A DNA stretch of 64,000 nucleotides from Acidobacteriaceae bacterium (GTDB taxonomy: Bacteria > Acidobacteriota > Terriglobia > Terriglobales > Acidobacteriaceae). A program made the position numbers and the translations under genes. Every line of letters starts with the position of its first letter. Position 1 is the stretch's first letter. A model generated the notes under the pieces. It was not told the DNA's origin. It saw only the letters and a program-made list of their open reading frames with translations, and ran no database searches. Shown here piece after piece: positions 1 through 64,000 of this stretch. The DNA lies in assembly GCA_003139095.1 (NCBI GenBank), contig PLHW01000064.1, forward strand, positions 62,001 through 126,000. The letters run 5' to 3'.

Positions 1-654
1 TAAAGGAAGGGAAAAAGCCGACTTCTGTAAGTTACATATGCCACTGTCAGTTACAGGTTTCGGTGCGATGGTCGAGCATCGCACGGTGCCATGCTTATCA
101 TCGCACGGTGCCATGCTTTTACATCTTCTCAGTACCAGACGGATGACAACTTGAATGATCTCTTCTTCGCCCATGCGACCGCGCGGTGCAGTCGGCTTAA
201 CGATGGCAGTCGACTCGCCCATGACGCGACTCAGTAATCGACACCATGCCGCCGCGCCAAGTAGCCATTGAAACGCAAGAAATGCGCACTCTGTGACCTC
301 AACGTGGTTAGGATCCATGATTACGAGTTGGTGATCACCACACCCACGTTCACGAGCAGGACGCATCCACCAGGACATGTTGTGAGGGTAAACGAGCCCG
401 CACAAGATGAGATCGCCCAACACGCGCCGATAGGTGGCCTCGTCGTACCCGCAGCGCTTTAGGACGAGCCTGGTAGGGGCAGAGATCAATCCGATTCCGC
501 TGCGCCGCGCGAATGAGTAAAGTACGAGGTAGATTTCTTGATGGGCGCGCCGATTCGGAAAAAGAAATCGTGCTATGTCGCGCCACTTGCCATAGCCTAT
601 GCCGTACAGCGTTCTAGCTTGATTGGTTTCGGGTGCTGCTGGTACGGTGTCCAT
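1..654 (-). CDS. HTH-containing phage or replication-like protein, C-terminus beyond window
   Basis: This reading frame starts at ATG 652-654 behind AAGGAAATATCAAC and stays open for 218 codons to base 1, so it is truncated by the window edge. Residues about 20-90 look like a winged-helix or replication-initiator type HTH, with a Y-L-V-L-Y helix, a conserved-looking P-T-R-L segment and then Y-R-R-V-L-G-D-L. The last 45 residues are less protein-like and cover a 20-bp direct repeat at 77-118, so the true protein may have ended or been damaged there. It is transcribed away from the HTH gene at 739-954 with an 84-bp gap. The family is not recognised with certainty; a role in element replication or regulation is a guess. 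Confidence 0.5.
   Translation of the reverse strand, partial: MDTVPAAPETNQARTLYGIGYGKWRDIARFLFPNRRAHQEIYLVLYSFARRSGIGLISAPTRLVLKRCGYDEATYRRVLGDLILCGLVYPHNMSWWMRPARERGCGDHQLVIMDPNHVEVTECAFLAFQWLLGAAAWCRLLSRVMGESTAIVKPTAPRGRMGEEEIIQVVIRLVLRRCKSMAPCDDKHGTVRCSTIAPKPVTDSGICNLQKSAFSLPL
77..118. repeat. 20-bp direct repeat, two copies, 2 bp apart
   Basis: The 20-base unit at 77-96 is repeated exactly at 99-118. The first copy also pairs with 64-70 (TGCGATG against CATCGCA). It lies inside the open frame of the gene running off the left edge, in the part with poor protein character. It may be a tandem duplication or a protein-binding iteron; nothing more can be said. Confidence 0.7.
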
Positions 655-738
655 GTTGATATTTCCTTTTTGGGCTCGGGATGCCACTCCCGGCCCATTC
701 CTTTTTGGAATGGGTCACGCCCGTTGCTTGATCTGCAC

Positions 739-954
739 TTAGTTATCCGGGCCACATGCCCGAGCCTTGAAGTCCATCGCCGGCTGACTCTCGGGAACGC
801 CGCACAGCCTTCGGACCTCGCTGGCTGGGATCATCACTGAGTGGCCGATTTTTATGGCCGAGATCAGGTTCAATCGTATCCACCGATCAATCGTTGACTC
901 GGCGCGCCCGATTTTCTGGGCCGCTCTTTTCCGCGAATAAGGTCGCTCAATCAC
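739..954 (-). CDS. Excisionase-like HTH protein (MerR/HTH_17 type)
   Basis: A 71-residue protein starting at GTG 952-954, chosen because GGAGAGAGGAG lies 6 bases upstream. Residues about 5-50 form a small winged-helix of the kind found in Xis/AlpA excisionases and phage regulators: a Y-S-R-K-R-A-A-Q-K-I-G first helix, an S-T-I-D-R-W-I-R recognition helix and an I-P-A-S-E-V wing/helix end. Such proteins bind attachment sites to steer excision or act as small repressors. It sits between a hypothetical phage gene and the HTH gene at the window edge, all on the minus strand. No integrase is adjacent, so its partner is unknown. Confidence 0.65.
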   Translation of the reverse strand: MIERPYSRKRAAQKIGRAESTIDRWIRLNLISAIKIGHSVMIPASEVRRLCGVPESQPAMDFKARACGPDN

Positions 955-1145
955 GAGTTACTCCTCTCTCCCATCGTTTATGCCGTGTTCTGAATTGCTG
1001 TCAATTCTTTCTTTTTGTTCTTCCTATTCGTACACTCAGGAACCGCCAGAAAACCAGCCCGCAGATGTGATGACGTGGAAAACGTGTGCAGCCATGAGGC
1101 AGGATGACGCTAGGTAGCGGAACTTAGCGGAGCGTCACGGTTACT

Positions 1146-1781
1146 TTAGTTACTAAGCACGTCTTGGTTTTGCACACAATTTACTTCTGCGGGTGCTGCG
1201 AAGATAGGTTCTCGCCAGTCTGCTTCGGCTTCCTTCTCTCGCTTCGCCGCGGCGTACCGTTCTCGCTTCGCTGCTTCGCGCTCACGTCGGGCCTGTTCTT
1301 TGGCGTCCCAAAACTCCCGGTTTTCCAAGTACCGCGCCCGCCGCGCCGCCCAGTGCGCCTGGATCGCGCCTACCCCAGCGACATGTGCGAAGTCGTTGAA
1401 CGACGTCCCCATTTGCACGTTTCCGTGCTCGCGCGCCGGCCCATCTCGCCGGGTGGTCTCAGGATCGATACCGAGCCACCGGCACGCCCATTCAAAGCTT
1501 CCCCAAAATTCCTCCCGCAACTCCGGCGGAGGGGTAGGTTTTTTCCAGTAGCACCAATCGGCGCGCGCGGTAATCCACTCGACCGCCTCGCGCCCGCGCT
1601 CCGTTGGCAAACCTTGCCAATCGACCTCCAGCGCATCATGGAATGCCGCGACGATCATGCGCCGGCAGAGCAGCAACGTTGGGCAAGCCCGCTCTGGAGG
1701 TTCCTCAGTTTGCAGTGCTGGGGGCCGGCCCGGTCGCACGGTGATCGGATGCGTCAGAACTTTGCTTACAAAATACGCCAC
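1146..1781 (-). CDS. Hypothetical phage-associated protein
   Basis: A 211-residue protein of unrecognised family. GTG at 1779-1781 is the start, with GAGG seven bases upstream; it begins 23 bases after the tape-measure stop on the same strand, suggesting co-transcription. The N-terminal half is rich in Trp and charged residues (a W-I-T-A-R-A-D-W-C-Y-W-K-K segment near residue 70). Residues about 150-190 form a highly charged helix with R-R-E-R-E-A-A-K-R-E-R, likely coiled coil. Its position after the tape measure fits a minor tail or tail-assembly role, but nothing in the sequence proves that. Confidence 0.5.
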   Translation of the reverse strand: MAYFVSKVLTHPITVRPGRPPALQTEEPPERACPTLLLCRRMIVAAFHDALEVDWQGLPTERGREAVEWITARADWCYWKKPTPPPELREEFWGSFEWACRWLGIDPETTRRDGPAREHGNVQMGTSFNDFAHVAGVGAIQAHWAARRARYLENREFWDAKEQARREREAAKRERYAAAKREKEAEADWREPIFAAPAEVNCVQNQDVLSN

Positions 1782-1804
1782 TTTTAAGCCTCAGGTTTGC
1801 TGGA

Positions 1805-3502
1805 TTACCGTCGCGCTTGTAAGTCCGTATAGACAGCTATCGCGCGGGCGACGGCGCGATTCTCGCTCGCCTTCTGTGAGCCAACCATCTCGGCCCGCCT
1901 CACCACGTCACCGCTCACCACGGACCCGCGCATATCGAACACTTGAACGGGACCACCACCGCCGAGCCCGCTATTCGGCGTGATCGCACCCGACGCCCCC
2001 GGAGTGAAGATTTCCGGGCCCGACTCGCCGACGAGGTAGGACATGCCGCCGCTTACGGGGCCGCCCGATGCGCGGCCCCCAGCCAGTCCCGTAAACAGCG
2101 CGCCAAAGAATCCGCCATTCGCGCCGCCAAACTGAGTAGCGAGCGACTTGAAAACGTAGAGTTCCAAAACCAGCTTGATGATGTCCGCGAGCAGGGTGCG
2201 GAACGCCTTGGACCACGACTCCTGAAACAGCATTGCCTGTTCTACGGTCTTACCAATGTCCCGGCCCAGTTCCTCGTAATACTTTTTGAACGGCGAAGCA
2301 TCGAGGTCCGCGCCGGCCTTCTGCGCCGCCGCCGCGAATTGCTGTTGCGAAATCCGGCCCTGGTTCAGAAGCGTGGTGAGGACCGAAATTGTCTCACTGT
2401 ACTTCTGCGCCGCCGTCGCCGTCTCGTCATAGACGGCCTGCGCTGCCTTGATTGCCGCCGACTGGTCCGTCTGGACGTTCGCCAGGGTCATCGCGGCAGA
2501 GGAGCCGGAATAAAGCGGGGACGCCCCGCCGCCGAGGTCGGGCATTTTGGCAGCCGCAAGGTTCCGCAATGGGTTCGCTTTATCCGCGGCCACCTGTGCT
2601 TCGATCAAAGCCTTCTGTGTCTGCAACTGCGCGGTGTACTGGTTGGCAATCGCATTGATGCCGGTGTGCTCGTTTGCCACCTCGCGCCACTTCTCGATTT
2701 GCTCATTGATGGCGTCGATTTGCTTCTGGGCTGGGTTGTCTTTGTCAAGGAAAGCCCTGCTTGCCTTTGTTGCCTCGCCCATCGCCGACACCCACGAGTT
2801 GTAGGCGCGTTCCGCTTCGGCCGCCGCCTTCTGTGCGTCCTGGGCGGCATCATCATTATTTTTTTGCTGATCCTCCCCGATCCGCTTGATGATCGTGTCG
2901 TTGTCCGCGGTGAGCGCGTTGAGCGTTTTCTGCTTTTCCGCCATGTTCGACTGAAGCGTCGAAACGTAATCCCAAAGCCCACCGGCCGGACCTAACAAGT
3001 TCTTTGCGATCGAACTCGGGCCTGTCGGGAACACGCTCTTGGATTGTGCCTCGTCCTGCTGCTTGTGCATCGCGGCGAGGAGCGCATAACCTTCGGCGAC
3101 ATTCGTAAACGATTTGTAAATCGCCTCGTTACCGGCGACCGCGTCACTCATGGCCTTTTTGGACGCCTCGTCAAAGCCCATCATCGCGTCGGCCGCGCGG
3201 GAAATCGCATCGGGAACTTTCGCGAGGATCTCGCCAAAGCCGATTGCCAGCCCAATCGGCAGTGCGGCGCTGAGCGCACCCTGTAGGAGTTTCGAGCCGG
3301 CGATTGCGCGAATTAGCTCCCGGTTCATCCCGAGGCCGATCTCCTCAGAGAATAGTTTTGCCGACGCGCGAGCCTCACGGAAAGAGCCGGAGTTTGCTTC
3401 AACGGTGCGCTGGAAGCCTTGAGCTTGTGCCGCCGCCGATGCGAAGGCGGGCGAAGTCTCATCGGTTGCGGTGATCGGGATTCTTACAGGCGCGGTGCTC
3501 AT
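1805..3502 (-). CDS. Phage tail tape-measure protein
   Basis: The tape-measure protein sets tail length and sits in the tail lumen. From ATG 3500-3502 the product is 565 residues. It has a coiled-coil-rich middle (Ala/Gln/Lys/Glu helices), a hydrophobic segment near residues 75-100 (A-L-P-I-G-L-A-I-G-F), and a C-terminus with the Gly-rich A-S-G-G-P-V-S-G-G motif followed by Y-L-V-G-E-S-G-P-E-I-F-T-P, typical of lambda-type tape-measure ends. The frame is open further upstream to 3910, but that part overlaps plus-strand genes and is not phage-like. An ATG at 3566-3568 is a possible alternative start; neither start has a strong ribosome site. No other tail genes are seen, so this may be a relic. 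Confidence 0.7.
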   Translation of the reverse strand: MSTAPVRIPITATDETSPAFASAAAQAQGFQRTVEANSGSFREARASAKLFSEEIGLGMNRELIRAIAGSKLLQGALSAALPIGLAIGFGEILAKVPDAISRAADAMMGFDEASKKAMSDAVAGNEAIYKSFTNVAEGYALLAAMHKQQDEAQSKSVFPTGPSSIAKNLLGPAGGLWDYVSTLQSNMAEKQKTLNALTADNDTIIKRIGEDQQKNNDDAAQDAQKAAAEAERAYNSWVSAMGEATKASRAFLDKDNPAQKQIDAINEQIEKWREVANEHTGINAIANQYTAQLQTQKALIEAQVAADKANPLRNLAAAKMPDLGGGASPLYSGSSAAMTLANVQTDQSAAIKAAQAVYDETATAAQKYSETISVLTTLLNQGRISQQQFAAAAQKAGADLDASPFKKYYEELGRDIGKTVEQAMLFQESWSKAFRTLLADIIKLVLELYVFKSLATQFGGANGGFFGALFTGLAGGRASGGPVSGGMSYLVGESGPEIFTPGASGAITPNSGLGGGGPVQVFDMRGSVVSGDVVRRAEMVGSQKASENRAVARAIAVYTDLQARR

Positions 3503-3649
3503 AAGCCTGTTTTCGCCCAGACTCGGAGAACGCGTCAAGCCCGCATAAATAGCGGCGTTCGCACTCATGAAAAGCCAGGGGGCTGCCTTTTCTCCACAAT
3601 TTTTGTGGTACCGTTTTCTCTGGAAATTTGATTTGGAGGGATCGTCATC

Positions 3650-3847
3650 ATGCGAACGAAGAAAACGCAGCACTCCGAACCGCTTGAGATTTTTCTGACC
3701 GCTAGGCAGCGTCGCAGACTTCGATGCGTTCAAACGGTGTGGCCAGAGTTTGACGTGCGTAAATTCATCACGAACATGCTGTTGGCCGTCACGAAGGCGG
3801 CGGCGACGGCGGCGAAACGTGGAGGCGGAGGGAAGCGCCATGTCTGA
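3650..3847 (+). CDS. Small hypothetical protein upstream of an HTH gene
   Basis: A 65-residue basic protein with GGAGG located 10 bases before its ATG. A Q-R-R-R-L-R-C-V-Q-T segment and a V-R-K-F-I-T-N-M-L-L helix are visible, and the tail is Gly/Lys/Arg-rich. Its stop overlaps the start of the next gene by eight bases, so the two are probably translationally coupled. It could be a small DNA-binding or regulatory protein of the element. The family is not recognised. Confidence 0.5.
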   Translation: MRTKKTQHSEPLEIFLTARQRRRLRCVQTVWPEFDVRKFITNMLLAVTKAAATAAKRGGGGKRHV

Positions 3848-4085
3848 CGCTGGCGCACGCATGATCACCGAAGCCGAGGCGGCCCAGCTGATGGGCTTTA
3901 AACCGGACACGCTGCGCGCGTGGCGCAGAGAGTCGCGCGGGCCCGCCTACTGTCAATTTGGACGCGCTGTCCGCTACGCGCTTTGCGACGTGGAGAGGTA
4001 TATAGCCGCGGGCCGCGTAGGCCAGCGCGAAGAGTTAGGCGGCCAGCCGCCGCAAACCATCGCCGGACCAGGCGATGCGTCCTAG
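3840..4085 (+). CDS. Excisionase/AlpA-like HTH protein
   Basis: An 81-residue protein whose first part reads M-I-T-E-A-E-A-A-Q-L-M-G-F-K-P-D-T-L-R-A-W-R-R, the usual helix-turn-helix of HTH_17/MerR-like excisionases and phage regulators, followed by the wing and a D-V-E-R-Y-I helix. ATG 3840 was chosen because the HTH begins seven residues later; a longer upstream frame would run through the preceding gene. It overlaps that gene's stop codon. It reads toward tRNA-Ala, the presumed attachment site, and is a second excisionase-like gene in the remnant besides 739-954. Confidence 0.65.
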   Translation: MSDAGARMITEAEAAQLMGFKPDTLRAWRRESRGPAYCQFGRAVRYALCDVERYIAAGRVGQREELGGQPPQTIAGPGDAS

Positions 4086-4144
4086 GGTATTTAAACGCGA
4101 AATATTGGTCTGGCGTGCTTGAGCGTTACGGAGAGGGACTAACA

Positions 4145-4372
4145 ATGAAATTGAGCGATTGGGATAGGTTGAACCCCGAGGCGAGGTCCGCGCCACCCAG
4201 TTTATTGAGCCGGTGGCCTGGGCGTTCGTTGTGGATCGCGGCGCACTTGGAATCCGAGACGCCCGAGACGCCGCCCCGAAAGAAACGCCGGGCCGCCCGT
4301 CCCCGAAAACGGCTGGGCATTGGATCGCGGCGCGCATACGCGATCACTCAGGTTAATCGTGCGGCGTGGTAG
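4145..4372 (+). CDS. Small basic hypothetical protein
   Basis: A 75-residue protein starting at ATG 4145 with GGAGAGGGA five bases upstream. The C-terminal half is strongly basic (P-R-K-K-R-R-A-A-R-P-R-K-R), which would suit nucleic-acid binding. It is the last gene before the tRNA-Ala 3' end. No known family is recognised. The good ribosome site is the main reason to call it. Confidence 0.45.
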   Translation: MKLSDWDRLNPEARSAPPSLLSRWPGRSLWIAAHLESETPETPPRKKRRAARPRKRLGIGSRRAYAITQVNRAAW

Positions 4373-4479
4373 CCGAAAAAATTGAGTGAGGCAGCTTTCC
4401 CGGCAAGCCTTGAATTTTTTTTATTGGAACAGAATGGAACAGATTCGAGGTTTGGGGTGCGTCTAAGTGCTTGAAAATA

Positions 4480-4555
4480 TGGTGGAGCTAGTCGGGATCG
4501 AACCGACGACCTCATCGTTGCGAACGATGCGCTCTCCCAGCTGAGCTATAGCCCC
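4480..4555 (-). tRNA. tRNA-Ala (anticodon CGC), CCA encoded
   Basis: On the minus strand the 76 bases fold as a standard cloverleaf: acceptor GGGGCTA/TAGCTCC with one G-T pair, D-arm AGCTCAGCTGGGAGAGC, anticodon stem CATCG/CGATG around loop TTCGCAA (anticodon CGC, codon GCG), T-loop GTTCGATCCC, discriminator A, and an encoded CCA at 4482-4480. Its 3' end faces the phage-like segment, so it is the likely attachment target. Confidence 0.95.
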
Positions 4556-4817
4556 ACCTGCGGTGGGATGGCAGCGATAATTTTAGCAGCCGAGGATTGA
4601 TTTCGCATAACCGGATTCGGGGATGGGGAACGCCCCGATTCCTTTCTTCACCACGGAGTCGTAGAGATTTGGGGGAACACTGAATCCGAGCGCCACCGGC
4701 CCGCGCGGCGGCTGGCAGATTCCGTGGTGACCCGCGGGTTACTTTTCCGCGTGACGCAGATCACATCGCGCTGGTCATGGGTAGGCTACGTTATTTACAA
4801 AGGATGAGTCGCCAGGG

Positions 4818-5285
4818 ATGAACGATTTCACCATTCTTACCAACCGCAAGCGGGCCATGGTCGCGCTGGTGCACTCGATCGTTTTTCTGCTGATCGCATC
4901 ACGGCAGATGATCGCCGCTCGCCCGGCAGCGGGCATCTGGGTTCCGGCCGCGGTTTCGCCGGGCACGTGGATCCTGTGCTCGATTTTTGTCGTCGTGTCG
5001 GCCATATTGATGTGGCTGTTTGCCATCTCGCGGGGCTGGATCGAAAAACTTTACTTCGGGCTGTGCGCGGTGAGTGCGACCTCGGGACTGCTGCGCACCG
5101 CGGCCGGCGACCAGGCCTTTCACGTCGGACTGCACCTTCGAGTGGTGATGCTTACGAGCGCGGTGCTGGTGGGCCTGATAGTGGTTCGCATTCACTCCTA
5201 TTGCCCTGCCGAGGTTTCCGTGCCCGCCGATTGCGACGATTCCGCGCCATCGTGCGCCGCGCAGGGCGAAATCGAACCTATATAA
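4818..5285 (+). CDS. Small membrane protein of unknown function
   Basis: A 155-residue protein with four likely membrane helices (about residues 15-32, 50-70, 78-92 and 108-125) and a soluble Cys/Asp-containing tail. It is the first backbone gene after tRNA-Ala and ends two bases before ribA on the same strand, so the two may be one transcript. A GCCAGGG site precedes ATG 4818. The family is not recognised, and there is no sign of a riboflavin transporter signature. Confidence 0.6.
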   Translation: MNDFTILTNRKRAMVALVHSIVFLLIASRQMIAARPAAGIWVPAAVSPGTWILCSIFVVVSAILMWLFAISRGWIEKLYFGLCAVSATSGLLRTAAGDQAFHVGLHLRVVMLTSAVLVGLIVVRIHSYCPAEVSVPADCDDSAPSCAAQGEIEPI

Positions 5286-5286
5286 T

Positions 5287-5910
5287 TTGCTGGTGAGTTC
5301 TTCCCGGGTAAAACAGGTCGCATCGGCGGACTTTCCTACGCGCTGGGGACATTTCCTGATCCACGGCTTTGCCAGCCGCGACGGCGGAAAAACCGAAGAG
5401 GCAGTGGCGCTCGTCATGGGCGATGTGCAATCGGGCTCGCCGCTGGTGCGCATTCACTCGCAATGCCTGACGGGCGATGTGTTTGGATCGTTGCGCTGCG
5501 ATTGCCGCCAGCAACTGGAAATGGCGCTCTCTATGATTGCCGCCGAGGGCGCGGGCGTTTTGATTTACGAGCAGCAGGAAGGGCGCGGCATCGGGCTGAT
5601 GGCGAAGCTGCAAGCCTACGCCTTGCAGGACAGCGGTTTGGACACGGTAGAAGCCAACCAGCGCCTGGGCTTTAAGGCCGACCAGCGTGAGTTTCGCATG
5701 CCCGCGGAAATTTTGAAGGCGCTCGGCATCCGGCAGGTGCGGCTGCTTTCGAATAATCCGGACAAAGTCGCTTCGCTGGAAAACGCAGGCATCCGCGTGA
5801 CCGAGCGCGTGCCCTGCGAAGTGCCGCCGACGGAATACACGCAGGATTATCTGAAGACCAAGCAGGAAAAACTCGGGCACCTGTTCACACACCGCAATAC
5901 CGAACATTGA
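5287..5910 (+). CDS. ribA: GTP cyclohydrolase II (riboflavin synthesis)
   Basis: RibA opens GTP to 2,5-diamino-6-ribosylamino-4-pyrimidinone 5'-phosphate, the first step of riboflavin synthesis. The zinc motif H-S-Q-C-L-T-G-D-V-F-G-S-L-R-C-D-C, the Y-E-Q-Q-E-G-R-G-I-G-L motif and the late S-N-N-P-D-K segment are all present. At about 207 residues it is a stand-alone RibA, not the RibBA fusion. The start is uncertain: TTG 5287 directly follows the previous stop, and GTG 5293 is an alternative; neither has a clear ribosome site, so coupling to the upstream gene is possible. No FMN riboswitch is seen. Confidence 0.9.
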   Translation: MLVSSSRVKQVASADFPTRWGHFLIHGFASRDGGKTEEAVALVMGDVQSGSPLVRIHSQCLTGDVFGSLRCDCRQQLEMALSMIAAEGAGVLIYEQQEGRGIGLMAKLQAYALQDSGLDTVEANQRLGFKADQREFRMPAEILKALGIRQVRLLSNNPDKVASLENAGIRVTERVPCEVPPTEYTQDYLKTKQEKLGHLFTHRNTEH

Positions 5911-5920
5911 TCGCCTGTCT

Positions 5921-6817
5921 TCAACCTTTAATGAGGCGGCGCAATTGGCTGCGATTTTTGACGGGCAGGCGATCGAGGGCGGCTTCGGCCAACGCCAGGT
6001 AAACCTCGCGCACATCCGGATATTTACTGAGCAAAGCTAAATGTTCAGCGACCGTGGCAACGTCTCCGCGAATGAAAGGCCCGCTGAAAGAGCCGGCGGC
6101 ACCGAGGGCGGCGTAATTTGTCAGAGTCTGGCGGAGGATGGGAAAACTCATGCGGCGCGCGCTCTCGCGGGTCAGGCCGGCGCCGCGCGCGGCCTCTTCC
6201 ACCGTCGCCAGGTAGGCCACAAACAGCGGAGAGGTCATCGTGGCCCAAGCGTGGTAGGCGGGCTTGCGCTGCGCCGAGAGCAGAAAACTTTCGGAGCTAA
6301 GATCGCGCGCGATGCGGCGGGCAAGGTTCGTGGCCGGGCGATCGCCTTCCAACGCAAACGGCACGCCCGCGAGCGAAGGCTGCGCGCCAGCCACAAACGT
6401 CATCAAGGGATGTACCGAGGCGCTGGCAATGCCGAGTTGGCGCAGAGGCTCGAGTTCGCGGATGGTGAGCGCGCCGCTGGAATGAAACGCGAAGCGGATT
6501 TTCGGCGGGCCGCTGTTGGCCAGAGTTGCGACGCGCTCGGCTAGTGCTCCGGCGGCGTTGCAGATCTCGCGATCCGGGACCGAGAGCCAGAGGAGCGCGG
6601 CGTCAAGGGCGGCGCTTTGCATTGTGACGGCGCGGGCGCCGACTTTCTTCGCCAGCACGCGCGCGCGCGGCCGCGACTGCGGGCGCACGATGATCTCGGT
6701 GATGGTGTAACCGGCTTCGGCGAGCGCGGGCGCGAGAGACGAGGCAAGACGTCCGCAGCCCACGATCGCTACTGTTCTCTTCGGATTCCGTTCCGTTCGG
6801 CTCACCCGTCGCAGCAT
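5921..6817 (-). CDS. DUF2520 Rossmann-fold dehydrogenase-like protein
   Basis: A 298-residue protein with an N-terminal NAD(P)-binding fold (V-A-I-V-G-C-G-R-L-A-S-S-L near residue 16), a middle F-H-S-S-G-A-L segment, S-V-H-P-L-M-T-F, and a helical C-terminal domain. This is the layout of the Rossmann-like plus DUF2520 family, related to ketopantoate reductase and 6-phosphogluconate dehydrogenase folds. The substrate is unknown. It is convergent with ribA and divergent from the Nudix gene; only 43 bases separate its start from that gene, so the promoters overlap. Confidence 0.8.
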   Translation of the reverse strand: MLRRVSRTERNPKRTVAIVGCGRLASSLAPALAEAGYTITEIIVRPQSRPRARVLAKKVGARAVTMQSAALDAALLWLSVPDREICNAAGALAERVATLANSGPPKIRFAFHSSGALTIRELEPLRQLGIASASVHPLMTFVAGAQPSLAGVPFALEGDRPATNLARRIARDLSSESFLLSAQRKPAYHAWATMTSPLFVAYLATVEEAARGAGLTRESARRMSFPILRQTLTNYAALGAAGSFSGPFIRGDVATVAEHLALLSKYPDVREVYLALAEAALDRLPVKNRSQLRRLIKG

Positions 6818-6860
6818 ACATGAATATTGCTATCCTTGAAAAAGGTAGAAGCGAGGTATT

Positions 6861-7481
6861 GTGAAAGCGAGAAGGGTTGACATGGTGAAATCGGCAAAAT
6901 CTGCGGCAGCAAAATCGGGGAAAGCGCGTGTCATTTCTTCCCGGCTGGCATTTAAGGGGCCCGTCTTCCAGGTCACGACCGATATGGTCGAAGAGCCGGG
7001 AGGGATACGGGCGCGGCGCGATGTCGTCCGCCATTCCGGGTCGATCGTAGTGCTGGCGGTGGAGGAATCGGGAAGCGGAAAAAGCAGCGGTTCGGCCGAG
7101 CCGCGCATTCTTCTCGAGCGCCAGTACCGCCATGCCGCGCAATCGATGATGTGGGAGTTGCCCGCCGGACGAATCGACGAAGGCGAATCGGAGCTGGCGG
7201 CGGCGCGGCGCGAGTTACTCGAAGAAACGGGTTACACGGCGCGAAAGTGGAAGAAAGTTCTGCGCTTTTATGTGAGTCCGGGATTTCTCGACGAGACGAT
7301 GACTATCTACCTGGCGCGCGATCTTAGAGCCGGAGAAGCGCAACCGGAAGCGGACGAGAAGATTGCGATTCACCTCGTCCCTTTGTCCGAGGCTCGGGAA
7401 ATGGCGCGGGACGGGCGGATTCGCGACGCGAAGACGATTACCGGGGTGCTATGGCTATCGGAGACCTACTCCGACGCGTAG
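6861..7481 (+). CDS. Nudix hydrolase, ADP-ribose pyrophosphatase-like
   Basis: A complete Nudix box is seen (G-R-I-D-E-G-E, then R-R-E-L-L-E-E-T-G-Y after seven residues). It is preceded by L-L-E-R-Q-Y-R-H and W-E-L-P-A-G, the pattern of ADP-ribose pyrophosphatases of the NudF type. The enzyme would hydrolyse ADP-ribose or related nucleoside diphosphate sugars. GTG 6861 is chosen, with GAGG five bases upstream; an ATG seven codons on is an alternative. The length of 206 residues is normal for the family. Confidence 0.85.
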   Translation: MKARRVDMVKSAKSAAAKSGKARVISSRLAFKGPVFQVTTDMVEEPGGIRARRDVVRHSGSIVVLAVEESGSGKSSGSAEPRILLERQYRHAAQSMMWELPAGRIDEGESELAAARRELLEETGYTARKWKKVLRFYVSPGFLDETMTIYLARDLRAGEAQPEADEKIAIHLVPLSEAREMARDGRIRDAKTITGVLWLSETYSDA

Positions 7482-7577
7482 GCCGTATAGGGCTATTGTT
7501 ATGGTTGCGTGCGGATACGAGTAAGTCATCTTCTCAAGATCGCCTGAACGGCAAACATGGGTATGTGACGCGTACCC

Positions 7578-7606
7578 TTGACAGTATTTTTCTCCCCCAT
7601 CACAAT
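7578..7606 (+). promoter_or_regulatory. Predicted sigma-70 promoter of the cold-shock gene
   Basis: TTGACA at 7578-7583 is followed after 17 bases by CACAAT at 7601-7606. This gives a leader of about 55-60 bases before the GTG at 7668. Cold-shock mRNAs often carry leaders; this one is short, so thermal control by the leader is uncertain. Confidence 0.5.
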
Positions 7607-7667
7607 TGCGGCAAAATTGGAGACCTTTGGAATTGAGATTCCGGGGGCCTCAAGGGGGAAAGCGCAC

Positions 7668-7877
7668 GTGGAACGACTGAAAGGCACGGTGAAGTGGTTC
7701 AACAACGCGAAGGGATACGGGTTCCTGGGCCGCGACGAAGGACCGGATGTATTCATCCATTACAGCGCGATCACCAGCGACGGCTATAAAAGTCTGCAAG
7801 AAGGCGACAAGGTTGAGTTCGAGATCGTCCAGGGCCAGAAAGGGCCGCAAGCAGCCAACGTAACCAAGCTCGCCTGA
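7668..7877 (+). CDS. Cold-shock domain protein
   Basis: A 69-residue single cold-shock domain with RNP1 K-G-Y-G-F-L and RNP2 V-F-I-H-Y, binding single-stranded RNA or DNA. GTG 7668-7670 is chosen because the strong ribosome site AAGGGGGAA lies just upstream and the resulting length matches the family. A longer upstream frame would run through the promoter and leader. Tyr replaces the usual His/Phe at the end of RNP2 (H-Y-S-A-I), a tolerated change. It stands alone between unrelated genes. Confidence 0.92.
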
Positions 7878-8132
7878 TCCGGAAGCCTCCTCCCCCGGGC
7901 CGGAAAATTTCATCGGGAGTCCTATCTTTGTTTCCTTGGGTGAGGCGCCATCCCCTCTCTTGAAAGCGCGAGCCATTCCCTGGGCGCCGTCACATTCTCC
8001 TGCCACCGCCTCCTGCCACCTTCCAGCCGTCGCGTGACTTCGCAAATCTTGTACTATGTGTGACGAGGCTGATGCTGCGCTCGCCAGAGCGCGGAATTTT
8101 GGCCGCAAGCCTCGGAGCGGAGCTGACGATTC

Positions 8133-9410
8133 GTGGGACTGCCCCAACACAAAATTGCGCCGCAGCGCGAACAGGGATTTCTGATCACCCTGGTGGCAAT
8201 CTTCATGTTGTTTGTGGTGGGGGCAATGGCGGCGCTGTCCATCGATGTGGTGACCTTTTATACGGCGCGAAGCGAAGCGCAACTGGCGGCCGACTCGGCG
8301 GCGCTGGCGGGGGCGCGGATGCTGGCGAATTCGGGGATTACGTCGTCGACCGATGCGACCCTGGCGGCCACGGCCCAAATCATGTGCCAGAACATCGCGA
8401 CGCAAATTGCAAAAGCGAACCAGATTAGCGGACAAAGCATACCTTCGGGGCAGATTTCCGCCAATTGCAATGTCGCGTCGCAAAGCAGTCCGACCGTCAC
8501 GGTGCAGGTGCAAGTGAATTTGCCGACATTTTTCGCGCGCATCTGGGGAACGAGGCAGGTATCGATCGCGGCGTCGGCGACTGCCGAAGCCTACAACGCG
8601 TCTGGAAATCCTGGGACTTCAAGTTCGCTCGGGCCGCCGGTGGCGCCGCTGTGCGTGAAGCCGTGGCTGCTGCCGAACCTCGATCCAATCACGGGAACCG
8701 CGATTTTCGATTCTTACGGACACATCGCCGACCCAAGCTTGTTAGGCTATGGTCCGAGCACTGTGCAACCCATTTGTACGACGTGCTCGCCTATGCCCTA
8801 CCCACCCGTCGTCTGGGAGTATTACCCTGGGGATCCTTTGACGACCTTCCCTCCTCCGACGACGTCGCTGCCGAGTTGCAATCCGGTGTTAAGCACCAGT
8901 TACCAGGAGAGTCTGGCGGGCTGCGTACAAACCCCGATCTCATGCCGCCAGACGGCGAACATCGACACCAGCACCTACGCTGCCCGCCTTGCGGACACCG
9001 CTGACGCGGTGAACTGCCTCACCCATGCCACAGGAACGGGCGGAGGAGATACGTTCGCGCCCACAAATCCGCCGAGCGCGCCTTTTGAATTTCTTGTGGG
9101 CTCGGACAATCCTCTATTGAGCGGATCCGCGCCATTGGGAAGCAGCGTGATGGTCAGCGATTCGCTGGTCACGGTGCCGGTGTTCGACCCAACCGGCTTT
9201 AGCAGCACCTCGACCAGCGTGCCGATCATCGGTTTCGTGCAGCTGTTCCTCAACCCCAGCGGCTCCGAGACTCCGGTTTCTGGACCAGGCTACGGGTATG
9301 TACCCGTCACCGTCGTCAACATGGTGGGTTGCGCGGGAACCAATCCCAACGCGGTTCCCATCATAGGCAACGGCGCGTCGCCGGTTGCGGTGCGGCTGAT
9401 CAGCCACTGA
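8133..9410 (+). CDS. TadE/TadG-like pilus-assembly or secreted protein
   Basis: A 425-residue protein with one N-terminal membrane helix (about residues 16-40, L-I-T-L-V-A-I-F-M-L-F-V-V-G) followed by Y-T-A-R-S-E-A-Q-L-A-A-D-S-A-A-L-A-G-A, the hallmark of the Tad (TadE/TadG) N-terminal region. The remainder is Ser/Thr/Pro/Gly-rich, with several Cys pairs, and is predicted to lie outside the membrane. GTG 8133 is the only sensible start, with GGAG about 9 bases upstream. No other tad genes are next to it, but an orphan Flp pilin lies at 23150-23317. It may contribute to a surface fibre; its exact role is unknown. Confidence 0.75.
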   Translation: MGLPQHKIAPQREQGFLITLVAIFMLFVVGAMAALSIDVVTFYTARSEAQLAADSAALAGARMLANSGITSSTDATLAATAQIMCQNIATQIAKANQISGQSIPSGQISANCNVASQSSPTVTVQVQVNLPTFFARIWGTRQVSIAASATAEAYNASGNPGTSSSLGPPVAPLCVKPWLLPNLDPITGTAIFDSYGHIADPSLLGYGPSTVQPICTTCSPMPYPPVVWEYYPGDPLTTFPPPTTSLPSCNPVLSTSYQESLAGCVQTPISCRQTANIDTSTYAARLADTADAVNCLTHATGTGGGDTFAPTNPPSAPFEFLVGSDNPLLSGSAPLGSSVMVSDSLVTVPVFDPTGFSSTSTSVPIIGFVQLFLNPSGSETPVSGPGYGYVPVTVVNMVGCAGTNPNAVPIIGNGASPVAVRLISH

Positions 9411-9467
9411 GAAGAGAAGGTCGGGGCAATTGAGGAACTTTCTTATGGGGAAAAGGCAGGGAGCGAA

Positions 9468-10559
9468 TCAGTTGCCGGGTTCTCGGCGGGACAGGATGAC
9501 GCGCTCAATCGCGAGTTCATCGCCGACAAAAATGAAATTGTAGGGCGTTCCGTTTAGGAGCGCCGAGAGCACGTCACGGGCTGGGCCCGGACCGAGGTCG
9601 GCGAACACTCTTTCCTGCTCGGCGCCCGCGGGGATGGGAATTTCCGCCTTGGTGCGAAGATGCACCTCGTAAAGCACCTGCGACAGCGTTGCCCTGCTGG
9701 CGTGAATGCGCAGCAGGCCGCCCTCATAGGTTACGTCGAGCAGCGTCGGCGCGTCGGCGGAGGGCACGGAAGTGGCAGCTAGTGCGGGCGCAGATCCCAC
9801 GGTGGGCGCGGACGCTGCCGGCGGCGGGGGCGGGGAAATTGACGCTGTTAAATTCGGCGCGACCGCAGAGGGCGCTGCGGGTTTCGGCGATATTAAATTG
9901 GGCACGGCCCCAGAGGGCGCGGCCGCCTTCGGCGGGACAACCGCGGAAACTCGCGGCGAGACGCTGGCCGGCGTAACGTGCGCCACGGGGATCGACGGAC
10001 TTTTGGCCAGCGCATCCTGCAACCGCGCAGGATGGGGCGCGGGCACATTGGCAATCTGGTTTTGATTTCCATCCGCGGGCGGCAAGCCGAGTTTCACCAC
10101 GGTCGAGTTTGCGTCCGTCGTAATTTGATAGGCCAGCGGGCCCGTCAGGTCGAGCACAATGCGGGTGATGGGCGGATTGCTGAAAAACAGTCCGGAGCGA
10201 ACGCCCTTGAGCGCGCCGCGATTCAACTTCAGCGCGCGCAACTCCGCCGCAGGCACCGCGCCGGGAAAATCCACCACGATGCGATCCGGTCCGGTAATGG
10301 CCTGCGTGTTGGGCGAGGCCGCGCCCGAGGTTTGAATCTCCACTTCAAGCGCTGCGCCGCTGTCGCGCACCAGCACGTGCTGAACGGTGAGCTGCGGACT
10401 GGCGGCGCTCGAAGCCCCACCTTTCTCGGCCGCGCTTTGCGGATTCGAGCTTTCCGATTGCGCGCGTTGAGCCGTTGCGCGATTGGCCAGCCACGGGAGC
10501 GAGAGCAATAAGGTCAACCAGAGCGCGCAGTGGAAGCGGCGGAACATCGGGGACTCCAA
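9468..10559 (-). CDS. AMIN-domain exported protein with secretin-type N domain
   Basis: A 363-residue exported protein: signal peptide (residues about 8-31), AMIN domain at about 55-155 (V-Q-H-V-L-V-R, then D-R-I-V-V-D-F-P-G), a long Pro/Ala/Ser linker (160-280), and a C-terminal STN-like domain (L-L-D-V-T-Y-E-G-G-L-L-R-I). AMIN domains target proteins to peptidoglycan, and PilQ secretins combine AMIN and STN. Here the secretin barrel is missing, so it is not a pore. A role as a cell-wall or pilus accessory factor is an inference. An ATG four codons later is an alternative start. Confidence 0.75.
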   Translation of the reverse strand: MESPMFRRFHCALWLTLLLSLPWLANRATAQRAQSESSNPQSAAEKGGASSAASPQLTVQHVLVRDSGAALEVEIQTSGAASPNTQAITGPDRIVVDFPGAVPAAELRALKLNRGALKGVRSGLFFSNPPITRIVLDLTGPLAYQITTDANSTVVKLGLPPADGNQNQIANVPAPHPARLQDALAKSPSIPVAHVTPASVSPRVSAVVPPKAAAPSGAVPNLISPKPAAPSAVAPNLTASISPPPPPAASAPTVGSAPALAATSVPSADAPTLLDVTYEGGLLRIHASRATLSQVLYEVHLRTKAEIPIPAGAEQERVFADLGPGPARDVLSALLNGTPYNFIFVGDELAIERVILSRREPGN

Positions 10560-10994
10560 TGCAGAAGTCTAGCAGCGATGCCAGCGAGACGGAAAACCGA
10601 AGGTCCTAGAACCGCTGGCAGCGCGATTACCGGCCTAGGAGTCGGCTGGACCCAATTGGAAACGCGATGGTTATTCGCCGCGAAGGTAACTTCCCTGATG
10701 ACCGCTGCAAAATGCAGTACGCCCTTTTGCTCTACAGAACGCATTAGCAAAATGCGACGGCAAGCAGATCGCTGCGTTTTGTAAGTTGTTGACGCTCGGT
10801 CCAACCTGCTGATTCTTCGATATTGCCTCCCCGCCAAAAAGTTTGGCATGCGCGTGCACATATAAAGGTGTGAAACAGGCAATGCGAGCGAGAACCGTGA
10901 ACCCGAAAGCACCGGCCGAGCTTGGAGCGAGTCGCGATCACGACGCAAACCTGAAAAATCCGGGTTGTGAAACAGCCCGGCAGAGGAGGAGCGT
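10560..10994. other. Intergenic region upstream of the redox operon
   Basis: 435 bases between the divergent AMIN gene and the GcvH-like gene. Short frames here have no protein character. The repeated words TGCAAAATGC (10708-10717) and GCAAAATGCG (10747-10756) are seen. A strong ribosome site (AGAGGAGGAGCGT) precedes ATG 10995. No confident promoter or riboswitch was found. Confidence 0.5.
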
Positions 10995-11663
10995 ATGTCG
11001 ATTCTTTTCGTTCTGTTGATGTTCCTGGTGATCATCACCGTAAGTTATTTCCGCTCGCCGGAAGCGTTTGAACTGGCCGCGCGGCCGCAGCCTGCGCTCA
11101 GACCGATGGCCGCTCCAAAGATGGAGACGAGCGTCGGCTTGTCGTTTCCGCAGGGCTACTCGTTTCATCCCGGACACACCTGGAGCGTAAAGGAAGGGCC
11201 GGACGATGCCCGCATCGGCATCGACAGCTTTGCCGTTAACCTGATTGGCGAGATCGACAAGATTGAAGTCATCGGCGAGAACCGCTGGGTGCGCCAGGGG
11301 CAAAAGGTGATGACCGTGCACAGCGGGAAAACAGCTATTGACCTGGTGGCGCCAATTGAAGGCGTGATCACGGCCATTAATCGCGAGGCCATTGAAGACC
11401 CGAAGATGATCGTGCGCGATCCCTACGAAAAGGGATGGATTGCAATGGTGAAATCGCCCGACCTGCTGGTCAACCAGAAAAATCTGGTGCAGGGTGCGAT
11501 GGTCGCTCCGTGGATGCAGAACAACCTGACGCGCCTGACCAACATGGTGCCGGAGATGGCGCCCGCCATGGCCGCCGACGGTGGTTTGCCGCACGCTGGA
11601 CTGCTGACGCGGGTTTCGCCCGAGGTTCGAGAGGACATGCTGAAAGAGTTCTTCCTGCTGTAG
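10995..11663 (+). CDS. Membrane-anchored GcvH-like (lipoyl-domain) protein
   Basis: A 222-residue protein with an N-terminal membrane helix (about residues 3-19) and then a GcvH fold. H61-T-W matches the H-E-W of GcvH, I-G-E-I-D-K-I-E-V matches L-G-D-I-V-F-V-E-L, and S-G-K112-T-A-I-D-L-V-A-P-I-E-G matches the lipoyl-lysine motif S-V-K-A-V-S-D-L-Y-A-P. K112 falls on the lipoylated lysine. It is the first gene of an operon with a ferredoxin and an NrfD/HybB-like protein, not with gcv genes; the genuine gcvH lies at 17139-17519. It could be a lipoyl redox carrier attached to a respiratory module. Fold assignment is fairly sure; function is inferred. Confidence 0.8.
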   Translation: MSILFVLLMFLVIITVSYFRSPEAFELAARPQPALRPMAAPKMETSVGLSFPQGYSFHPGHTWSVKEGPDDARIGIDSFAVNLIGEIDKIEVIGENRWVRQGQKVMTVHSGKTAIDLVAPIEGVITAINREAIEDPKMIVRDPYEKGWIAMVKSPDLLVNQKNLVQGAMVAPWMQNNLTRLTNMVPEMAPAMAADGGLPHAGLLTRVSPEVREDMLKEFFLL

Positions 11664-11732
11664 GACCCGGGTGCGGCGGGATAAGCCCCGCCGTCGAGAG
11701 ACAAGAAAGTTCTCCGCAAAGGAGAGGAGATT

Positions 11733-12512
11733 ATGGAACGCACAAGAGCAATCCTGGTGGACATTACGAAGTGCATCGGCTGCCGGAGCTGCGAGCAGGC
11801 TTGCAAACAGGCGCACGGATTTCCGACAGCTAGCGAGGCGAAGCTTTCGCCAACGAACCTGACCGTGATTGAAGAGCACGGCGAGAAGTTTGTACGCCGG
11901 CTCTGCAATCACTGCCAGGAGCCGGCCTGCGCCTCGGCCTGCCTGGTGGGCGCGTTGAAGAAAACGTCACTGGGGCCGGTCACATACGACGGCAGCAAGT
12001 GCATCGGCTGCCGTTACTGCCTGGTGGCATGCCCGTTCAGCGTGCCGCGGTACGAGTGGTCGAAGCTGGTGCCCTATGTCAAGAAGTGCGACATGTGCTC
12101 GGCGCGGCAGGTGAAGGGGCAACCGCCCGCTTGCGTCGAAGCCTGCCCCACGGGCGCCTCGACGGTGGGCTGGCGCGACGAGATTCTGGACGAAGCGGAA
12201 CGCCGCATTCTGGGCGGCGGGTATGTGAAGCACATTTACGGGAGCGACGAGGCAGGCGGCACATCGGTTTTCTTCATCTCTGACGTGCCCTTTGAGAAGC
12301 TCGGCTTCCCTGCCCCGCCCAAGCAGTCGATGCCGGTGCTGACCGCGAACGCGCTCGGCGACGTGCCGACGGTGGTGCTGGTCGGCGGCAGCCTGCTCTC
12401 CGGGCTTTACTGGATCACGCAGCGGCGCGAAGCGGTCGCGCGGGCCGAAGGAAACGTCGCATATCCCCGGCCGCGTTTTACCGCGAACGATGACGACGAG
12501 AAAAGGAGCTAG
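11733..12512 (+). CDS. Four-cluster ferredoxin subunit (HybA/DmsB/NrfC type), membrane-anchored
   Basis: A 259-residue electron-transfer protein with four Cys groups: C14-I-G-C-R-S-C-E-Q-A-C, C-N-H-C-x4-C-x3-C, C-I-G-C-R-Y-C-L-V-A-C-P, and C-D-M-C-x8-C-x3-C-P, enough for four [4Fe-4S] clusters. A C-terminal hydrophobic segment (V-P-T-V-V-L-V-G-G-S-L-L-S-G-L) may anchor it, as in HybA. Unlike HybA it has no twin-arginine signal, so the clusters may face the cytoplasm. It would pass electrons between the quinone-reactive membrane partner encoded two bases downstream and an unknown catalytic subunit. AAAGGAGAGGAG precedes the ATG. Confidence 0.88.
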   Translation: MERTRAILVDITKCIGCRSCEQACKQAHGFPTASEAKLSPTNLTVIEEHGEKFVRRLCNHCQEPACASACLVGALKKTSLGPVTYDGSKCIGCRYCLVACPFSVPRYEWSKLVPYVKKCDMCSARQVKGQPPACVEACPTGASTVGWRDEILDEAERRILGGGYVKHIYGSDEAGGTSVFFISDVPFEKLGFPAPPKQSMPVLTANALGDVPTVVLVGGSLLSGLYWITQRREAVARAEGNVAYPRPRFTANDDDEKRS

Positions 12513-12514
12513 TC

Positions 12515-13711
12515 ATGTTACGCAAACTGTCCAATTTCAGTCTGCCGAAGATTACTTTGTGGCGCACGATTGTGGCGCTGATCATGGTCGCGGGGCTGTA
12601 TGCGACCTACGCGCGGTTTGCCATGGGCTTTGCGCGAGCCACGCATCTGACCGACGCGCAACCCTGGGGCCTGTGGGTGGGCATCGGCACACTGTGCGGA
12701 GTCGGACTCTCCGCTGGTGGATTCGCGATCGCGGCCGCGGTTTATCTGCTTGGCTTCGAGCGCTATCGTCCGGTGCTGCGCGCCTCGGTGCTGGTTTCTT
12801 TTCTCGGCTATTCGAGTGTGATCGCCGGCATGATGTACGAACTCGGCCTGCCGTGGCGCATCTGGCATCCCATCGTGATGTGGAACCGCGCCTCGATGCT
12901 GTTCGAAATTTCCTGGTGCGTGATGCTGTATTCCACCGTGCTGGCGCTGGAGTTTTCGCCGGCGCTGGTCGAGAAGATTCCCTGGACCGGCGTTCGCAAC
13001 TGGTACTTGAAGTGGCACCATGAAATTCTTATCGGCCTGGTCATGGCGGGCGTCGTGCTCTCTTCCCTGCACCAGTCGTTTCTTGGCGGACTCTACCTGC
13101 TGACGAAGGGCAAGCTCGATCCGCTATGGTATAGCCCGAATCTGACGACGCTCTTTTATCTTTCGGCGATCCCAGCGGGGCTGGCGGTCACCATCATGGC
13201 GCTGTATCTTTCCATCCGCTCGCTCGACGTGAAGCTGGATCCGAAGATTCTGTCGGAAGTGAGCCGGGTGATCGCGCCCCTGCTGGCGATCTACGGCATC
13301 TTCCGCGTCGTCGATCTCGCCAAGAACGAGGCGCTGCCCTACCTGTTCATGTGGCGGGAAGAGACGCTTTCCTTCTGGCTGGAAGTCGCGCTGCTGGTGA
13401 TTGCGCCGATCGTGCTGCTGAGCATCGATAAGGTGCGCAACGATCCGCAGAGGCTGTACTGGACCTGCGCGGTGATTGTGGGCGGATTTATGACGAACCG
13501 CGTGGACGTTTCGGTGACCGGATTGCAACGCAGTTCCGGCGTTTATTACGTGCCGCAGTGGACGGAATTTGCGGCCACACTGATGGTGATGACGCTGGCA
13601 GCATTGGTCTTCCGGTACGCAGTGATCTACCTGGATATTTTGCCGAAGAACACAGCAAAGATGCCGCCGCGGTTTCGGTGGGCGATGAAAGGCGCTGCGG
13701 CGGAAGCATAA
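12515..13711 (+). CDS. HybB/NrfD-family integral membrane protein
   Basis: A 398-residue protein with about ten membrane helices, of the PsrC/NrfD superfamily and closest to HybB: P-W-G-L-W-V-G near residue 49, G-G-F-A-I-A-A-A-V, W-H-P-I-V-M-W-N-R-A-S, H-Q-S-F-L-G-G-L-Y, and a late N-R-V-D-V-S-V-T-G-L. These proteins exchange electrons with menaquinone or ubiquinone at the membrane. It begins two bases after the ferredoxin stop, with AAAGGAGC as ribosome site, so the pair is a unit. No hydrogenase or molybdopterin catalytic subunit is nearby. A terminator follows at 13736. Confidence 0.88.
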   Translation: MLRKLSNFSLPKITLWRTIVALIMVAGLYATYARFAMGFARATHLTDAQPWGLWVGIGTLCGVGLSAGGFAIAAAVYLLGFERYRPVLRASVLVSFLGYSSVIAGMMYELGLPWRIWHPIVMWNRASMLFEISWCVMLYSTVLALEFSPALVEKIPWTGVRNWYLKWHHEILIGLVMAGVVLSSLHQSFLGGLYLLTKGKLDPLWYSPNLTTLFYLSAIPAGLAVTIMALYLSIRSLDVKLDPKILSEVSRVIAPLLAIYGIFRVVDLAKNEALPYLFMWREETLSFWLEVALLVIAPIVLLSIDKVRNDPQRLYWTCAVIVGGFMTNRVDVSVTGLQRSSGVYYVPQWTEFAATLMVMTLAALVFRYAVIYLDILPKNTAKMPPRFRWAMKGAAAEA

Positions 13712-13735
13712 CACCCACAGCATCGTTCACCAATC

Positions 13736-13770
13736 AGCCCCCGGGGGTCGGACGCCCCCGGGGCTTTTTT
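13736..13770 (+). terminator. Rho-independent terminator of the redox operon
   Basis: A GC-rich hairpin with arms AGCCCCCGGGGG and CGCCCCCGGGGCT (a one-base bulge, loop TCGGA) is followed by six T. It lies 25 bases after the NrfD-like stop. Confidence 0.85.
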
Positions 13771-13889
13771 GTGAACGCGACAAGCCGCCAATTCTGGCGG
13801 CTCACAAAAGGCGCTCTTGGAAGTCATGGAGCACGCCGACACCGCGAGGTACAAGCAGAAGGAAGCGGCGCGCGCGCAACACGCGTGAG

Positions 13890-15380
13890 TTAAGCTTCCG
13901 GCTTCCAGCGCAGCACCGGTTTGCGCGCGGCGGCGACTTCATCCAGGCGCGAGATGCGCGTATTGTGTGGCGAATCGAGCACGAACTGCGGATCTTCTTC
14001 CACCTCGGCTGCAATCGATTTCATCGCTTCAATGAAAAGATCCAGCTCTTCCTTCGGTTCGCTCTCGGTCGGCTCGATCATCATCGCGCCGGACACGATC
14101 AGTGGAAACGCGGTCGTGTAGGGATGGAATCCGTAATCGATCAGGCGCTTCGCGATGTCCATGGTGCGCACGCCTTTCTTCGCCTGCACTTTATCGCTGA
14201 AGACGACCTCGTGCATCGAACGCGTGGAATACGGCAAGTCGTAGGTGCCTTCGAGCCCTTTGCGAATGTAGTTGGCGTTGAGCACTGCGTCTTCGGTAGT
14301 CTGGCGTAGGCCGTCTGGTCCGTTTGCAAAAATGTAGGCGAGCGCGCGGACGAACATTCCAAAGTTGCCGTAGAACGCGCGCACGCGCCCCACCGACTGC
14401 GGCCGGTTGTAGTCGAAACCGAGCGTCCCGTCCGCCTTGCTGACAACAACGGGCTTCGGCAGAAACGGCTCGAGAATTCTCTTGACGGCAACCGGCCCCG
14501 ATCCCGGACCCCCGCCGCCGTGCGGCGTCGAAAAAGTTTTGTGCAGGTTGAGGTGCATCACGTCGACGCCAAAGTCGCCGGGCCGCGCCTTGCCGACCAG
14601 CGCGTTCATGTTGGCGCCATCCATGTAAAGCAGGCCGCCCTTGGCATGCATGATCTCGGCAATCTCGTGAATGTCATGCTCGAAGACGCCGAGGGTATTG
14701 GGATTCGTGACCATGAGCGCCGCGACATCTTCATTCATCTGCGCGGCGAGCGCGGCCACATCCACCATGCCGCTTTCGTTTGACTTCAGGTTCTCAACCG
14801 CATAGCCAACCATGGCGGCGGTTGCGGGGTTCGTCCCATGCGCGGAATCGGGAATCAGAATTTTTTTGCGCGGATGGCCCTTCGAATGATGATAGGCGCG
14901 CACCATCAGCAGCCCAGTAAGTTCGCCATGCGCGCCAGCCGCGGGCTGGAGCGTGATCGCATCCATGCCGGTAATTTCGATCAGGCAATCGCTGAGCGTT
15001 TTCAGAATGTGCAACGCGCCCTGCGAAATTTTCTCCGGCTGGTACGGATGCCCGTTGGCTAAGCCCTCAACGCGCGATACGAATTCGTTCACGCGCGGGT
15101 TGTACTTCATGGTGCAGGAGCCGAGCGGGAACATGCCAAGGTCGATGGCGTAATTCCACGTCGACAGCCGCGTGAAATGCCGGATGATCTCGATCTCGCT
15201 AACCTCGGGCATGGTTCCCAGGTCTTTGCGCTCCTGTTTGCCAAGCAGCTTCGAGGTATCCACTTCCGGCACGTCCAGCGGCGGCAATTTCCACGCGGCT
15301 TTGCCCGGAGATGACTTTTCAAAAATCAGCCCTTCATTCTGGCTGATGTGGCGCGTTGCCTTGCGGGTCATGTGTTTCAT
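13890..15380 (-). CDS. gcvPB: Glycine dehydrogenase (decarboxylating) subunit 2
   Basis: The PLP-bearing half of the split P-protein, which decarboxylates glycine and passes the aminomethyl group to lipoyl-GcvH. The PLP-lysine motif H-L-N-L-H-K-T-F-S-T-P-H-G-G-G-G-P-G is present, as is L-G-S-C-T-M-K-Y-N-P. ATG 15378-15380 gives 496 residues, normal for GcvPB; the open frame upstream has no family character, and ATG 15369-15371 is also possible. It is the last gene of the minus-strand gcv group, after the zinc-knuckle gene. Confidence 0.93.
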   Translation of the reverse strand: MKHMTRKATRHISQNEGLIFEKSSPGKAAWKLPPLDVPEVDTSKLLGKQERKDLGTMPEVSEIEIIRHFTRLSTWNYAIDLGMFPLGSCTMKYNPRVNEFVSRVEGLANGHPYQPEKISQGALHILKTLSDCLIEITGMDAITLQPAAGAHGELTGLLMVRAYHHSKGHPRKKILIPDSAHGTNPATAAMVGYAVENLKSNESGMVDVAALAAQMNEDVAALMVTNPNTLGVFEHDIHEIAEIMHAKGGLLYMDGANMNALVGKARPGDFGVDVMHLNLHKTFSTPHGGGGPGSGPVAVKRILEPFLPKPVVVSKADGTLGFDYNRPQSVGRVRAFYGNFGMFVRALAYIFANGPDGLRQTTEDAVLNANYIRKGLEGTYDLPYSTRSMHEVVFSDKVQAKKGVRTMDIAKRLIDYGFHPYTTAFPLIVSGAMMIEPTESEPKEELDLFIEAMKSIAAEVEEDPQFVLDSPHNTRISRLDEVAAARKPVLRWKPEA

Positions 15381-15394
15381 AAAGTATTTGTCCG

Positions 15395-15607
15395 TCAGTG
15401 TTTTCCCGTTAGTTCGAGATCGATGATTTCCGGCGGCGGCACCATCCATGCGCCTGTGCCATTGCAAGTCGGACAAACGCCGGTCCCCGAGCAACTGCGG
15501 CACTTCGCCTGCTCCTCATTGAGGTGGACGTTGATGCCCGAACCATCGCATTGCGCGCATTTGCCGTCGCCGAAGCAAGCAGTACAGCGATTTCTGGATC
15601 CGATCAC
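15395..15607 (-). CDS. Small DnaJ-type zinc-knuckle protein between gcvPA and gcvPB
   Basis: A 70-residue protein with four C-x-x-C pairs in the DnaJ central-domain style ([30 protein letters not shown]), binding two zinc ions. It has no J domain. Its ATG overlaps the gcvPA stop (ATGA at 15604-15607), and gcvPB starts 14 bases after its stop, so it is translated within the operon. A role in folding or assembly of the split P-protein is a reasonable guess from position only. Confidence 0.75.
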
Positions 15608-16980
15608 CGCAGCGCCTCCGCGGGTTCGGCCTCTTTCACGTCCACCGAGCGCTCGCTATCGGCAACGAGGCCGACAGCCGTGTCGATCATCGACCGCGTG
15701 GTCAGTTCCGTGCAGCACCACAGCGCGGCGTTGCCGAGTTCCGGATAAAACTTTTTAAGCGGCAGCCCGCCGACAATTTTGTGGCCGAGCAGGCGCGAAT
15801 TGATGGCGTGAGGCTCTTCGGTCGTCTCCACCACAAATTCGTTGAAGCGCGGCGCCACCGAGAACAGCACATTCGCGTGGCGGCCAAACTGTGCAGCCGC
15901 GTAGGCAGTCTTGGCCAAATTCTGTTTTGCCAATTCGCGCAGGCCCACCTTGCCGTAGATGGTCATGAAGATGTTCACCATCAGCGCGACCAGCGCCTGG
16001 TTGGTGCAGATGTTCGAAGTGGCCTTCTCGCGGCGGATGTGCTGCTCGCGCGTGGCCAGCGTCAGCACAAACCCGCGCTTGCCATTTTTGTCGGTGGTCT
16101 GGCCGGCCAGGCGCCCTGGCATTTGGCGCACGAATTTTTCTTTCGTCGCCATCACGCCGCAGTACGGCCCGCCAAAACCGAGCGGCACGCCGAACGACTG
16201 CGCCTCCATCGCCACAATATCGGCGGCGCGCGGCGGCTCGACAATCCCGAGCGAGACGGCCTCCGCAATCGAAACAATCAGCAGCGCTCCACGCTTGTGC
16301 GCGATCTCGGCCACGGCCTCTACATCTTCGATGGTGCCGAAGAAATTCGGCGACTGAATCAGCACGCAGGCCGTGTATTCTCCTACCGCTGCTTCGAGCG
16401 CGCCCAGGTCAATCCGTCCCGAATCGCGGTACGCAATAGTGGTCAGCGGAATCCCCTGATGGGTGGCGTAGGTTTCGATCACTTCGCGGTACTCGGGATG
16501 CAGCGTCCGCGCAATCACGGCGTGGTGTTTGCCCGTGATGCGGACGGCCATCATCACCGCTTCCGCGGCGCCCGTAGAGCCGTCATACATCGACGCGTTC
16601 GCCAGGTCCATGCCGGTCAGCTCGGCAACCATGGTTTGAAATTCGAAGATCGCCTGGAGCGTGCCCTGCGCATACTCGGCCTGATATGGCGTGTAGGAGG
16701 TGAGAAACTCCCCGCGCTGCACTAGCGCGTCGATGACGACCGGACGATAGTGCGAGTACGCGCCCGCGCCCAGAAAGCTGGTCAGGCCATCGCCATTTTC
16801 CTTGGCGCGCTGTTTGAACCAGTCGACGATCTCGGATTCCGCCATCTGCCGCGGCACTGCCAGATCGCGGTCGAGCCGATACTTCTCCGGAATCGGCGAG
16901 AAAAGATCGTCAATGGACTTCACGCCGATCGCCTTGAGCATGGCTTCACGATCGGTAGGGGATTTCGGTAGATATCTCAT
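15604..16980 (-). CDS. gcvPA: Glycine dehydrogenase (decarboxylating) subunit 1
   Basis: The 458-residue N-terminal half of the split P-protein. Typical segments are [41 protein letters not shown], and [11 protein letters not shown]. With GcvPB it forms an alpha2-beta2 enzyme. Its stop overlaps the next start by four bases. The long plus-strand frame at 15781-16725 is only a shadow. Confidence 0.95.
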
Positions 16981-16984
16981 AGGA

Positions 16985-17135
16985 ACCTAGATTGGATGAC
17001 GGTAGAAGCTAAAACGATTGTTGCGAGTGCAGAAGTCAGAATGCAGAATGCAGAAGTAAAAACCTTCGCTTCCAGCCGCATCGTTGGCACCTGGCGGTCT
17101 TACTTCTGACTTCTGACTTCTAACTTCTGCAATGC
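16985..17135. repeat. Intergenic word-repeat inverted sequence (AGAAGTCAGA family)
   Basis: Between gcvPA and gcvH the left part repeats words such as GCAGAAGTCAGAATGCAGAA, and the right part (17100-17130) holds the reverse complements ACTTCTGACTTCTGACTTCT. The arms can pair imperfectly across about 50 bases. The same vocabulary is used at 18890-18990 on the other side of gcvT. Confidence 0.8.
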
Positions 17136-17138
17136 TTT

Positions 17139-17519
17139 TCAGTGTCCTGCCTCTTCGCTTACGAATTTTTCGTAGTCGGCGGCCGAGAGCAGCACGTTGA
17201 GTTCGGCCGGGTCTTTCACCGCGATTTTGACCATCCACGCCGCGTGCGCGTCTTTATTGACGTTTTCGGGAGAGGTCGCGAGCTCGCCATTGACCTCGGT
17301 CACCGTGCCCGAGGCGGGCGCGTACAAATCCGATACAGCTTTCACCGACTCGACGGTGCCAAACGTCTTGCCCGCCGTGAGCTCGGTGCCAACTTTTGGC
17401 AGCTCGACAAAAACGATGTCGCCGAGCGAGTCCTGGGCGTGAGTGGTGATGCCGACTTTACCGTCGCTCGAAATCCACTCGTGTTCTTTTGTGTATTTGC
17501 GGTCAGTGGGATAAGACAT
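17139..17519 (-). CDS. gcvH: Glycine cleavage system H protein
   Basis: A 126-residue lipoyl carrier that shuttles the aminomethyl intermediate between GcvP, GcvT and dihydrolipoamide dehydrogenase. H-E-W-I-S near residue 14 and the lipoyl motif E-S-V-K-A-V-S-D-L-Y-A-P are intact, and length is normal. It lies between gcvT and gcvPA on the same strand, but separated from both by repeat-rich spacers of about 130-160 bases, so the gcv genes may not all be on one transcript. Confidence 0.96.
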   Translation of the reverse strand: MSYPTDRKYTKEHEWISSDGKVGITTHAQDSLGDIVFVELPKVGTELTAGKTFGTVESVKAVSDLYAPASGTVTEVNGELATSPENVNKDAHAAWMVKIAVKDPAELNVLLSAADYEKFVSEEAGH

Positions 17520-17553
17520 TCGCTTTTAGCTCCTGGCTGCTAGCTTGGTTTTT

Positions 17554-17650
17554 GTAGCGCCGCCGTCCCGGCGGCTGTCGTGGCGGCGTCCTCGCCGCCA
17601 CATCCGAGGGCGAGACGCCCTCGGGACAGCCGGCAAGATGCCGGCGCTAC
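17554..17650. repeat. 97-bp GC-rich imperfect palindrome between gcvH and gcvT
   Basis: The sequence opens with GTAGCGCCG and closes with CGGCGCTAC. Inside are nested hairpins CCGTCCCGGCGG, GGCGGCGTCCTCGCCGCC and GAGGGCGAGACGCCCTC, and GGCTGTC pairs with GACAGCC. It ends two bases from the gcvT stop. It resembles REP-like or MITE-like intergenic repeats and could form a stable RNA structure. Confidence 0.75.
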
Positions 17651-17652
17651 CC

Positions 17653-18813
17653 TTACTTTTTCGGCCGCTTATAAAAAGGAGTCGGCACAACCTGCGCTTT
17701 CACGCCCTGGCCTCGGATTTCCACGCGCACGGTGCTGCCAACTTCGACATGCGTCGGCGGCACGTACGCGAGCGCGATGTTCTTCTTCAAAAACGGCGCC
17801 GGCGATCCGCTCGTGACGTAGCCAATTTCGCCGCCATCCTCACCGAGCACCTTATAGCCGTCGCGCGCAATGCCGCGCTCCACCATTTCGAGCCCGACCA
17901 GCGTGCGCTTCAGGCCCTCTCCGCGGGCTTTTTCGAGCGCGGCGCGGCCGATGAACTCGGGCTTGTCCATTTTGCACCAGCGCTCGACCCCAGCCTCCCA
18001 GACGTTGATCGTATCCGAAATTTCGTGGCCATAGAGCGGCAGCTTGCCTTCGAGGCGCAGCGTGTTGCGCGCGCCCAGGCCGCAAGGCACCACGCCAAAT
18101 TCCTTGCCCGCCTCCAAAATCGCGTACCACACTTGCGCGCTCGTCTCTTCGTCGGGCGGAATATAAATCTCGAATCCATCTTCGGCGGTGTAGCCGGTGC
18201 GGCCCATCAGAATATTTTTCAGTCCGCAGACTGTGCCGCGCGTCACCCAGTAAAACTTCACCGCGCCCAGGTCCGCGTCGGTCAGCTTTTGCAGCACGTT
18301 GACGCCCTTCGGCCCCTGAATCGCAATTTGCGTGAAGTCATCGGAGAGATGCTCGACTTTGCAATCGAACTGGCGCGTATTGTCGCGCACCCAGTTGAAA
18401 TCCTTTTCGCGTGTGCCGGCGTTGATGACGAGGAGATATTCCTCTTCGCCCAGGCGGTGCACGATCACGTCGTCGACGAAGGTGCCTTGCGGGTAAAGCA
18501 GCGCCGAATATTGCGCCTGGCCGATGGCCAGCTTGGCAGCGTCGTTCATCGAAATGTGCTGCACGGCATCGAGTGCTTGCGGCCCGGCGAGGCGAATGTC
18601 GCCCATGTGGCTGACGTCAAAGATTCCAACGCCCGTGCGCACGGCCATGTGTTCGTTGACGATTCCGCAACCGATGGAGGCGGGGTATTCAACCGGCATG
18701 TCCCAGCCGTTGAACTCGACCATTTTGGCGCCCATCTGGCGATGGACGGCATTGAGTGCGGTTTTGCGGACGGGCGCGGGCAGATCGGGCGGAATGGCGG
18801 AGGCGGCGGACAA
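17653..18813 (-). CDS. gcvT: Aminomethyltransferase, glycine cleavage T protein
   Basis: A 386-residue T protein transferring the methylene group from GcvH-aminomethyl-lipoyl to tetrahydrofolate. F-N-G-W-D-M-P-V-E-Y, F-D-V-S-H-M-G-D, Y-T-A-E-D-G-F-E-I-Y and the closing R-G-Q-G-V-K-A-Q-V-V-P-T-P-F-Y are typical. It is the promoter-proximal gcv gene on the minus strand. No glycine riboswitch is recognisable in the 230 bases upstream. Confidence 0.95.
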   Translation of the reverse strand: MSAASAIPPDLPAPVRKTALNAVHRQMGAKMVEFNGWDMPVEYPASIGCGIVNEHMAVRTGVGIFDVSHMGDIRLAGPQALDAVQHISMNDAAKLAIGQAQYSALLYPQGTFVDDVIVHRLGEEEYLLVINAGTREKDFNWVRDNTRQFDCKVEHLSDDFTQIAIQGPKGVNVLQKLTDADLGAVKFYWVTRGTVCGLKNILMGRTGYTAEDGFEIYIPPDEETSAQVWYAILEAGKEFGVVPCGLGARNTLRLEGKLPLYGHEISDTINVWEAGVERWCKMDKPEFIGRAALEKARGEGLKRTLVGLEMVERGIARDGYKVLGEDGGEIGYVTSGSPAPFLKKNIALAYVPPTHVEVGSTVRVEIRGQGVKAQVVPTPFYKRPKK

Positions 18814-18889
18814 GACAAAACCTCGGTCGGCAGCGGCAACCTGCCAGAATCTGAACTGACTACGTTAACACCTGCGCACGAAAAGCGGC

Positions 18890-18990
18890 AAGGAAAGCAA
18901 GGCAAAAGTCAGAGGTCGGAAGGCAGAAGCAAAGTCAGAGGCCCGCGCCTTGGAGGTTTTCACTTCTGCAATCTGACTTCTTAATTCTGA
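18890..18990. repeat. Intergenic word-repeat inverted sequence (second AGTCAGAGG copy)
   Basis: Words AAGTCAGAGGTCGGAAGGCAGAAG and AAAGTCAGAGG on the left face ACTTCTGCAATCTGACTTCTTAATTCTGACC on the right. The vocabulary matches 16985-17135. It occupies the divergent spacer upstream of gcvT, so it may overlap the operon's control region. Confidence 0.75.
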
Positions 18991-19046
18991 CCACGCATTA
19001 CCTCGGTGACGTTCTCCGCCGGCGCCGGGCGCTCTAGACTCAAGCC

Positions 19047-19250
19047 ATGTCCTCGAAACCGGGCGTCAGCCGAATCGTTTGCGCACAGTGCGAGCAGCCG
19101 GAGAGAAGCTGCTGGTGCGACAGATTCTGTGTTTTATGCCAGTCGCAACTCGACATTCGCCTCTGCACCGACGGCCTGATGTACTGCGAAGCCTGCCGCA
19201 TGGCTTGCGACTACAAGACGGCGGATCAGGCGGATGGCGCGCGCGCGTAA
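19047..19250 (+). CDS. Small Cys-rich zinc-ribbon protein
   Basis: A 67-residue protein with eleven Cys arranged as C-A-Q-C-E, C-W-C-D-R-F-C-V-L-C, C-T-D, Y-C-E-A-C-R-M-A-C, probably binding two or more zinc ions. No enzymatic motif is present. It is convergent with the mutase gene, 13 bases apart. It is probably a lineage-specific protein; its function is unknown. Confidence 0.65.
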   Translation: MSSKPGVSRIVCAQCEQPERSCWCDRFCVLCQSQLDIRLCTDGLMYCEACRMACDYKTADQADGARA

Positions 19251-19263
19251 CGGGAGCGACGCC

Positions 19264-20910
<1,647 letters not shown>

Positions 20911-20928
20911 ACCACACCCTTTCAATGA

Positions 20929-21285
20929 CTATCGTGGCTCGCGCTGCCGGTTCGCGTTCCTGCTGACGCGCACAAATGAACTCACACCGAACCAGGCAAA
21001 TGAAAGCGTAAAGCACACCGCCAGAATCAGACGCCCCGGGCTCGTCTCCACGCCGGCATGATACTTGCCGTATTCGCGAACGCCGGTGATGGCGCCGATC
21101 GCGGCAATCGCCAGGAAGGTAAAACCGGTCACTTCCAGCCAGAGCTGATGCAGCACCGCTCCGAGCGAGTGAGCGGTCGCGCGAAATCCCTTGAGCAGGG
21201 CCGAGCCGGTTCGGCTGCGCGAGAATTGCTGCCCCGCCACCCGCAGAACCAGTGCAATTTTTTTCGCTTTTCCGCCCGCAATCAT
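20929..21285 (-). CDS. Small membrane protein, unknown
   Basis: A 118-residue protein from ATG 21283-21285 with two membrane helices (T-F-L-A-I-A-A-I-G-A-I-T and L-I-L-A-V-C-F-T-L-S-F-A-W-F) and a basic N-terminus. An upstream extension to 21378 would overlap the control region of the divergent gene and lacks protein character. It ends 18 bases before the mutase start on the same strand, possibly one transcript. The family is not recognised. Confidence 0.6.
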   Translation of the reverse strand: MIAGGKAKKIALVLRVAGQQFSRSRTGSALLKGFRATAHSLGAVLHQLWLEVTGFTFLAIAAIGAITGVREYGKYHAGVETSPGRLILAVCFTLSFAWFGVSSFVRVSRNANRQREPR

Positions 21286-21396
21286 TCTGTCGATTTTAGC
21301 AGCGCCGCAGCGTACAATTGCCGTGGCTGGCATCACAGGGGCTTGTGATCCCTGCCACCACAACACCTCTTCGTGCATCTAATCTAGGGGAAACGC

Positions 21397-21690
21397 GTGG
21401 ATCAGCAACTGAAGCAGCTCATGAAGGAACTCGGGGAAGCGATCAACGGATCCTTGTCCGATTCCGAACAGATTGCTGAGGTCGTTGCCCGCATCAAGGA
21501 AGGCGGATACGACATTTTTCTGGTTCTGGAAGCGACCATTGGCGTGAGCAAGCAGGGTGAGCAGCCCACCGACAAGCCTTCTCTGGTTTCCACCCTCAGC
21601 AGCGCAAATCCTGAATTCAAAGTCAGCGATCAGGACTTGAAGTTCTTGAAGTCACTGCGCATTAAGATCGACCTGGACGAGGACGAGTAG
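21397..21690 (+). CDS. Small acidic conserved-type protein, unknown
   Basis: A 97-residue protein starting at GTG 21397 with AGGGGAA five bases before. It is acidic, mostly helical at the N-terminus (Q-L-K-Q-L-M-K-E-L-G), with a Y-D-I-F-L-V-L-E-A-T-I-G strand-helix and an acidic tail. It has no signal peptide and no motif I recognise. The good start and compact globular composition support a real gene. Confidence 0.6.
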   Translation: MDQQLKQLMKELGEAINGSLSDSEQIAEVVARIKEGGYDIFLVLEATIGVSKQGEQPTDKPSLVSTLSSANPEFKVSDQDLKFLKSLRIKIDLDEDE

Positions 21691-21805
21691 GCCTCCGCTC
21701 CTCCCGGGCCATCCTTGGCACGCCGCGCTCCGTCATCCAATCTCAAATAAAATCTGCGCGCGTTAAAGTCTGCATCGAGTTTGCCGATAGAGATGATGAA
21801 AGACT

Positions 21806-23071
21806 ATGGGCACCTCAACGACGCAACCGGCCCCCGATTCCAAAGCGAGCCCTTGTATCGCGCGGCAGCCGATTCTGAATGCCGACGAGTGTGTGATCGG
21901 ATACGAGTTGCTATTTCGCGAGGACCCCGCTCAGGATCACTTCAGCTCAGACGGAGAAAATGCCACGCGCACGCTCATCGACACGCTGAGCGTGCTTGGC
22001 CTGGAAGTGCTCTGCGACGGACGCATTGCGTTCATCAATTGCACGCAACAGATGCTGGTCAACGACTATTTTCTGCTCCTGCCATCGGATGAAGTGGTAA
22101 TCGAAATCCAGGAAAATGTCCCCGCCGATCGCGATACCATCGGCGCTTGCCAGCGGCTGCAAAGCGCGGGGTACAAAATCGCGCTCGACAACTTTGTGCC
22201 CGGGGATGCCCGCGACGACTTGATCCCATACGCCAACTTCATCAAAGTGGACACTCGAGCAATTTCGCAAGAGAACAGCGCTTCCCTCGCCGCTCACCAC
22301 GGCGGCAAGTTGCACCAGATGCTGGCGCACAAAGTGGAATCTCTCGCCACTTTTGTCGCCGCCAGAAGAAACGGCTTTACTTTATTCCAGGGCTATTTCT
22401 TCCGCCACCCGGAGCGCATGCGGGCCCGTCATATTCCGGCGAGTGAAACCAACTGTCTGATGTTGCTGCAAGCCGTCTCCAAGCCCGAAATCGATTTCAA
22501 GGAAATCGAGGATCTCATAAAAGTCGAGCCCAACTTGTGTTACCGCCTGCTGCACTACTTGAACTCCCCACTTCTCGGAATCGCCTCGCCGGTTCAATCG
22601 GTCCATCACGCGCTGCACCTGCTGGGCGAGCGGGAATTGCTGCGTTGGATTCGCATGGCAACGACCCTGGTGATGGGGAGAGATAGACCTTCCGACCTGG
22701 TTCTCGCCTCGCTGGTACGCGCCCGCTTCTGCGAACTCATCGCTCCCAAGGTGCAGCACGGCGATACCGACCTGTTCCTCCTGGGCATGCTTTCGCTCAT
22801 GGATGCGATCCTGGAAGTGCCGATTGGAATGGTGGTCGAAGCGTTGTTGCTCGATCCCGAGATCACTGCGCAACTGCTTTGCGGCAAAACCAGGGAAAAG
22901 ACGACTCTTTCGCCGGTCTACGACCTCATGGTGGCGCGCGAAATGGGCGACTGGGGAAAGGTGAATGAGCTCGGCAAGCAACTCAACCTGTCGCTGTACT
23001 TCATGGACAAAATCTACAACGAGGCAATGCGCTGGGCTCACGAGATAACACGAGCCTCTCGACCGCAGTAG
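21806..23071 (+). CDS. EAL/HDOD-domain signalling protein
   Basis: A 421-residue YuxH-type protein: a degenerate EAL phosphodiesterase domain (about residues 15-205; Y-E-L-L-F-R in place of E-A-L, then V-I-E-I-Q-E-N and K-V-D-T-R) and a C-terminal HDOD domain (about 210-410; P-L-L-G-I-A-S-P-V-Q-S-V-H-H-A-L-H-L-L-G). The missing catalytic residues suggest c-di-GMP binding or no nucleotide role. Such proteins regulate motility or surface pili in other bacteria. It lies next to the flp pilin gene on the opposite strand, which may be relevant. Confidence 0.85.
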   Translation: MGTSTTQPAPDSKASPCIARQPILNADECVIGYELLFREDPAQDHFSSDGENATRTLIDTLSVLGLEVLCDGRIAFINCTQQMLVNDYFLLLPSDEVVIEIQENVPADRDTIGACQRLQSAGYKIALDNFVPGDARDDLIPYANFIKVDTRAISQENSASLAAHHGGKLHQMLAHKVESLATFVAARRNGFTLFQGYFFRHPERMRARHIPASETNCLMLLQAVSKPEIDFKEIEDLIKVEPNLCYRLLHYLNSPLLGIASPVQSVHHALHLLGERELLRWIRMATTLVMGRDRPSDLVLASLVRARFCELIAPKVQHGDTDLFLLGMLSLMDAILEVPIGMVVEALLLDPEITAQLLCGKTREKTTLSPVYDLMVAREMGDWGKVNELGKQLNLSLYFMDKIYNEAMRWAHEITRASRPQ

Positions 23072-23149
23072 CGCATTCCGAACTAAAGGCGGATTTTCGA
23101 ACTAGAAGGGCGCAGTAATATTTCAGAAAGAAGTGCCACACACGGCTGT

Positions 23150-23317
23150 TTACTGCGACAACGAGCTTCCCACCTGCGAGAACACAGTGTTCGCGTTGGT
23201 CCCGATCAGACGCACCGTGCCAATCACAATCACCAGAATCACGGCGAGCATCACTGCGTATTCCGCCACGTCCTGCCCGCTTTCCTCAGTCCATAGCTTG
23301 CGGAATATGTTGATCAC
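23150..23317 (-). CDS. flp: Flp/Fap-type IVb pilin
   Basis: A 55-residue pilin subunit. GTG 23315-23317 has GGAGA five bases upstream. The prepilin processing motif G-Q-D-V-A-E-Y (G/xxxxEY, cleaved by TadV-type peptidase) is followed by the hydrophobic helix A-V-M-L-A-V-I-L-V-I-V-I-G and a short S/T/N tail. No tad secretion genes are adjacent, though a TadG-like gene lies at 8133-9410. A 15-codon frame (23334-23381, minus strand) ends 16 bases upstream and could be a leader peptide. Confidence 0.88.
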   Translation of the reverse strand: MINIFRKLWTEESGQDVAEYAVMLAVILVIVIGTVRLIGTNANTVFSQVGSSLSQ

Positions 23318-23483
23318 GGTTTCTCCGTTTCTTCATCCGATCACGAGACCGACGAAGGTGGCGAGAAACACTTTCGCCATCCTGTGTTTTCAACATACCT
23401 GTAACAATGGCTCTGGCCCAATAGCACGCGGGTGACTCCGGATGGCACTTTCGTGCCATCCCAAGCCCTGCGCGCCAGCCTGT

Positions 23484-24170
23484 TTAAACGATGGTTTTCA
23501 GCGGGAGCCCTTGATTCACCGCGAACAGCGCCAGTTCCAGCCGCGTCGAAACCCCGAGCTTATCGAAGATATTGCTCAGGTGGTGCTTCACCGTGTCTTC
23601 GCTGATTTTGAAGTACTCGGCGACCTCGCGGTTGGCATAGCCGGCCACAATCGCCGACACGATTTCCAGTTCGCGCGGCGTCAGTCCAAACTTCTTCTGC
23701 TTCGATTCCTCGTTCGTGCTCTGCATCAGGTTCCGCAGATACTGCACGAGGTTAGAGACACTCTCGCGCCCAACCCAGTACTCGCCGGCCATCACGGCGT
23801 GAATGCTCTTCAGCAGAAGCTGAGTGGCCGAGTCTTTCATCACCACCCCGCGCGCTCCCAGTTGCAGCGCCTCCACAATCTGCTTCTTCTCCACTGCCGC
23901 GGTCAGCAGGATGATGCGCACCGGGGACGCTTTGGCGTTTGCGCTCAAATCGCGCAGTGCATCCAGCCCGGTGTGGCGCGGCATCGCCAGGTCCAGCAAC
24001 AGAATGTCCGGCTTGATCTCCGCTGCCAGCTTCACCGCCTCGAAACCGTCGCAGGCCTCGCCCACAACCTTCATATCCGTTTCCGCTTCGAGCAAGCGCC
24101 GCAGCCCATCGCGAAAGATAGGATGGTCATCCGCGATCACAATGCGAATCGGGGTAGCATGCTTTTCCAT
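23484..24170 (-). CDS. NarL/FixJ-family response regulator
   Basis: A 228-residue two-domain regulator: a receiver with D14-D15, phosphoacceptor D60, T90 and K112 all in place, and a C-terminal LuxR-type HTH (L-T-P-R-E-L-E-I-V ... T-V-K-H-H-L-S-N-I-F-D-K-L). It follows the sensor kinase gene on the same strand after a 60-base repeat-rich gap and is very probably its partner. Targets cannot be read from the sequence; the flp gene lies just downstream on the same strand. Confidence 0.93.
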   Translation of the reverse strand: MEKHATPIRIVIADDHPIFRDGLRRLLEAETDMKVVGEACDGFEAVKLAAEIKPDILLLDLAMPRHTGLDALRDLSANAKASPVRIILLTAAVEKKQIVEALQLGARGVVMKDSATQLLLKSIHAVMAGEYWVGRESVSNLVQYLRNLMQSTNEESKQKKFGLTPRELEIVSAIVAGYANREVAEYFKISEDTVKHHLSNIFDKLGVSTRLELALFAVNQGLPLKTIV

Positions 24171-24230
24171 GATTGATCCGTAACTTAGATTTAACCAGAC
24201 TTAGCCAAACCCAGACTTAGATTAACCCAC
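24171..24230. repeat. Short repeat in the kinase-regulator gap
   Basis: Within 60 bases AACTTAGATTTAACC, CAGACTTAGCC and CAGACTTAGATTAACCC occur in succession. This is another spacer built from one recurring word. Confidence 0.7.
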
Positions 24231-26048
24231 TTACCGATGATTTGTTTTTCCGGCGGGCGGAATTCGCACCTCCAGCCGCGCGCCTTGCCCGGGTGTCGAT
24301 TCTATCGCGAGTTCTCCCGCCAGCAATCGTACTCTTTCCCGGATCACGCCCGGGCCCTTGCCGGAGCTTACCAGTTCGGTATCTGACATCCTTCCGGAAA
24401 AAGGGAAACCGCGTCCATCGTCCTCGACCGTGAGCTGCAGGCCGTCGGCGCGCTGTGCCAGCCGGACCAGCACGTTGCGCGCGCCGCTGTGCTTGCGCAC
24501 GTTCACCAGGCTTTCCTGCACGATGCGCGACAGTTCCCGGCACACTTTCTGCGGCAGCTCCACGCGGCCCGGCTCGCTGACGAATTGCGCCGCAATGCCC
24601 GTCTCGCGCTGGAAGCGCTCGACCATGTCGGAGATAAAGCCCAGCAGCCGTTCCGAATCCACTTCAAACGACTTCATCACCTGCATCAGTTCGCGCAGCT
24701 TGAGCACTTCCTCGCGCAGCAGTTTCTGAATCCGCGTCAGCTCCGCCTTTACGGCCGGGGCTTGGCCGGACTGGCGCCGCACCACGTCGACCTGCATTTC
24801 GACCGCAATCAGCGATTGAATGGCGCCGTCATGCAACTCCCGCGCAAATCGCGCCCGCTCCATCGCCCCGGCCCGCTCCCGCAGTCGCCGCATCAGGTAC
24901 ACGTTATAGATTGCGGGGCTCACTTGCTGCGCAAATTCCTGCAAAAAGCGCAATTCCTCCTCGGGTTCGCCCATCATTTCCGGATCCAGCAGAAACACCC
25001 TGCCCGTCCACTCTTTTCCGAAAAGGAAGGCAACCGAAAGAACGGTTTCGAAAGTCTCCACCTCAGCCAGCGTCTTCGGGAACTCGTCCACAGAATCGCG
25101 CAGGCGACGACCGTCGTGATCAAGCGCGACGATGCGAGAAGGCGCGCCATTTCGCGTCGCATAAATCGCATTGACCGCGGACTGTAGTAAATACGCTTTC
25201 TCGCGTTCTGGCGCCGCCTCGTGCCACCGCAATTCCCCAGGTCCGCCGTCCTTCCGGTTCATCTCGGCGAGAAACACGCGGTAGCTATTGGCCTCCTGCG
25301 AAGCCGTCACCACCCGGCGCGCGCCGTAGATCGTCATCATCTCGCCCAGGATCTGTTGCATGGTGCCGGTCAGTCCCATTTCCACCCGCGTGGAACTAAG
25401 AACCCGGGTGATGACCGCCCGTTCGGCACGAACCTTCTTCTGATTCTCTGCCATGTAGCCGAGCAGGAAGCCCAGCACCAGCAGGTACACCGAGCTCATG
25501 AATATCTGTTCTGGATTTAGTTCCTGAACGGTCAGCGCGGCCGGCACGTGCAGAGGAAAAAGCGAATGCCCGGCCGGCGTTCCCAGTCCCGCACGCAAGG
25601 CGAGCCAATCGACCCAGAGCAACGCGGCCGCGGCCGCCGCCGTACTCACGGTCTCCCACAGGCCCCAGCGATACGCCGCCGCCGCCATCACGAACACGAA
25701 AAATAGAAAAAATGGACCGCGCTGCGCGGGCGCGAACATGGAAATCAAAACCGGCCACAGAATATCCGCGCCGTGCACCACCAACCGAAAGCCCAGCGTG
25801 GACTGGGGACGCATGCGCACCAGCAGCATGACCACCATGCCGTGCGCCAGGTAAATCACCAGCAGCCAGACCAGCCAACGCGAATAGACCAACCCGCCGC
25901 CCGGTTCCATCACCATCGCAGCGATTGCCGAGACGGTCAGAGCCACGCGGGCGGTCGCCAGCCAGCGCTCGGTGCGCCGAATTTCGCCAGCGCTGAGCGG
26001 CGCGCGAAACCGCCACAAATCACGATTTCGAGGGAAAATTCCGGACAC
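24231..26048 (-). CDS. Membrane sensor histidine kinase (HisKA_3, NarX/DegS type)
   Basis: A 605-residue kinase: about six N-terminal membrane helices (residues 28-210), a GAF-like region in the middle, then the HisKA_3 motif R-F-A-R-E-L-H-D-G-A-I-Q-S-L and a HATPase domain with N-box I-V-Q-E-S-L-V-N-V-R-K-H-S and D-D-G-R-G-F. All catalytic motifs look intact. It pairs with the NarL-type regulator 60 bases downstream. It is divergent from the second kinase gene at 26253. The stimulus is unknown; the membrane part is not a known sensor family to my reading. Confidence 0.9.
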   Translation of the reverse strand: MSGIFPRNRDLWRFRAPLSAGEIRRTERWLATARVALTVSAIAAMVMEPGGGLVYSRWLVWLLVIYLAHGMVVMLLVRMRPQSTLGFRLVVHGADILWPVLISMFAPAQRGPFFLFFVFVMAAAAYRWGLWETVSTAAAAAALLWVDWLALRAGLGTPAGHSLFPLHVPAALTVQELNPEQIFMSSVYLLVLGFLLGYMAENQKKVRAERAVITRVLSSTRVEMGLTGTMQQILGEMMTIYGARRVVTASQEANSYRVFLAEMNRKDGGPGELRWHEAAPEREKAYLLQSAVNAIYATRNGAPSRIVALDHDGRRLRDSVDEFPKTLAEVETFETVLSVAFLFGKEWTGRVFLLDPEMMGEPEEELRFLQEFAQQVSPAIYNVYLMRRLRERAGAMERARFARELHDGAIQSLIAVEMQVDVVRRQSGQAPAVKAELTRIQKLLREEVLKLRELMQVMKSFEVDSERLLGFISDMVERFQRETGIAAQFVSEPGRVELPQKVCRELSRIVQESLVNVRKHSGARNVLVRLAQRADGLQLTVEDDGRGFPFSGRMSDTELVSSGKGPGVIRERVRLLAGELAIESTPGQGARLEVRIPPAGKTNHR

Positions 26049-26252
26049 AATCCGCCTGTTCGTCGTCTTTCCTGTAGCAGTCTATTTTACGCGTTGCGGG
26101 CGTTTGGTTCATCGCACCAAGTCGGGCCGCGTATTCCCCTGTCCTACGCCCTTCTTAAGCCGCGTACGTTGTTGGCGCCTAGGTTACTAAGGTAATCTCG
26201 GCGATGCCGTTCGCCGCCCATCCCAATCTAGAATGGAGATCGAGATTCCCTC

Positions 26253-28046
26253 GTGCAGCGACGCCATCAATTCCTGATTTTGCTGCTCGCGCTCACCGCG
26301 GCGCAAATCGCGGCTTCCCTGTTTATGGGAAGAGGCGCGGCCCTCACGATCGCGAGCGACATCATTCAGGGAATTCTCCTGCTCGCCTGCGCCGCCGCCT
26401 TTATCGGCATTACCGCCCGTACGCCCACCGGCACCTCGCATACCCGGCTTTTCTGGATTCTCATGAGCGCCGGCATGGTCCTCTGGTTTGCCTACCAGTG
26501 CATGTGGAGCTACTTCGAAGTCCTCGAGCGCCAGGAAGTGCCCAACCCATTTCTCGGCGATGTGGTGCTCTTCCTGCACCTGGTGCCGATGATCGCAGCC
26601 CTCGCCGTGCTTCCGCACCTGCGGGGAGACGAGCGCGACGAGCAGATTCGCATGCTCGATTTCACGCTCCTCCTGATCTGGTGGGTCTTCATCTACATCT
26701 ACATGGTGATTCCGTGGCAAACGGTGCAGGTCGATGAGCAAACCTATAGCGCGAACTTTAACTTTGCCTACCTGACCGAAAAAACGGCGCTCCTCGTTTT
26801 TCTGGCGGTGCTCACCTACACCACGCGCGGCGGTTGGCAACGGTTGTACCTACAGTTGCTGGGCGCGGGCGCGCTCTATGCATCCAGTTCGTATGTTGCG
26901 AATTGGGCTATCGCTCGCAAAACGTATTACAGCGGCAGCGTCTTCGACATTCCGTTGACGGTCTCGATCGCGTGGATCGCCGCGGTTCCCATCTTCGCCA
27001 GCCATTACGAACTCTCGGACAGCAAGCCAACTCGGCCGCTGCTCGGCGTGGAAATCACGCGCCTGAGCATGCTCGCGCTCTGCACCTTGCCCTGGGCCGC
27101 ATGGCACGCCGCACTCGACGGCGGATTGCCGGCTTCGGTAAGAACGTTTCGCATCATCGCCAGCCTGATCGCGATCCTGGTGATGGGCATTATGGTCTTC
27201 TGGCGACAGCGACTGCTGGGCGCCGAGCTTTCTTTTTTCCTCGACCAATCCCGCCGCTCGGTCGACGAGTTGAAAGCGCTCCAGCAGCAACTGATTCAAT
27301 CCGAAAAGTTGGCTTCCCTGGGACAATTGGTCGGCGGCGCGGCGCATGAGATCAACAACCCGCTCACCGCCATGCTCGGCTATTCGGATCTGCTCAGCGC
27401 CTCCAGCCTGCCCGCCCTGGAGCAGCAGCAGGCCACGCGCATTGGCGAGGAAGTGCGGCGCACCAAAACCCTGGTCGCCAGCCTGCTCACCTTCGCCCGC
27501 CAGGCGCCGACTAAGCTCACCCCCATTGGCCCCAACTCCGTGCTGCAAACGGCCATGCGACTGCTGGCTCCGCAACTCGAATCGCAAGGTATCCACCTGC
27601 GCTTTGACCTCGCCCCTTCCCTCCCCAATGTGCTGGCGGACTCCAATCAACTTCTCCACGTCTGCCTGCACCTGGCCGGGCAGATCGGCGGTTATTCCAA
27701 ATCCGAGACTCATTCCAATGTGCTCGTGCGCACCAGTCAGGCAGGCAATTCGATTGTGATCGAGTTCCTCGGAGGCAAGGACGCATTGGCGGGAAGCTCA
27801 CACGCTATGACCGCGGTCGCGGACGCATCGACGCGTCCCCCGTGTGACAGGCTCTTGACAGCGGAAGGGCAAAACAAGCCGCATACGCTCTCGCTCAGCG
27901 CCTGCTGTCGCATCGTCGAAGAACATAGCGGTAAGCTCTTCGAATCCTCGAATTCCGCGATACAAGCCTTTCGGCTGGAGTTGCCCATCGCGGCAAAATC
28001 CGCCGGCGCGCAGTCGAGCCGCGCCGCCGCCCACAGCGGCTTTTAA
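26253..28046 (+). CDS. Membrane histidine kinase with degenerate ATPase domain
   Basis: A 597-residue protein with about ten membrane helices (residues 8-315), a coiled coil, and a HisKA domain with a proper phospho-His site G-G-A-A-H-E-I-N-N-P-L-T-A-M-L-G-Y. The following ATPase domain lacks the usual motifs: the N-box is replaced by Q-L-L-H-V-C-L-H-L-A-G-Q, no D-x-G-x-G is present, and the G2 box reads P-H-T-L-S-L-S. It may not bind ATP and could be a phosphotransfer or signalling scaffold. GTG 26253 is the start. The long antisense frame at 26850-27713 is a shadow. Confidence 0.85.
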   Translation: MQRRHQFLILLLALTAAQIAASLFMGRGAALTIASDIIQGILLLACAAAFIGITARTPTGTSHTRLFWILMSAGMVLWFAYQCMWSYFEVLERQEVPNPFLGDVVLFLHLVPMIAALAVLPHLRGDERDEQIRMLDFTLLLIWWVFIYIYMVIPWQTVQVDEQTYSANFNFAYLTEKTALLVFLAVLTYTTRGGWQRLYLQLLGAGALYASSSYVANWAIARKTYYSGSVFDIPLTVSIAWIAAVPIFASHYELSDSKPTRPLLGVEITRLSMLALCTLPWAAWHAALDGGLPASVRTFRIIASLIAILVMGIMVFWRQRLLGAELSFFLDQSRRSVDELKALQQQLIQSEKLASLGQLVGGAAHEINNPLTAMLGYSDLLSASSLPALEQQQATRIGEEVRRTKTLVASLLTFARQAPTKLTPIGPNSVLQTAMRLLAPQLESQGIHLRFDLAPSLPNVLADSNQLLHVCLHLAGQIGGYSKSETHSNVLVRTSQAGNSIVIEFLGGKDALAGSSHAMTAVADASTRPPCDRLLTAEGQNKPHTLSLSACCRIVEEHSGKLFESSNSAIQAFRLELPIAAKSAGAQSSRAAAHSGF

Positions 28047-28051
28047 GAGTG

Positions 28052-28190
28052 CGGGTTTCGAGGTGACAAAGCTTCAAGGTTTCGAAGTTCCGAAGTTTCA
28101 AGGAAAAAGCCAGCGTCGCGGGCAGCTGACTTTGAAACCCTGAAACTTTGGAACCTTGAAACATCGAAACCTCGAAACTTTCGAAACCTG
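28052..28190. repeat. Intergenic word-repeat inverted sequence (GAAACTTCGAAAC family)
   Basis: The left half repeats GGTTTCGAGG, AAGCTTCAAGG, TTTCGAAGTTCCGAAGTTTC; the right half repeats GAAACTTTGGAACCTTGAAAC, ATCGAAACCTCGAAACTTTCG. Right and left arms are reverse complements with substitutions. It fills the space between the convergent kinase and rlmN genes up to the rlmN stop. Confidence 0.85.
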
Positions 28191-29351
28191 TCAACCCTGT
28201 ATAACCTTCAAACCTTCCTTCTCCCCCGTCCTCTTCAACTGTCCGCACGCCGCAAAAATATCTCGCCCTCGCGGCCTCCGCACAAACGCCGGGATTCCGG
28301 CCCCCATCAGAATCCTCTGAAACGCCGTCACGCGCTCTTCCTCGGGCGTGCAATACGGCAGCTCCGACCCAGGATTCAGCGCAATCAGATTCACCTTCGC
28401 CCGCATCCCGCGCACCAATTCGGCCACCTCGCGCGCGTGCTCTGCGCCGTCGTTCACCCCCGCCAGCAGCACGTACTCAAACGTGAGCCGCTCCCGCGCC
28501 CGCAGAGGAAATTCCCGCGCCGCCCGCATGAGCTGCGCAATATTCCATTTCCGGTTGAGCGGCATCACCTCGCTGCGCAGCGCGTCATTCGATCCATTCA
28601 GCGAAATCGCCAGCTTCGGCCGCACCGGCTCGCGCCCAAAGTCGTCGATCCGCGGCACAATGCCCGCCGTCGAAACCGTCATACGCGACTCCGCTATCCC
28701 CACTCCCTCCACCAGCAGCCGCACCGCCTTCATAAAATTGTCGTAGTTCAGGAATGGCTCGCCCATCCCCATGAACACGATGTTCACGCGCTGCCGCGGC
28801 GGCTCAACCGCGTGATCGCGCAGCACCGCCGCAATCTGCCCCACAATCTCGCCCGCCTCCAGATTCCGCTTCACGCCCAAGAGTGCCGTGAAGCAAAACC
28901 GGCAATTCACCGCGCACCCTACCTGGCTTGAAACACAAATCGTGGCCCGCCTCCAGCCCGCCCGCGGTAATTCCTGTGGTGACGGCGCCATGTCTCCCTC
29001 CTCATCCCCCGCTTCGCTCCCGTCCCCGCTCTCGCCCCCATCGCCCTCCGGCATCCACACCGTCTCCACCGTCTCTCCGTCGGCCAGTCTCAGCAGGTAG
29101 CGCACCGTCCCGTCGCTCGAATCAAATTTCCGCTCAATCGCAGGAAGCCCAATCCCCCATCCCTCCTCAATCAGTTGCGCGCGGTAGCCGCCCGGTAAGG
29201 TCGAGATGTCTTCAATCCCCTCCATCTTTTGCCGATACACTGCATCAAATAATTGCTGGCCACGGTAGGCAGGCTGACCTGACTCCAGAACAAGACCGGT
29301 AAGCTCCTCCAGAGTAAGGCCTAAGAGCGAGTTGGCTGTCCGGGTTGGCAT
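28191..29351 (-). CDS. rlmN: Dual-specificity RNA methyltransferase RlmN
   Basis: A radical-SAM enzyme methylating C2 of A2503 in 23S rRNA (and A37 in some tRNAs). The C-x3-C-x2-C cluster motif is C-A-V-N-C-R-F-C, the G-M-G-E-P-F-L-N-Y motif and the late catalytic Cys in D-I-F-A-A-C-G-Q are present. The 386 residues include an unusual acidic Gly/Glu/Asp stretch of about 25 residues (near 109-135) just before the cluster domain. Start ATG 29351 was kept; the family N-terminus begins nearby. Confidence 0.93.
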   Translation of the reverse strand: MPTRTANSLLGLTLEELTGLVLESGQPAYRGQQLFDAVYRQKMEGIEDISTLPGGYRAQLIEEGWGIGLPAIERKFDSSDGTVRYLLRLADGETVETVWMPEGDGGESGDGSEAGDEEGDMAPSPQELPRAGWRRATICVSSQVGCAVNCRFCFTALLGVKRNLEAGEIVGQIAAVLRDHAVEPPRQRVNIVFMGMGEPFLNYDNFMKAVRLLVEGVGIAESRMTVSTAGIVPRIDDFGREPVRPKLAISLNGSNDALRSEVMPLNRKWNIAQLMRAAREFPLRARERLTFEYVLLAGVNDGAEHAREVAELVRGMRAKVNLIALNPGSELPYCTPEEERVTAFQRILMGAGIPAFVRRPRGRDIFAACGQLKRTGEKEGLKVIQG

Positions 29352-29527
29352 GGTCAGTTCCGAGTGTACCGGGGCGAGTGGGAGTTGAACAAATCTCTGT
29401 AACTATAACAAAACACGATACAAAGCTTCTCGGCTCCGCGCTGCCCCCGTTTGTGGGACAATAAATCAAGGCGACCCCGGCGTTCTCCCGCGTTCTCCGC
29501 TGAGGAGAGAATTCGAAAGCGACTCAC

Positions 29528-30805
29528 ATGGTAAAGGAAACCCGTAACATTCACCGTCACGTTCTGCCGAACGGCCTCACGGTCATCACCGAGCAGATGT
29601 CTCACATCCGCTCGGTCTCGATCGGCATCTGGCTCAAGACCGGCTCGCGCGACGAGGATTCCGAATGGAACGGCATCTCTCATTTCATCGAGCACATGGT
29701 CTTCAAAGGCACCGAGACGCGCTCCGCCGAGGCCATTGCCCGCCAGGTCGACTCCATCGGCGGCAACATGGACGCCTTTACCGCCAAAGAGTGCATTTGC
29801 TTCAACATTAAAGTCCTCGACGAGCACCTGCCGCTCGCCATGGACGTCCTCAGCGATCTTGTGCTGCACCCCGTATTCGATGCCGGCGACATCGCCCGCG
29901 AACGCGGCGTCATCCTCGAAGAAATAAAAATGGACCAGGACAATCCCGACTACCTCGTCCACGAAATTTTCACGCAAAGCTTCTGGAAGGATCACTCGCT
30001 CGGCCTGCCCATCCTCGGCACCCGCGACACGGTCAAGAAATTCGAGCGTCCCGTCGTCTCACGCTTTTACGGACACCACTTCGCTCCCGGCAACCTCATC
30101 GTCTGCGCCGCCGGCAACCTCAACCATCAGAACTTTGTCGACCTCGTCGCCAAGCATTTCGAGCAGGTCAAGCCCGCCGAAAATGGCCTGCACTCGCCCG
30201 CGCCCAAAACCTACTCGCGCATCAACCTGCGCAACAAAAAGTCGCTCGAGCAGGTGCAGATCTGCATCGGCGTGCCCTCCCACCCCATAGCCCACGAGCG
30301 CCGCTACGCCTCCTACATTTTGAACACGCTGCTCGGCGGCGGCATGAGCTCGCGCCTCTTCCAGAATATTCGCGAGCGCCAGGGCCTCGCCTATTCCATC
30401 TACAGCGACCTCAACCCCTATCGCGACACCGGTTCCATGTGCGTCTACGCCGGCACCTCGCGCGAGTCGGCCATCAAAGTGGTGGAAAGTGTAGTCGCCG
30501 AATTCGCCAATCTGAAAACGACGCCCGTGCCGGAAGAAGAGCTCCGCCGCTCCAAAGATCAGCTCAAGGGCAGCCTCATGCTGTCGCTCGAGTCGTCTAT
30601 GGCGCGCATGTCCAACCTGGCGAGGCAAGAGATGTACTACGACCGCTTCTACACGCTCGACGAGCTCATCGACCGCATTGAAGCCGTCACCGCGGAAGAC
30701 CTGCGCCAAACCGCCGAGGAATTCTTCCGCACCGAGCAGATCGCGGTCACCATCCTCGGCAACCTGAATGGCATAAAACTAACCCGCAACCAACTCGCCT
30801 GCTGA
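29528..30805 (+). CDS. M16-family zinc peptidase (processing-peptidase type)
   Basis: A 425-residue single-unit M16B peptidase with the inverted zinc motif H-F-I-E-H-M-V-F near residue 56 and the downstream Glu region around A-R-E-R-G-V-I-L-E-E-I-K. The C-terminal half has G-G-G-M-S-S-R-L-F-Q and R-E-R-Q-G-L-A-Y-S-I-Y, typical of mitochondrial processing-peptidase relatives. It is cytoplasmic or periplasmic (no signal peptide seen). The zinc ligands look intact, so it is probably active. It stands alone. Confidence 0.92.
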   Translation: MVKETRNIHRHVLPNGLTVITEQMSHIRSVSIGIWLKTGSRDEDSEWNGISHFIEHMVFKGTETRSAEAIARQVDSIGGNMDAFTAKECICFNIKVLDEHLPLAMDVLSDLVLHPVFDAGDIARERGVILEEIKMDQDNPDYLVHEIFTQSFWKDHSLGLPILGTRDTVKKFERPVVSRFYGHHFAPGNLIVCAAGNLNHQNFVDLVAKHFEQVKPAENGLHSPAPKTYSRINLRNKKSLEQVQICIGVPSHPIAHERRYASYILNTLLGGGMSSRLFQNIRERQGLAYSIYSDLNPYRDTGSMCVYAGTSRESAIKVVESVVAEFANLKTTPVPEEELRRSKDQLKGSLMLSLESSMARMSNLARQEMYYDRFYTLDELIDRIEAVTAEDLRQTAEEFFRTEQIAVTILGNLNGIKLTRNQLAC

Positions 30806-30893
30806 GAGCCGCGAGCTTCGAGTAATGAGCCACGAGCTGCAAGCTTGAAGACTTAGAGCTTGCTCGTCGCTCGCAACTCGCGCCTCGTAGCTA
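30806..30893. repeat. Intergenic word-repeat inverted sequence (GAGCCGCGAG family, copy 1)
   Basis: GAGCCGCGAGCTTCGAG, GAGCCACGAGCTGCAAGC on the left and CTTGCTCGTCGCTCGC, CTCGCGCCTCGTAGC on the right. The same words recur at 40375-40473 and 48072-48204. Confidence 0.8.
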
Positions 30894-30895
30894 AC

Positions 30896-32170
30896 CTACG
30901 GCGTCACCTTGAACACCACCCCGCATCCCAGGTCTTCATCGCATTGCCCCAGTCCCCCCTCGAAAGTCGTGCCATAAATGTTGCCCGCCGCATCCAGCAC
31001 TACTCCCCCGTAAGGTCTTGCCCCATCCGTGCCTCCCGTGAAGCGATAAAGCACCGTCTCCGTTCCGCCCGGACTCACCTTAAACACCGTTCCACAGCCC
31101 CCGTCGCCAGTGCAGCCCGACCCGCCGCCGAAAAAAGTCGTGCCATAGAAATTTCCCTGCCCGTCGCGCACCAGCGTGGACCACGGCCCGTCTCCATCGT
31201 TTCCCCCGGCAAAGCTGTACAGCACTGTCTCATTCCCGCTTGGAGTCAGCTTGAACACGGTTCCGCAGCCAACCGATCCTTCACCCGGGCATCCCGTACC
31301 GCCCTCCGCCGTCGTGCCATAAAGATTGCCTTGCTCGTCCATGATCAAGCCCGCTAGCGGCCTCCCGCCGTCGGCCTCCCCGCTGAAGCTGTACAGGATC
31401 ATCTCTGTCCCGTCCGCAGCCAACTTGAAGACCGTGCCGCATCCGGCGGCTTCCAGGCATCCTTGTCCGTAGGGTCCGCCGAAGTCGGTCGTGCCATAAA
31501 GGTTCCCGGAGGCGTCCAGCACCAGGTTTCCATTCGGCCCTTCTCCGTCCAGTCCGCCCGCGAAGTTGTGCAGCACGGTGTATACCCCGCTTGGCGTCAC
31601 TTTAAATACGGTCCCGCAGCCGTAGCCGGTTCCACACCCGTTGGCGCCGCCATATTCGGTCGTGCCATAAACATTGCCCTGCGCATCCATGACCAATCCA
31701 GCCGACGGCTTGGCCCCCGTCGTCTGATTACTCGCGGTGTAGCGATACAGAAACCGATAGCTTCGCTTCTTCAGCTCAAACACCGAGCCGAAGAAGTTCG
31801 CATTCAACAGGCCGATGTAACCCGACCCGTTCGTCACACCATAGAGATTCCCCTGCGCATCCTGGATCAGGCTCCCCTCGGGCTGAGCGCCAATGCCATA
31901 CGAGAAGTTGCGCAGCACGCTCTCCGCGCCGCTGGGCGCTAATTTGAAAATGACGCCCTGGTTGTGAGCGCCTCCATACTGAGTGGCGCCGAAAAGATTG
32001 CCCTGCGCGTCCAAAAGCAAATTGCCATTCGGGCCAAAGCCATCCGCGCAATTCGGCTGCGAGCAGAAGGAGTAGACGACGCCCTCCATCTGCGCCCGCG
32101 CCGCACGTGCCGCCACCAAAATCACAGACGCCAATGCCAGCATCAGCGCGCCACGTAACATTGAATTCAT
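30896..32170 (-). CDS. Exported GloVer-type tandem-repeat protein
   Basis: A 424-residue exported protein: signal peptide in residues 1-27, then seven or so repeats of about 50-60 residues built on the pattern G-x-V-F-K-x-T-P-S-G-x-E-T-V-L-Y-S-F followed by G-N-L-Y-G-T-T. This is the choice-of-anchor tandem repeat (GloVer) type common in Acidobacteriota, likely folding as a beta-propeller. Many Cys occur in the loops (G-C-G-T-V-F). It ends at V-F-K-V-T-P without a sorting or anchor tail. Function is unknown. Confidence 0.85.
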   Translation of the reverse strand: MNSMLRGALMLALASVILVAARAARAQMEGVVYSFCSQPNCADGFGPNGNLLLDAQGNLFGATQYGGAHNQGVIFKLAPSGAESVLRNFSYGIGAQPEGSLIQDAQGNLYGVTNGSGYIGLLNANFFGSVFELKKRSYRFLYRYTASNQTTGAKPSAGLVMDAQGNVYGTTEYGGANGCGTGYGCGTVFKVTPSGVYTVLHNFAGGLDGEGPNGNLVLDASGNLYGTTDFGGPYGQGCLEAAGCGTVFKLAADGTEMILYSFSGEADGGRPLAGLIMDEQGNLYGTTAEGGTGCPGEGSVGCGTVFKLTPSGNETVLYSFAGGNDGDGPWSTLVRDGQGNFYGTTFFGGGSGCTGDGGCGTVFKVSPGGTETVLYRFTGGTDGARPYGGVVLDAAGNIYGTTFEGGLGQCDEDLGCGVVFKVTP

Positions 32171-32763
32171 ACATCCTCCGATTCTCTCAGCACGGATGCG
32201 GCCGAGAATTGCCGTTGTCGAGAGTTGTGGGGCCCGGAAACGAGACGTGCCGCGAGCGGATCGCTAGGACCACCGCTTAGACCAGGGGGGCGTGGTGGCG
32301 GATGAGAGGAAACAGTCCGCGCCGCCAAATATAATCCGCGCCGCCCGTGCGGGCAAGAGAAAATCCAGCCCCCAAGCAATGCCCGCCCCCGCAATAGCTC
32401 GGAACCCTCAGCTTGGGTTGAAGTGGCACGCTGAAGCAAAGTCCAAGAAGGGGACGGGATCCCCGCTTTAGGCGAACAAAATCAGAAACTCACCCGAATC
32501 TTCCGCCATTGTCCCCAACAAGAAAAGCCAATTAAAAGAAGGGGAAATCGCTTAACTCATTGTTTCTTCAATATCTTACGTCTAAGTACTTTATTATTCA
32601 AAGATCTAGCGGGAATCAGCTCGTAAGTCTTTTGTTTTCAAAGATCACTTGATAGGGGTTTGTTTACTGGATAGTAATAGGCAAGAAAATGACCGGGACG
32701 AGAAACAACCAAGCGGAACAATCTAACAGGTAAGCCGCTAGCGACCGACGACAAGCGACCAGA
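32171..32763. other. Long intergenic region with an AT-rich island
   Basis: 593 bases between the two minus-strand genes. The half next to the GloVer gene (32171-32460) is GC-rich; 32480-32720 is clearly AT-richer than the rest of the backbone, with TCAAAGATC at 32599-32607 and again at 32639-32647. Short frames here show no protein character. It may hold the promoter of the GloVer gene or be acquired DNA. Confidence 0.5.
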
Positions 32764-34122
32764 CTAACGGCCGTTCGTCGCCCAGGTCTTTCCGCCGTCC
32801 GTGCTGCTCCACGTCTCGTGGTTATTGGTGGAGAGGAAAACTACGGCAGGACCGCGCAGCTCGATGCCGGTCACATCCGCACTTAGCGTTTGACCGTTGG
32901 ACGAAACCGCAACCGCGGCCCAGGTCGCACCGTTATCGGTTGAGCGCATCACCGTGCCCGCTTGTCCGCCCGCCCAGATTTCCACGCCGCGAACCGCGTC
33001 GCAAAGCAGCGCACGATCCGCCCGCGCCAATGTCTGCCAGTTCTGGCCGTTGTCGAGCGAGCGTTGCAGCACGCCCGCCGAAATCATCCAGATCGCATCG
33101 GGCCGCGAAATTGCCGTGGCAGCGGCGGGAGTAGCGTTCGTAGTTCCCTGCGCAGCTCCGGGCGCCGTTACCAGCGGTTGCGCACCGATCACGGTGAAGG
33201 CTTTCAGCGTCGCACTCGGTTCCGGGCTCTCAGACGATTCGCCGGGAGCGGGCTTGGCCTTCTCAATCGGCGCAGCGTCGCCTTCAAACGTGGGTGCGCC
33301 GACTCGCGCCATCAAGTCCAACTCGGAAGTTGGCGTCTCCCAATCGGCAGTTGCCTTCTTTGCAACTTGGGCAGTCGCGACGGCCGTTCCAGCCGCATCG
33401 TTCGGTTCCGTCGCATCCGTCGCAGGCGCAGTATTCATCGCGTTCGCAGTTGCAGCGATAGGAGCAGCCGAACTGGAAGCGTTAGAGGTTTTCTGCACTC
33501 GACGGGAAATGTCTTTGCTGTTCCCGGCCTTCTTTGGGGCGATTTCGTTACCAGCGCCGCTTTTGGCCACGAGCGTTTTCGCCGATTCTGTGACCTGCGG
33601 ATTCTCGGTCCCGTTTGTCCGAACCGAGTTCGTTCCAACCGACGCAGAATTCACCGGCGCGTTCGGCTTCAGCAGATGTTGCAGTTCAGGCCGCATTACA
33701 AGGACCGCAACCGCAATTCCTGCGGCCAGCGTCGCCCAGCGCAAAGGAGCCCAACCCGGATTCGGCCAGGCAAGGCTCGGCCAGCCAAACCAGCCTCTGC
33801 GCGCCTTTTGCCCTCGGGTATTTTCCGCCAGCGCGTCTGCAACGACCTCACCCTCAGCCACCGCCGGAGCAGCAGTCGCATCCAAAGCCGGAAGCGCCAG
33901 CAACACGACCTCGCGGCAATCTGTGCACAGCGCCAGGTGTTGCAACACGTCCTCGCGTTCGGGGGCCGAAAGCGTCTGCTCCGCGAACGCGCTGAGCAGG
34001 TTTGCTTCGGGATGAGCCACGGTCTCGGCCCCACCAGGAACCTCCGACTGCGCAGGCCAATCCCGCCCTGCACAACTTGCGGCTCGCAGCCGCGCATGCA
34101 CGATTTTGGGTACGTCCGCCAT
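32764..34122 (-). CDS. Anti-sigma-like zinc-finger protein with YCF48/BNR C-terminal domain
   Basis: A 452-residue protein. Residues about 36-75 carry a putative anti-sigma zinc finger (H-P-E-A-N-L-L-S-A-F ... L-A-L-C-T-D-C-R-E). A membrane helix lies at about 133-152 (A-T-L-A-A-G-I-A-V-A-V-L-V-M), then a long Ala/Thr/Pro linker. The last 110 residues form BNR/YCF48-like blades (S-L-D-N-G-Q-N-W, S-T-D-N-G-A-T-W, S-T-D-G-G-K-T-W). It starts nine bases after the sigma factor stop and is almost certainly its regulator, with an extracytoplasmic propeller as sensor. The plus-strand frames here are shadows. Confidence 0.82.
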   Translation of the reverse strand: MADVPKIVHARLRAASCAGRDWPAQSEVPGGAETVAHPEANLLSAFAEQTLSAPEREDVLQHLALCTDCREVVLLALPALDATAAPAVAEGEVVADALAENTRGQKARRGWFGWPSLAWPNPGWAPLRWATLAAGIAVAVLVMRPELQHLLKPNAPVNSASVGTNSVRTNGTENPQVTESAKTLVAKSGAGNEIAPKKAGNSKDISRRVQKTSNASSSAAPIAATANAMNTAPATDATEPNDAAGTAVATAQVAKKATADWETPTSELDLMARVGAPTFEGDAAPIEKAKPAPGESSESPEPSATLKAFTVIGAQPLVTAPGAAQGTTNATPAAATAISRPDAIWMISAGVLQRSLDNGQNWQTLARADRALLCDAVRGVEIWAGGQAGTVMRSTDNGATWAAVAVSSNGQTLSADVTGIELRGPAVVFLSTNNHETWSSTDGGKTWATNGR

Positions 34123-34131
34123 TGCCGATCG

Positions 34132-35028
34132 CTATCTGCTTCCGTCCGAGGCGGGAAGCTTACTCCTAGGGAACGTCGTAGCTGGGGAATCTTGCGTCAA
34201 ACGTGAGCGTAAATCGAGGGTCAAATCGCGCACGTCGGTTTCCAGGGATTCGGTCGCCTGGGCGTAGCTCATGCCCAGTTCGCGCAGGCCCGCCAGAATG
34301 CGCTTCCGCAGGCCGCTGGAAAGGCGGTCGAGGCGGCGGCTGATGCTCGATTCATGCAGCCCCAGCGCACGCGCAATCTCGGCCAGCGTTCGGCCGTCCA
34401 GGTAATAGGAGGCAAGCGTAAACCGGTCTTCGGCGGAAAGCTCGGCGAGGGCCTGATCGGTCGCCTTTTCCAGGCGCGGGTCGCTCGCTGGAGCGGGTTC
34501 GGGAGCGGCGGCCACGAACTGCGCCCCCTCATCGGTCTGCTCCTCCAGGCTGACGTTCTTTTTCTGCTTGCGATAGCGGTTGATGAACTCCTGCGACAGG
34601 ACGGTGCGCAGCCAGCCTTCGAGCGAGCCACGGCCGGTATAGAAGAGGAGCTTGGAATTGCGCACTCCCGATCGCACACTCACGCCGTAGAGTTCGGCGA
34701 AGAGCGAGTCGGCAAGTTCCGCGGCGTGCGTGCCGTCGCGGGTAATGTGCAGCGCCATGCCGTGCAGCTTTTGGCGGTAGCGCGCAATGAAGTCCTCCCA
34801 GGCGCGCTCATTGCCGGCGGCGCAGGCGCGTGCCAGCGCGAGTTCCTCCAGACGCAGCGCGGCGCAGAAAGCCGCTTTCTCCGCCGCGGAAGCTTTGGGA
34901 AGATACTTATGCTCGATCTCGGCCAGGATCGAGGCGAACTGCTCCACGCTGATGTCATAGGCAGACGCCCCGCTCCGCGCGTAAAGTTCCGCGGTAACGT
35001 TGTCGCCGGATTGAGTGCCGGACTGCAT
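34132..35028 (-). CDS. Sigma-70 family (ECF-like) RNA polymerase sigma factor
   Basis: A 298-residue sigma factor: an N-terminal extension (1-65), region 2 around W-E-D-F-I-A-R-Y-R-Q-K-L ... G-S-L-E-G-W-L-R-T-V-L, and region 4 near 190-250 (L-S-A-E-D-R-F-T-L-A-S-Y-Y, L-A-E-I-A-R-A-L-G-L-H-E-S-S-I-S-R-R-L). It is followed closely by the zinc-finger membrane protein, giving a sigma/anti-sigma pair. It is longer than typical ECF factors. The regulon is unknown; autoregulation is likely from precedent. Confidence 0.85.
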   Translation of the reverse strand: MQSGTQSGDNVTAELYARSGASAYDISVEQFASILAEIEHKYLPKASAAEKAAFCAALRLEELALARACAAGNERAWEDFIARYRQKLHGMALHITRDGTHAAELADSLFAELYGVSVRSGVRNSKLLFYTGRGSLEGWLRTVLSQEFINRYRKQKKNVSLEEQTDEGAQFVAAAPEPAPASDPRLEKATDQALAELSAEDRFTLASYYLDGRTLAEIARALGLHESSISRRLDRLSSGLRKRILAGLRELGMSYAQATESLETDVRDLTLDLRSRLTQDSPATTFPRSKLPASDGSR

Positions 35029-35544
35029 TCTTCTGACGATGCTAACAACTTTTTAGACGCAAGAGGCCGCAAATCGTACGTTCACGATTCAGCGAGCAAA
35101 GCAAAACACTCCTGGAAGCCTCGCGAGATTCGCTCCCCGGCGCGCTCCATCTTGGCGCGCCGGGACTGGCTGAAATGCGCGGCGAGCGCGCGGTTCTCAC
35201 TCTTCATCTCTTCCGCCGGATCTCTTCTGCCGGCGAATAAGTCACAGCACCGGCTCTCGTAACTTCCCCTCAAGAATCTAACTGCAAAGATCACGCTGTT
35301 CGACATAGGTTGCATGCGCTCGAGAATGGGCGCTGTCGCGCGACGATTTTCGCGGACGATCGTTCTTAGGTGGCCGATCGTTCTTAGGTGGCCGATCGTT
35401 CTTAAGGAGTCCGCATTATCTTTCTGTGGAAATTAATTTACAAATCTCTACCCATATCTCCGCAAGCGCCGCGTAGGATTTCGTTCGAATGGAAAGCTTG
35501 GAGGCGCACTGCCAGCGACCTTCCGGGCCAGAACGGAGACGGGA
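35029..35544. other. Divergent intergenic region upstream of the sigma factor and a receiver protein
   Basis: 516 bases between divergent genes. A short minus frame at 35082-35315 is Arg/Ser-rich and has no support. The region holds an 18-bp tandem repeat (35357-35407) and an AT-richer stretch (35410-35460), and it must contain the promoters of both flanking genes. Confidence 0.5.
35357..35407. repeat. 18-bp tandem repeat, 2.8 copies
   Basis: CGATCGTTCTTAGGTGGC occurs at 35357-35374 and 35375-35392, and CGATCGTTCTTAAGG follows at 35393-35407. Each unit begins with the palindrome CGATCG. Regular spacing upstream of the sigma and receiver genes suggests stacked regulator sites. Confidence 0.85.
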
Positions 35545-36006
35545 ATGGATGAACGCATCACAGTGCTTTACGTAGATGACAATCCCAAATCAAGCCGGCT
35601 GCTGGCCAGTGTCCTGGAAGAATGTGGTTTCAGAATCATCAGCAAAAACGACCCTGCGGAGGCGCTTGCGCTTTGCAGCATGACGGTCTTTGACCTCGCG
35701 CTGCTGGACTATGAGATGCCGGTGATGACCGGCGCGCATTTGGCGCGCGAGATAAAGCACCTGATGCCGGATGTACCGGTGGTGCTTATTTCCGGGCGCA
35801 CCAGCATTCCGGAGAGCGAACTGGAGTTTGTCGACGCGCACTTTGGATTCGGAACGGCGCTCGACGATCTGCTGTGGAGTATGCGCATCCTGGCGCCGCC
35901 CAAGGTTGTGGCGCGCGAGGCGGGCGCGCCCAGGCATGCTTTGGGGTTCGAGCACCGTCTGGCCGACCATCGGGAAAACAACTCTCGCTGGGCCGACTCG
36001 ACTTAG
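35545..36006 (+). CDS. Single-domain response-regulator receiver protein
   Basis: A 153-residue receiver with D11-D12 and phosphoacceptor D55 (L-L-D-Y-E-M-P). The S/T position is kept in L-I-S-G-R-T, but the usual K-P after strand five is absent (F-V-D-A-H-F-G-F-G). The C-terminal tail of about 35 residues has no output domain. It may serve as a phosphate sink or be signalling-defective. No kinase is adjacent. Confidence 0.85.
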   Translation: MDERITVLYVDDNPKSSRLLASVLEECGFRIISKNDPAEALALCSMTVFDLALLDYEMPVMTGAHLAREIKHLMPDVPVVLISGRTSIPESELEFVDAHFGFGTALDDLLWSMRILAPPKVVAREAGAPRHALGFEHRLADHRENNSRWADST

Positions 36007-36272
36007 CGCTGGACTGCGAATTGAGAGCCAACCGGGGGATCGCGCGGCAAGCGCGTCGCGCGTGCCCCTCTCCTTCCAGCGATTTGTGACCATGCGCCGC
36101 GTTCGACGGCCGGCAATCAAAGCGGCTTAAACGTGCGCAGGGAGTGCAAAAGAATCGCCCGGGAGCAGGAAAACGATCGCCCGACCACAAAAAAGCTCTT
36201 TGCGCCGGCGCGCAACGCCTCTAAACTGTAGGAAGCTTGCCTGCGGCTTGGGCGGTTTTTCCCGGGGGTTCT

Positions 36273-37391
36273 GTGCGGGTATTGGTGACGGCAGACACGT
36301 TTAGCGGCGTCTGGACGTACGCGCGTGAACTGGTGACGGGCCTGGTAACTCAGGGCGCGCAGGTGATGCTCGTCAGCTTCGGCGAAATTCCGCTGCCCGA
36401 TCAGACGACCTGGATGCAGAGCCTGCACGGGCTGGAATATCATCCCACCGCGTTTCGCCTCGATTGGATGCAGGAGGGCGAACAGGATTTTTTTGCGGCG
36501 CAGGAATATCTGTGCCAGATCGTCCACGACACGCGCCCCGACATTCTCCATCTGAATCAACTGAGTTTTGGCGCGCTGCCCGTCCCAACACCGCGCGTCG
36601 TGGCCGCGCACGGCGATATCATCACTTGGTGGTTGACGATTCACGGCAAAGAGCCGGCACAGTCGGCGTGGCTGGACTGGTACCGGAGCACGAACCTGGC
36701 CGGACTGCAACGCGCCGATGCCGTGGTGACCACCACGCGCTGGATGGGCGAGATGCTGCGCGTCGCCTATGGAGACGATTTCTTCGGCCAGGTCATCTCG
36801 GCCGGGCGCAATCCGATCTACTTCAACCCGTTTGTCGCCAAGGAAGAGTTAGTGCTGGCGATTGGACGGCTGTGGGATTCGGGCAAGCAGGTGTCATTGC
36901 TGACGCAGCACTCGCATAAGCTGCCCGTGTGCATCGTGGGCGCCGATAATCCAATCCCCGTGCCCGCGCTGCCCATTCGCGCCGATGTAAAGGTTTCGAC
37001 CGGCGTGAACGAGGTTTCCGTGAAGGGCGCGCAGACCGAGTCGCAATTGCGCAATCTCTACAGCAAGTCGACGGTTTTTGCGGCGACGTCGCGTTACGAG
37101 CCGACGGGAATGGCATCGATTGAAGCGGCCTTCTCGCGCTGCGCTCTGGTGGCCAACGACATTCCGGTGTATCGCGAACTGTGGGGCGACGCGGCATTGT
37201 ATTTCGACCGCAACGACGCAGAGAGCCTCGCGGACGTTCTGGGCAAACTCGATCAGGATCGGGAGATGACGCGGTTGTATGGCACAAGGGCCTACAATCG
37301 CGCGCGGGAACGCTTTACGGCGCGGCGGATGGTGGATGAATTCCTGCATCTTTACCGCAGACTGCGCAACCTAAAGACCGCAGTCGCGTAA
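36273..37391 (+). CDS. GT4-type glycosyltransferase
   Basis: A 372-residue GT-B fold glycosyltransferase. The N-terminus (V-L-V-T-A-D-T-F-S-G-V-W-T-Y-A-R-E-L) and the C-terminal sugar-nucleotide signature S-R-Y-E-P-T-G-M-A-S-I-E-A-A-F-S-R-C-A-L are those of GT4 synthases and capsule-type enzymes. GTG 36273 is chosen because the fold begins right there, with GGGGG just upstream. The substrate is unknown; it is not in a polysaccharide cluster. Confidence 0.85.
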   Translation: MRVLVTADTFSGVWTYARELVTGLVTQGAQVMLVSFGEIPLPDQTTWMQSLHGLEYHPTAFRLDWMQEGEQDFFAAQEYLCQIVHDTRPDILHLNQLSFGALPVPTPRVVAAHGDIITWWLTIHGKEPAQSAWLDWYRSTNLAGLQRADAVVTTTRWMGEMLRVAYGDDFFGQVISAGRNPIYFNPFVAKEELVLAIGRLWDSGKQVSLLTQHSHKLPVCIVGADNPIPVPALPIRADVKVSTGVNEVSVKGAQTESQLRNLYSKSTVFAATSRYEPTGMASIEAAFSRCALVANDIPVYRELWGDAALYFDRNDAESLADVLGKLDQDREMTRLYGTRAYNRARERFTARRMVDEFLHLYRRLRNLKTAVA

Positions 37392-37565
37392 CGGGCAGGC
37401 AGTTTCGTCTCTTCGACTCCAGCAACCTCGATTCTCCGTTATTGATTGAGTTCAACTCACTCGCGTCCGGTTTGCGGCACGCTTCCACAATCTTCAATGC
37501 GCCGGCGCTCGCCATGCTATACTTTTCAGGCATATCTTCTGCCCATTTAGCGAACGGAGGACAGT

Positions 37566-38171
37566 ATCGACAAGCGTTTTATCCGCATGAATGAGCGTAT
37601 CCGCGCACGCGAAGTGCGTGTGATCGGCGACGAGGGCGAACAAATCGGTGTTATGCCTCCCTTCGAGGCGCTCAAACTAGCTCGCGAAAAAAATCTCGAC
37701 CTGGTGGAAATTTCCCCAACCGCGCAACCTCCGGTGTGCCGCATCATGGATTATGGGAAGTTTCTTTATCAGAATGAGAAGCGCGAACGCGAAGCGAAGA
37801 AAAAACAGAAGATCATTACGGTCAAGGAAGTGAAGTTCCGTATCAACGTCGATGATCACGACTACGATACGAAAAAGAATCATGTGCTGCGCTTCCTCGA
37901 CGAAGGAGACAAGGTCAAAGCGACCATCTTCTTCCGCGGACGCGAAATGACGCGGCAGTCTCTGGGCCGGCAGATTCTCGAACGTCTGATTAAAGACGTC
38001 GAGAACAAGGGCATTGTGGAATTTCGCCCGCGGCAGGAAGGCAACACGTTGCACCTGATCCTGGCACCGAAGAAAGACGCCGGCGGCAAGGAAAAGGAAA
38101 AAGCGCCGAAGCCGGTCGTCGCTAAACCGGCGCCTCCGCCGCCCGCACAGGGCGGAGCGCAAACTGCTTAG
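37566..38171 (+). CDS. infC: Translation initiation factor IF-3, probable ATC start
   Basis: IF-3 keeps ribosomal subunits apart and proofreads start codons. R-M-N-E-R-I-R-A-R-E-V-R-V-I, P-V-C-R-I-M-D-Y-G-K and R-G-R-E-M-T-R-Q are diagnostic. The nearest ATG (37587) lacks a ribosome site, while ATC 37566 lies five bases after GGAGG and is in frame, adding I-D-K-R-F-I-R. infC genes often use ATT/ATC/ATA, which IF-3 itself discriminates against, giving autoregulation. The C-terminal Lys/Pro/Ala tail is longer than usual. It heads the infC-rpmI-rplT-pheST cluster. Confidence 0.93.
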   Translation: MDKRFIRMNERIRAREVRVIGDEGEQIGVMPPFEALKLAREKNLDLVEISPTAQPPVCRIMDYGKFLYQNEKREREAKKKQKIITVKEVKFRINVDDHDYDTKKNHVLRFLDEGDKVKATIFFRGREMTRQSLGRQILERLIKDVENKGIVEFRPRQEGNTLHLILAPKKDAGGKEKEKAPKPVVAKPAPPPPAQGGAQTA

Positions 38172-38300
38172 AGCAGCTGTCAGTCGTCAGCCATCAGGAA
38201 AATCTCTTGGTGCCGTCGCTGGAAATGACGCGATAGTGCGCGGCAAAGCGCCGAAAGTTTGAACTGAGAACTGAAAACCGAGAACTGAGAACTGATTCTT
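38172..38300. repeat. Intergenic word-repeat sequence (CTGAGAACTGA family)
   Basis: Between infC and rpmI: GTCAGTCGTCAGCCATCAGG, then TGAACTGAGAACTGAAAACC and GAGAACTGAGAACTGATT. The gap is longer than usual for this operon. Confidence 0.75.
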
Positions 38301-38498
38301 ATGCCTAAACTAAAAACGCACAAAGGCGCTGCCAAGCGCTTCAAGAAAACGGCAACGGGGAAGATCAAGCGTCACAAGGCGAATTTGCGGCACATCCTGA
38401 CCTCGAAGGCGAAGAAGCGCAAGAAACGGTTGGGCGCTTCGACTTTGGTGAGCGATGGCGACTACAAGAAAGCCGCGCGCATGATCCCGTACGCCTAA
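38301..38498 (+). CDS. rpmI: Ribosomal protein bL35
   Basis: A 65-residue basic protein, [17 protein letters not shown], the standard bL35 opening, with the usual R-H-I-L-T-S-K segment. Length and location between infC and rplT are canonical. Confidence 0.97.
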
Positions 38499-38701
38499 AC
38501 TTGGCTTTTGGCTCCCGGCCTTTGTTTAAGAGCCGGAGCACTCCGAAAGCCCATAGCCGAAAGCCTTAACCGCTTTCAATCCAAGTCTGCGGATTTTTCG
38601 AGATTCGCAGCGGCGTGTGAAGAGGTCAGACTTCGCAAATCCCGACGGGTAGAAGTCTCCTTACCTCCAGCCGCCAGATGAAATAAAAAAGGAGAACAAC
38701 A

Positions 38702-39070
38702 ATGCCTCGTGTAAAACGCGGAACCAAACGCCGCGCCAGGCGCAAAAAGATACTTGACCGCGCCAGTGGATATTTCCTAACAAAATCAAAACTGTACCGC
38801 GCGGCCAAAGAAGCCGTGGAGCGCGGGCTGAAGTTTGCCTACTCGGGCCGCAAGCAGAAAAAGCGGCAGTACCGCTCGATTTGGATCGTCCGCATCGGCG
38901 CCGCCGCCCGCCTGAATGGGCTGAATTACAACCAGTTCATCAGCGGGCTGAAGAAGGCGGGCATCGAACTGGACCGCAAGATTCTGGCGGAACTGGCGGT
39001 CAACGATGCGGCGGGCTTTGCGCATTTAGCCGAACAGGCGAAGACGGCGAACGCCGCGGCTACCGCTTAG
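38702..39070 (+). CDS. rplT: Ribosomal protein bL20
   Basis: A 122-residue protein, [16 protein letters not shown], the standard bL20 opening, with [12 protein letters not shown]. Strong AAAGGAG upstream. In the 203-base gap from rpmI, word-like repeats are seen (GGCTTTTGGCTC, GAAAGCCCATAGCCGAAAGCC), which may form the structured leader expected for bL20 autoregulation. Confidence 0.97.
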
Positions 39071-39110
39071 CTCTCGGCCGTCAGCTTTAAGCTTTCAGTC
39101 TTAGCTTACT

Positions 39111-39180
39111 ATTGTCATCCTGAGCGGAACAGAACGATTCGCAAAGCGAATCGTTCTGTGGAGTCGAAGGACCCCTGCAC
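39111..39180. repeat. Dispersed intergenic repeat with perfect hairpin
   Basis: TTGTCATCCTGAGCGGAACAG, then a perfect 14-bp inverted repeat ACAGAACGATTCGC/GCGAATCGTTCTGT around AAA (39129-39159), then GAGTCGAAGGACCCCTGC. The CATCCTGAGCG...GAAGGA pattern is a frequent intergenic repeat in several phyla. Confidence 0.75.
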
Positions 39181-39258
39181 CCTGCACACTACCATCGCAG
39201 CTGAAGGGAGTTTTCTCCGCGTCGCTCAGCATCACGATCTTTTTAGATTTGCGAGCGC

Positions 39259-40374
39259 ATGCCCTACAGCGTCCCCAGACTGAGCGACTTTTCTCCCGCC
39301 GTCCTCGACGAGGCAGCGCGTGAGTTGCTCTCGGCTTTGGACCAGGAATCGGCGGCCGTAGATTCTGAAAGCGATTGGAAGCTCTATCGCGACCGCTGGA
39401 TGGCGCGCAAGAACGGCGCACTCACGCAGCTCAACGATCTCTGGCTTAAGGCCGCGCCCGGCCAAAACAAACGCGACGTTGGCCAGCGCGTCAACGAACT
39501 CAAAATTAAAGTTGAGCAAACGGTCGAGGCCACGCTGAGCCGCATCCAGAGCGGAACATCGTCCTCGCGTTTAGCGGCCGAGCGCCTCGATATCACTCTT
39601 CCCGGAATCCGCCGCTCAATTGGCGCCGAGCACCCCGTCATCAAGACGATGAACGAAATCATCGGCGTCTTTCGCAACCTGGGCTATTCGGTCGAGGAAG
39701 GTCCTGAGATCGAAACGGATTACTACAACTTCGAAGCGCTGAATTTTCCGCCCAACCATCCCGCACGCGACACGCAGGACACGCTCTTCATCGCCGGGCA
39801 GGACACGAAGGCCTTGCGCGACCGACTCTTGTTGCGAACGCACACTTCGCCGGTGCAGATTCGCACCATGCAGAAGATGAAGCCGCCGGTGCGCGTGGTG
39901 TGTCCGGGAAAAGTGCACCGCAACGACGCGCCCGATGCGACGCACTCGCCGATTTTTCACCAGGTCGAGGGCCTTGCGGTGGATACCAGCATCACCTTCT
40001 GCGATCTAAAAGGCACGCTCGATCACGCCATGAAAGCGCTGTTTGGGTCGAACGTGAAGACACGATTTTACCCGTCGTTCTTCCCGTTCACCGAACCGAG
40101 CGCCGACGTGCAGATCAGTTGCATTTTTTGCGACGGCAAGGGCACGCGCGACGGCGCCCCATGCCGCAACTGCAAGGCCAGCGGCTGGATCGAACTGCTC
40201 GGCTGCGGCATGGTCGACCCGAATGTGTATGGGTTTGTCGATTACGATACGGCGAAGGTTTCAGGATTTGCGTTTGGCATGGGTGTGGAACGCATCGCGA
40301 TTCTGAAATACGGTGTCGACGATATTCAGTTGTTCTTTAACGGGGATGTAAGGTTCTTGCAGCAGTTTGCGTAA
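39259..40374 (+). CDS. pheS: Phenylalanine-tRNA ligase alpha subunit
   Basis: A 371-residue class II synthetase alpha chain. The coiled-coil N-terminus is followed by motif 2 (F-H-Q-V-E-G-L-A-V-D) and motif 3 (G-F-A-F-G-M-G-V-E-R-I-A-I-L). A C-x-x-C insertion (C-I-F-C-D-G-K-G-T, then C-R-N-C-K-A-S-G-W) is likely zinc-binding, as in a subset of bacterial PheS. It is followed by pheT after a repeat-filled spacer. Confidence 0.96.
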   Translation: MPYSVPRLSDFSPAVLDEAARELLSALDQESAAVDSESDWKLYRDRWMARKNGALTQLNDLWLKAAPGQNKRDVGQRVNELKIKVEQTVEATLSRIQSGTSSSRLAAERLDITLPGIRRSIGAEHPVIKTMNEIIGVFRNLGYSVEEGPEIETDYYNFEALNFPPNHPARDTQDTLFIAGQDTKALRDRLLLRTHTSPVQIRTMQKMKPPVRVVCPGKVHRNDAPDATHSPIFHQVEGLAVDTSITFCDLKGTLDHAMKALFGSNVKTRFYPSFFPFTEPSADVQISCIFCDGKGTRDGAPCRNCKASGWIELLGCGMVDPNVYGFVDYDTAKVSGFAFGMGVERIAILKYGVDDIQLFFNGDVRFLQQFA

Positions 40375-40473
40375 AAGCTGTGAGCTACGAGTCGCGAGCG
40401 TCGAGCAAGGACTCGACTGCTCAGGTTTGCTCCTGGCTCGAAGCTCGCGGCTCATAGCTGGTTTTGCTCTCTC
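40375..40473. repeat. Intergenic word-repeat inverted sequence (GAGCCGCGAG family, copy 2)
   Basis: AGCTGTGAGCTACGAGTCGCG and GAGCGTCGAGCAAGGACTCG on the left face GCTCCTGGCTCGAAGCTCGC and GGCTCATAGCT on the right. The vocabulary is shared with 30806-30893 and 48072-48204. It splits pheS from pheT. Confidence 0.8.
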
Positions 40474-42519
40474 ATGAAAATCTCTCCATCATGGCTGCGC
40501 GACTTCGTCGACCTTCCCGTCGACTACCGTCGTCTTGCGGATGAACTTACGCTGGCGGGCGTTGCCGTCGAAGGCATCTCGGGCGACGGCGAAAACACGG
40601 TCTATGAGATGGAAATCACGACCAATCGCCCGGATGCGATGAATCATTACGGCGTGGCGCGCGAGGCCTCCGCGCTGTACGATCTGCCACTGCGGCCGAT
40701 TGAGCCGAAACTGCCTGCTGCGCAGGGCAAGTCCGAGGTCACCATCGAAATTCAGGAGCCGGAGCTTTGCCCGCGCTTCACGGCGCGAGAAATTCGTGGC
40801 GCTCACGTGAAACCGTCGCCGGCGCAAATTGCGGCGCGGCTCCAGTTAATCGATCAGCGTCCCATCAGCAACGCCGTCGACGCGACCAACTACGTGCTTT
40901 GGGAGAGCGGCAAGCCGACACACGTGTTCGATCTCGATCTGCTCGAAGGCCGGAGGCTCGTAATTCGTAAGGCAAGGGCGGGCGAGACGCTCAAAACGCT
41001 GGACGGCGTCGAGTGCAAACTCGCGACCGAAGATCTCGTTGTCGCCGATGCGGTGAAGCCGGTCGGACTCGCTGGAGTCATGGGCGGATTCGACACGATG
41101 ATCACGGAAAAAACGAAGAACATCCTAATCGAATCCGCGTGGTGGGACCCGGTCACCGTGCGCCGAATGTCCAAGCGCCATGGCATTCACACCGACGCGT
41201 CGCATCGCTTCGAACGCGGCGCGGATTTCGAATCCACGGTTCCCTCGACCAATCGCGTCGCCGAGTTGATTCTAAATTCCGGCGGCGGCACTCTGGTCGG
41301 CGACGTCATTGACGTCATCGCGCGCAAAATGGATCAGGCGCCGGTCGAACTCGATCTGCGCGAAGTTGATCGCATTCTCGGCGAGCGGCTGTCGACGGTC
41401 GAGATCAGCCGCATTCTCTCGCGGCTCGGCTTCGCACTGATGGCGGGCAATGAAGACCGCTACCTGGTGCACATTCCCAGCTGGCGGCTCGATATCGAGC
41501 GCGAAATCGACATCATCGAGGAGATCGCCCGGCTGCACGGCTACGACAAATTTCCGAATACGTTGCCGGCATATGCCGGCGAGGTGCGCGACCTGCCCGA
41601 CGCCCACAAAGATGGGCGCATCCGCTCGACGCTGCTCGCGCTCGGCTACGACGAGGCGATTTCACTGACGTTCATTTCGAAGGATGATGCGCGGCGCTTC
41701 TCGAAAGTGGCGGAACTCGATCTCGCGAATCCGCTGAGCGACGAGGCTTCGGTGATGCGCACCTCGCTTGTGCCCAGCATGCTCAACCTGCTGGCCTACA
41801 ACCTGAACCGCGGCAGCGAGAATGTTCGGCTGTTTGAAGCCGGCAAGGCGTTCGAAGCCGCGGGCGAGAAGGCGGTGGAGCGAAAGCAGATCGTGTTTGG
41901 CGCGACCGGCATCGTAGACAGCGGCGTCGTGCGCGGTCTCTCGGCGGGAGCGGAGGCGCGGCCGCTCTCGTTTTTCGATTTAAAGGGCGACGTTGAAGAC
42001 TTGCTGGGGCAATTCGGATATTGGGAACTTGGTTACGATGCGCAGACGGCGGGCTATTATCATCCGGGGCGCTCGGCACGCGCGGTGATGGATGGCGCAA
42101 TGGTCGCGCAGTTTGGGCAAATTCATCCGGATGTGGCCGCCGCACGCAAGCTGAAGCAGGACGTGTTTATTGCCGAACTGTATCTCGACCGCCTGTATCA
42201 GCACGATCTTCGCGCGGTGCGCTACGAGGCGCTGCCGCGCTTCCCCGCTGTCGAGCGCGACTTCTCGTTTGTGTTTGCCGACGCGGTGGAGTTCGAAACA
42301 ATTCGGCAGCGCGTGATGGGCCTGGGCATCGCCGAGCTGCGGAGCTTCGTGCCGATAGAAATCTTTCGTGGCGAAAAAGTAGGCGCGGTAAAGTATTCGA
42401 TTCTGTTGCGCGCGAAATTTCAATCTGCGGACCGCACCCTGCGCGACGACGAAGTGGCCGCGTGGGCGGGGCAGATCGCAAAAGCGCTGGAGGAATTGGG
42501 CGGCGTGCAGAGGGCGTAG
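40474..42519 (+). CDS. pheT: Phenylalanine-tRNA ligase beta subunit, short form
   Basis: A 681-residue beta chain containing the B3/B4 editing region, B5 and the C-terminal ferredoxin-fold anticodon-binding domain (A-L-P-R-F-P-A-V-E-R-D-F-S-F-V-F). It lacks the EMAP-type tRNA-binding domain usual near residues 40-150: M-K-I-S-P-S-W-L-R-D-F-V ... V-E-G-I runs straight into the B1 remainder. This accounts for the shortness compared with about 790 residues in E. coli. The synthetase is an (alpha-beta)2 tetramer with PheS. Confidence 0.95.
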   Translation: MKISPSWLRDFVDLPVDYRRLADELTLAGVAVEGISGDGENTVYEMEITTNRPDAMNHYGVAREASALYDLPLRPIEPKLPAAQGKSEVTIEIQEPELCPRFTAREIRGAHVKPSPAQIAARLQLIDQRPISNAVDATNYVLWESGKPTHVFDLDLLEGRRLVIRKARAGETLKTLDGVECKLATEDLVVADAVKPVGLAGVMGGFDTMITEKTKNILIESAWWDPVTVRRMSKRHGIHTDASHRFERGADFESTVPSTNRVAELILNSGGGTLVGDVIDVIARKMDQAPVELDLREVDRILGERLSTVEISRILSRLGFALMAGNEDRYLVHIPSWRLDIEREIDIIEEIARLHGYDKFPNTLPAYAGEVRDLPDAHKDGRIRSTLLALGYDEAISLTFISKDDARRFSKVAELDLANPLSDEASVMRTSLVPSMLNLLAYNLNRGSENVRLFEAGKAFEAAGEKAVERKQIVFGATGIVDSGVVRGLSAGAEARPLSFFDLKGDVEDLLGQFGYWELGYDAQTAGYYHPGRSARAVMDGAMVAQFGQIHPDVAAARKLKQDVFIAELYLDRLYQHDLRAVRYEALPRFPAVERDFSFVFADAVEFETIRQRVMGLGIAELRSFVPIEIFRGEKVGAVKYSILLRAKFQSADRTLRDDEVAAWAGQIAKALEELGGVQRA

Positions 42520-42566
42520 AAGTATTGAGATCCTCGGCCGCTTACACACCCGGTTTAGCGCCTCCC

Positions 42567-42968
42567 TTATTGCATCGCCGCTTGCAGCAGCCAGAACGCC
42601 ATCGTTGCGATCGCGGAAACCGGCGCGTACCAGCGAAGCGGATTGTCCCGCCAAATGCCGCTCAAGCCAAAGAGGAGACCACTAAGAGATAACAGTAGTC
42701 CTACGACCATCCCTTTCATCAGGAGCGGATCGTACCATCCAAATCGGTGAATCTGCGCAAAAGCGATCATCAGGGCCGCGAGTAGTCCCGATGCCGACGC
42801 GAGAATAAATCCCATCAGCGACAATTTCGCCGACACCGTCCGCGATCGCTGCACCCGCTTCCAGCGCGCCCATCCCCACACAGTTGTGATCGGTGCAACC
42901 AAGAAGCTAAGGATGGCGAGCAGGCCGATGAGGACGCCGACAGATGTGCTCATGAGATTCGGGCTCAT
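42567..42968 (-). CDS. Small membrane protein, DUF4190-like layout
   Basis: A 133-residue protein with four membrane helices and a short W-G-W-A-R-W-K-R segment between the first two. ATG 42966-42968 or ATG 42951-42953 may be the start; neither has a ribosome site, and the upstream open frame is not protein-like. It is antisense to its neighbours. Its function is unknown. Confidence 0.55.
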   Translation of the reverse strand: MSPNLMSTSVGVLIGLLAILSFLVAPITTVWGWARWKRVQRSRTVSAKLSLMGFILASASGLLAALMIAFAQIHRFGWYDPLLMKGMVVGLLLSLSGLLFGLSGIWRDNPLRWYAPVSAIATMAFWLLQAAMQ

Positions 42969-43151
42969 TCTACGCCGACTGGTGTAACCACTAACGCAAA
43001 CACCATCTCTCGCGCCCTGTGTCGTCGTGTCGCTCCCCGTAGTGTTGATTCGGAGGCACCCGTTAGGGCACGTCTTCCGGGCCATTCCACAGCGTTCTGC
43101 GTTATACTCGCCTGAAAGCTACGCAAGACCTAGCGAAAGCGAGTGGTATTC

Positions 43152-43448
43152 ATGTCGGCCAAAGCGATGGAAGAGTTACCTGCGCAGGTTCCGGGCGAAG
43201 ATTTTCAGGCGCTGGAAGAGAAAATTTATCGCACCATTGAGTTGTACAAGGCCGCGAAAGAGGCGCGCGCGAATGCCGAGCGCGACGCGGAGCGACTGCG
43301 CGAGCAGATCGAGCAGCGCGAAGAAGAGAACCAGGCGCTGCGCCGCGAGTTGGTGCAGTTGCGCAAGGATCGTGAGGACATTCGAGGCCGCGTGGAACGC
43401 ATGCTGAATCAGATGGAGAGCATGGCGCAGGAGCAGGCGGCCAGCTGA
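43152..43448 (+). CDS. Coiled-coil protein upstream of zapA (ZapB-like)
   Basis: A 98-residue protein almost entirely coiled coil, with heptad-like L-x-E-x-x-E patterns (residues 15-95; D-A-E-R-L-R-E-Q-I-E-Q-R-E-E-E-N-Q-A-L). Its place directly upstream of zapA and downstream of pheT matches the small coiled-coil gene often seen there. A division role is inferred from context and form. The start could also be a GTG three codons earlier. Confidence 0.72.
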   Translation: MSAKAMEELPAQVPGEDFQALEEKIYRTIELYKAAKEARANAERDAERLREQIEQREEENQALRRELVQLRKDREDIRGRVERMLNQMESMAQEQAAS

Positions 43449-43552
43449 AATTCGGCGGAACTGGCGGGCGGTCGACGAGCAACCGATCATCCGCCGGCAA
43501 GAGAGCGGTAAGCCTCGCCCGAATTGAGGTGCGGCAACTACCGAGGAGTTAC

Positions 43553-43888
43553 ATGGCAACAGCCAGTAAACAATCTCCGACCAAGGATCCGGCGAACGGA
43601 AGCGTGCGCGTGGAAATTTTCGACCAGGTCTATAACCTGCGCGGCTCCGATGCCGATTACATCCTGAAGCTTGCCGAATACGTCGACGCCAAGATGCGCG
43701 CCGTGTCGGAGCAGACGTCAACCGTCGATTCCGTGCGGCTGGCCGTGCTGGCGGCGCTCAACATCGCCGACGAGTATCATCTGCTGAAGCGAAGCGTGGA
43801 GACATCCGAGCCCGAGGTGCGGCAGCGGGCCAGCAAACTGGCAAGCGCGCTCGATGAAATTTTGCAAGAGGACAGGCGGGCCGGATAA
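43553..43888 (+). CDS. zapA: Cell-division protein ZapA
   Basis: A 111-residue FtsZ-ring stabiliser. V-R-V-E-I-F-D-Q-V-Y-N-L-R-G-S-D-A-D-Y-I-L-K-L-A-E-Y-V-D is the family's N-terminal domain, and a coiled-coil helix follows. ATG 43553 with GAGGAG upstream is the start. Confidence 0.92.
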   Translation: MATASKQSPTKDPANGSVRVEIFDQVYNLRGSDADYILKLAEYVDAKMRAVSEQTSTVDSVRLAVLAALNIADEYHLLKRSVETSEPEVRQRASKLASALDEILQEDRRAG

Positions 43889-43949
43889 CTCCGTCGTAAC
43901 CTCCCGTTCACACTCCTTCCAAGGGATGCGTTCCTTCGAGCGCGCCTGA

Positions 43950-44110
43950 CAGCAAACTCACTGCCAACTATTTTCTAATTGCCTATTGCGAATCCGCCGA
44001 GACTTGCCTAGCATCGAACCTGAAAGCCGACCTGCTACGTTGGTGTTGGTGGCAACCGATTTTTGAACCAATGCCGAATGAACGGGGACTCGACTCGCAA
44101 AAAGATCCGG
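43950..44110 (+). ncRNA. Candidate small RNA downstream of zapA (6S RNA position)
   Basis: The 346 bases between zapA and the next gene have no protein frame with support. In many bacteria 6S RNA lies just after zapA. GCGAATC (43988-43994) could pair with GACTCGC (about 44091-44097) as an outer stem around an internal region containing GTTGGTGTTGG. This is positional evidence plus a weak fold, nothing more. Confidence 0.25.
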
Positions 44111-44234
44111 TGTGCTATGTTCCGCCATGCGGAAAAGCCTAATGGGTCGCGGCGGGTTCCCACCGTCTGAGACGGGTTCATTCTCGGCCCACCACACGGC
44201 GGCGCGGGTCGGTTTTTTTAGTTCTCGGTTTACG

Positions 44235-44759
44235 ATGATCGTCTCCGTTTTTGTCGGCACCAGCGTGGACGGCTTCATTGCGCGCCTCGACGGCCGCCTC
44301 GATTTTCTCCCTCCCGATGGTGGAGAGCCGCATGGGTATGACGAGTTCATCGCCAGCGTCGATACGATTGTGATCGGGCGCATGACCTTCGAGACTGTTC
44401 TGACATTTCCCGCTTGGCCCTATGGCAAAAAGCGCGTGGTGGTTCTAAGCAGCAGGCCGCTCGATCTCACCGCGGTGCGCGGAGGCGTGGTGGAACAGCT
44501 GGCGGGCGCGCCGGCCAAGATCGTTGCGGATCTCGCAGCCAGCGGCGTCGGCCACGTTTACGTTGACGGCGGAATCACGATTCAGCGGTTCCTTCGCGCG
44601 GGACTGGTTCACCGTCTGGTGATCACCCGCGTGCCTGTACTCATTGGAGAGGGTATTCCGCTTTTTGGCACCTTGCCGCGCGATCTGCAGCTCCTGCATG
44701 TCGCGACTCAAAGTTATGCCAGCGGGCTGGTTAAGAGCGAATACAAGGTTGTCACCTGA
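44235..44759 (+). CDS. Dihydrofolate-reductase-like (RibD C-terminal) protein
   Basis: A 174-residue DHFR/RibD_C fold reductase: M-I-V-S-V-F-V-G-T-S-V-D-G-F-I-A-R, V-I-G-R-M-T-F-E-T-V, Y-V-D-G-G-I-T-I-Q-R-F-L and L-I-G-E-G-I-P-L-F-G. It probably reduces a small pteridine or similar substrate with NADPH; true folate reduction is not assured. ATG 44235 was chosen because the strand opens there; the upstream extension covers the spacer. Confidence 0.85.
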   Translation: MIVSVFVGTSVDGFIARLDGRLDFLPPDGGEPHGYDEFIASVDTIVIGRMTFETVLTFPAWPYGKKRVVVLSSRPLDLTAVRGGVVEQLAGAPAKIVADLAASGVGHVYVDGGITIQRFLRAGLVHRLVITRVPVLIGEGIPLFGTLPRDLQLLHVATQSYASGLVKSEYKVVT

Positions 44760-44788
44760 AAACCGGCGTTCATCGCAAGACCGGTTTT
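44759..44788 (+). terminator. Weak hairpin terminator
   Basis: AAAACCGG (44759-44766) pairs with CCGGTTTT (44781-44788), beginning at the stop codon of the reductase gene. The T run is short and part of the stem. Confidence 0.45.
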
Positions 44789-44898
44789 GCGCTTCGCCTT
44801 ATTACTGAAAGCTGATGACTGAGACGCGACGGCTGACTGCCCGGAACTGCTACACTCTTCCTTGCACTTTAGCCTGTTGCGAAAGCATCTAATTAAAC

Positions 44899-45717
44899 GT
44901 GCTTCCCCGACTCTTTCAGATTGGCAACTTCTATCTGCCGACGTACGGTGTGCTGGTCGCAACCGGCGTCCTGCTCGGCCTTTGGATCAGCGTTCGCAAC
45001 TGCGAAAAGCAAGGCATCAACGGCGACGATGCATGGAATCTTGGCATCTTCATGGTCCTCGCCGGCATCATTGGCGCAAAAATCCTCTACGTCATCAATG
45101 ACTGGAGCAGCTACGCCGCCAACTGGCGCGAGATTTTCAGCCTCAACACGCTACAGGCGGGAGGAGTTTTCTCCGGCGGCCTGATTGGCGCGCTCGCCGT
45201 CGGCGCCTGGTACATGCGGCGCCACCACATGCCGCCGCTGCGCACCATGGACGGCTTCGCGCCAGGCTTGGCTTTTGGCCATGTGCTCGGACGCTTTGGC
45301 TGCTTTTCGGCGGGCTGCTGTTACGGCAAACCCACCAGTCATTTCTGGGGAGTCACATTCACCAATCCGATCGCGAATCTGGTGAGCCAGACGCCGCTCA
45401 ACATCCGGCTTGAGCCGACGCAACTGATCGAGGCCGCCGCTGAGTTCTTCAATTTTCTCGTGTTGATGTGGCTCCTCAAGCGCAAAAAATTCGACGGGCA
45501 GGTCTTCGCGCTGTTCATCATGCTCTACGGCGTCGAGCGCTTTTTCATTGAGTTCCTGCGCGGCGATGAAGGGCGCGGTGTGGTTTTCGGCGGGTTGATG
45601 TCGGGCACGCAACTGATTGCCATTTGCCTCGTGATTGGCGGCGGACTGATCTGGTGGCTACGGAGCAGCACACCGCTGCTTCGACCAACGCTCACCGAGC
45701 AAAAATCGCGCCCGTAG
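44899..45717 (+). CDS. lgt: Prolipoprotein diacylglyceryl transferase
   Basis: A 272-residue inner-membrane enzyme transferring diacylglycerol to the lipobox Cys of prolipoproteins. Seven membrane helices and the Lgt signature G-R-F-G-C-F-S-A-G-C-C-Y-G-K-P-T are visible; S-G-G-L-I-G-A and R-F-F-I-E-F-L-R-G-D complete the family pattern. GTG 44899 is the start, though no strong ribosome site is seen. Confidence 0.95.
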   Translation: MLPRLFQIGNFYLPTYGVLVATGVLLGLWISVRNCEKQGINGDDAWNLGIFMVLAGIIGAKILYVINDWSSYAANWREIFSLNTLQAGGVFSGGLIGALAVGAWYMRRHHMPPLRTMDGFAPGLAFGHVLGRFGCFSAGCCYGKPTSHFWGVTFTNPIANLVSQTPLNIRLEPTQLIEAAAEFFNFLVLMWLLKRKKFDGQVFALFIMLYGVERFFIEFLRGDEGRGVVFGGLMSGTQLIAICLVIGGGLIWWLRSSTPLLRPTLTEQKSRP

Positions 45718-45856
45718 TCTGCGCTCGGATGTTCGGATTTCGCGGCGCGAATCATGACCGCGTGTACCTCGGCGTGCCCTCTGGTTTATGCTTCTTTATT
45801 CTTGCCGACACGAGCCGCACCGCAGACTATAAATAAAAATTTGCTACTACCATCGA

Positions 45857-46885
45857 ATGCCGACGTTTCCTCTCAACCTGACCGTCTCCGCCGACGATGC
45901 CTCGCAGCGTCTCGACCAATACCTGGCCGCGCAAATCTCCGAGGTCAGCCGCGCCCGCATTCAGCAACTCATCGAAGCCGGCGAAGTCCTCGTCAACAAC
46001 GCTCGCGCCAAAGCCTCGCTGCGCCTCAAGGGCGATGAGCGGATTACAATCGCGGGCCCACCGCAGCGTCCGCCGCTGCGCGCCATTGCGGAGGAAATTC
46101 CGCTCGACATCGTCTATGAGGACGACGACCTCGCCATTGTCAACAAGCCCGCCGGCATGATGGTACACGCGGGCGCGGGCGCAACCGACGACGCGCGCAA
46201 CAAGGCAACGCTGGTCAATGCCCTGCTGCACCACTTCCAGAAGCTTTCCCAAGTTGGCGGCGAACTGCGCCCCGGAATTGTGCATCGCCTCGATCGCGCC
46301 ACCAGCGGATTGATGGTCGTTGCCAAGAACGATGAGACGCACCGGCAACTGGCCAAACAATTCAGCGGGCGCGAGGTGCACAAGACTTATATCGCGCTCG
46401 TTCATGGCTGGCCCAAACGTGAGGGCGGCACCGTTCAGGACGCCATCAGCCGCCACGCGCAAAAGCGCACTCGTATGACGACGCGCGGCTTCGGCGGCCG
46501 CGACGCCATTACGCACTATGCGGTCACGCGAAAAATCGATTCGCCCTACGGCAAGTTCGCCCTGCTCGAAGTGAAGATAGAAACCGGGCGCACTCACCAG
46601 ATTCGCGTGCACATGTCGTCGCTTGGCCATCCGGTCGTCGGCGACGCGCTCTATGGCGCGCCGGCTGAGTTGCGCACGGAATCCAACAAACGCCGACCCG
46701 CCGGCATGCCCGCCACGCTGAGCCTGGACCGGAACTTTCTGCACTCGGCCGCATTGGAATTGACCCATCCGCGCACAAAGGCTTTGCTCAAGTTCGGGCG
46801 CCCGCTGCCGCCAGAATTGGCGGGCTTGCTCGCGAGCCTCGAAGGCGGCGAGCAGCCGCCTCTTCCGCAGAAGTCCAGTCATTGA
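45857..46885 (+). CDS. RluA/RluD-family pseudouridine synthase
   Basis: A 342-residue enzyme with an N-terminal S4 RNA-binding domain (Q-R-L-D-Q-Y-L-A-A-Q) and the catalytic H-R-L-D-R-A-T-S-G-L motif (Asp nucleophile), then G-R-T-H-Q-I-R-V-H. It modifies uridines in 23S rRNA; similarity to RluD is closest by eye, but the exact target is not determined by sequence. It lies after lgt, 139 bases downstream. Confidence 0.93.
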   Translation: MPTFPLNLTVSADDASQRLDQYLAAQISEVSRARIQQLIEAGEVLVNNARAKASLRLKGDERITIAGPPQRPPLRAIAEEIPLDIVYEDDDLAIVNKPAGMMVHAGAGATDDARNKATLVNALLHHFQKLSQVGGELRPGIVHRLDRATSGLMVVAKNDETHRQLAKQFSGREVHKTYIALVHGWPKREGGTVQDAISRHAQKRTRMTTRGFGGRDAITHYAVTRKIDSPYGKFALLEVKIETGRTHQIRVHMSSLGHPVVGDALYGAPAELRTESNKRRPAGMPATLSLDRNFLHSAALELTHPRTKALLKFGRPLPPELAGLLASLEGGEQPPLPQKSSH

Positions 46886-46955
46886 GAGCATGAAGAGCGC
46901 GCATGGCAGAGGACTCCGTCGTGCGAGCCATTGCGGCTATAATGAATTAATTCTG

Positions 46956-48068
46956 ATGAGATCCCGTCTTTTTCTGTTCTTGTCCGCATTGGTCATCGCG
47001 TGGGCCGCGTTCGCCGCCTCGGCGAATCCGGCTGCGCTCGCGCAAACGCCGCCCAAGGGCGACTCGCAGCCTCCGGCGCCGCAGTCGCCGACTGCGCAAG
47101 TTCCGGCGTCGGCAGCTTCTGCGGCAACTTCTTCGACGGCCTCATCGCCTTCAGCGCCAGCAAATTCGTCTGCTGCTGGGCAGGCGCCAGCGCCCGCCGA
47201 AAATCCTAGGGCGGACTCGGAAACTGACGAGTCAGTTACGACCCTTAAGAAAACCGTCAATGAGGTTCGCGTCGTCTTCACCGTCACTGACAAGCACGGC
47301 CATTACATCAAGGACCTCACGCGCGACGATTTCCGCGTGATCGACGATAAGAAACCGGCCGAAGTGCGCAGCTTCCGCAGTGAAACGGACTTGCCTCTCC
47401 AAGTCGGACTGCTCATCGACGCCAGCAACTCGGTGCGCGACCGCTTCAAGTTCGAGCAGGAAGCGGCCATCGAATTCCTCAATGCCACCATTCGCCTGCA
47501 CTATGACGAGGCATTCGTCATCGGCTTTGACGTAACTCCCGAGGTCGTGCAGGATTTCACCGACAACACGGAGAAGCTCTCCATTGGCATTCGCAGCCTA
47601 CGCGCGGGCGGTGGAACTGCGATGTTCGACGCGCTTTACTATGCGTGCCGCGACAAACTGCTCAAGCATGAGCAGACTGGACCCGTTCGCCGCGCGATCG
47701 TCCTGCTGAGCGATGGCGAAGACAACAACAGTCACGTGACGCGCGAGGAATCCATCGAAATGGCACAGCGCGCCGAGGTCATCGTCTACACGATCAGCAC
47801 CAACATCAGTGGCATGAAGGGCCAGGGCGACAAAACGCTCGAGCGCATTGCCGATGCAACCGGCGGACGCGCATTCTTCCCGTTCCAGATGCGCGAGGTC
47901 TCCGATGCTTTCGCCTCCATTCAAGAGGAGTTGCGCAGCCAATATGCGGTCGCCTATAAGCCGGAGAACTTCCTCGCCGATGGCCGCTATCGCACGATTG
48001 AAATCGTCGGTCCGGGCAAAGGCATGAAAGTCCGCACCCGCAAAGGCTATTACGCACCGAAGCAGTGA
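46956..48068 (+). CDS. Exported VWA protein (VWFA-related acidobacterial domain)
   Basis: A 370-residue exported protein from ATG 46956: signal peptide (to about residue 30), Pro/Ala/Ser linker (30-90), a Bacteroidetes/acidobacteria-type N-terminal beta segment (F-T-V-T-D-K-H-G-H-Y-I-K-D-L), then a von Willebrand A domain with MIDAS motif D-A-S-N-S and a late L-L-S-D-G-E-D-N-N-S-H. The final R-T-R-K-G-Y-Y-A-P is characteristic of the acidobacterial family. It would bind a protein ligand through a metal ion outside the membrane. Confidence 0.88.
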   Translation: MRSRLFLFLSALVIAWAAFAASANPAALAQTPPKGDSQPPAPQSPTAQVPASAASAATSSTASSPSAPANSSAAGQAPAPAENPRADSETDESVTTLKKTVNEVRVVFTVTDKHGHYIKDLTRDDFRVIDDKKPAEVRSFRSETDLPLQVGLLIDASNSVRDRFKFEQEAAIEFLNATIRLHYDEAFVIGFDVTPEVVQDFTDNTEKLSIGIRSLRAGGGTAMFDALYYACRDKLLKHEQTGPVRRAIVLLSDGEDNNSHVTREESIEMAQRAEVIVYTISTNISGMKGQGDKTLERIADATGGRAFFPFQMREVSDAFASIQEELRSQYAVAYKPENFLADGRYRTIEIVGPGKGMKVRTRKGYYAPKQ

Positions 48069-48071
48069 GAT

Positions 48072-48204
48072 GAGCCGCGAGTTTCGAGCCATGCGCTAAA
48101 GGCTCAGACTCAAAAGCCATCGAATGTGGTAGCCTTCCTGATTCGTCTCGAGCTAGCGCTGCCTTTGTTTGTTCGTGGCTCGTGACTCGCGACTCATCGC
48201 TCAA
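48072..48204. repeat. Intergenic word-repeat inverted sequence (GAGCCGCGAG family, copy 3)
   Basis: GATGAGCCGCGAGTTTCGAGCC on the left is matched, as reverse complement, by GGCTCGTGACTCGCGACTCATC on the right. The right arm runs up to the start of the next gene. Confidence 0.8.
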
Positions 48205-48621
48205 ATGCCCGGATATTCCGGAACACCGCTTGCCAAGAAACTCGGGATCAAGGACGACTTTCGCGTCGCGCTCCTGCATGTGCCCGCGGCTGTGATGGCT
48301 GAGCTTCGCGATGCCTTCGTCAAATGCCGGATCGTGAAACCCGCTCCGGGCGCGCTCGACTTCGCATTCCTCTTCGCCAAATCGCGGGCTGGGCTGGCAC
48401 TTGAACTTCCGCTCGCAGCCGAGGCGCTCGCGCCCGCGGGCATGCTGTGGGTCTCGTGGCCGAAGAAGAGTTCCGGCGTTTCGTCCGATCTCGATGAGAA
48501 CCTGGTGCGGAAGATCGGCCTTGCCGCGGGACTGGTGGACATTAAAGTGTGCGCTGTCACCGACATTTGGTCGGGATTGAAGTTCGTAATTCCAGTCAAG
48601 AATCGCCCGAAACCCAGGTAA
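48205..48621 (+). CDS. DUF3052-like protein
   Basis: A 138-residue protein, M-P-G-Y-S-G-T-P-L-A-K-K-L-G-I-K, with L-W-V-S-W-P-K-K and I-G-L-A-A-G-L-V-D-I-K-V, the pattern of the DUF3052 family. ATG 48205 was chosen because the family begins there; the upstream frame covers a repeat. The family has no assigned function. Confidence 0.82.
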   Translation: MPGYSGTPLAKKLGIKDDFRVALLHVPAAVMAELRDAFVKCRIVKPAPGALDFAFLFAKSRAGLALELPLAAEALAPAGMLWVSWPKKSSGVSSDLDENLVRKIGLAAGLVDIKVCAVTDIWSGLKFVIPVKNRPKPR

Positions 48622-48731
48622 CAGAAATCTGCCCTCTGGGAACTGACGCCAAAGAAGCGGCAACCGAAAACCGCTTCTGGAACATTCCGCGCAAAGAGGC
48701 GACAATAGTTTCCGGCCACGAAGGAGTGCTG

Positions 48732-50297
48732 TTGGGAGCAAGTCCAAATCCGAAGCTGAACTCGAAGCTGAGTCTGATCGTAGGATCGAAGCCTCGTCCA
48801 AAGGCTGGTCCGAGGGCCGATGCGAAGACTGCTCCGCAAGCCAATGCGAAGACTGCGCGCACGAAGCCGAAGCTTGGCCTGCGGGCGTGGATGGAGCGCA
48901 CGCTCGAAGAGTGCGACCGTGCTGCGGCTGGCTTTGAGGCCGATCCTGTGCACGATTTGCGGGTCGCGCTGCGGCGCTGCCGCTCGCTCGCCGATGGATT
49001 GATGGTGCTCGATCCGAATTCTTCGTGGAAGGAGATGAAGAAGTCCGGCCGAAAGCTCTTTCGCGGGCTCGGCGAACTGCGCGACATGCAGGTGATGCAG
49101 GAGTGGATCAAGAAACTCGGTGCGGCCGACGATCCGGTTGTCGTGAAACTCCTGAGTCATGTGCACGCGCGCGAGGCGGAATGCAAGCAGCTTGCTTGGA
49201 GAGACCTCAACCAGTTCGATCGCAAGCGCTGGGCGCATTGGAGCCGGACTTTGCCGCAACGCGCGGCACGCGTGCGTCCCGGAAGCGTCGTTTATCTTCA
49301 TCTGGCGGTGGAGAAATGGAAGGCTGCGTACGAACTGCACAAGCGCGCCATGCGCACGCGTTCGCAGGTTGCGCTGCACGAACTTCGGATCGGCATTAAG
49401 CGTTTCCGCTATACGGTGGAGAATTTTTTGCCGCAGCAGCATGAGCAGTGGGGACGCGACCTGAAAGAACTGCAAGACGTGCTCGGCGAAGTCCACGATC
49501 TCGACGTGCTGTGGGCGACTGCGCTTTCCATAGGCGCGTTTCCGGATCTTGAAAGCCGGAAGCGATGGCGCGAGAAACTCAACCTCGAGCGCAACCGGCG
49601 CGTGCAGCGCTATCGCGAAATGATGATCGGGAAAAAATCGCTGTGGCGCGTGTGGCGCGCGGAACTGCCCGCGGGGCCGCAACTGCGGGCGGCGGCGATG
49701 AGCCGGTTGCGAGTGTGGGCGAGCTATCTGGATCCCGATTTTTCGCATACACAACGCGTGGTAAAACTTTCGACGCAGCTTTATGACGGGCTGAACGCCT
49801 GCAGCGTTTGGGGCGAAGAGCCCGAAGATGCGCGCGAAATTTTGCAGGCGGCCAGCTTTATGCACGACGTCGGCAAAGCGGGCGGACCCGAAAAGCATGA
49901 GAAAAAATCGTTCCGCGCGATTCGAGCCCTGGTGCCGCCGATGGGCTGGAGCGCGCGCGAACTGGAACTGGCGGCGGTGGTGGCACGCTTTCATCGCGGA
50001 TCGTTGCCGCGGTCACGAGGCAAGGCGCTGCAACATCTCGCGCTGCCTGACCGGCGGGTTGCCATGCAACTGGCCGGAGTGCTGCGACTGGCGATCGCGC
50101 TCGATCCGCGCAATGGAATTGCGCCCAAGCTGAATGTTGAAATGCGCGATAACATTTGCCTGGTCGAGTCGGCGGGGTATGCGCCGCTGGACCGGTCGGC
50201 GGAAAAAATCGCGGCGGCGCGGCATCTTTTGGAGACGGTGCTGCGGAGGCCGGTGCTGGTGAAGGCGCTGCCGGTCGCCGACAGAATACGGCCGTAA
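48732..50297 (+). CDS. CHAD-HD fusion protein
   Basis: About 521 residues. After a Lys/Pro/Ala-rich N-terminal tail comes a CHAD domain (V-H-D-L-R-V-A-L-R-R-C-R-S ... L-R-I-G-I-K-R-F-R-Y-T-V-E-N-F), rich in conserved His/Arg and known to bind polyphosphate granules. The C-terminal 180 residues form an HD-type domain (A-A-S-F-M-H-D-V-G-K-A ... R-F-H-R-G) like the C-terminus of Ppx/GppA. TTG 48732, five bases after GGAG, is the best start; GTG 48726 is an alternative, and upstream frame overlaps the DUF3052 gene. A role in polyphosphate turnover is inferred. Confidence 0.85.
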   Translation: MGASPNPKLNSKLSLIVGSKPRPKAGPRADAKTAPQANAKTARTKPKLGLRAWMERTLEECDRAAAGFEADPVHDLRVALRRCRSLADGLMVLDPNSSWKEMKKSGRKLFRGLGELRDMQVMQEWIKKLGAADDPVVVKLLSHVHAREAECKQLAWRDLNQFDRKRWAHWSRTLPQRAARVRPGSVVYLHLAVEKWKAAYELHKRAMRTRSQVALHELRIGIKRFRYTVENFLPQQHEQWGRDLKELQDVLGEVHDLDVLWATALSIGAFPDLESRKRWREKLNLERNRRVQRYREMMIGKKSLWRVWRAELPAGPQLRAAAMSRLRVWASYLDPDFSHTQRVVKLSTQLYDGLNACSVWGEEPEDAREILQAASFMHDVGKAGGPEKHEKKSFRAIRALVPPMGWSARELELAAVVARFHRGSLPRSRGKALQHLALPDRRVAMQLAGVLRLAIALDPRNGIAPKLNVEMRDNICLVESAGYAPLDRSAEKIAAARHLLETVLRRPVLVKALPVADRIRP

Positions 50298-50416
50298 CCA
50301 GCGAAGCTTGAAGTGCGTCCTACCCCCCACCTACATCGCGTCCTTCAAGCATTGAGCGGTGACGAGGTGGGTACTATTCGAGGGCGGCGGGTTCGCGCAA
50401 GCTGAGGAGGTAGCGC

Positions 50417-50980
50417 GTGCAAGGAATCATGACACACGAAAAATTGGTGGCGATGGCGGTGGGGTGGCTGCGGCGGTATCGGTGCGGCGTGGTGCTGTCG
50501 GAGCAGGCTTGCGTCAGCGGAGAGATGCCGGATGCGATTGGATGGAAAAAGGCGTGCCACTCCGTGCTGGTGGAATGCAAAGTAACGCGCGGGGATTTTC
50601 TGGCGGATCGAGCAAAGCCGTGGCGGCAGCGACCGGAGAACGGGGTGGGAGCGGAGCGCTACTATCTTGCGACGGGAGGATTGATTGAGGTTGAAGAGTT
50701 GCCGAGCGGGTGGGGATTGCTGGAGGTTTGCGGGCGCGGGATCGAGGTGAGGAAAAAGTCGGCGAAAAATTTGCGCTCGGCGACGGGCTTTGAATATGAG
50801 ATGAATCTGCTGCTGGCGAGTTTGCGGCGAGTGGAGGTGCGGATCGAACCGCAGAGCATTACGGACTTTTTGAAGTGGAAGAACCGGATGGCGGAATACA
50901 ATCGCGGGGCGCTGCCGGAAGGACTGACGGCGGCGGAGGCGGAGGCGAATGTGTTTCTGGAGGAGGTGAGCGGGGATTAG
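50417..50980 (+). CDS. MmcB-like PD-(D/E)xK-fold protein
   Basis: A 187-residue protein with the nuclease-fold pattern E-M-P-D-A-I-G-W ... V-L-V-E-C-K-V-T-R-G-D-F-L-A-D, as in the MmcB DNA-repair family. D, E and K of the metal site are in place. GTG 50417 has GGAGG six bases upstream; ATG 50429 with AAGGA is also plausible. The function is probably DNA-related; no repair partner is adjacent. Confidence 0.72.
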   Translation: MQGIMTHEKLVAMAVGWLRRYRCGVVLSEQACVSGEMPDAIGWKKACHSVLVECKVTRGDFLADRAKPWRQRPENGVGAERYYLATGGLIEVEELPSGWGLLEVCGRGIEVRKKSAKNLRSATGFEYEMNLLLASLRRVEVRIEPQSITDFLKWKNRMAEYNRGALPEGLTAAEAEANVFLEEVSGD

Positions 50981-51478
50981 TGGGCGTATTTCAGCTTATG
51001 GAAAAAAGAAACCGGGCTGTTTGGCCCGGTCTCGTCAGCGTCGGTTGAGATGCGGTTACATCGCAGCACGGCGCGGCTGGCGGGAGATCGCTCCGGTCGT
51101 AGTTGACGTCCGTTTATCTCGGCGCCGGCCAAAAACCTTGGACAGCGAGGAAAACGCGCGACTGGAATAGTGCAAGTGGAGGGCCAATTTGGTTTGAATG
51201 GGGAGGTGAAAGCTACTTGCGTAATTGGCTGAAAGGACGCTGGTTGAGTTGGGCGCGGCTTTAGGGTGCGCGCGGTTGAATGCGGTTTTGTGCGGGGAAA
51301 TTCAAAATGTTGCAGCATGACTGCGTGAGATTGCGCGGGAGGGGCGGGAACAGCGACAGGCTGCAACTTGTAGTCACTGCTTGGTAAACAGCATTTTGAC
51401 GGGGAAGAAGATGGAAGAAAACTTATAATCGCAGATGGTGTATGTGCGTAGAGTTGCGTTCGGGGAGCCCAAGGCGGT
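50981..51478. other. Intergenic region upstream of the small peptide gene
   Basis: 498 bases. A hairpin ACCGGGC/GCCCGGT (51011-51030) has A-rich sequence on its left, which for minus-strand RNA would act as a terminator; no minus-strand gene needing it is visible. A perfect -10 box TATAAT at 51424-51429 lies about 50 bases before ATG 51479, though the TTGACG at 51396-51401 is spaced too far. The minus frame 50977-51528 is Pro/Ser-rich and unsupported. Confidence 0.5.
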
Positions 51479-51649
51479 ATGGAGAAAGAAAGTCCAGCGG
51501 AACGAGCGGGCCCGCAAAAGCCTGGCAAACCGAAGACTTATACGAAACCGGCATTCCGCTACGAGCGCGTGTTCGAGACGCAGGCATTGAGCTGCGGAAA
51601 GATTGTTTCCACGCAAAAACACTGTACGTTTCAGCGAAAGACTTCCTGA
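51479..51649 (+). CDS. Small peptide with Y-x-x-P leader motif (RiPP-precursor-like)
   Basis: A 56-residue peptide from ATG 51479 with AAGGCGG just upstream and a TATAAT box 50 bases before. The N-terminal 18 residues are charged, Pro/Lys-rich and disordered. Then K-T-Y-T-K-P-A-F-R-Y-E-R-V-F-E-T-Q-A-L-S-C-G-K, followed by a 15-residue tail with a second Cys. Y-T-K-P matches the Y-x-x-P element of lasso-type leaders bound by recognition domains. No modification enzyme is nearby, so it could also be a stand-alone small protein. Downstream is a secreted protein. Confidence 0.55.
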   Translation: MEKESPAERAGPQKPGKPKTYTKPAFRYERVFETQALSCGKIVSTQKHCTFQRKTS

Positions 51650-51827
51650 TGCATTGCCGGCCCGAGGCGCGAGCGCGGGTTGACGCTCCCTTTCGTTTCT
51701 ATCCAACGTTACTCAAGTCATGATTTTGGGCTGATTCCGCGGCATCGATCCGGAGGGCGGGAAATAAACTTTGGGGAGGTGGGGATTGCGGCGGAAGCAC
51801 CGGGAATTTTGCTGGAGGTGATGGGCG

Positions 51828-53669
51828 ATGGGAATGGGGAAGAATCGAATATGCACGTTGTGGTGTGTTTTGGCAGCGATGCTGGTTACGGAGGTCGCAA
51901 TCGGACAGACGCGTCCTTCCGCGGATGCGAGCGCCGCGCGGGCCGGGGATAGTGCGAAAACGGAGAATCTCGGATATCCCGCGGACTGGAGTTCGCATCA
52001 CCTGGTGATGACGGGAGACAGCGCGGAAGCGGCGGTGGCAGCGGGATCGCACGACCCGCGCTATGTGTACAACCTGGTGCAGAGGCGGGCGGCGCTTCGC
52101 AAACGGCGTTTGACGAGTTCTAGTCCTGGGAAGCCGCTGCACATCGACTGGGCGGTGTCGCTGGAAAACGGATTCGTTCCGCAGGATCAGTATCCCGCGA
52201 AGTACCAGTTCGGCATCGGGTCGGAAAACTGCAACACGGATTATTTGCTGCTCGGGCTGGAGGTGACGACGGGAACGCAGGCGAATCTGGTGGGCATCAA
52301 CAATCTGTACACGTCGGCGAGTCCGAAGTGCAACGGCGGATCGCCGTGGGTCTCGTTCGCGTATAACACGGTGACGCACACGGGCGGACAGATACTTGGG
52401 TCGCCGACGATTTCGGAGAACGGGAAGCTGGTGGCGTTTGTGGAGAGCACGTCGACGGGCTCGTATTTGCACGTGCTGTTGCTGCCGAATCCGATTCCGG
52501 TGCCGCCGTCGCAGACGGGGACGGTGCTGAGTCCGCAGACGCCGAGCTCGTGCACGACGCCGACGACGGTGAATTGCATGACGACGCTGCAGTTCTCGAC
52601 GACGTCGGATTCGAATTCGTCGCCGTGGATCGACTACGTTTCAGATACCGCGTATGTGGGCGATGACGCGGGAAAGCTGTATAAGATCACGCCGGTATTT
52701 GGGGGCGGGGCGCCGGCGCTGGTGAGCGACGCGAACTGGCCGGTGACGGTGATCACATCGGGGACGACGAAGGTGCTAACTGATCCGATTCTGGATGTGG
52801 TTACGGGACGAATTTTCATGGGGGACTCGAACGGATATTTGTACGCGATCAGCCTGACGGCGCCGGCGCATGCGGCGGCGGTGACGGTGGCGGTGGGATG
52901 GACGGACAAGGGCGCGGGCACGGCGCTGGTGGATGGGCCGATCGTGGTGAACGACGCGTCCAACCCGGCGACGAACCAGGTGTTCGCGTTCACCGGATGC
53001 AGCGATGTGGTGGGCATTGGGGGCGCGATCAGCCAGTTGCCGGCGAACTTTGGAACGGGGACGCAATGCGTGGCAACGGCCGTGAATTGCACTTCGGTGG
53101 ACCTGGGATCGAGCGATGGGCAGGGGAACTGTACCACGAAAAATGTACATACACCGATCTTCGATAATACGTTCTGGCTGAATGGGACGGCAACAGGGCA
53201 CATGATTGCGTGCGGCTTTGTGAATGACGGCGGGGCGCCGGCAGATCCGCAGATGTATTTCTTCCCCTTTGCGTCGGGACAGATCACGGCCACGGGCGAC
53301 TCGACGTTTGTGATTGGAACGACGAAGGGCGACGAGTGCTCGCCGCTGACCGAGTTTTACGATGGGACAACGGACCGCTTGTTCTTTGGAGTGGGGAACA
53401 CGGATGGCTATATTGAAAGCTCGGTGCTGACGACTTCGGCATCGACGCCGAACTGCACGGCGCCGCCGACGTCGAGTTGCGTGAAGGCGCCAACGGCGCT
53501 GGGAGGAACGAGCGGGATCGTGGTGGATAACATGGTTTCGAACGGCGGAACGAACATTTATTTCAGCACGCTGGCGGCGGGCTCGGTGAACGGACAGAAA
53601 TGCAATGTCACGGGAGGGGCGGCAAATCCGTATTGCGCGGTGAAGCTGACGCAGTCGGGATTGCAGTAG
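51828..53669 (+). CDS. Large exported protein, probable beta-propeller
   Basis: A 613-residue exported protein from ATG 51828 (GGAGGTGATG upstream): signal peptide to about residue 26, then blades with recurring S-P-W-x-D-Y-V-S-D-T-A-Y-V-G-D-D-A-G-K-L-Y-K and I-F-M-G-D-S-N-G-Y-L-Y patterns, PQQ/YVTN-like. Very rich in Thr, Ser, Gly; fourteen or so Cys. It has no known enzyme motif. Such proteins are common on the surface of Acidobacteriota. The neighbouring peptide gene may be independent. Confidence 0.78.
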   Translation: MGMGKNRICTLWCVLAAMLVTEVAIGQTRPSADASAARAGDSAKTENLGYPADWSSHHLVMTGDSAEAAVAAGSHDPRYVYNLVQRRAALRKRRLTSSSPGKPLHIDWAVSLENGFVPQDQYPAKYQFGIGSENCNTDYLLLGLEVTTGTQANLVGINNLYTSASPKCNGGSPWVSFAYNTVTHTGGQILGSPTISENGKLVAFVESTSTGSYLHVLLLPNPIPVPPSQTGTVLSPQTPSSCTTPTTVNCMTTLQFSTTSDSNSSPWIDYVSDTAYVGDDAGKLYKITPVFGGGAPALVSDANWPVTVITSGTTKVLTDPILDVVTGRIFMGDSNGYLYAISLTAPAHAAAVTVAVGWTDKGAGTALVDGPIVVNDASNPATNQVFAFTGCSDVVGIGGAISQLPANFGTGTQCVATAVNCTSVDLGSSDGQGNCTTKNVHTPIFDNTFWLNGTATGHMIACGFVNDGGAPADPQMYFFPFASGQITATGDSTFVIGTTKGDECSPLTEFYDGTTDRLFFGVGNTDGYIESSVLTTSASTPNCTAPPTSSCVKAPTALGGTSGIVVDNMVSNGGTNIYFSTLAAGSVNGQKCNVTGGAANPYCAVKLTQSGLQ

Positions 53670-53683
53670 CCGGGGTGCGGGGG

Positions 53684-54283
53684 CTACATGTCGCGGCGGC
53701 CTTCCATGGCCTTGAGCATGGTGACTTCGTCGGTGTACTCGATGTCGCTGCCGACAGGGATGCCCATCGCGATGCGGGTGACGCGAAGACCGTGACGCTT
53801 GAGTTGCTGCGCGAGATAGGTAGCGGTGGCCTCGCCTTCCACGGTGGGATTGGTGGCGAGAATTACCTCTTCGATGTCATTTTTGGCGACGCGGCTGAGC
53901 AGGTTGCCGATGCGGAGTTGCTCCGGACCGACGCCGTGGAGCGGCGATAAGGAGCCGTGGAGCACGTGATAGACGCCGTTGAAGTGGCGCGTCTTTTCCA
54001 CGGCGGCAATGTTGGTGGGCTCCTCAACGACGCAGACCAGTTTTTGATTGCGGGTGGCACTGGTGCAATAGGCGCAGGGATCGACGTCGGTGATGTTGTT
54101 GCAGACCGAGCACAGGCGCAGGCTAGCCTTAACGTCGCGGATGGAAGCGGCGAGCGCCTCGGCGTCGTCATCGCTGGCGCGGAGAATATGAAACGCGAGA
54201 CGCTGAGCGCTCTTGGCGCCGACGCCGGGCAACTTCTTGAGTTCGTCGATGAGCCGGGTCATGGGCTCGGCAAATTTGGACAT
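53684..54283 (-). CDS. recR: Recombination mediator RecR
   Basis: A 199-residue RecR, acting with RecO/RecF to load RecA at gaps. H-h-H ([12 protein letters not shown]), a zinc finger ([16 protein letters not shown]) and a Toprim domain (V-C-V-V-E-E-P-T-N) are in order. It follows ybaB in the dnaX-ybaB-recR arrangement. Confidence 0.96.
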
Positions 54284-54289
54284 AAATAA

Positions 54290-54388
54290 ATCAACCGGGT
54301 GATTGGGCCATCGGATGATCGAAAGTGCAAACGCATTTGGGTATGAATTTCAATCACCCGATGGCCCGATGATGCGATCACCCGATTG
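54290..54388. repeat. Intergenic word-repeat inverted sequence (CGGGTGATTGGG family)
   Basis: ACCGGGTGATTGGGCCATCGG on the left and CAATCACCCGATGGCCC, GATCACCCGATTG on the right; arms pair with substitutions. It sits between ybaB and recR. Confidence 0.8.
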
Positions 54389-54691
54389 CTAGAGAAGTCC
54401 TCCGAGTCCGCCGAGCATTCCGCCCAGGCTTGATTTCATCGCCGCGTCGACTTTGCGAGTGGCCTCGTTGATGGCGGCCATGACGAGGTCCTGAAGCATT
54501 TCGACATCACCGGCCTTGACGGCTTCGGGATCGATGACGATGCCGAGGAGTTGCTTGCGGCCGTCCATTTTGACGGTGACGGAGCCGCCGCCGGCGGAAG
54601 CCTCGACTACCGTCTGCTCCATCTTTTTTTGCAGCATCTCAGCCTGTTGTTTGGCCTGCTGCATCATCTCTTGCAAATTGAATCCAGACAT
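54389..54691 (-). CDS. ybaB: YbaB/EbfC nucleoid-associated protein
   Basis: A 100-residue DNA-binding protein with the standard N-terminal helix (M-M-Q-Q-A-K-Q-Q-A-E-M-L-Q-K-K-M) and V-E-A-S-A-G-G-G-S-V-T-V. Its place between dnaX and recR is canonical. Confidence 0.95.
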   Translation of the reverse strand: MSGFNLQEMMQQAKQQAEMLQKKMEQTVVEASAGGGSVTVKMDGRKQLLGIVIDPEAVKAGDVEMLQDLVMAAINEATRKVDAAMKSSLGGMLGGLGGLL

Positions 54692-54700
54692 AGGGTCGAT

Positions 54701-54810
54701 TTGTAATTGGTGATTTGTAATTTGTAATTGAAAACCCTGGGATCGACTGTGCCGGCAATCTTGCTAGCGTTTCAATTGCAAATTGGAAATTACAAATTGC
54801 AAATCACCAA
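54701..54810. repeat. AT-rich intergenic inverted word-repeat (TTTGTAATT family)
   Basis: ATTGGTGATTTGTAATTTG (54706 onward) is answered by CAAATTGCAAATCACCAAT running into the dnaX stop. The spacer contains six or more variants of TTTGTAATT/AATTACAAA. It is conspicuously AT-rich in a GC-rich operon. Confidence 0.85.
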
Positions 54811-56664
54811 TCAGTTTTTCCCTTTCTCGCGGTAATCGATCACCGTGCGAATTTCGGCGGTAAATTTTTCTTGCATGCGCTGAACAATGGGATCCAGTTC
54901 GGCGCGGCTGCGAGCACTTCCGTTAGATGCGGCGCGGCGGGGGGTCGCGGCTTGCGCGGTTCCGCCGGAAAGAACTTGCACTTTGATCGGGCGAGCGGCC
55001 TGACCACTGGCGGCGGCGGTGGCCATCCGGCGGGCCTCGGCGGTGAATGACATATCAATCATCGTGGACGAGGCAGCAGCTCTGGCGACGAGCGAGTTGC
55101 CTTCGAAGGTCCACTCGGCACTTTCGAGCATGGCAACGAGCATGGGCTGATTGCTGAGCGCGGAGAGAACGACGTCGCGGAGAGAGTCGGCCGCGGAGGA
55201 AGACGGGGCAAGGGCGGGCTCTGCAGGCTGAGAAGGTTCGGGAGTCGGATCGGGAGCAATTTCTGCGATCGCTGGAGCTGTTGCGCCCATGATGACCACG
55301 TTGGAAGTCGACGTACTCGACGACACTAGAGTGGACGATACCGGGCGCGAGACCATGGCCGGCTCGGGCGCGGATTCGGCCTTGGGCACGGACTTGCGCG
55401 CGGTATCGGCGGCGAAGGGAGAAACCGAGGCGGATCGCGAGGTAACGTCGGCGCGGCGAGGTTCTGGATTGGCCGCTGGTTGTGCAAGAACGGGGCGATT
55501 GCCGGGACGCGACGGAGCGGAGGATTGGGGCAACGCGGCTTCGCTGAGCAACTGCTCGATGGGCAGCAGGCGCTGCGCGTGCGCCATTTTCAGCAGTCCT
55601 AATTCGAGGTGGAAGCGCTGTTCCTGGCGATAGCCGATTTCTCCATGGGTGCGCAGCATGATTTGAAGATGGCGCGCCAATTCCTCTTCGGTGAACAGGG
55701 CGGAGATTCGCGCAACGCGGGCCCGTTCATCGGAGGAAATCTGGAGCAGCGGAGAGTCGGAGCCTGCAATTTTGGCGACGGTGACGTTGCGGAGGAAGCG
55801 CACCAACTGGCGGGCGAAATGAGTGGGGCTGTGACCTTCGCCGAGCAACTCGTCGATGAGCACGAGAACCTTGTCGCTCGCGCTTTCGGCAACGGATTGC
55901 ATCACCGTTTCGAGCGCGGCCGCCGGTGCCGAGCCGATCAGACTGCGAACCGAATCGAGCGTCAAATTTTCGGTGGTGGAGGCGATAGCCTGATCAAGGA
56001 TGGAGAGCGCGTCGCGCATGGAGCCATCGCCGGCTTCGGCGAGGAGGGCTAGTGCATCGTCGTCGGCCAGAATTTTCTCCTGGGACACGATGTCGCGGAG
56101 ATGCTGCTGAATGTCCTCGAATTTGACGGCGCGAAAGCTGAAGTGCTGGCAGCGCGAGCGGATGGTTTGGGGAATGTCCTCGGGCTGCGTGGTGGCCATC
56201 ATAAAGATGATGTGGCTGGGAGGCTCTTCAAGCGTTTTGAGGAGCGCATTGAAGGCGGCGTCGGTGATCTGGTGCGCCTCGTCGAGAATGTAGATTTTGA
56301 AGCGATCGCGAGCGGGGCGATAGCGGGCGGCGTCGCGGAGCTCGCGAATCTCGTCGATGCCGCGATTGGTGGCCGCGTCGATTTCGATCACGTCGACGGA
56401 GTTGCCGGCGCGAATCTCAGTGCAGGAATCGCAGATGCCGCAAGGCTCTGGAACGGGCTTTGCCGAGGAGCGGCAGTTGAGAGCCATGGCGAGGATGCGG
56501 GCGACGGTGGTTTTGCCGATGCCGCGATGGCCGGAAAAGATGTAGCCGTGGCCGATGCGGTCCTGCTGAATGGCGTTTTGAAGCGTGCGGGTGACGTGCT
56601 CCTGCCCGATGACGTCGGAGAATTTCTGAGGGCGATACTTGCGGGCCAGGACCTGGTAGCTCAT
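54811..56664 (-). CDS. dnaX: DNA polymerase III tau/gamma subunit
   Basis: A 617-residue clamp-loader ATPase. Walker A G-H-R-G-I-G-K-T, zinc Cys (C-R-S-S-A-K-P-V-P-E-P-C-G-I-C-D-S-C), D-E-A-H box (I-L-D-E-A-H-Q-I) and the SRC motif (R-S-R-C-Q-H-F) are intact. The C-terminal 250 residues are Pro/Ala/Ser-rich, as in tau of this phylum. No A-rich slippage site is obvious, so a gamma form cannot be predicted. Confidence 0.96.
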   Translation of the reverse strand: MSYQVLARKYRPQKFSDVIGQEHVTRTLQNAIQQDRIGHGYIFSGHRGIGKTTVARILAMALNCRSSAKPVPEPCGICDSCTEIRAGNSVDVIEIDAATNRGIDEIRELRDAARYRPARDRFKIYILDEAHQITDAAFNALLKTLEEPPSHIIFMMATTQPEDIPQTIRSRCQHFSFRAVKFEDIQQHLRDIVSQEKILADDDALALLAEAGDGSMRDALSILDQAIASTTENLTLDSVRSLIGSAPAAALETVMQSVAESASDKVLVLIDELLGEGHSPTHFARQLVRFLRNVTVAKIAGSDSPLLQISSDERARVARISALFTEEELARHLQIMLRTHGEIGYRQEQRFHLELGLLKMAHAQRLLPIEQLLSEAALPQSSAPSRPGNRPVLAQPAANPEPRRADVTSRSASVSPFAADTARKSVPKAESAPEPAMVSRPVSSTLVSSSTSTSNVVIMGATAPAIAEIAPDPTPEPSQPAEPALAPSSSAADSLRDVVLSALSNQPMLVAMLESAEWTFEGNSLVARAAASSTMIDMSFTAEARRMATAAASGQAARPIKVQVLSGGTAQAATPRRAASNGSARSRAELDPIVQRMQEKFTAEIRTVIDYREKGKN

Positions 56665-56997
56665 GCGAAACCTCGATTATACCGTTTGCGGAGGGGAGCG
56701 ACGGGCGCAGCGGTGAGAAGCCTTGCGGGGCGCGGCGGGGCGCGGTTTCGAAACATTTGAGATTACGGCTTGAGCGGAGGCACAATCGCCCAGAACGCGG
56801 TTGTGTGGTTTACGGCTTGGCCGCGGAGGGCGCATGCCAGCGGGAGAAATTTGTATTTTGAGAATTTACGCCGTGAGAATTTGAGGTTTGAGAGCTTGAG
56901 CACCGAGCTCCAGGGTTTGCGCATCCGCGGAGTTTGCGCACCCGCGATTTAAGCCGGTAAGGTTTGACCCCACTGCACCACGCTGCTATGATTTTCA
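56665..56997. other. Intergenic region between dnaX and tRNA-Met
   Basis: 333 bases. Must contain the dnaX promoter. A short word-repeat run (GAGAATTT, GAGAATTTGAGG, GAGAGCTTGAG) is seen at 56860-56900. No SRP RNA consensus, which is found next to dnaX in some bacteria, could be recognised. Confidence 0.5.
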
Positions 56998-57074
<77 letters not shown>

Positions 57075-57119
57075 CTTACAGGTTTTTAGGGACTACAGGC
57101 GTAGTCCCCAATCCCAAAA

Positions 57120-58319
57120 TCACTGGATTGCGGTTGTTTCGGGCTTCAAATTCTTCAGGGAAACTTCCTTCGCCCTATCCTTCAATTGCCTTTTGATCGC
57201 GGGTGGCAGAACAAGAGCCGCTACCCGGCTGTTGGCTCGGCGCTTGCTTTTTTCAAATGCCGAGCCGTAGGTGTTCATGGTGGTTTTGATGTCGGCGTGC
57301 CGCATAAGACGCTGTTGTACCCCAAGAGGCGTGCCCACATCGTCAATGAGCGTTCGATAGCTGTGGCGAAACGTATGCCAGCCCACTCCTAGCAGGCCGA
57401 CCGTCTCACCTGCCGGTCGCAAGTAGTCTTTCTGGATCACGTCGCCGTGCACTGGCCGCTTCGTGTCGGCATTCGCAAATAGCCAGCCCTCTGGCGTCGG
57501 AACACATCTCTTCTGCCAGTCCTCAAGAACGGAAACTAGCTTGGAATCCAGAGCCACTTCGTCTTCCGAAGCCCCGGTTTTCCCACCGTTCCAGACATAC
57601 TTGCCCACGATGGATCGCGCCAACGTCAGAATCCTCCGCTTCAAGTCAAAGTCCTGCCATTGCAATGCCCTGATTTCGCTAATGCGCAAGCCCAGGCACA
57701 TCGCAATCATGACCATCACCTGAATGTGGTACGGAAGCTCAGCGAGAAGAGCGTGATATTGCTCCACGGTGAGGACGATCTTCTTGCGAATACGTTTCGT
57801 GACGCCCTTGATTTCAACTAACTGCATCGGGTTCCGCTGAGTCTCCAAGATTTCCCATTTCATCGCGTATTCAAAAATGCGATGCAGGAGACCCTTTATG
57901 TTGGACTTCGTTTTGGGAGAATGCTTCAGCTCTTTCAACCACTGTTCCACCTTGAAAGGCTTTTTCACTTCTGCTAACGGAGCATTACCCCACTGCGGCA
58001 GAATGTGTCTCTTCAAGATGGATGCATACGACTTCTTGGTTGAATACCGTTCGGGCATTGCTTCGTGCATGTATCGCTTCACCAATGCTCCGAACGATTG
58101 GCCGCAAGACTGTTCCATTCGCTGGTATCGAAAGTCCCTCGATCCCTGCCATGCGTGAGCTTCTGTCGGCCATTCCTCTACATCTCCCGCCAACATTACG
58201 CTGCGCTTTCGCGTAATGCCCATTTCATCCACCTCGTAGAAGCGCCAAACCCAGATATCCGGGCCTCGCGCTTTCTTCTTGCGGATGATCGTTCCGACAT
58301 CTTGCTGTGTGCGCTTCAA
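57120..58319 (-). CDS. int: Tyrosine-recombinase integrase
   Basis: A phage-type integrase of 399 residues from TTG 58317-58319. Arm-binding and core-binding domains come first, then the catalytic domain with R in C-L-G-L-R-I-S-E-I-R-A-L, H-x-x-R in H-T-F-R-H-S-Y-R, H in L-M-R-H-A-D-I-K-T-T and Y in M-N-T-Y-G-S. The TTG start is preferred over an upstream ATG because AGGAGG lies eight bases before it and it overlaps the excisionase stop (TTGA). It is aimed at the tRNA-Met site it probably uses. Confidence 0.9.
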   Translation of the reverse strand: MKRTQQDVGTIIRKKKARGPDIWVWRFYEVDEMGITRKRSVMLAGDVEEWPTEAHAWQGSRDFRYQRMEQSCGQSFGALVKRYMHEAMPERYSTKKSYASILKRHILPQWGNAPLAEVKKPFKVEQWLKELKHSPKTKSNIKGLLHRIFEYAMKWEILETQRNPMQLVEIKGVTKRIRKKIVLTVEQYHALLAELPYHIQVMVMIAMCLGLRISEIRALQWQDFDLKRRILTLARSIVGKYVWNGGKTGASEDEVALDSKLVSVLEDWQKRCVPTPEGWLFANADTKRPVHGDVIQKDYLRPAGETVGLLGVGWHTFRHSYRTLIDDVGTPLGVQQRLMRHADIKTTMNTYGSAFEKSKRRANSRVAALVLPPAIKRQLKDRAKEVSLKNLKPETTAIQ

Positions 58320-58555
58320 GAAGCTTTCCTCCTTAAAACGCGCACGGATGACGCTTCCGACTCTACACGACAACGCATGTGGGAAACCAGTTCGGAAATT
58401 CTGAAACGCCAGCGCTTGCGAACTCCATTGCCGATCGGATGTGCGGGAAGCCAGCCCTCCCGAGCCATCTTCTTCACGGTGACCGGGCTGATTTTCAGAA
58501 AGTCTGCGGCTTCTTCAGGCGTTACGAAGGGTTCGTTGTCTTCGGCTGGATTCAT
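58316..58555 (-). CDS. Excisionase-like HTH protein
   Basis: A 79-residue winged-helix protein (V-T-P-E-E-A-A-D-F-L-K-I-S-P-V-T-V-K-K-M, then W-L-P-A-H-P-I-G) of the HTH_17 type. GGAG precedes its ATG. It ends inside the integrase start, so the two are translationally coupled, as Xis-Int pairs often are. It is expected to direct excision or regulate int. Confidence 0.82.
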   Translation of the reverse strand: MNPAEDNEPFVTPEEAADFLKISPVTVKKMAREGWLPAHPIGNGVRKRWRFRISELVSHMRCRVESEASSVRVLRRKAS

Positions 58556-58637
58556 TTTCTACTCCGTCCCGGATTCTTTGACGGGCCCATTTTCACTGAG
58601 CGTGACGTGGCTGCCTAACCGGGGAACAAACGTGCCC

Positions 58638-58685
58638 TTGACACTAGACCAGAGGTACCAATACAGTCAATATGTAACGTTACAT
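58638..58685 (+). promoter_or_regulatory. Sigma-70 promoter with palindromic operator
   Basis: TTGACA at 58638-58643, 18 bases, TACAGT at 58662-58667, then the perfect 14-bp palindrome ATGTAACGTTACAT at 58672-58685 covering the predicted start point. This is the layout of a repressed promoter for the gene at 58707. It sits in the divergent spacer facing xis-int, so one repressor may control both. Confidence 0.65.
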
Positions 58686-58706
58686 TTATTTTTGTCGAGG
58701 GCGAGC

Positions 58707-59855
58707 ATGGCACAGAAGGCAGCGACGGCCCATCAGCCAGTCATTTCGATCCGTATCTCCGAGGCACTCCGATCCAGGCTGGAAACACTGAAGGAAGTCA
58801 TTGCCCATAAGACCGGCAAAACCGTCTCGACATCCGAGGCCGCAAAGCAACTGCTGGAGTCGGCTAGAGATGACCGTCTTGAACTGGCAAACCTGCTCAC
58901 GGAGCCAACAGATTCTCTGCTCAATGTTCGTGGGAAAGCGGAGGCGCACCTACCGCTGACGCAGGCCGAATGGGCTCTCGTTGCCTACTATTGCGCCAAG
59001 GGTGCGGAGTCGTTTGCGAGTACCGAACAGGGCCAGCTTTCCTATGAGTCTTTGGCCGACATTCTGGAAGCATTTCTCGCTGCCTATGCGGTTGCAATGC
59101 GAAAGAAGAAGGTGTCTCTAGACTTCTTCTATTTGATGACGCTTCCTGAGGACAAACAGGTCGCCACCAAGGACCCGAATGCCGTCGACAGCGAGGACCT
59201 TCGTCGAGTCGTTAACCGCACGATCCAGATGCTCAGAGACCCGGCTCAGAAGCGCCGCAGACCGCTACTCGCTGTCCGCAATCTCTACACACTTTTGGAC
59301 GAGGAAAAGTTCTCCAATATCGAGCGGTTTAACGATGCACTTTGGCCGCACTGGAATACCCTATGGCGGGTGTGTGCCCGAGGCCATTACGCAGTTCACC
59401 GCAAGCCATTGCGACCGAAGCCCATCGGCGATGATGATGACTTTGAAGGCCCAATGCAGCGCGGACTGCCATCCCAGGAGGAGGGCGGATATCGCCTTGA
59501 TCTGGTGCGAGAAGAGGGGAACGATTTCTCTCCCTATCTTCATCTTCCTGGCCCCCTAGCGCCACGCTACCCGGTAAACGGATACGCGAGAACCGCGGAA
59601 TTCCGAAGAATGCTGGAAGGGCTCGATTTGACTCGCCCGCTGGCTCAATGGCACGGGCATTATTTCTATGCCCACGTTGGAATCACGGAGAGCCAAGAGT
59701 TCGATGTGAATTTCTGTGCTCGTGACAATGGAGTTAGTTTCGTCTTCCCGATGGAGCACTGGAAGACCATTCAGAATCTGTTTCGCCGTGCATGGCAGTC
59801 GCCCGACGTGTTGCAGGCGTGGGACACGTTGGCGATGGAATATGGGGAGATGTGA
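58707..59855 (+). CDS. Hypothetical element protein with N-terminal RHH-like segment
   Basis: A 382-residue protein from ATG 58707. The first 60 residues (V-I-S-I-R-I-S-E-A-L-R-S-R-L-E-T-L-K-E-V-I) resemble a ribbon-helix-helix DNA-binding domain; the rest is a soluble alpha/beta region with no recognised motif (L-R-R-V-V-N-R-T-I-Q-M-L-R-D, W-H-G-H-Y-F-Y-A-H-V-G-I-T). The frame is open far upstream, but that part overlaps xis and int. It is the first gene under the operator-controlled promoter and may bind that operator itself. Confidence 0.7.
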   Translation: MAQKAATAHQPVISIRISEALRSRLETLKEVIAHKTGKTVSTSEAAKQLLESARDDRLELANLLTEPTDSLLNVRGKAEAHLPLTQAEWALVAYYCAKGAESFASTEQGQLSYESLADILEAFLAAYAVAMRKKKVSLDFFYLMTLPEDKQVATKDPNAVDSEDLRRVVNRTIQMLRDPAQKRRRPLLAVRNLYTLLDEEKFSNIERFNDALWPHWNTLWRVCARGHYAVHRKPLRPKPIGDDDDFEGPMQRGLPSQEEGGYRLDLVREEGNDFSPYLHLPGPLAPRYPVNGYARTAEFRRMLEGLDLTRPLAQWHGHYFYAHVGITESQEFDVNFCARDNGVSFVFPMEHWKTIQNLFRRAWQSPDVLQAWDTLAMEYGEM

Positions 59856-60130
59856 GCAAGACGGTGCTTCGCACCGGAAGAATGGTGGACACGTCACCCC
59901 CAATTTGGGAACTGCGGAGCGCTCGCCAGCGCCGAAATGTTTACGAGCGTGAACTTGTTTTGCATGAGCATTTTGCTTCGCGATCGAGTTCCCGTGCGTT
60001 ACTCGCGTTTACATTCGCAAACGCAAAAGCACCCCTAGGTGCACCTGGCGTAAACATGTTGACCCGCAAGCGTTTCACAAATTATCGCAACACCGCCACT
60101 CGTGAGCGATCTGCGAAGAAGCATGAATAG
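59852..60130 (+). CDS. Small hypothetical protein coupled to the upstream gene
   Basis: About 92 residues, beginning at GTG 59852, which overlaps the preceding stop (GTGA), or at ATG 59882. It is basic, with R-S-A-R-Q-R-R-N-V-Y-E-R-E-L-V and a Ser/Arg/Ala-rich middle. No family is recognised; coupling and position in the element are its main support. Confidence 0.4.
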   Translation: MSKTVLRTGRMVDTSPPIWELRSARQRRNVYERELVLHEHFASRSSSRALLAFTFANAKAPLGAPGVNMLTRKRFTNYRNTATRERSAKKHE

Positions 60131-60138
60131 GACTTCCC

Positions 60139-60564
60139 ATGAGTACTCCCGAACTTCCTTTTCCGACTCGGAGCGAGTCACCTCTTAGAGACGAGACTAG
60201 GCCGGGCTTTCGCACTAAAACGATAGCTACGCGTCTGACTCAAGGAGAACTGGCTGAGGTCGAAGCCACCGCTGAAAACGCCGGCCAATCTCTCTCCGAA
60301 TGGCTACGCGACACTGCGCTGCAAGCAGCGCGGCAGCGACCGGCTGACCCTATTGAATTGCTGCTTGCCGAGGTCTGGGCGCTGCGCTACACGCTGCTGA
60401 ATTTGTTTCATTCAAAGGCGAAGGCGGCATCAGAAGGAACTCAATTGTTGCCCTATTCCATCGTCAAAATCCGTGATCAGGCCGACGCGATGAAGCTCCA
60501 AAAGGCACACAAAATCCTCGCCGACTTCCTCGCACTTGACCGCGCCAACCGAGTCGAGAAATGA
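60139..60564 (+). CDS. MobC-like mobilization accessory protein
   Basis: A 141-residue protein: T-I-A-T-R-L-T-Q-G-E-L-A-E-V-E-A-T-A, then L-S-E-W-L-R-D-T-A-L-Q-A-A, the ribbon-helix-helix pattern of MobC/relaxosome accessory proteins. The rest is helical with L-L-L-A-E-V-W-A-L-R-Y-T-L-L-N. Such proteins help the relaxase open oriT. It lies directly upstream of the relaxase fragment. Confidence 0.75.
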   Translation: MSTPELPFPTRSESPLRDETRPGFRTKTIATRLTQGELAEVEATAENAGQSLSEWLRDTALQAARQRPADPIELLLAEVWALRYTLLNLFHSKAKAASEGTQLLPYSIVKIRDQADAMKLQKAHKILADFLALDRANRVEK

Positions 60565-60576
60565 GGCAATCGTGTC

Positions 60577-60810
60577 ATGCTTACCATATCGAAACCGCTC
60601 TCGGCCAGCCAAGCGCGAACTTATCACGAGCGTGAGTTTGCCTCAGAGAAACAGAACTATTGGAGCCGCGACCAACAGGGCCACAGCGAATGGCAAGGCA
60701 CGCTCGCACAGCAGTGGAAGCTCGCCGGGACCGTCGAAGCGGAGCATTTCGCGCGGCTGAGTGAAGGTCAACATCCTCATTTGCTATCTCGTTGCAAAAT
60801 GGCCCATTGA
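60577..60810 (+). pseudogene. Truncated MobF (TrwC/TraI) relaxase N-terminus
   Basis: 77 residues with M-L-T-I-S-K-P-L-S-A-S-Q-A-R-T-Y-H, then Y-W-S-R-D and G-H-S-E-W-Q-G-T-L-A-Q-Q-W and H-F-A-R-L-S-E-G-Q-H-P, the start of TrwC-family relaxases. Family members go on for 900 or more residues with His-triad and helicase domains; here it stops after H-P-H. The catalytic Tyr region is present but the metal-binding His cluster is gone, so it cannot be active. The following 190 bases hold no continuation in other frames. Confidence 0.85.
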
Positions 60811-61001
60811 ATGCGCGCATTACTGGAGGGGGCTATAACATACTTCAAAGCCTAGACCCAACAGTCGTGTCATGAAGTGCCATCTGGGAACCAACTCATT
60901 GAATTACCACAGCGAATTTTCGACAACCTGCATCATCGGCAAATAGTGGGAGGATGGCAGAGCCGTTGCCCCCTGCCCTGCCGGATTGGTAAATTCGACC
61001 T

Positions 61002-61235
61002 ATGGCAACCACGAGCCGCAGCCCAAAATTTCAGCGCATGGCGCAAACCTACGAAAGAAGCTTGCGCCGCCTTTTGGCGGAAGCCGAGGACGAGGCAAAG
61101 TTGTACGCCCACCTGACAGGACCGGATTACAAGTATCCAGTCACGGTGGAGCAGGCCGTCACCCACGAAATCCTCCAGCACGTCCGCATTCTTGCGGCCC
61201 ATGCCCTTCAACAGTTTCACCCGGAAATACAGTGA
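61002..61235 (+). CDS. Small helical hypothetical protein
   Basis: A 77-residue helical protein (Y-E-R-S-L-R-R-L-L-A-E-A-E-D-E-A-K-L, H-E-I-L-Q-H-V-R-I-L-A). No known family or start signal of note. It lies between the relaxase fragment and the primase. Confidence 0.45.
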   Translation: MATTSRSPKFQRMAQTYERSLRRLLAEAEDEAKLYAHLTGPDYKYPVTVEQAVTHEILQHVRILAAHALQQFHPEIQ

Positions 61236-61344
61236 CCAGGTGCAGCACCCCCCGCCGCGCAGGCGCACTTAAAAGCCACTTTTCTTTGGCGAAAGTCATG
61301 GGCAAGATACAGCACGATTGAATTCACACTGTAGAGGCGCGAAC

Positions 61345-61518
61345 ATGACCAGACCAGAAACACGGGGCGAGGCATTGCCGAAGCAGGAAAGCCAGGAACC
61401 GGAGCAGCCGAATTGGCTACCGGAAGAGATCGGACCTTTTAAGGATGAATGGTCTGACCCCTTCGGCATTTTCTTTCAGCCGCCGGACGACGAAGACCTC
61501 ATTGAATGGGTAAGGTAA
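61345..61518 (+). CDS. Small acidic hypothetical protein before the primase
   Basis: A 57-residue acidic protein (P-E-E-I-G-P-F-K-D-E-W-S-D-P-F-G-I-F-F) from ATG 61345 with GAGG upstream. It ends six bases before the primase start, so is probably co-translated. Unrecognised. Confidence 0.5.
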   Translation: MTRPETRGEALPKQESQEPEQPNWLPEEIGPFKDEWSDPFGIFFQPPDDEDLIEWVR

Positions 61519-61524
61519 AGCAGA

Positions 61525-62415
61525 ATGCAGCCGCCGGACGCGAAACAAGCCCTTGCCATGTTCTCCGCTTTCGAGAGTGTGGGGGTACGTTCCTTCGAGG
61601 TGACGTTTACGGACATCGAGGGCGAGAAAACCGGCTATCAACCCTATCGTTCACTTGAGGACTTGCGCCGCACGATCTTGAAAGCGCTACACGCGGCAAG
61701 CGAGGTGCAGCAGAATTTTATTGTCAGGCCGAGCCTGAAACAGCCGCAGCTCGTTCAGCTTGACGACCTCGACGCAAAAAAAGCCGAGCGCGTGGCCCCT
61801 CATGCGTTCATGGTGTTGAATACGTCGCCCCGAAACTTTCAGGCATGGCTTGCGGTGAGTGATGCCCCGAAGGATAAAGTCGGCAGGGAGGATCTGGCCC
61901 GCAGACTTCGCAAGGGCGCCGGAGTGGACAAATACGCCAGCGGCGCAACGCGTGTCAGCGGCAGCGTGAATTTCAAAACCAAATACGCCCCGGAATTTCC
62001 ACTTGTGACGTTAAGCCAGGTCAACGCCGGCCACGTGGTCACAGTTGCCGAACTAGACGCCGCCGGCATCGTTGCCGCGAAGGACGAACCGCGACAACCA
62101 CGACCGGCACTGCATCGAAACGTTTCTGCAGGACGGCCCTCGCGCAAGAAATGGCCGAGCTATAAGTTCTGTCTCGACAACGCGCCGCTCGCTCACGGTG
62201 ACAATAAACCTGACACCAGCCGCGCCGACTTCACATGGTGCCGGACTGCCATTGAGTGGGGATGGAGCATCGAGGCGACCGCGAGCCGGTTGCTTGAGTT
62301 GAGCGCGAAGGCGAAAGAGAACGGGGAGCGTTATGCAACGCTGACTGCGACCAGAGCGGCGGAGTCCGTGGAGCGCCAGCCCTACCGGGCAAAATCTACG
62401 CCCCGTCCAAGTTAG
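61525..62415 (+). CDS. RepB-type DNA primase-like protein
   Basis: A 296-residue protein with F-I-V-R-P-S-L, L-V-Q-L-D-D-L, Q-A-W-L-A-V and V-S-G-S-V-N-F-K-T-K-Y, the pattern of the RepB/phage-type primase family found on plasmids and integrative elements. It would prime replication during transfer or excision. AAGG lies ten bases before ATG. No helicase partner is seen in the window. Confidence 0.78.
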   Translation: MQPPDAKQALAMFSAFESVGVRSFEVTFTDIEGEKTGYQPYRSLEDLRRTILKALHAASEVQQNFIVRPSLKQPQLVQLDDLDAKKAERVAPHAFMVLNTSPRNFQAWLAVSDAPKDKVGREDLARRLRKGAGVDKYASGATRVSGSVNFKTKYAPEFPLVTLSQVNAGHVVTVAELDAAGIVAAKDEPRQPRPALHRNVSAGRPSRKKWPSYKFCLDNAPLAHGDNKPDTSRADFTWCRTAIEWGWSIEATASRLLELSAKAKENGERYATLTATRAAESVERQPYRAKSTPRPS

Positions 62416-62666
62416 CAGTACCTAAAAATGGGGGCGATGGACTAGGGGTCGTTTGACGAAAGGGAAATCAAAGTACGCCAAGGCCGTAGTGCCGTTCGGA
62501 GCGGACCGGAGCCCACCCTTTGCCACACGGTTGTTTTAGCCTGACTGCAATTGCCATTACAATGCAGGTTCGAAGAGCAAGTCTGGTCAGTATTCGACTT
62601 GCGTTCTAGAAGATGGTCTGGCCATATAAATAAGGAAGCGGATCGCAATTTTGCAATGTTGTAACA

Positions 62667-64000
62667 ATGTCTCTCAACGAAGCCCAAACCCGCGTACTGC
62701 AAATTGACCCGCAGCTACGGGCTGCTGACTGGAAACTTAACGACCGCACCCAGGTTCGGCTAGAGGTTCCAGTTGATGGCTATGATGCTGAGCCGTGGAA
62801 CGGCGTCACCGACTATTGCCTATACGACGCAAGCGGAAACGTGCTCGCTGTCGTCGAAGCCAAGCGATGCTCTCGCAACGCGCGCGAGGCCGACGAACAA
62901 CTCCGGTACTACGTCACCGAGATCGCCAAGAAGCAGCCCTTCGCTCCCTTTGGATTCATGGCCAACGGGCATGACATCTGGTTCTGGGAGGTCGGCCTTG
63001 CTAATCCACGTCTCGTCGCTGGGTTTTTCGAGCCCGCCGATCTAGAGCGGCTGAAGTTCCTTCGTCAGAACAGACGACCGCTCGAAGCGACCTCCATCAA
63101 TAGCTCCATCGTCGAGCGCCCCTACCAGCACGAGGCTATTCGCCGACTCGCTGAGGCCTTCGCCGCCAACAAACGCCGCGCACTCTTGGTTATGGCCACC
63201 GGTACAGGCAAGACTCGCGTAGCCATGGCCTTAATCGACGTTTTTCTCCGCGCCCATCAGGCGCAAAACGTTCTCTTCCTCGCTGACCGTGACGCCCTCG
63301 TCGATCAGACCCTGACAGATGGTTTCAAGGCGCACTTGCCGTACGAGCCGCGCGACCGGATCTATACGCATCAGATCGACAAAACGAAACGCCTCTTCGT
63401 TGCTACCGAGCAAACGCTGGCGCTCTGCTACGCCAAGTTCAGCCCCGGTTTCTTCGATCTCATCATTTTCGACGAAGCTCACCGCTCGCTGTTCAAGCGG
63501 TTCACCGAAGTCATCGAGTACTTCGATGCCCGCATGATCGGCCTGACTGCCACACCCGCCAACTTCATAGACCGTGACACCTTCCGGCTCTTCGCGTGCG
63601 ATGCTAATGTGCCGACCTTCCTTTACGACTACCCACAGGCCGTGAACGACGGCTTCCTTGTCGATTTCAGCTTGTACCAGGCTCACACCAGCTTCCAGCG
63701 CAAAGGCATCAAGGGCGTGGACCTCAGCGAGGAAGACCGCAACGCTCTCACCGAGCAGGGCATCGACCCCGACAGCCTTAACTACGCAGGCACGGAGATC
63801 GAAGTTGAAGTAAGCAACAAAGACACCCTCCGCAAGCAATGGGAGGAAGTCATGGAGACCTGCCTCAAGGATCAATCCGGCCAGTTGCCGGGCAAGACGA
63901 TCATCTTCGCGATGACCAAAAAACATGCCCACCGCATAGCCGAGGTCTTCGAGGAGATGTACCCGCAGCACGTGGGCGTCGCGCAGGTAGTAACGTCCAC
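62667..64000 (+). CDS. Type I restriction HsdR-like subunit, C-terminus outside window
   Basis: At least 444 residues. The N-terminal nuclease site D49 ... V-V-E64-A-K66-R is followed by the translocase motor: Walker A M-A-T-G-T-G-K-T (about 176-183), D-E-A-H (about 269) and T-A-T-P. The gene is cut by the window end. No hsdM or hsdS lies upstream; they may follow. A 250-base spacer precedes it with a possible promoter. Type I-like SNF2/DEAH defence enzymes are common cargo of such elements. Confidence 0.88.
   Translation, partial: MSLNEAQTRVLQIDPQLRAADWKLNDRTQVRLEVPVDGYDAEPWNGVTDYCLYDASGNVLAVVEAKRCSRNAREADEQLRYYVTEIAKKQPFAPFGFMANGHDIWFWEVGLANPRLVAGFFEPADLERLKFLRQNRRPLEATSINSSIVERPYQHEAIRRLAEAFAANKRRALLVMATGTGKTRVAMALIDVFLRAHQAQNVLFLADRDALVDQTLTDGFKAHLPYEPRDRIYTHQIDKTKRLFVATEQTLALCYAKFSPGFFDLIIFDEAHRSLFKRFTEVIEYFDARMIGLTATPANFIDRDTFRLFACDANVPTFLYDYPQAVNDGFLVDFSLYQAHTSFQRKGIKGVDLSEEDRNALTEQGIDPDSLNYAGTEIEVEVSNKDTLRKQWEEVMETCLKDQSGQLPGKTIIFAMTKKHAHRIAEVFEEMYPQHVGVAQVVTS

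Follow-up and report, generated by a model that had tools for sequence, protein, structure and literature searches.

Three adjacent genes in a 64,000-nucleotide stretch of acidobacterial DNA (the window) encode a GcvH-like protein (GH), a ferredoxin-type iron-sulfur protein (FeS) and an NrfD-family membrane protein. The GH family is associated with FeS-NrfD genes, sigma-54 motifs and two-component genes. Our preferred reading, of middling confidence, is that the trio is a menaquinone-reactive FeS-NrfD module of the HybA/HybB (HmcB/HmcC) type, in which a protein of GcvH fold, free of lipoate, is a subunit facing the cytosol.

The three genes and their products

An earlier note on this DNA had described three genes of one strand, evenly spaced and closed by a terminator. 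Strand and terminator were confirmed (Table 1), and the spacing was found to be uneven, with intergenic gaps of 69 and 2 bases. A purine-rich stretch 5' of each ORF, judged by eye, is a putative ribosome-binding site. Terminator-like sites are common by chance too (five found, 3.2 expected from shuffles); the one behind the trio is the richest in G-C pairs, each of the other four having fewer. No sigma-70 promoter was found 5' of the trio.

Table 1. Positions of the trio, its signals and the glycine-cleavage genes in the window
Feature	Position	Strand	Detail
GH gene	10995-11663	+	222 aa; Pfam GCV_H 8.9e-21
Lys112 codon of GH, aligned with GcvH lipoyl-lysine	11328-11330	+	Lysine absent in close relatives
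FeS gene, four-[4Fe-4S] ferredoxin-type, HmcB/HybA-like	11733-12512	+	259 aa; Pfam Fer4_11 7.4e-20
Gene of NrfD-family quinone-reactive membrane protein, HmcC/HybB-like	12515-13711	+	398 aa; Pfam NrfD 1.1e-14
Intrinsic terminator at operon end	13739-13763	+	10-pair stem, 9 G-C pairs, then CTTTTTT
P protein of glycine cleavage, two parts	13890-15503, 15604-16980	-	
H protein of glycine cleavage	17139-17519	-	
T protein of glycine cleavage	17653-18813	-	

The trio encodes neither a catalytic subunit nor a hydrogenase, as had been stated. Catalytic subunit and redox partner are both missing from it, an observation that counts against the reading we prefer. The statement that glycine genes are absent holds inside the operon and fails directly behind it, where a convergent glycine-cleavage operon includes, as had been noted, the true gcvH at 17139. 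Among the mapped loci this neighbour recurs only in L043, L044 and L046, so that it looks like local synteny. All three trio genes are under purifying selection, with dN/dS values against three orthologues of 0.17-0.23 for GH, 0.09-0.10 for FeS and 0.09-0.18 for NrfD.

The AF2 model of GH (pLDDT 89.5) has an N-terminal membrane helix at residues 2-20, the hydrophobic N-terminus spanning residues 1-24, then a GcvH-fold domain at about 43-165 and a C-terminal helical tail ending in EFFLL. All 22 Foldseek matches at E <= 0.001 are GcvH or GcvH-like proteins (1onl, TM 0.91 on target), and the claim of a GcvH fold with a membrane helix is borne out. Against the gcvH equivalog TIGR00527 the protein scores 67.0 bits, under the cut-off of 115.85. 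It has H61, W63, G75, G102, P120, G123, N129 and W148 in common with the window gcvH, and D77, W98, R100, Q101, P143, G147 and the tail residues D195-G196-G197 are specific to its family; the conserved helical tail and the membrane helix are additions to the GcvH fold. We rejected the possibility that GH is a local duplicate of the neighbouring gcvH, because GH and gcvH are widely separated in the tree (branch 2.66, marked as long and uncertain) and full-length members of the GH family are spread across the phylum.

Charge bias suggests that the GH domain faces the cytoplasm: of the 129 GH sequences whose helix is clear, 93 have the domain side inside by this measure and 26 the reverse. Two homologues (L208 and L232) carry a Pfam receiver domain N-terminal to GCV_H, and the helix at their N-terminus is a weak match to the GH profile (i-E 0.004 and 0.029). 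At the FeS helix the bias is even (24 vs 23, equal in 12; n=59). Tat-like signals occur in 8 of 67 related FeS proteins (ORFs of up to 380 aa that have the first Cys motif), so that the FeS domain of these eight is probably periplasmic, opposite the side proposed for GH, which speaks against the reading we prefer.

The window FeS protein is, as had been noted, a four-cluster ferredoxin without a Tat signal. It has 16 Cys and a C-terminal hydrophobic segment at 207-225, and its N-terminus lacks a Tat motif, in contrast to that of E. coli HybA (MNRRNFIKAA). Its NCBIfam scores are 245.6 bits for HmcB (cut-off 420) and 185.8 for HybA (cut-off 263). The assignment of the third protein to the NrfD type was upheld by Pfam (PF03916, 55.2 bits over 25.8); it scores 258.6 bits for HmcC (cut-off 550) and 213.1 for HybB (cut-off 450). 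Its AF2 model (pLDDT 82) matches ActC of ACIII (TM 0.75 on query) and ActF, with PsrC weaker, and a sequence search of solved structures gave no match at 0.001. Replacement of R89, Y99, E148 or H184 of HybB has been reported to lower H2 oxidation in E. coli (PMC8076601). These proton-path residues correspond to R89, Y99, E146 and H186 of the window protein and are invariant in 31 of 31 sequences; among the 25 listed residues of the HybB N-side channel others differ, for example D58 (G in the window protein), T63 (V) and S105 (G). Judged by these residues, the window NrfD probably translocates protons.

The trio thus resembles HybA/HybB of E. coli hydrogenase 2 and HmcB/HmcC of sulfate reducers in gene order (FeS, then NrfD), in a four-cluster FeS protein with a C-terminal hydrophobic segment and in the NrfD proton-path residues. 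It differs from them in falling under all four curated cut-offs, in the missing Tat signal, in an operon that lacks genes for hydrogenase and multihaem cytochrome, and in the extra GcvH-like protein.

Genomic company and regulation of the family

Loci were mapped after merging those with identical GH sequence (132 loci); their gene families are single-linkage clusters with domains confirmed for representatives. Antisense frames can mask FeS or NrfD (in five trio-clade loci, resolved by blastp), and counts over mapped loci may therefore be too low. Alignment A2 comprises 39 of 45 sequences (two true gcvH and four truncated GH left out) and A1 25 of 39.

The window clade consists of 35 GH proteins; in 29 the FeS and NrfD genes come next, in this order, so that the trio is conserved as a unit elsewhere. 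Of the remaining six, three are paired with an NrfD that is more distant, in two cases next to [NiFe] hydrogenase genes; one lies at a contig edge and two have neither gene. Pairwise distances of GH correlate with those of FeS and NrfD at 0.88 and 0.85 (50 single-copy loci; permutation maximum 0.24; kinship uncorrected). In a scan with patterns from window-like members, 79 of the best 80 of 135 relatives carry titles of Acidobacteriota groups and one a Bacillota title. Plasmid searches gave, among the matches listed (in one, 20 of 112), only gcvH, hybB and unannotated stretches. Our literature searches on GcvH-like/NrfD, archaemetzincin/glycine cleavage and GcvH/HybB pairs returned no paper and no description of the module.

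Beside GH genes of Acidobacteriota a kit recurs that consists of a histidine kinase, an NtrC-type regulator and an archaemetzincin, to our knowledge a protease of unclear role in bacteria. Of the 132 loci, 61 have at least one kit gene within 6 kb. The genome under study carries the kit elsewhere, away from the trio; the window trio, a paralogous version, lacks it. This company raises a second explanation, which we consider rather unlikely: that GH is mainly a part of signal transduction. The kinase, with its haem-c motifs, would sense a redox state set by FeS-NrfD and the quinone pool, the NtrC-type regulator would activate GH from a sigma-54 promoter, archaemetzincin would degrade a component, and the kinase or the complex would receive feedback from GH. 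The receiver-GcvH fusions are in keeping with this, as are haem-c-type motifs in the kinases of at least 300 aa (CxxCH in 37 of 50, CxxxxCH in 36, both in 35), although the eight counted beside trio-type loci without either motif are short. The kinase of the same genome reaches 26.8 bits, just below the cut-off of 27, with Mcp40H-20, which we take to be a Geobacter-type, presumably haem-bearing, chemoreceptor sensor model.

Sigma-54 motifs 5' of GH also favour signalling. With at most one mismatch they occur in 26 of 142 upstream regions (shuffles 0.2, in-gene control 0), 18 of them 65-81 bases before the GH start, and with at most two in 52 of 142 (shuffles 2.95, in-gene control 8). These stricter counts, confined to GH upstream regions, were used because a loose-score scan gave little contrast (127 observed vs 116.75 expected 5' of GH; 25 vs 27.1 for FeS-first operons). 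Across the whole genome the pattern with at most one mismatch has 154 sites (107 in the reversed control), from which no regulon was defined. The window trio itself speaks against this explanation: no kinase, regulator or protease adjoins it, and no sigma-54 site was found 5' of it, the best candidate having three mismatches at -237. Its clade is nearly free of the motif, none of 34 upstream regions having it at one mismatch or fewer and one reaching two.

Archaemetzincin co-occurs with GH, scoring over the cut-off in 23 of 25 GH-positive relatives vs none of 36 GH-negative ones (one match below the cut-off among the 36), and in 45 of 75 GH-positive genomes of a phylum sample vs 31 of 222 others (kinship uncorrected). 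Genomes were called GH-positive at a best profile E <= 1e-28, which misses some diverged GH; without a threshold 292 of 297 genomes match the GH profile, because true gcvH matches too. The same threshold leaves 30 of the 75 GH-positive genomes without archaemetzincin and 31 archaemetzincin-positive ones without GH, which speaks against the signalling explanation, as does the point that plain control of the complex by the kit would yield the same neighbourhood.

Three kinds of NrfD complex occur near the GH family: HmcBC-like, Qrc, and [NiFe] hydrogenase with a HybB-like protein. In L193 two GH genes flank a Qrc-type operon, where QrcA (213.5 bits, cut-off 180) and QrcD (588.1, cut-off 570) pass and QrcB (221.6, cut-off 440) and QrcC (352, cut-off 400) do not. 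The window NrfD is more weakly related to QrcD of this menaquinone reductase (QrcABCD); unlike Qrc, the trio has no QrcA or QrcB in its operon or in the ten flanking ORFs tested. Qrc has already been reported in an acidobacterial MAG (PMC10564751), in a main text from which the terms GcvH and glycine cleavage are absent. KorA lies within 6 kb in 16 and KorB in 18 of the 132 loci; the Kor and hydrogenase associations concern a minority of GH loci. In 35 loci GH has no labelled partner within 6 kb, some of these being contig edges or cases of a partner masked by an antisense frame. The GH paralogue of the same genome (contig C31) stands alone. Such lone GH genes and the rarity of the Kor and hydrogenase associations count against the reading we prefer.

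The hydrogenase genes that adjoin GH and NrfD in L055 and L112, the best scores of FeS and NrfD (HmcB/HmcC and HybA/HybB) and the missing catalytic gene would also suit an orphan HybAB-type module, serving a catalytic enzyme encoded elsewhere, with GH as assembly or maturation factor. We regard this as unlikely: an FeS protein without Tat signal misfits a periplasmic partner as in HybOABC, co-export with the partner being conceivable, and the NrfD proteins linked to hydrogenase share only 32% identity with that of the window.

The lipoyl-lysine position

In the window protein K112 does align with the lipoyl-lysine of GcvH, as had been claimed; the position is not kept in the family, where 4 of 147 homologues (150-450 aa) have Lys and 110 have Gly. 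In the three nearest orthologues, 75-76% identical, the residue is E, E and D. The five Lys rows of the tree, true gcvH included, need five changes, which indicates that these lysines arose separately. Poor conservation of K112 had been set in advance as decisive against a lipoyl group bound to the quinone module, and that proposal falls. On this ground we rejected GH as a lipoyl carrier: the family has lost the lipoate site and the window GH does not look like a lipoate carrier, while, judged from the sequence, K112 may still be chemically modified in the organism studied here.

From GcvH of glycine cleavage, whose fold it shares, GH thus differs in the lipoyl-lysine as well as in family-specific residues and tail. 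The suggested kinship to LbpA of Hdr-like sulfur oxidation was not sustained either. Both have a GcvH fold outside glycine cleavage; in GH the lysine is not conserved, a membrane helix and C-terminal tail are present, and there is no Cys, whereas LbpA proteins have two extra conserved Cys, some archaeal ones excepted (PMC6067878). Pfam found no hdr-like genes in ten flanking ORFs between 5924 and 20925. Of two ligase families searched, the genome has one LplA/LipB-family ORF (contig C46) and one ORF on contig C14, probably BirA from its neighbours, with no match beside the trio. It is thus highly improbable that K112 carries a lipoate shuttling electrons or sulfur to the quinone module in the manner of LbpA, for all that the lysine aligns, the fold is kept and a ligase-family gene is present.

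Proposed role and implications

In the FeS-NrfD module that we favour, the three proteins would form a complex. GH would be tethered by its N-terminal helix with the domain in the cytoplasm, where it most likely has a docking or regulatory part as a subunit on that face of the module. Electrons would pass through the FeS protein between the NrfD quinone site and a donor or acceptor in the cytosol; NrfD probably translocates protons as well. The cytosolic partner would most plausibly be ferredoxin, because 2-oxoacid:ferredoxin oxidoreductase genes adjoin several homologous loci. Those loci are paralogous, the window having other neighbours, and this too counts against the reading.

More tentatively, the family may represent an undescribed redox system of Acidobacteriota in which a GcvH-fold subunit without its cofactor, facing the cytosol, links NrfD quinone complexes to a circuit of two-component proteins, sigma-54 and archaemetzincin. 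One physical module would then serve both respiration and the control of respiration, the window trio being a specialised copy with the electron-transfer core only.

Their fold match makes it likely that these GcvH-like proteins receive names from glycine cleavage, and a partner that recurs with NrfD complexes would thereby be concealed. Our reading, if confirmed, would extend energy-conserving quinone complexes by a GcvH-fold subunit that has no cofactor, give archaemetzincin a testable genomic context and provide Acidobacteriota with a candidate route from ferredoxin to menaquinone.

The GH-FeS-NrfD unit

The fold, gene order, conservation, and regulatory associations of GH, the GcvH-like protein, are computed. 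Its gene and those for FeS and NrfD form an operon closed by a terminator, as the earlier note had described, within a contig (C53) of a genome totaling 5.53 Mb. Purifying selection acts on each of the three genes. The glycine-cleavage neighbor recurs among the mapped loci (L-numbers) only in L043, L044, and L046.

Features of the window and of two related loci
Feature	Position	Strand	Remark
GH (GcvH-like protein)	10995-11663	+	
FeS (four-cluster ferredoxin-type protein)	11733-12512	+	
NrfD-family membrane protein	12515-13711	+	
Terminator	13739-13763		closes trio
Glycine-cleavage operon (two-part P protein, H, T)	13890-18813	-	convergent, directly behind trio
Methylmalonyl-CoA mutase ORF	19264-20925	-	behind gcvT; Pfam 1.6e-235
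Qrc-type menaquinone reductase operon	L193:7265-13853		lysine-less GcvH-like gene on each side
FeS-NrfD-kinase-NtrC-archaemetzincin operon	L235:6137-11618		contig C45 of window genome; no GcvH-like gene adjacent

The trio is conserved as a unit in other genomes, with the direct order GH-FeS-NrfD in 29 of the 35 members of the GH clade that includes the window. GH is paired with a more distant NrfD in L055, L057, and L112 (hydrogenase genes lie alongside in L055 and L112), the locus stops at a contig edge in L045, and neither FeS nor NrfD accompanies GH in L056 and L106. Between-locus distances are strongly correlated across the GH, FeS, and NrfD proteins, and the unit is real.

The lipoyl-lysine column and the predicted structures

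It had been proposed that K112 of GH carries lipoate, possibly in the manner of LbpA. The alignment does place K112 in the lipoyl-lysine column of GcvH, but this column holds E, E, and D in the three nearest orthologues and, among 147 distinct GH proteins, G in 110, S in 8, D in 8, A in 5, K in 4, and other residues in 12. On a maximum-likelihood tree built quickly with the K112 column left out (59 of 145 inner branches weakly supported), the five lysine rows (true gcvH and four GH) need five changes between Lys and not-Lys, and the lysines are therefore separate. These observations argue against the proposal, and judged from sequence a lipoyl function and LbpA membership appear very unlikely. 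The family conserves H61, W63, G75, D77, a WxRQG stretch, PxEG, N129, and DPYxxGW, together with a C-terminal DGG...FFL tail. The GH model (mean pLDDT 89.5) shows the GcvH barrel with a membrane helix and a helical tail; all 22 structural matches at E <= 0.001 are GcvH or GcvH-like proteins.

The best matches of FeS are HmcB and HybA, and those of NrfD are HmcC and HybB, all scoring under the curated cut-offs; the NrfD model (pLDDT 82) also matches ActC of alternative complex III. NrfD and E. coli HybB are identical at 105 of 383 positions. HybB residues R89, Y99, E148, and H184, which PMC8076601 reports as required for function, are kept in 31/31 aligned NrfD family members, although some other listed residues are not matched in the window protein. 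FeS has no Tat signal, in agreement with the earlier note; a Tat-like signal occurs in 8 of 67 relatives.

Neighbors of GH in the wider family

Among 132 distinct GH loci, FeS and NrfD together lie within 6 kb of GH in 64, NrfD in 76, a histidine kinase in 49, an NtrC-type regulator in 49, and archaemetzincin in 31, while 35 have no labelled partner. A full operon, GH-FeS-NrfD-(GH)-kinase-NtrC-archaemetzincin, recurs in L058, L162, L196, L199, L205, and L206; domain searches of L162 confirmed the kinase, sigma-54 activator, Peptidase_M54, and Kor subunits. At L193, QrcA and QrcD models score above cut-off and QrcB and QrcC below; L060, L194, and L195 resemble this locus on the gene map. By eye, Cys-rich N-terminal stretches, which might bind metal, precede the GcvH domain of two L060 proteins (L060:6616-7455 and L060:12294-13247). 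In L065, L066, L071, L072, L073, L081, L082, and L123, a GcvH-like gene is closely preceded on its own strand by genes for 2-oxoacid:ferredoxin oxidoreductase.

Signaling or electron transfer

For the family taken together, the reading of GH as a signaling part competes seriously with the electron-transfer one. CxxCH and CxxxxCH both occur within the first 260 residues of 35 of 50 GH-linked kinases, motifs that suggest covalent heme. Receiver and GCV_H domains share one chain, the receiver coming first, at L208:7429-8556 and L232:7723-9030, where the N-terminal helix shows a weak match to the GH helix; another receiver-GcvH stretch lies at L232:5972-7837. Archaemetzincin is present in 23 of 25 GH-positive relatives versus 0 of 36 GH-negative ones, an association looser in a phylum sample of 297 (both 45, GH only 30, archaemetzincin only 31, neither 191). 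An upstream sigma-54-type promoter motif is found mainly in the second large GH clade (16/62 at one mismatch, 38/62 at two), versus 0/34 and 1/34 in the window's clade.

At the window trio itself the signaling reading has less support than for the family. The genome encodes sigma-54, and no sigma-54 site was found upstream of the trio. A sigma-54-like site with two mismatches lies at -73 of a second GH gene, which is lysine-less and stands alone on contig C31. The fuller kinase/NtrC/archaemetzincin system lies elsewhere in the genome, at L235, where the sensor part of the kinase scores just short of the Mcp40H-20_sensor cut-off; the trio is therefore a paralogous module that lacks both the regulatory set and a sigma-54 site.

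GH would most likely be a cofactor-free subunit on the cytoplasmic side of a quinone module resembling HybAB/HmcBC, a module that ferredoxin may feed; complex formation, membrane side, electron partner, and direction are what we infer. The unit, undescribed in the literature searched, adds a further form to the NrfD-type modules.
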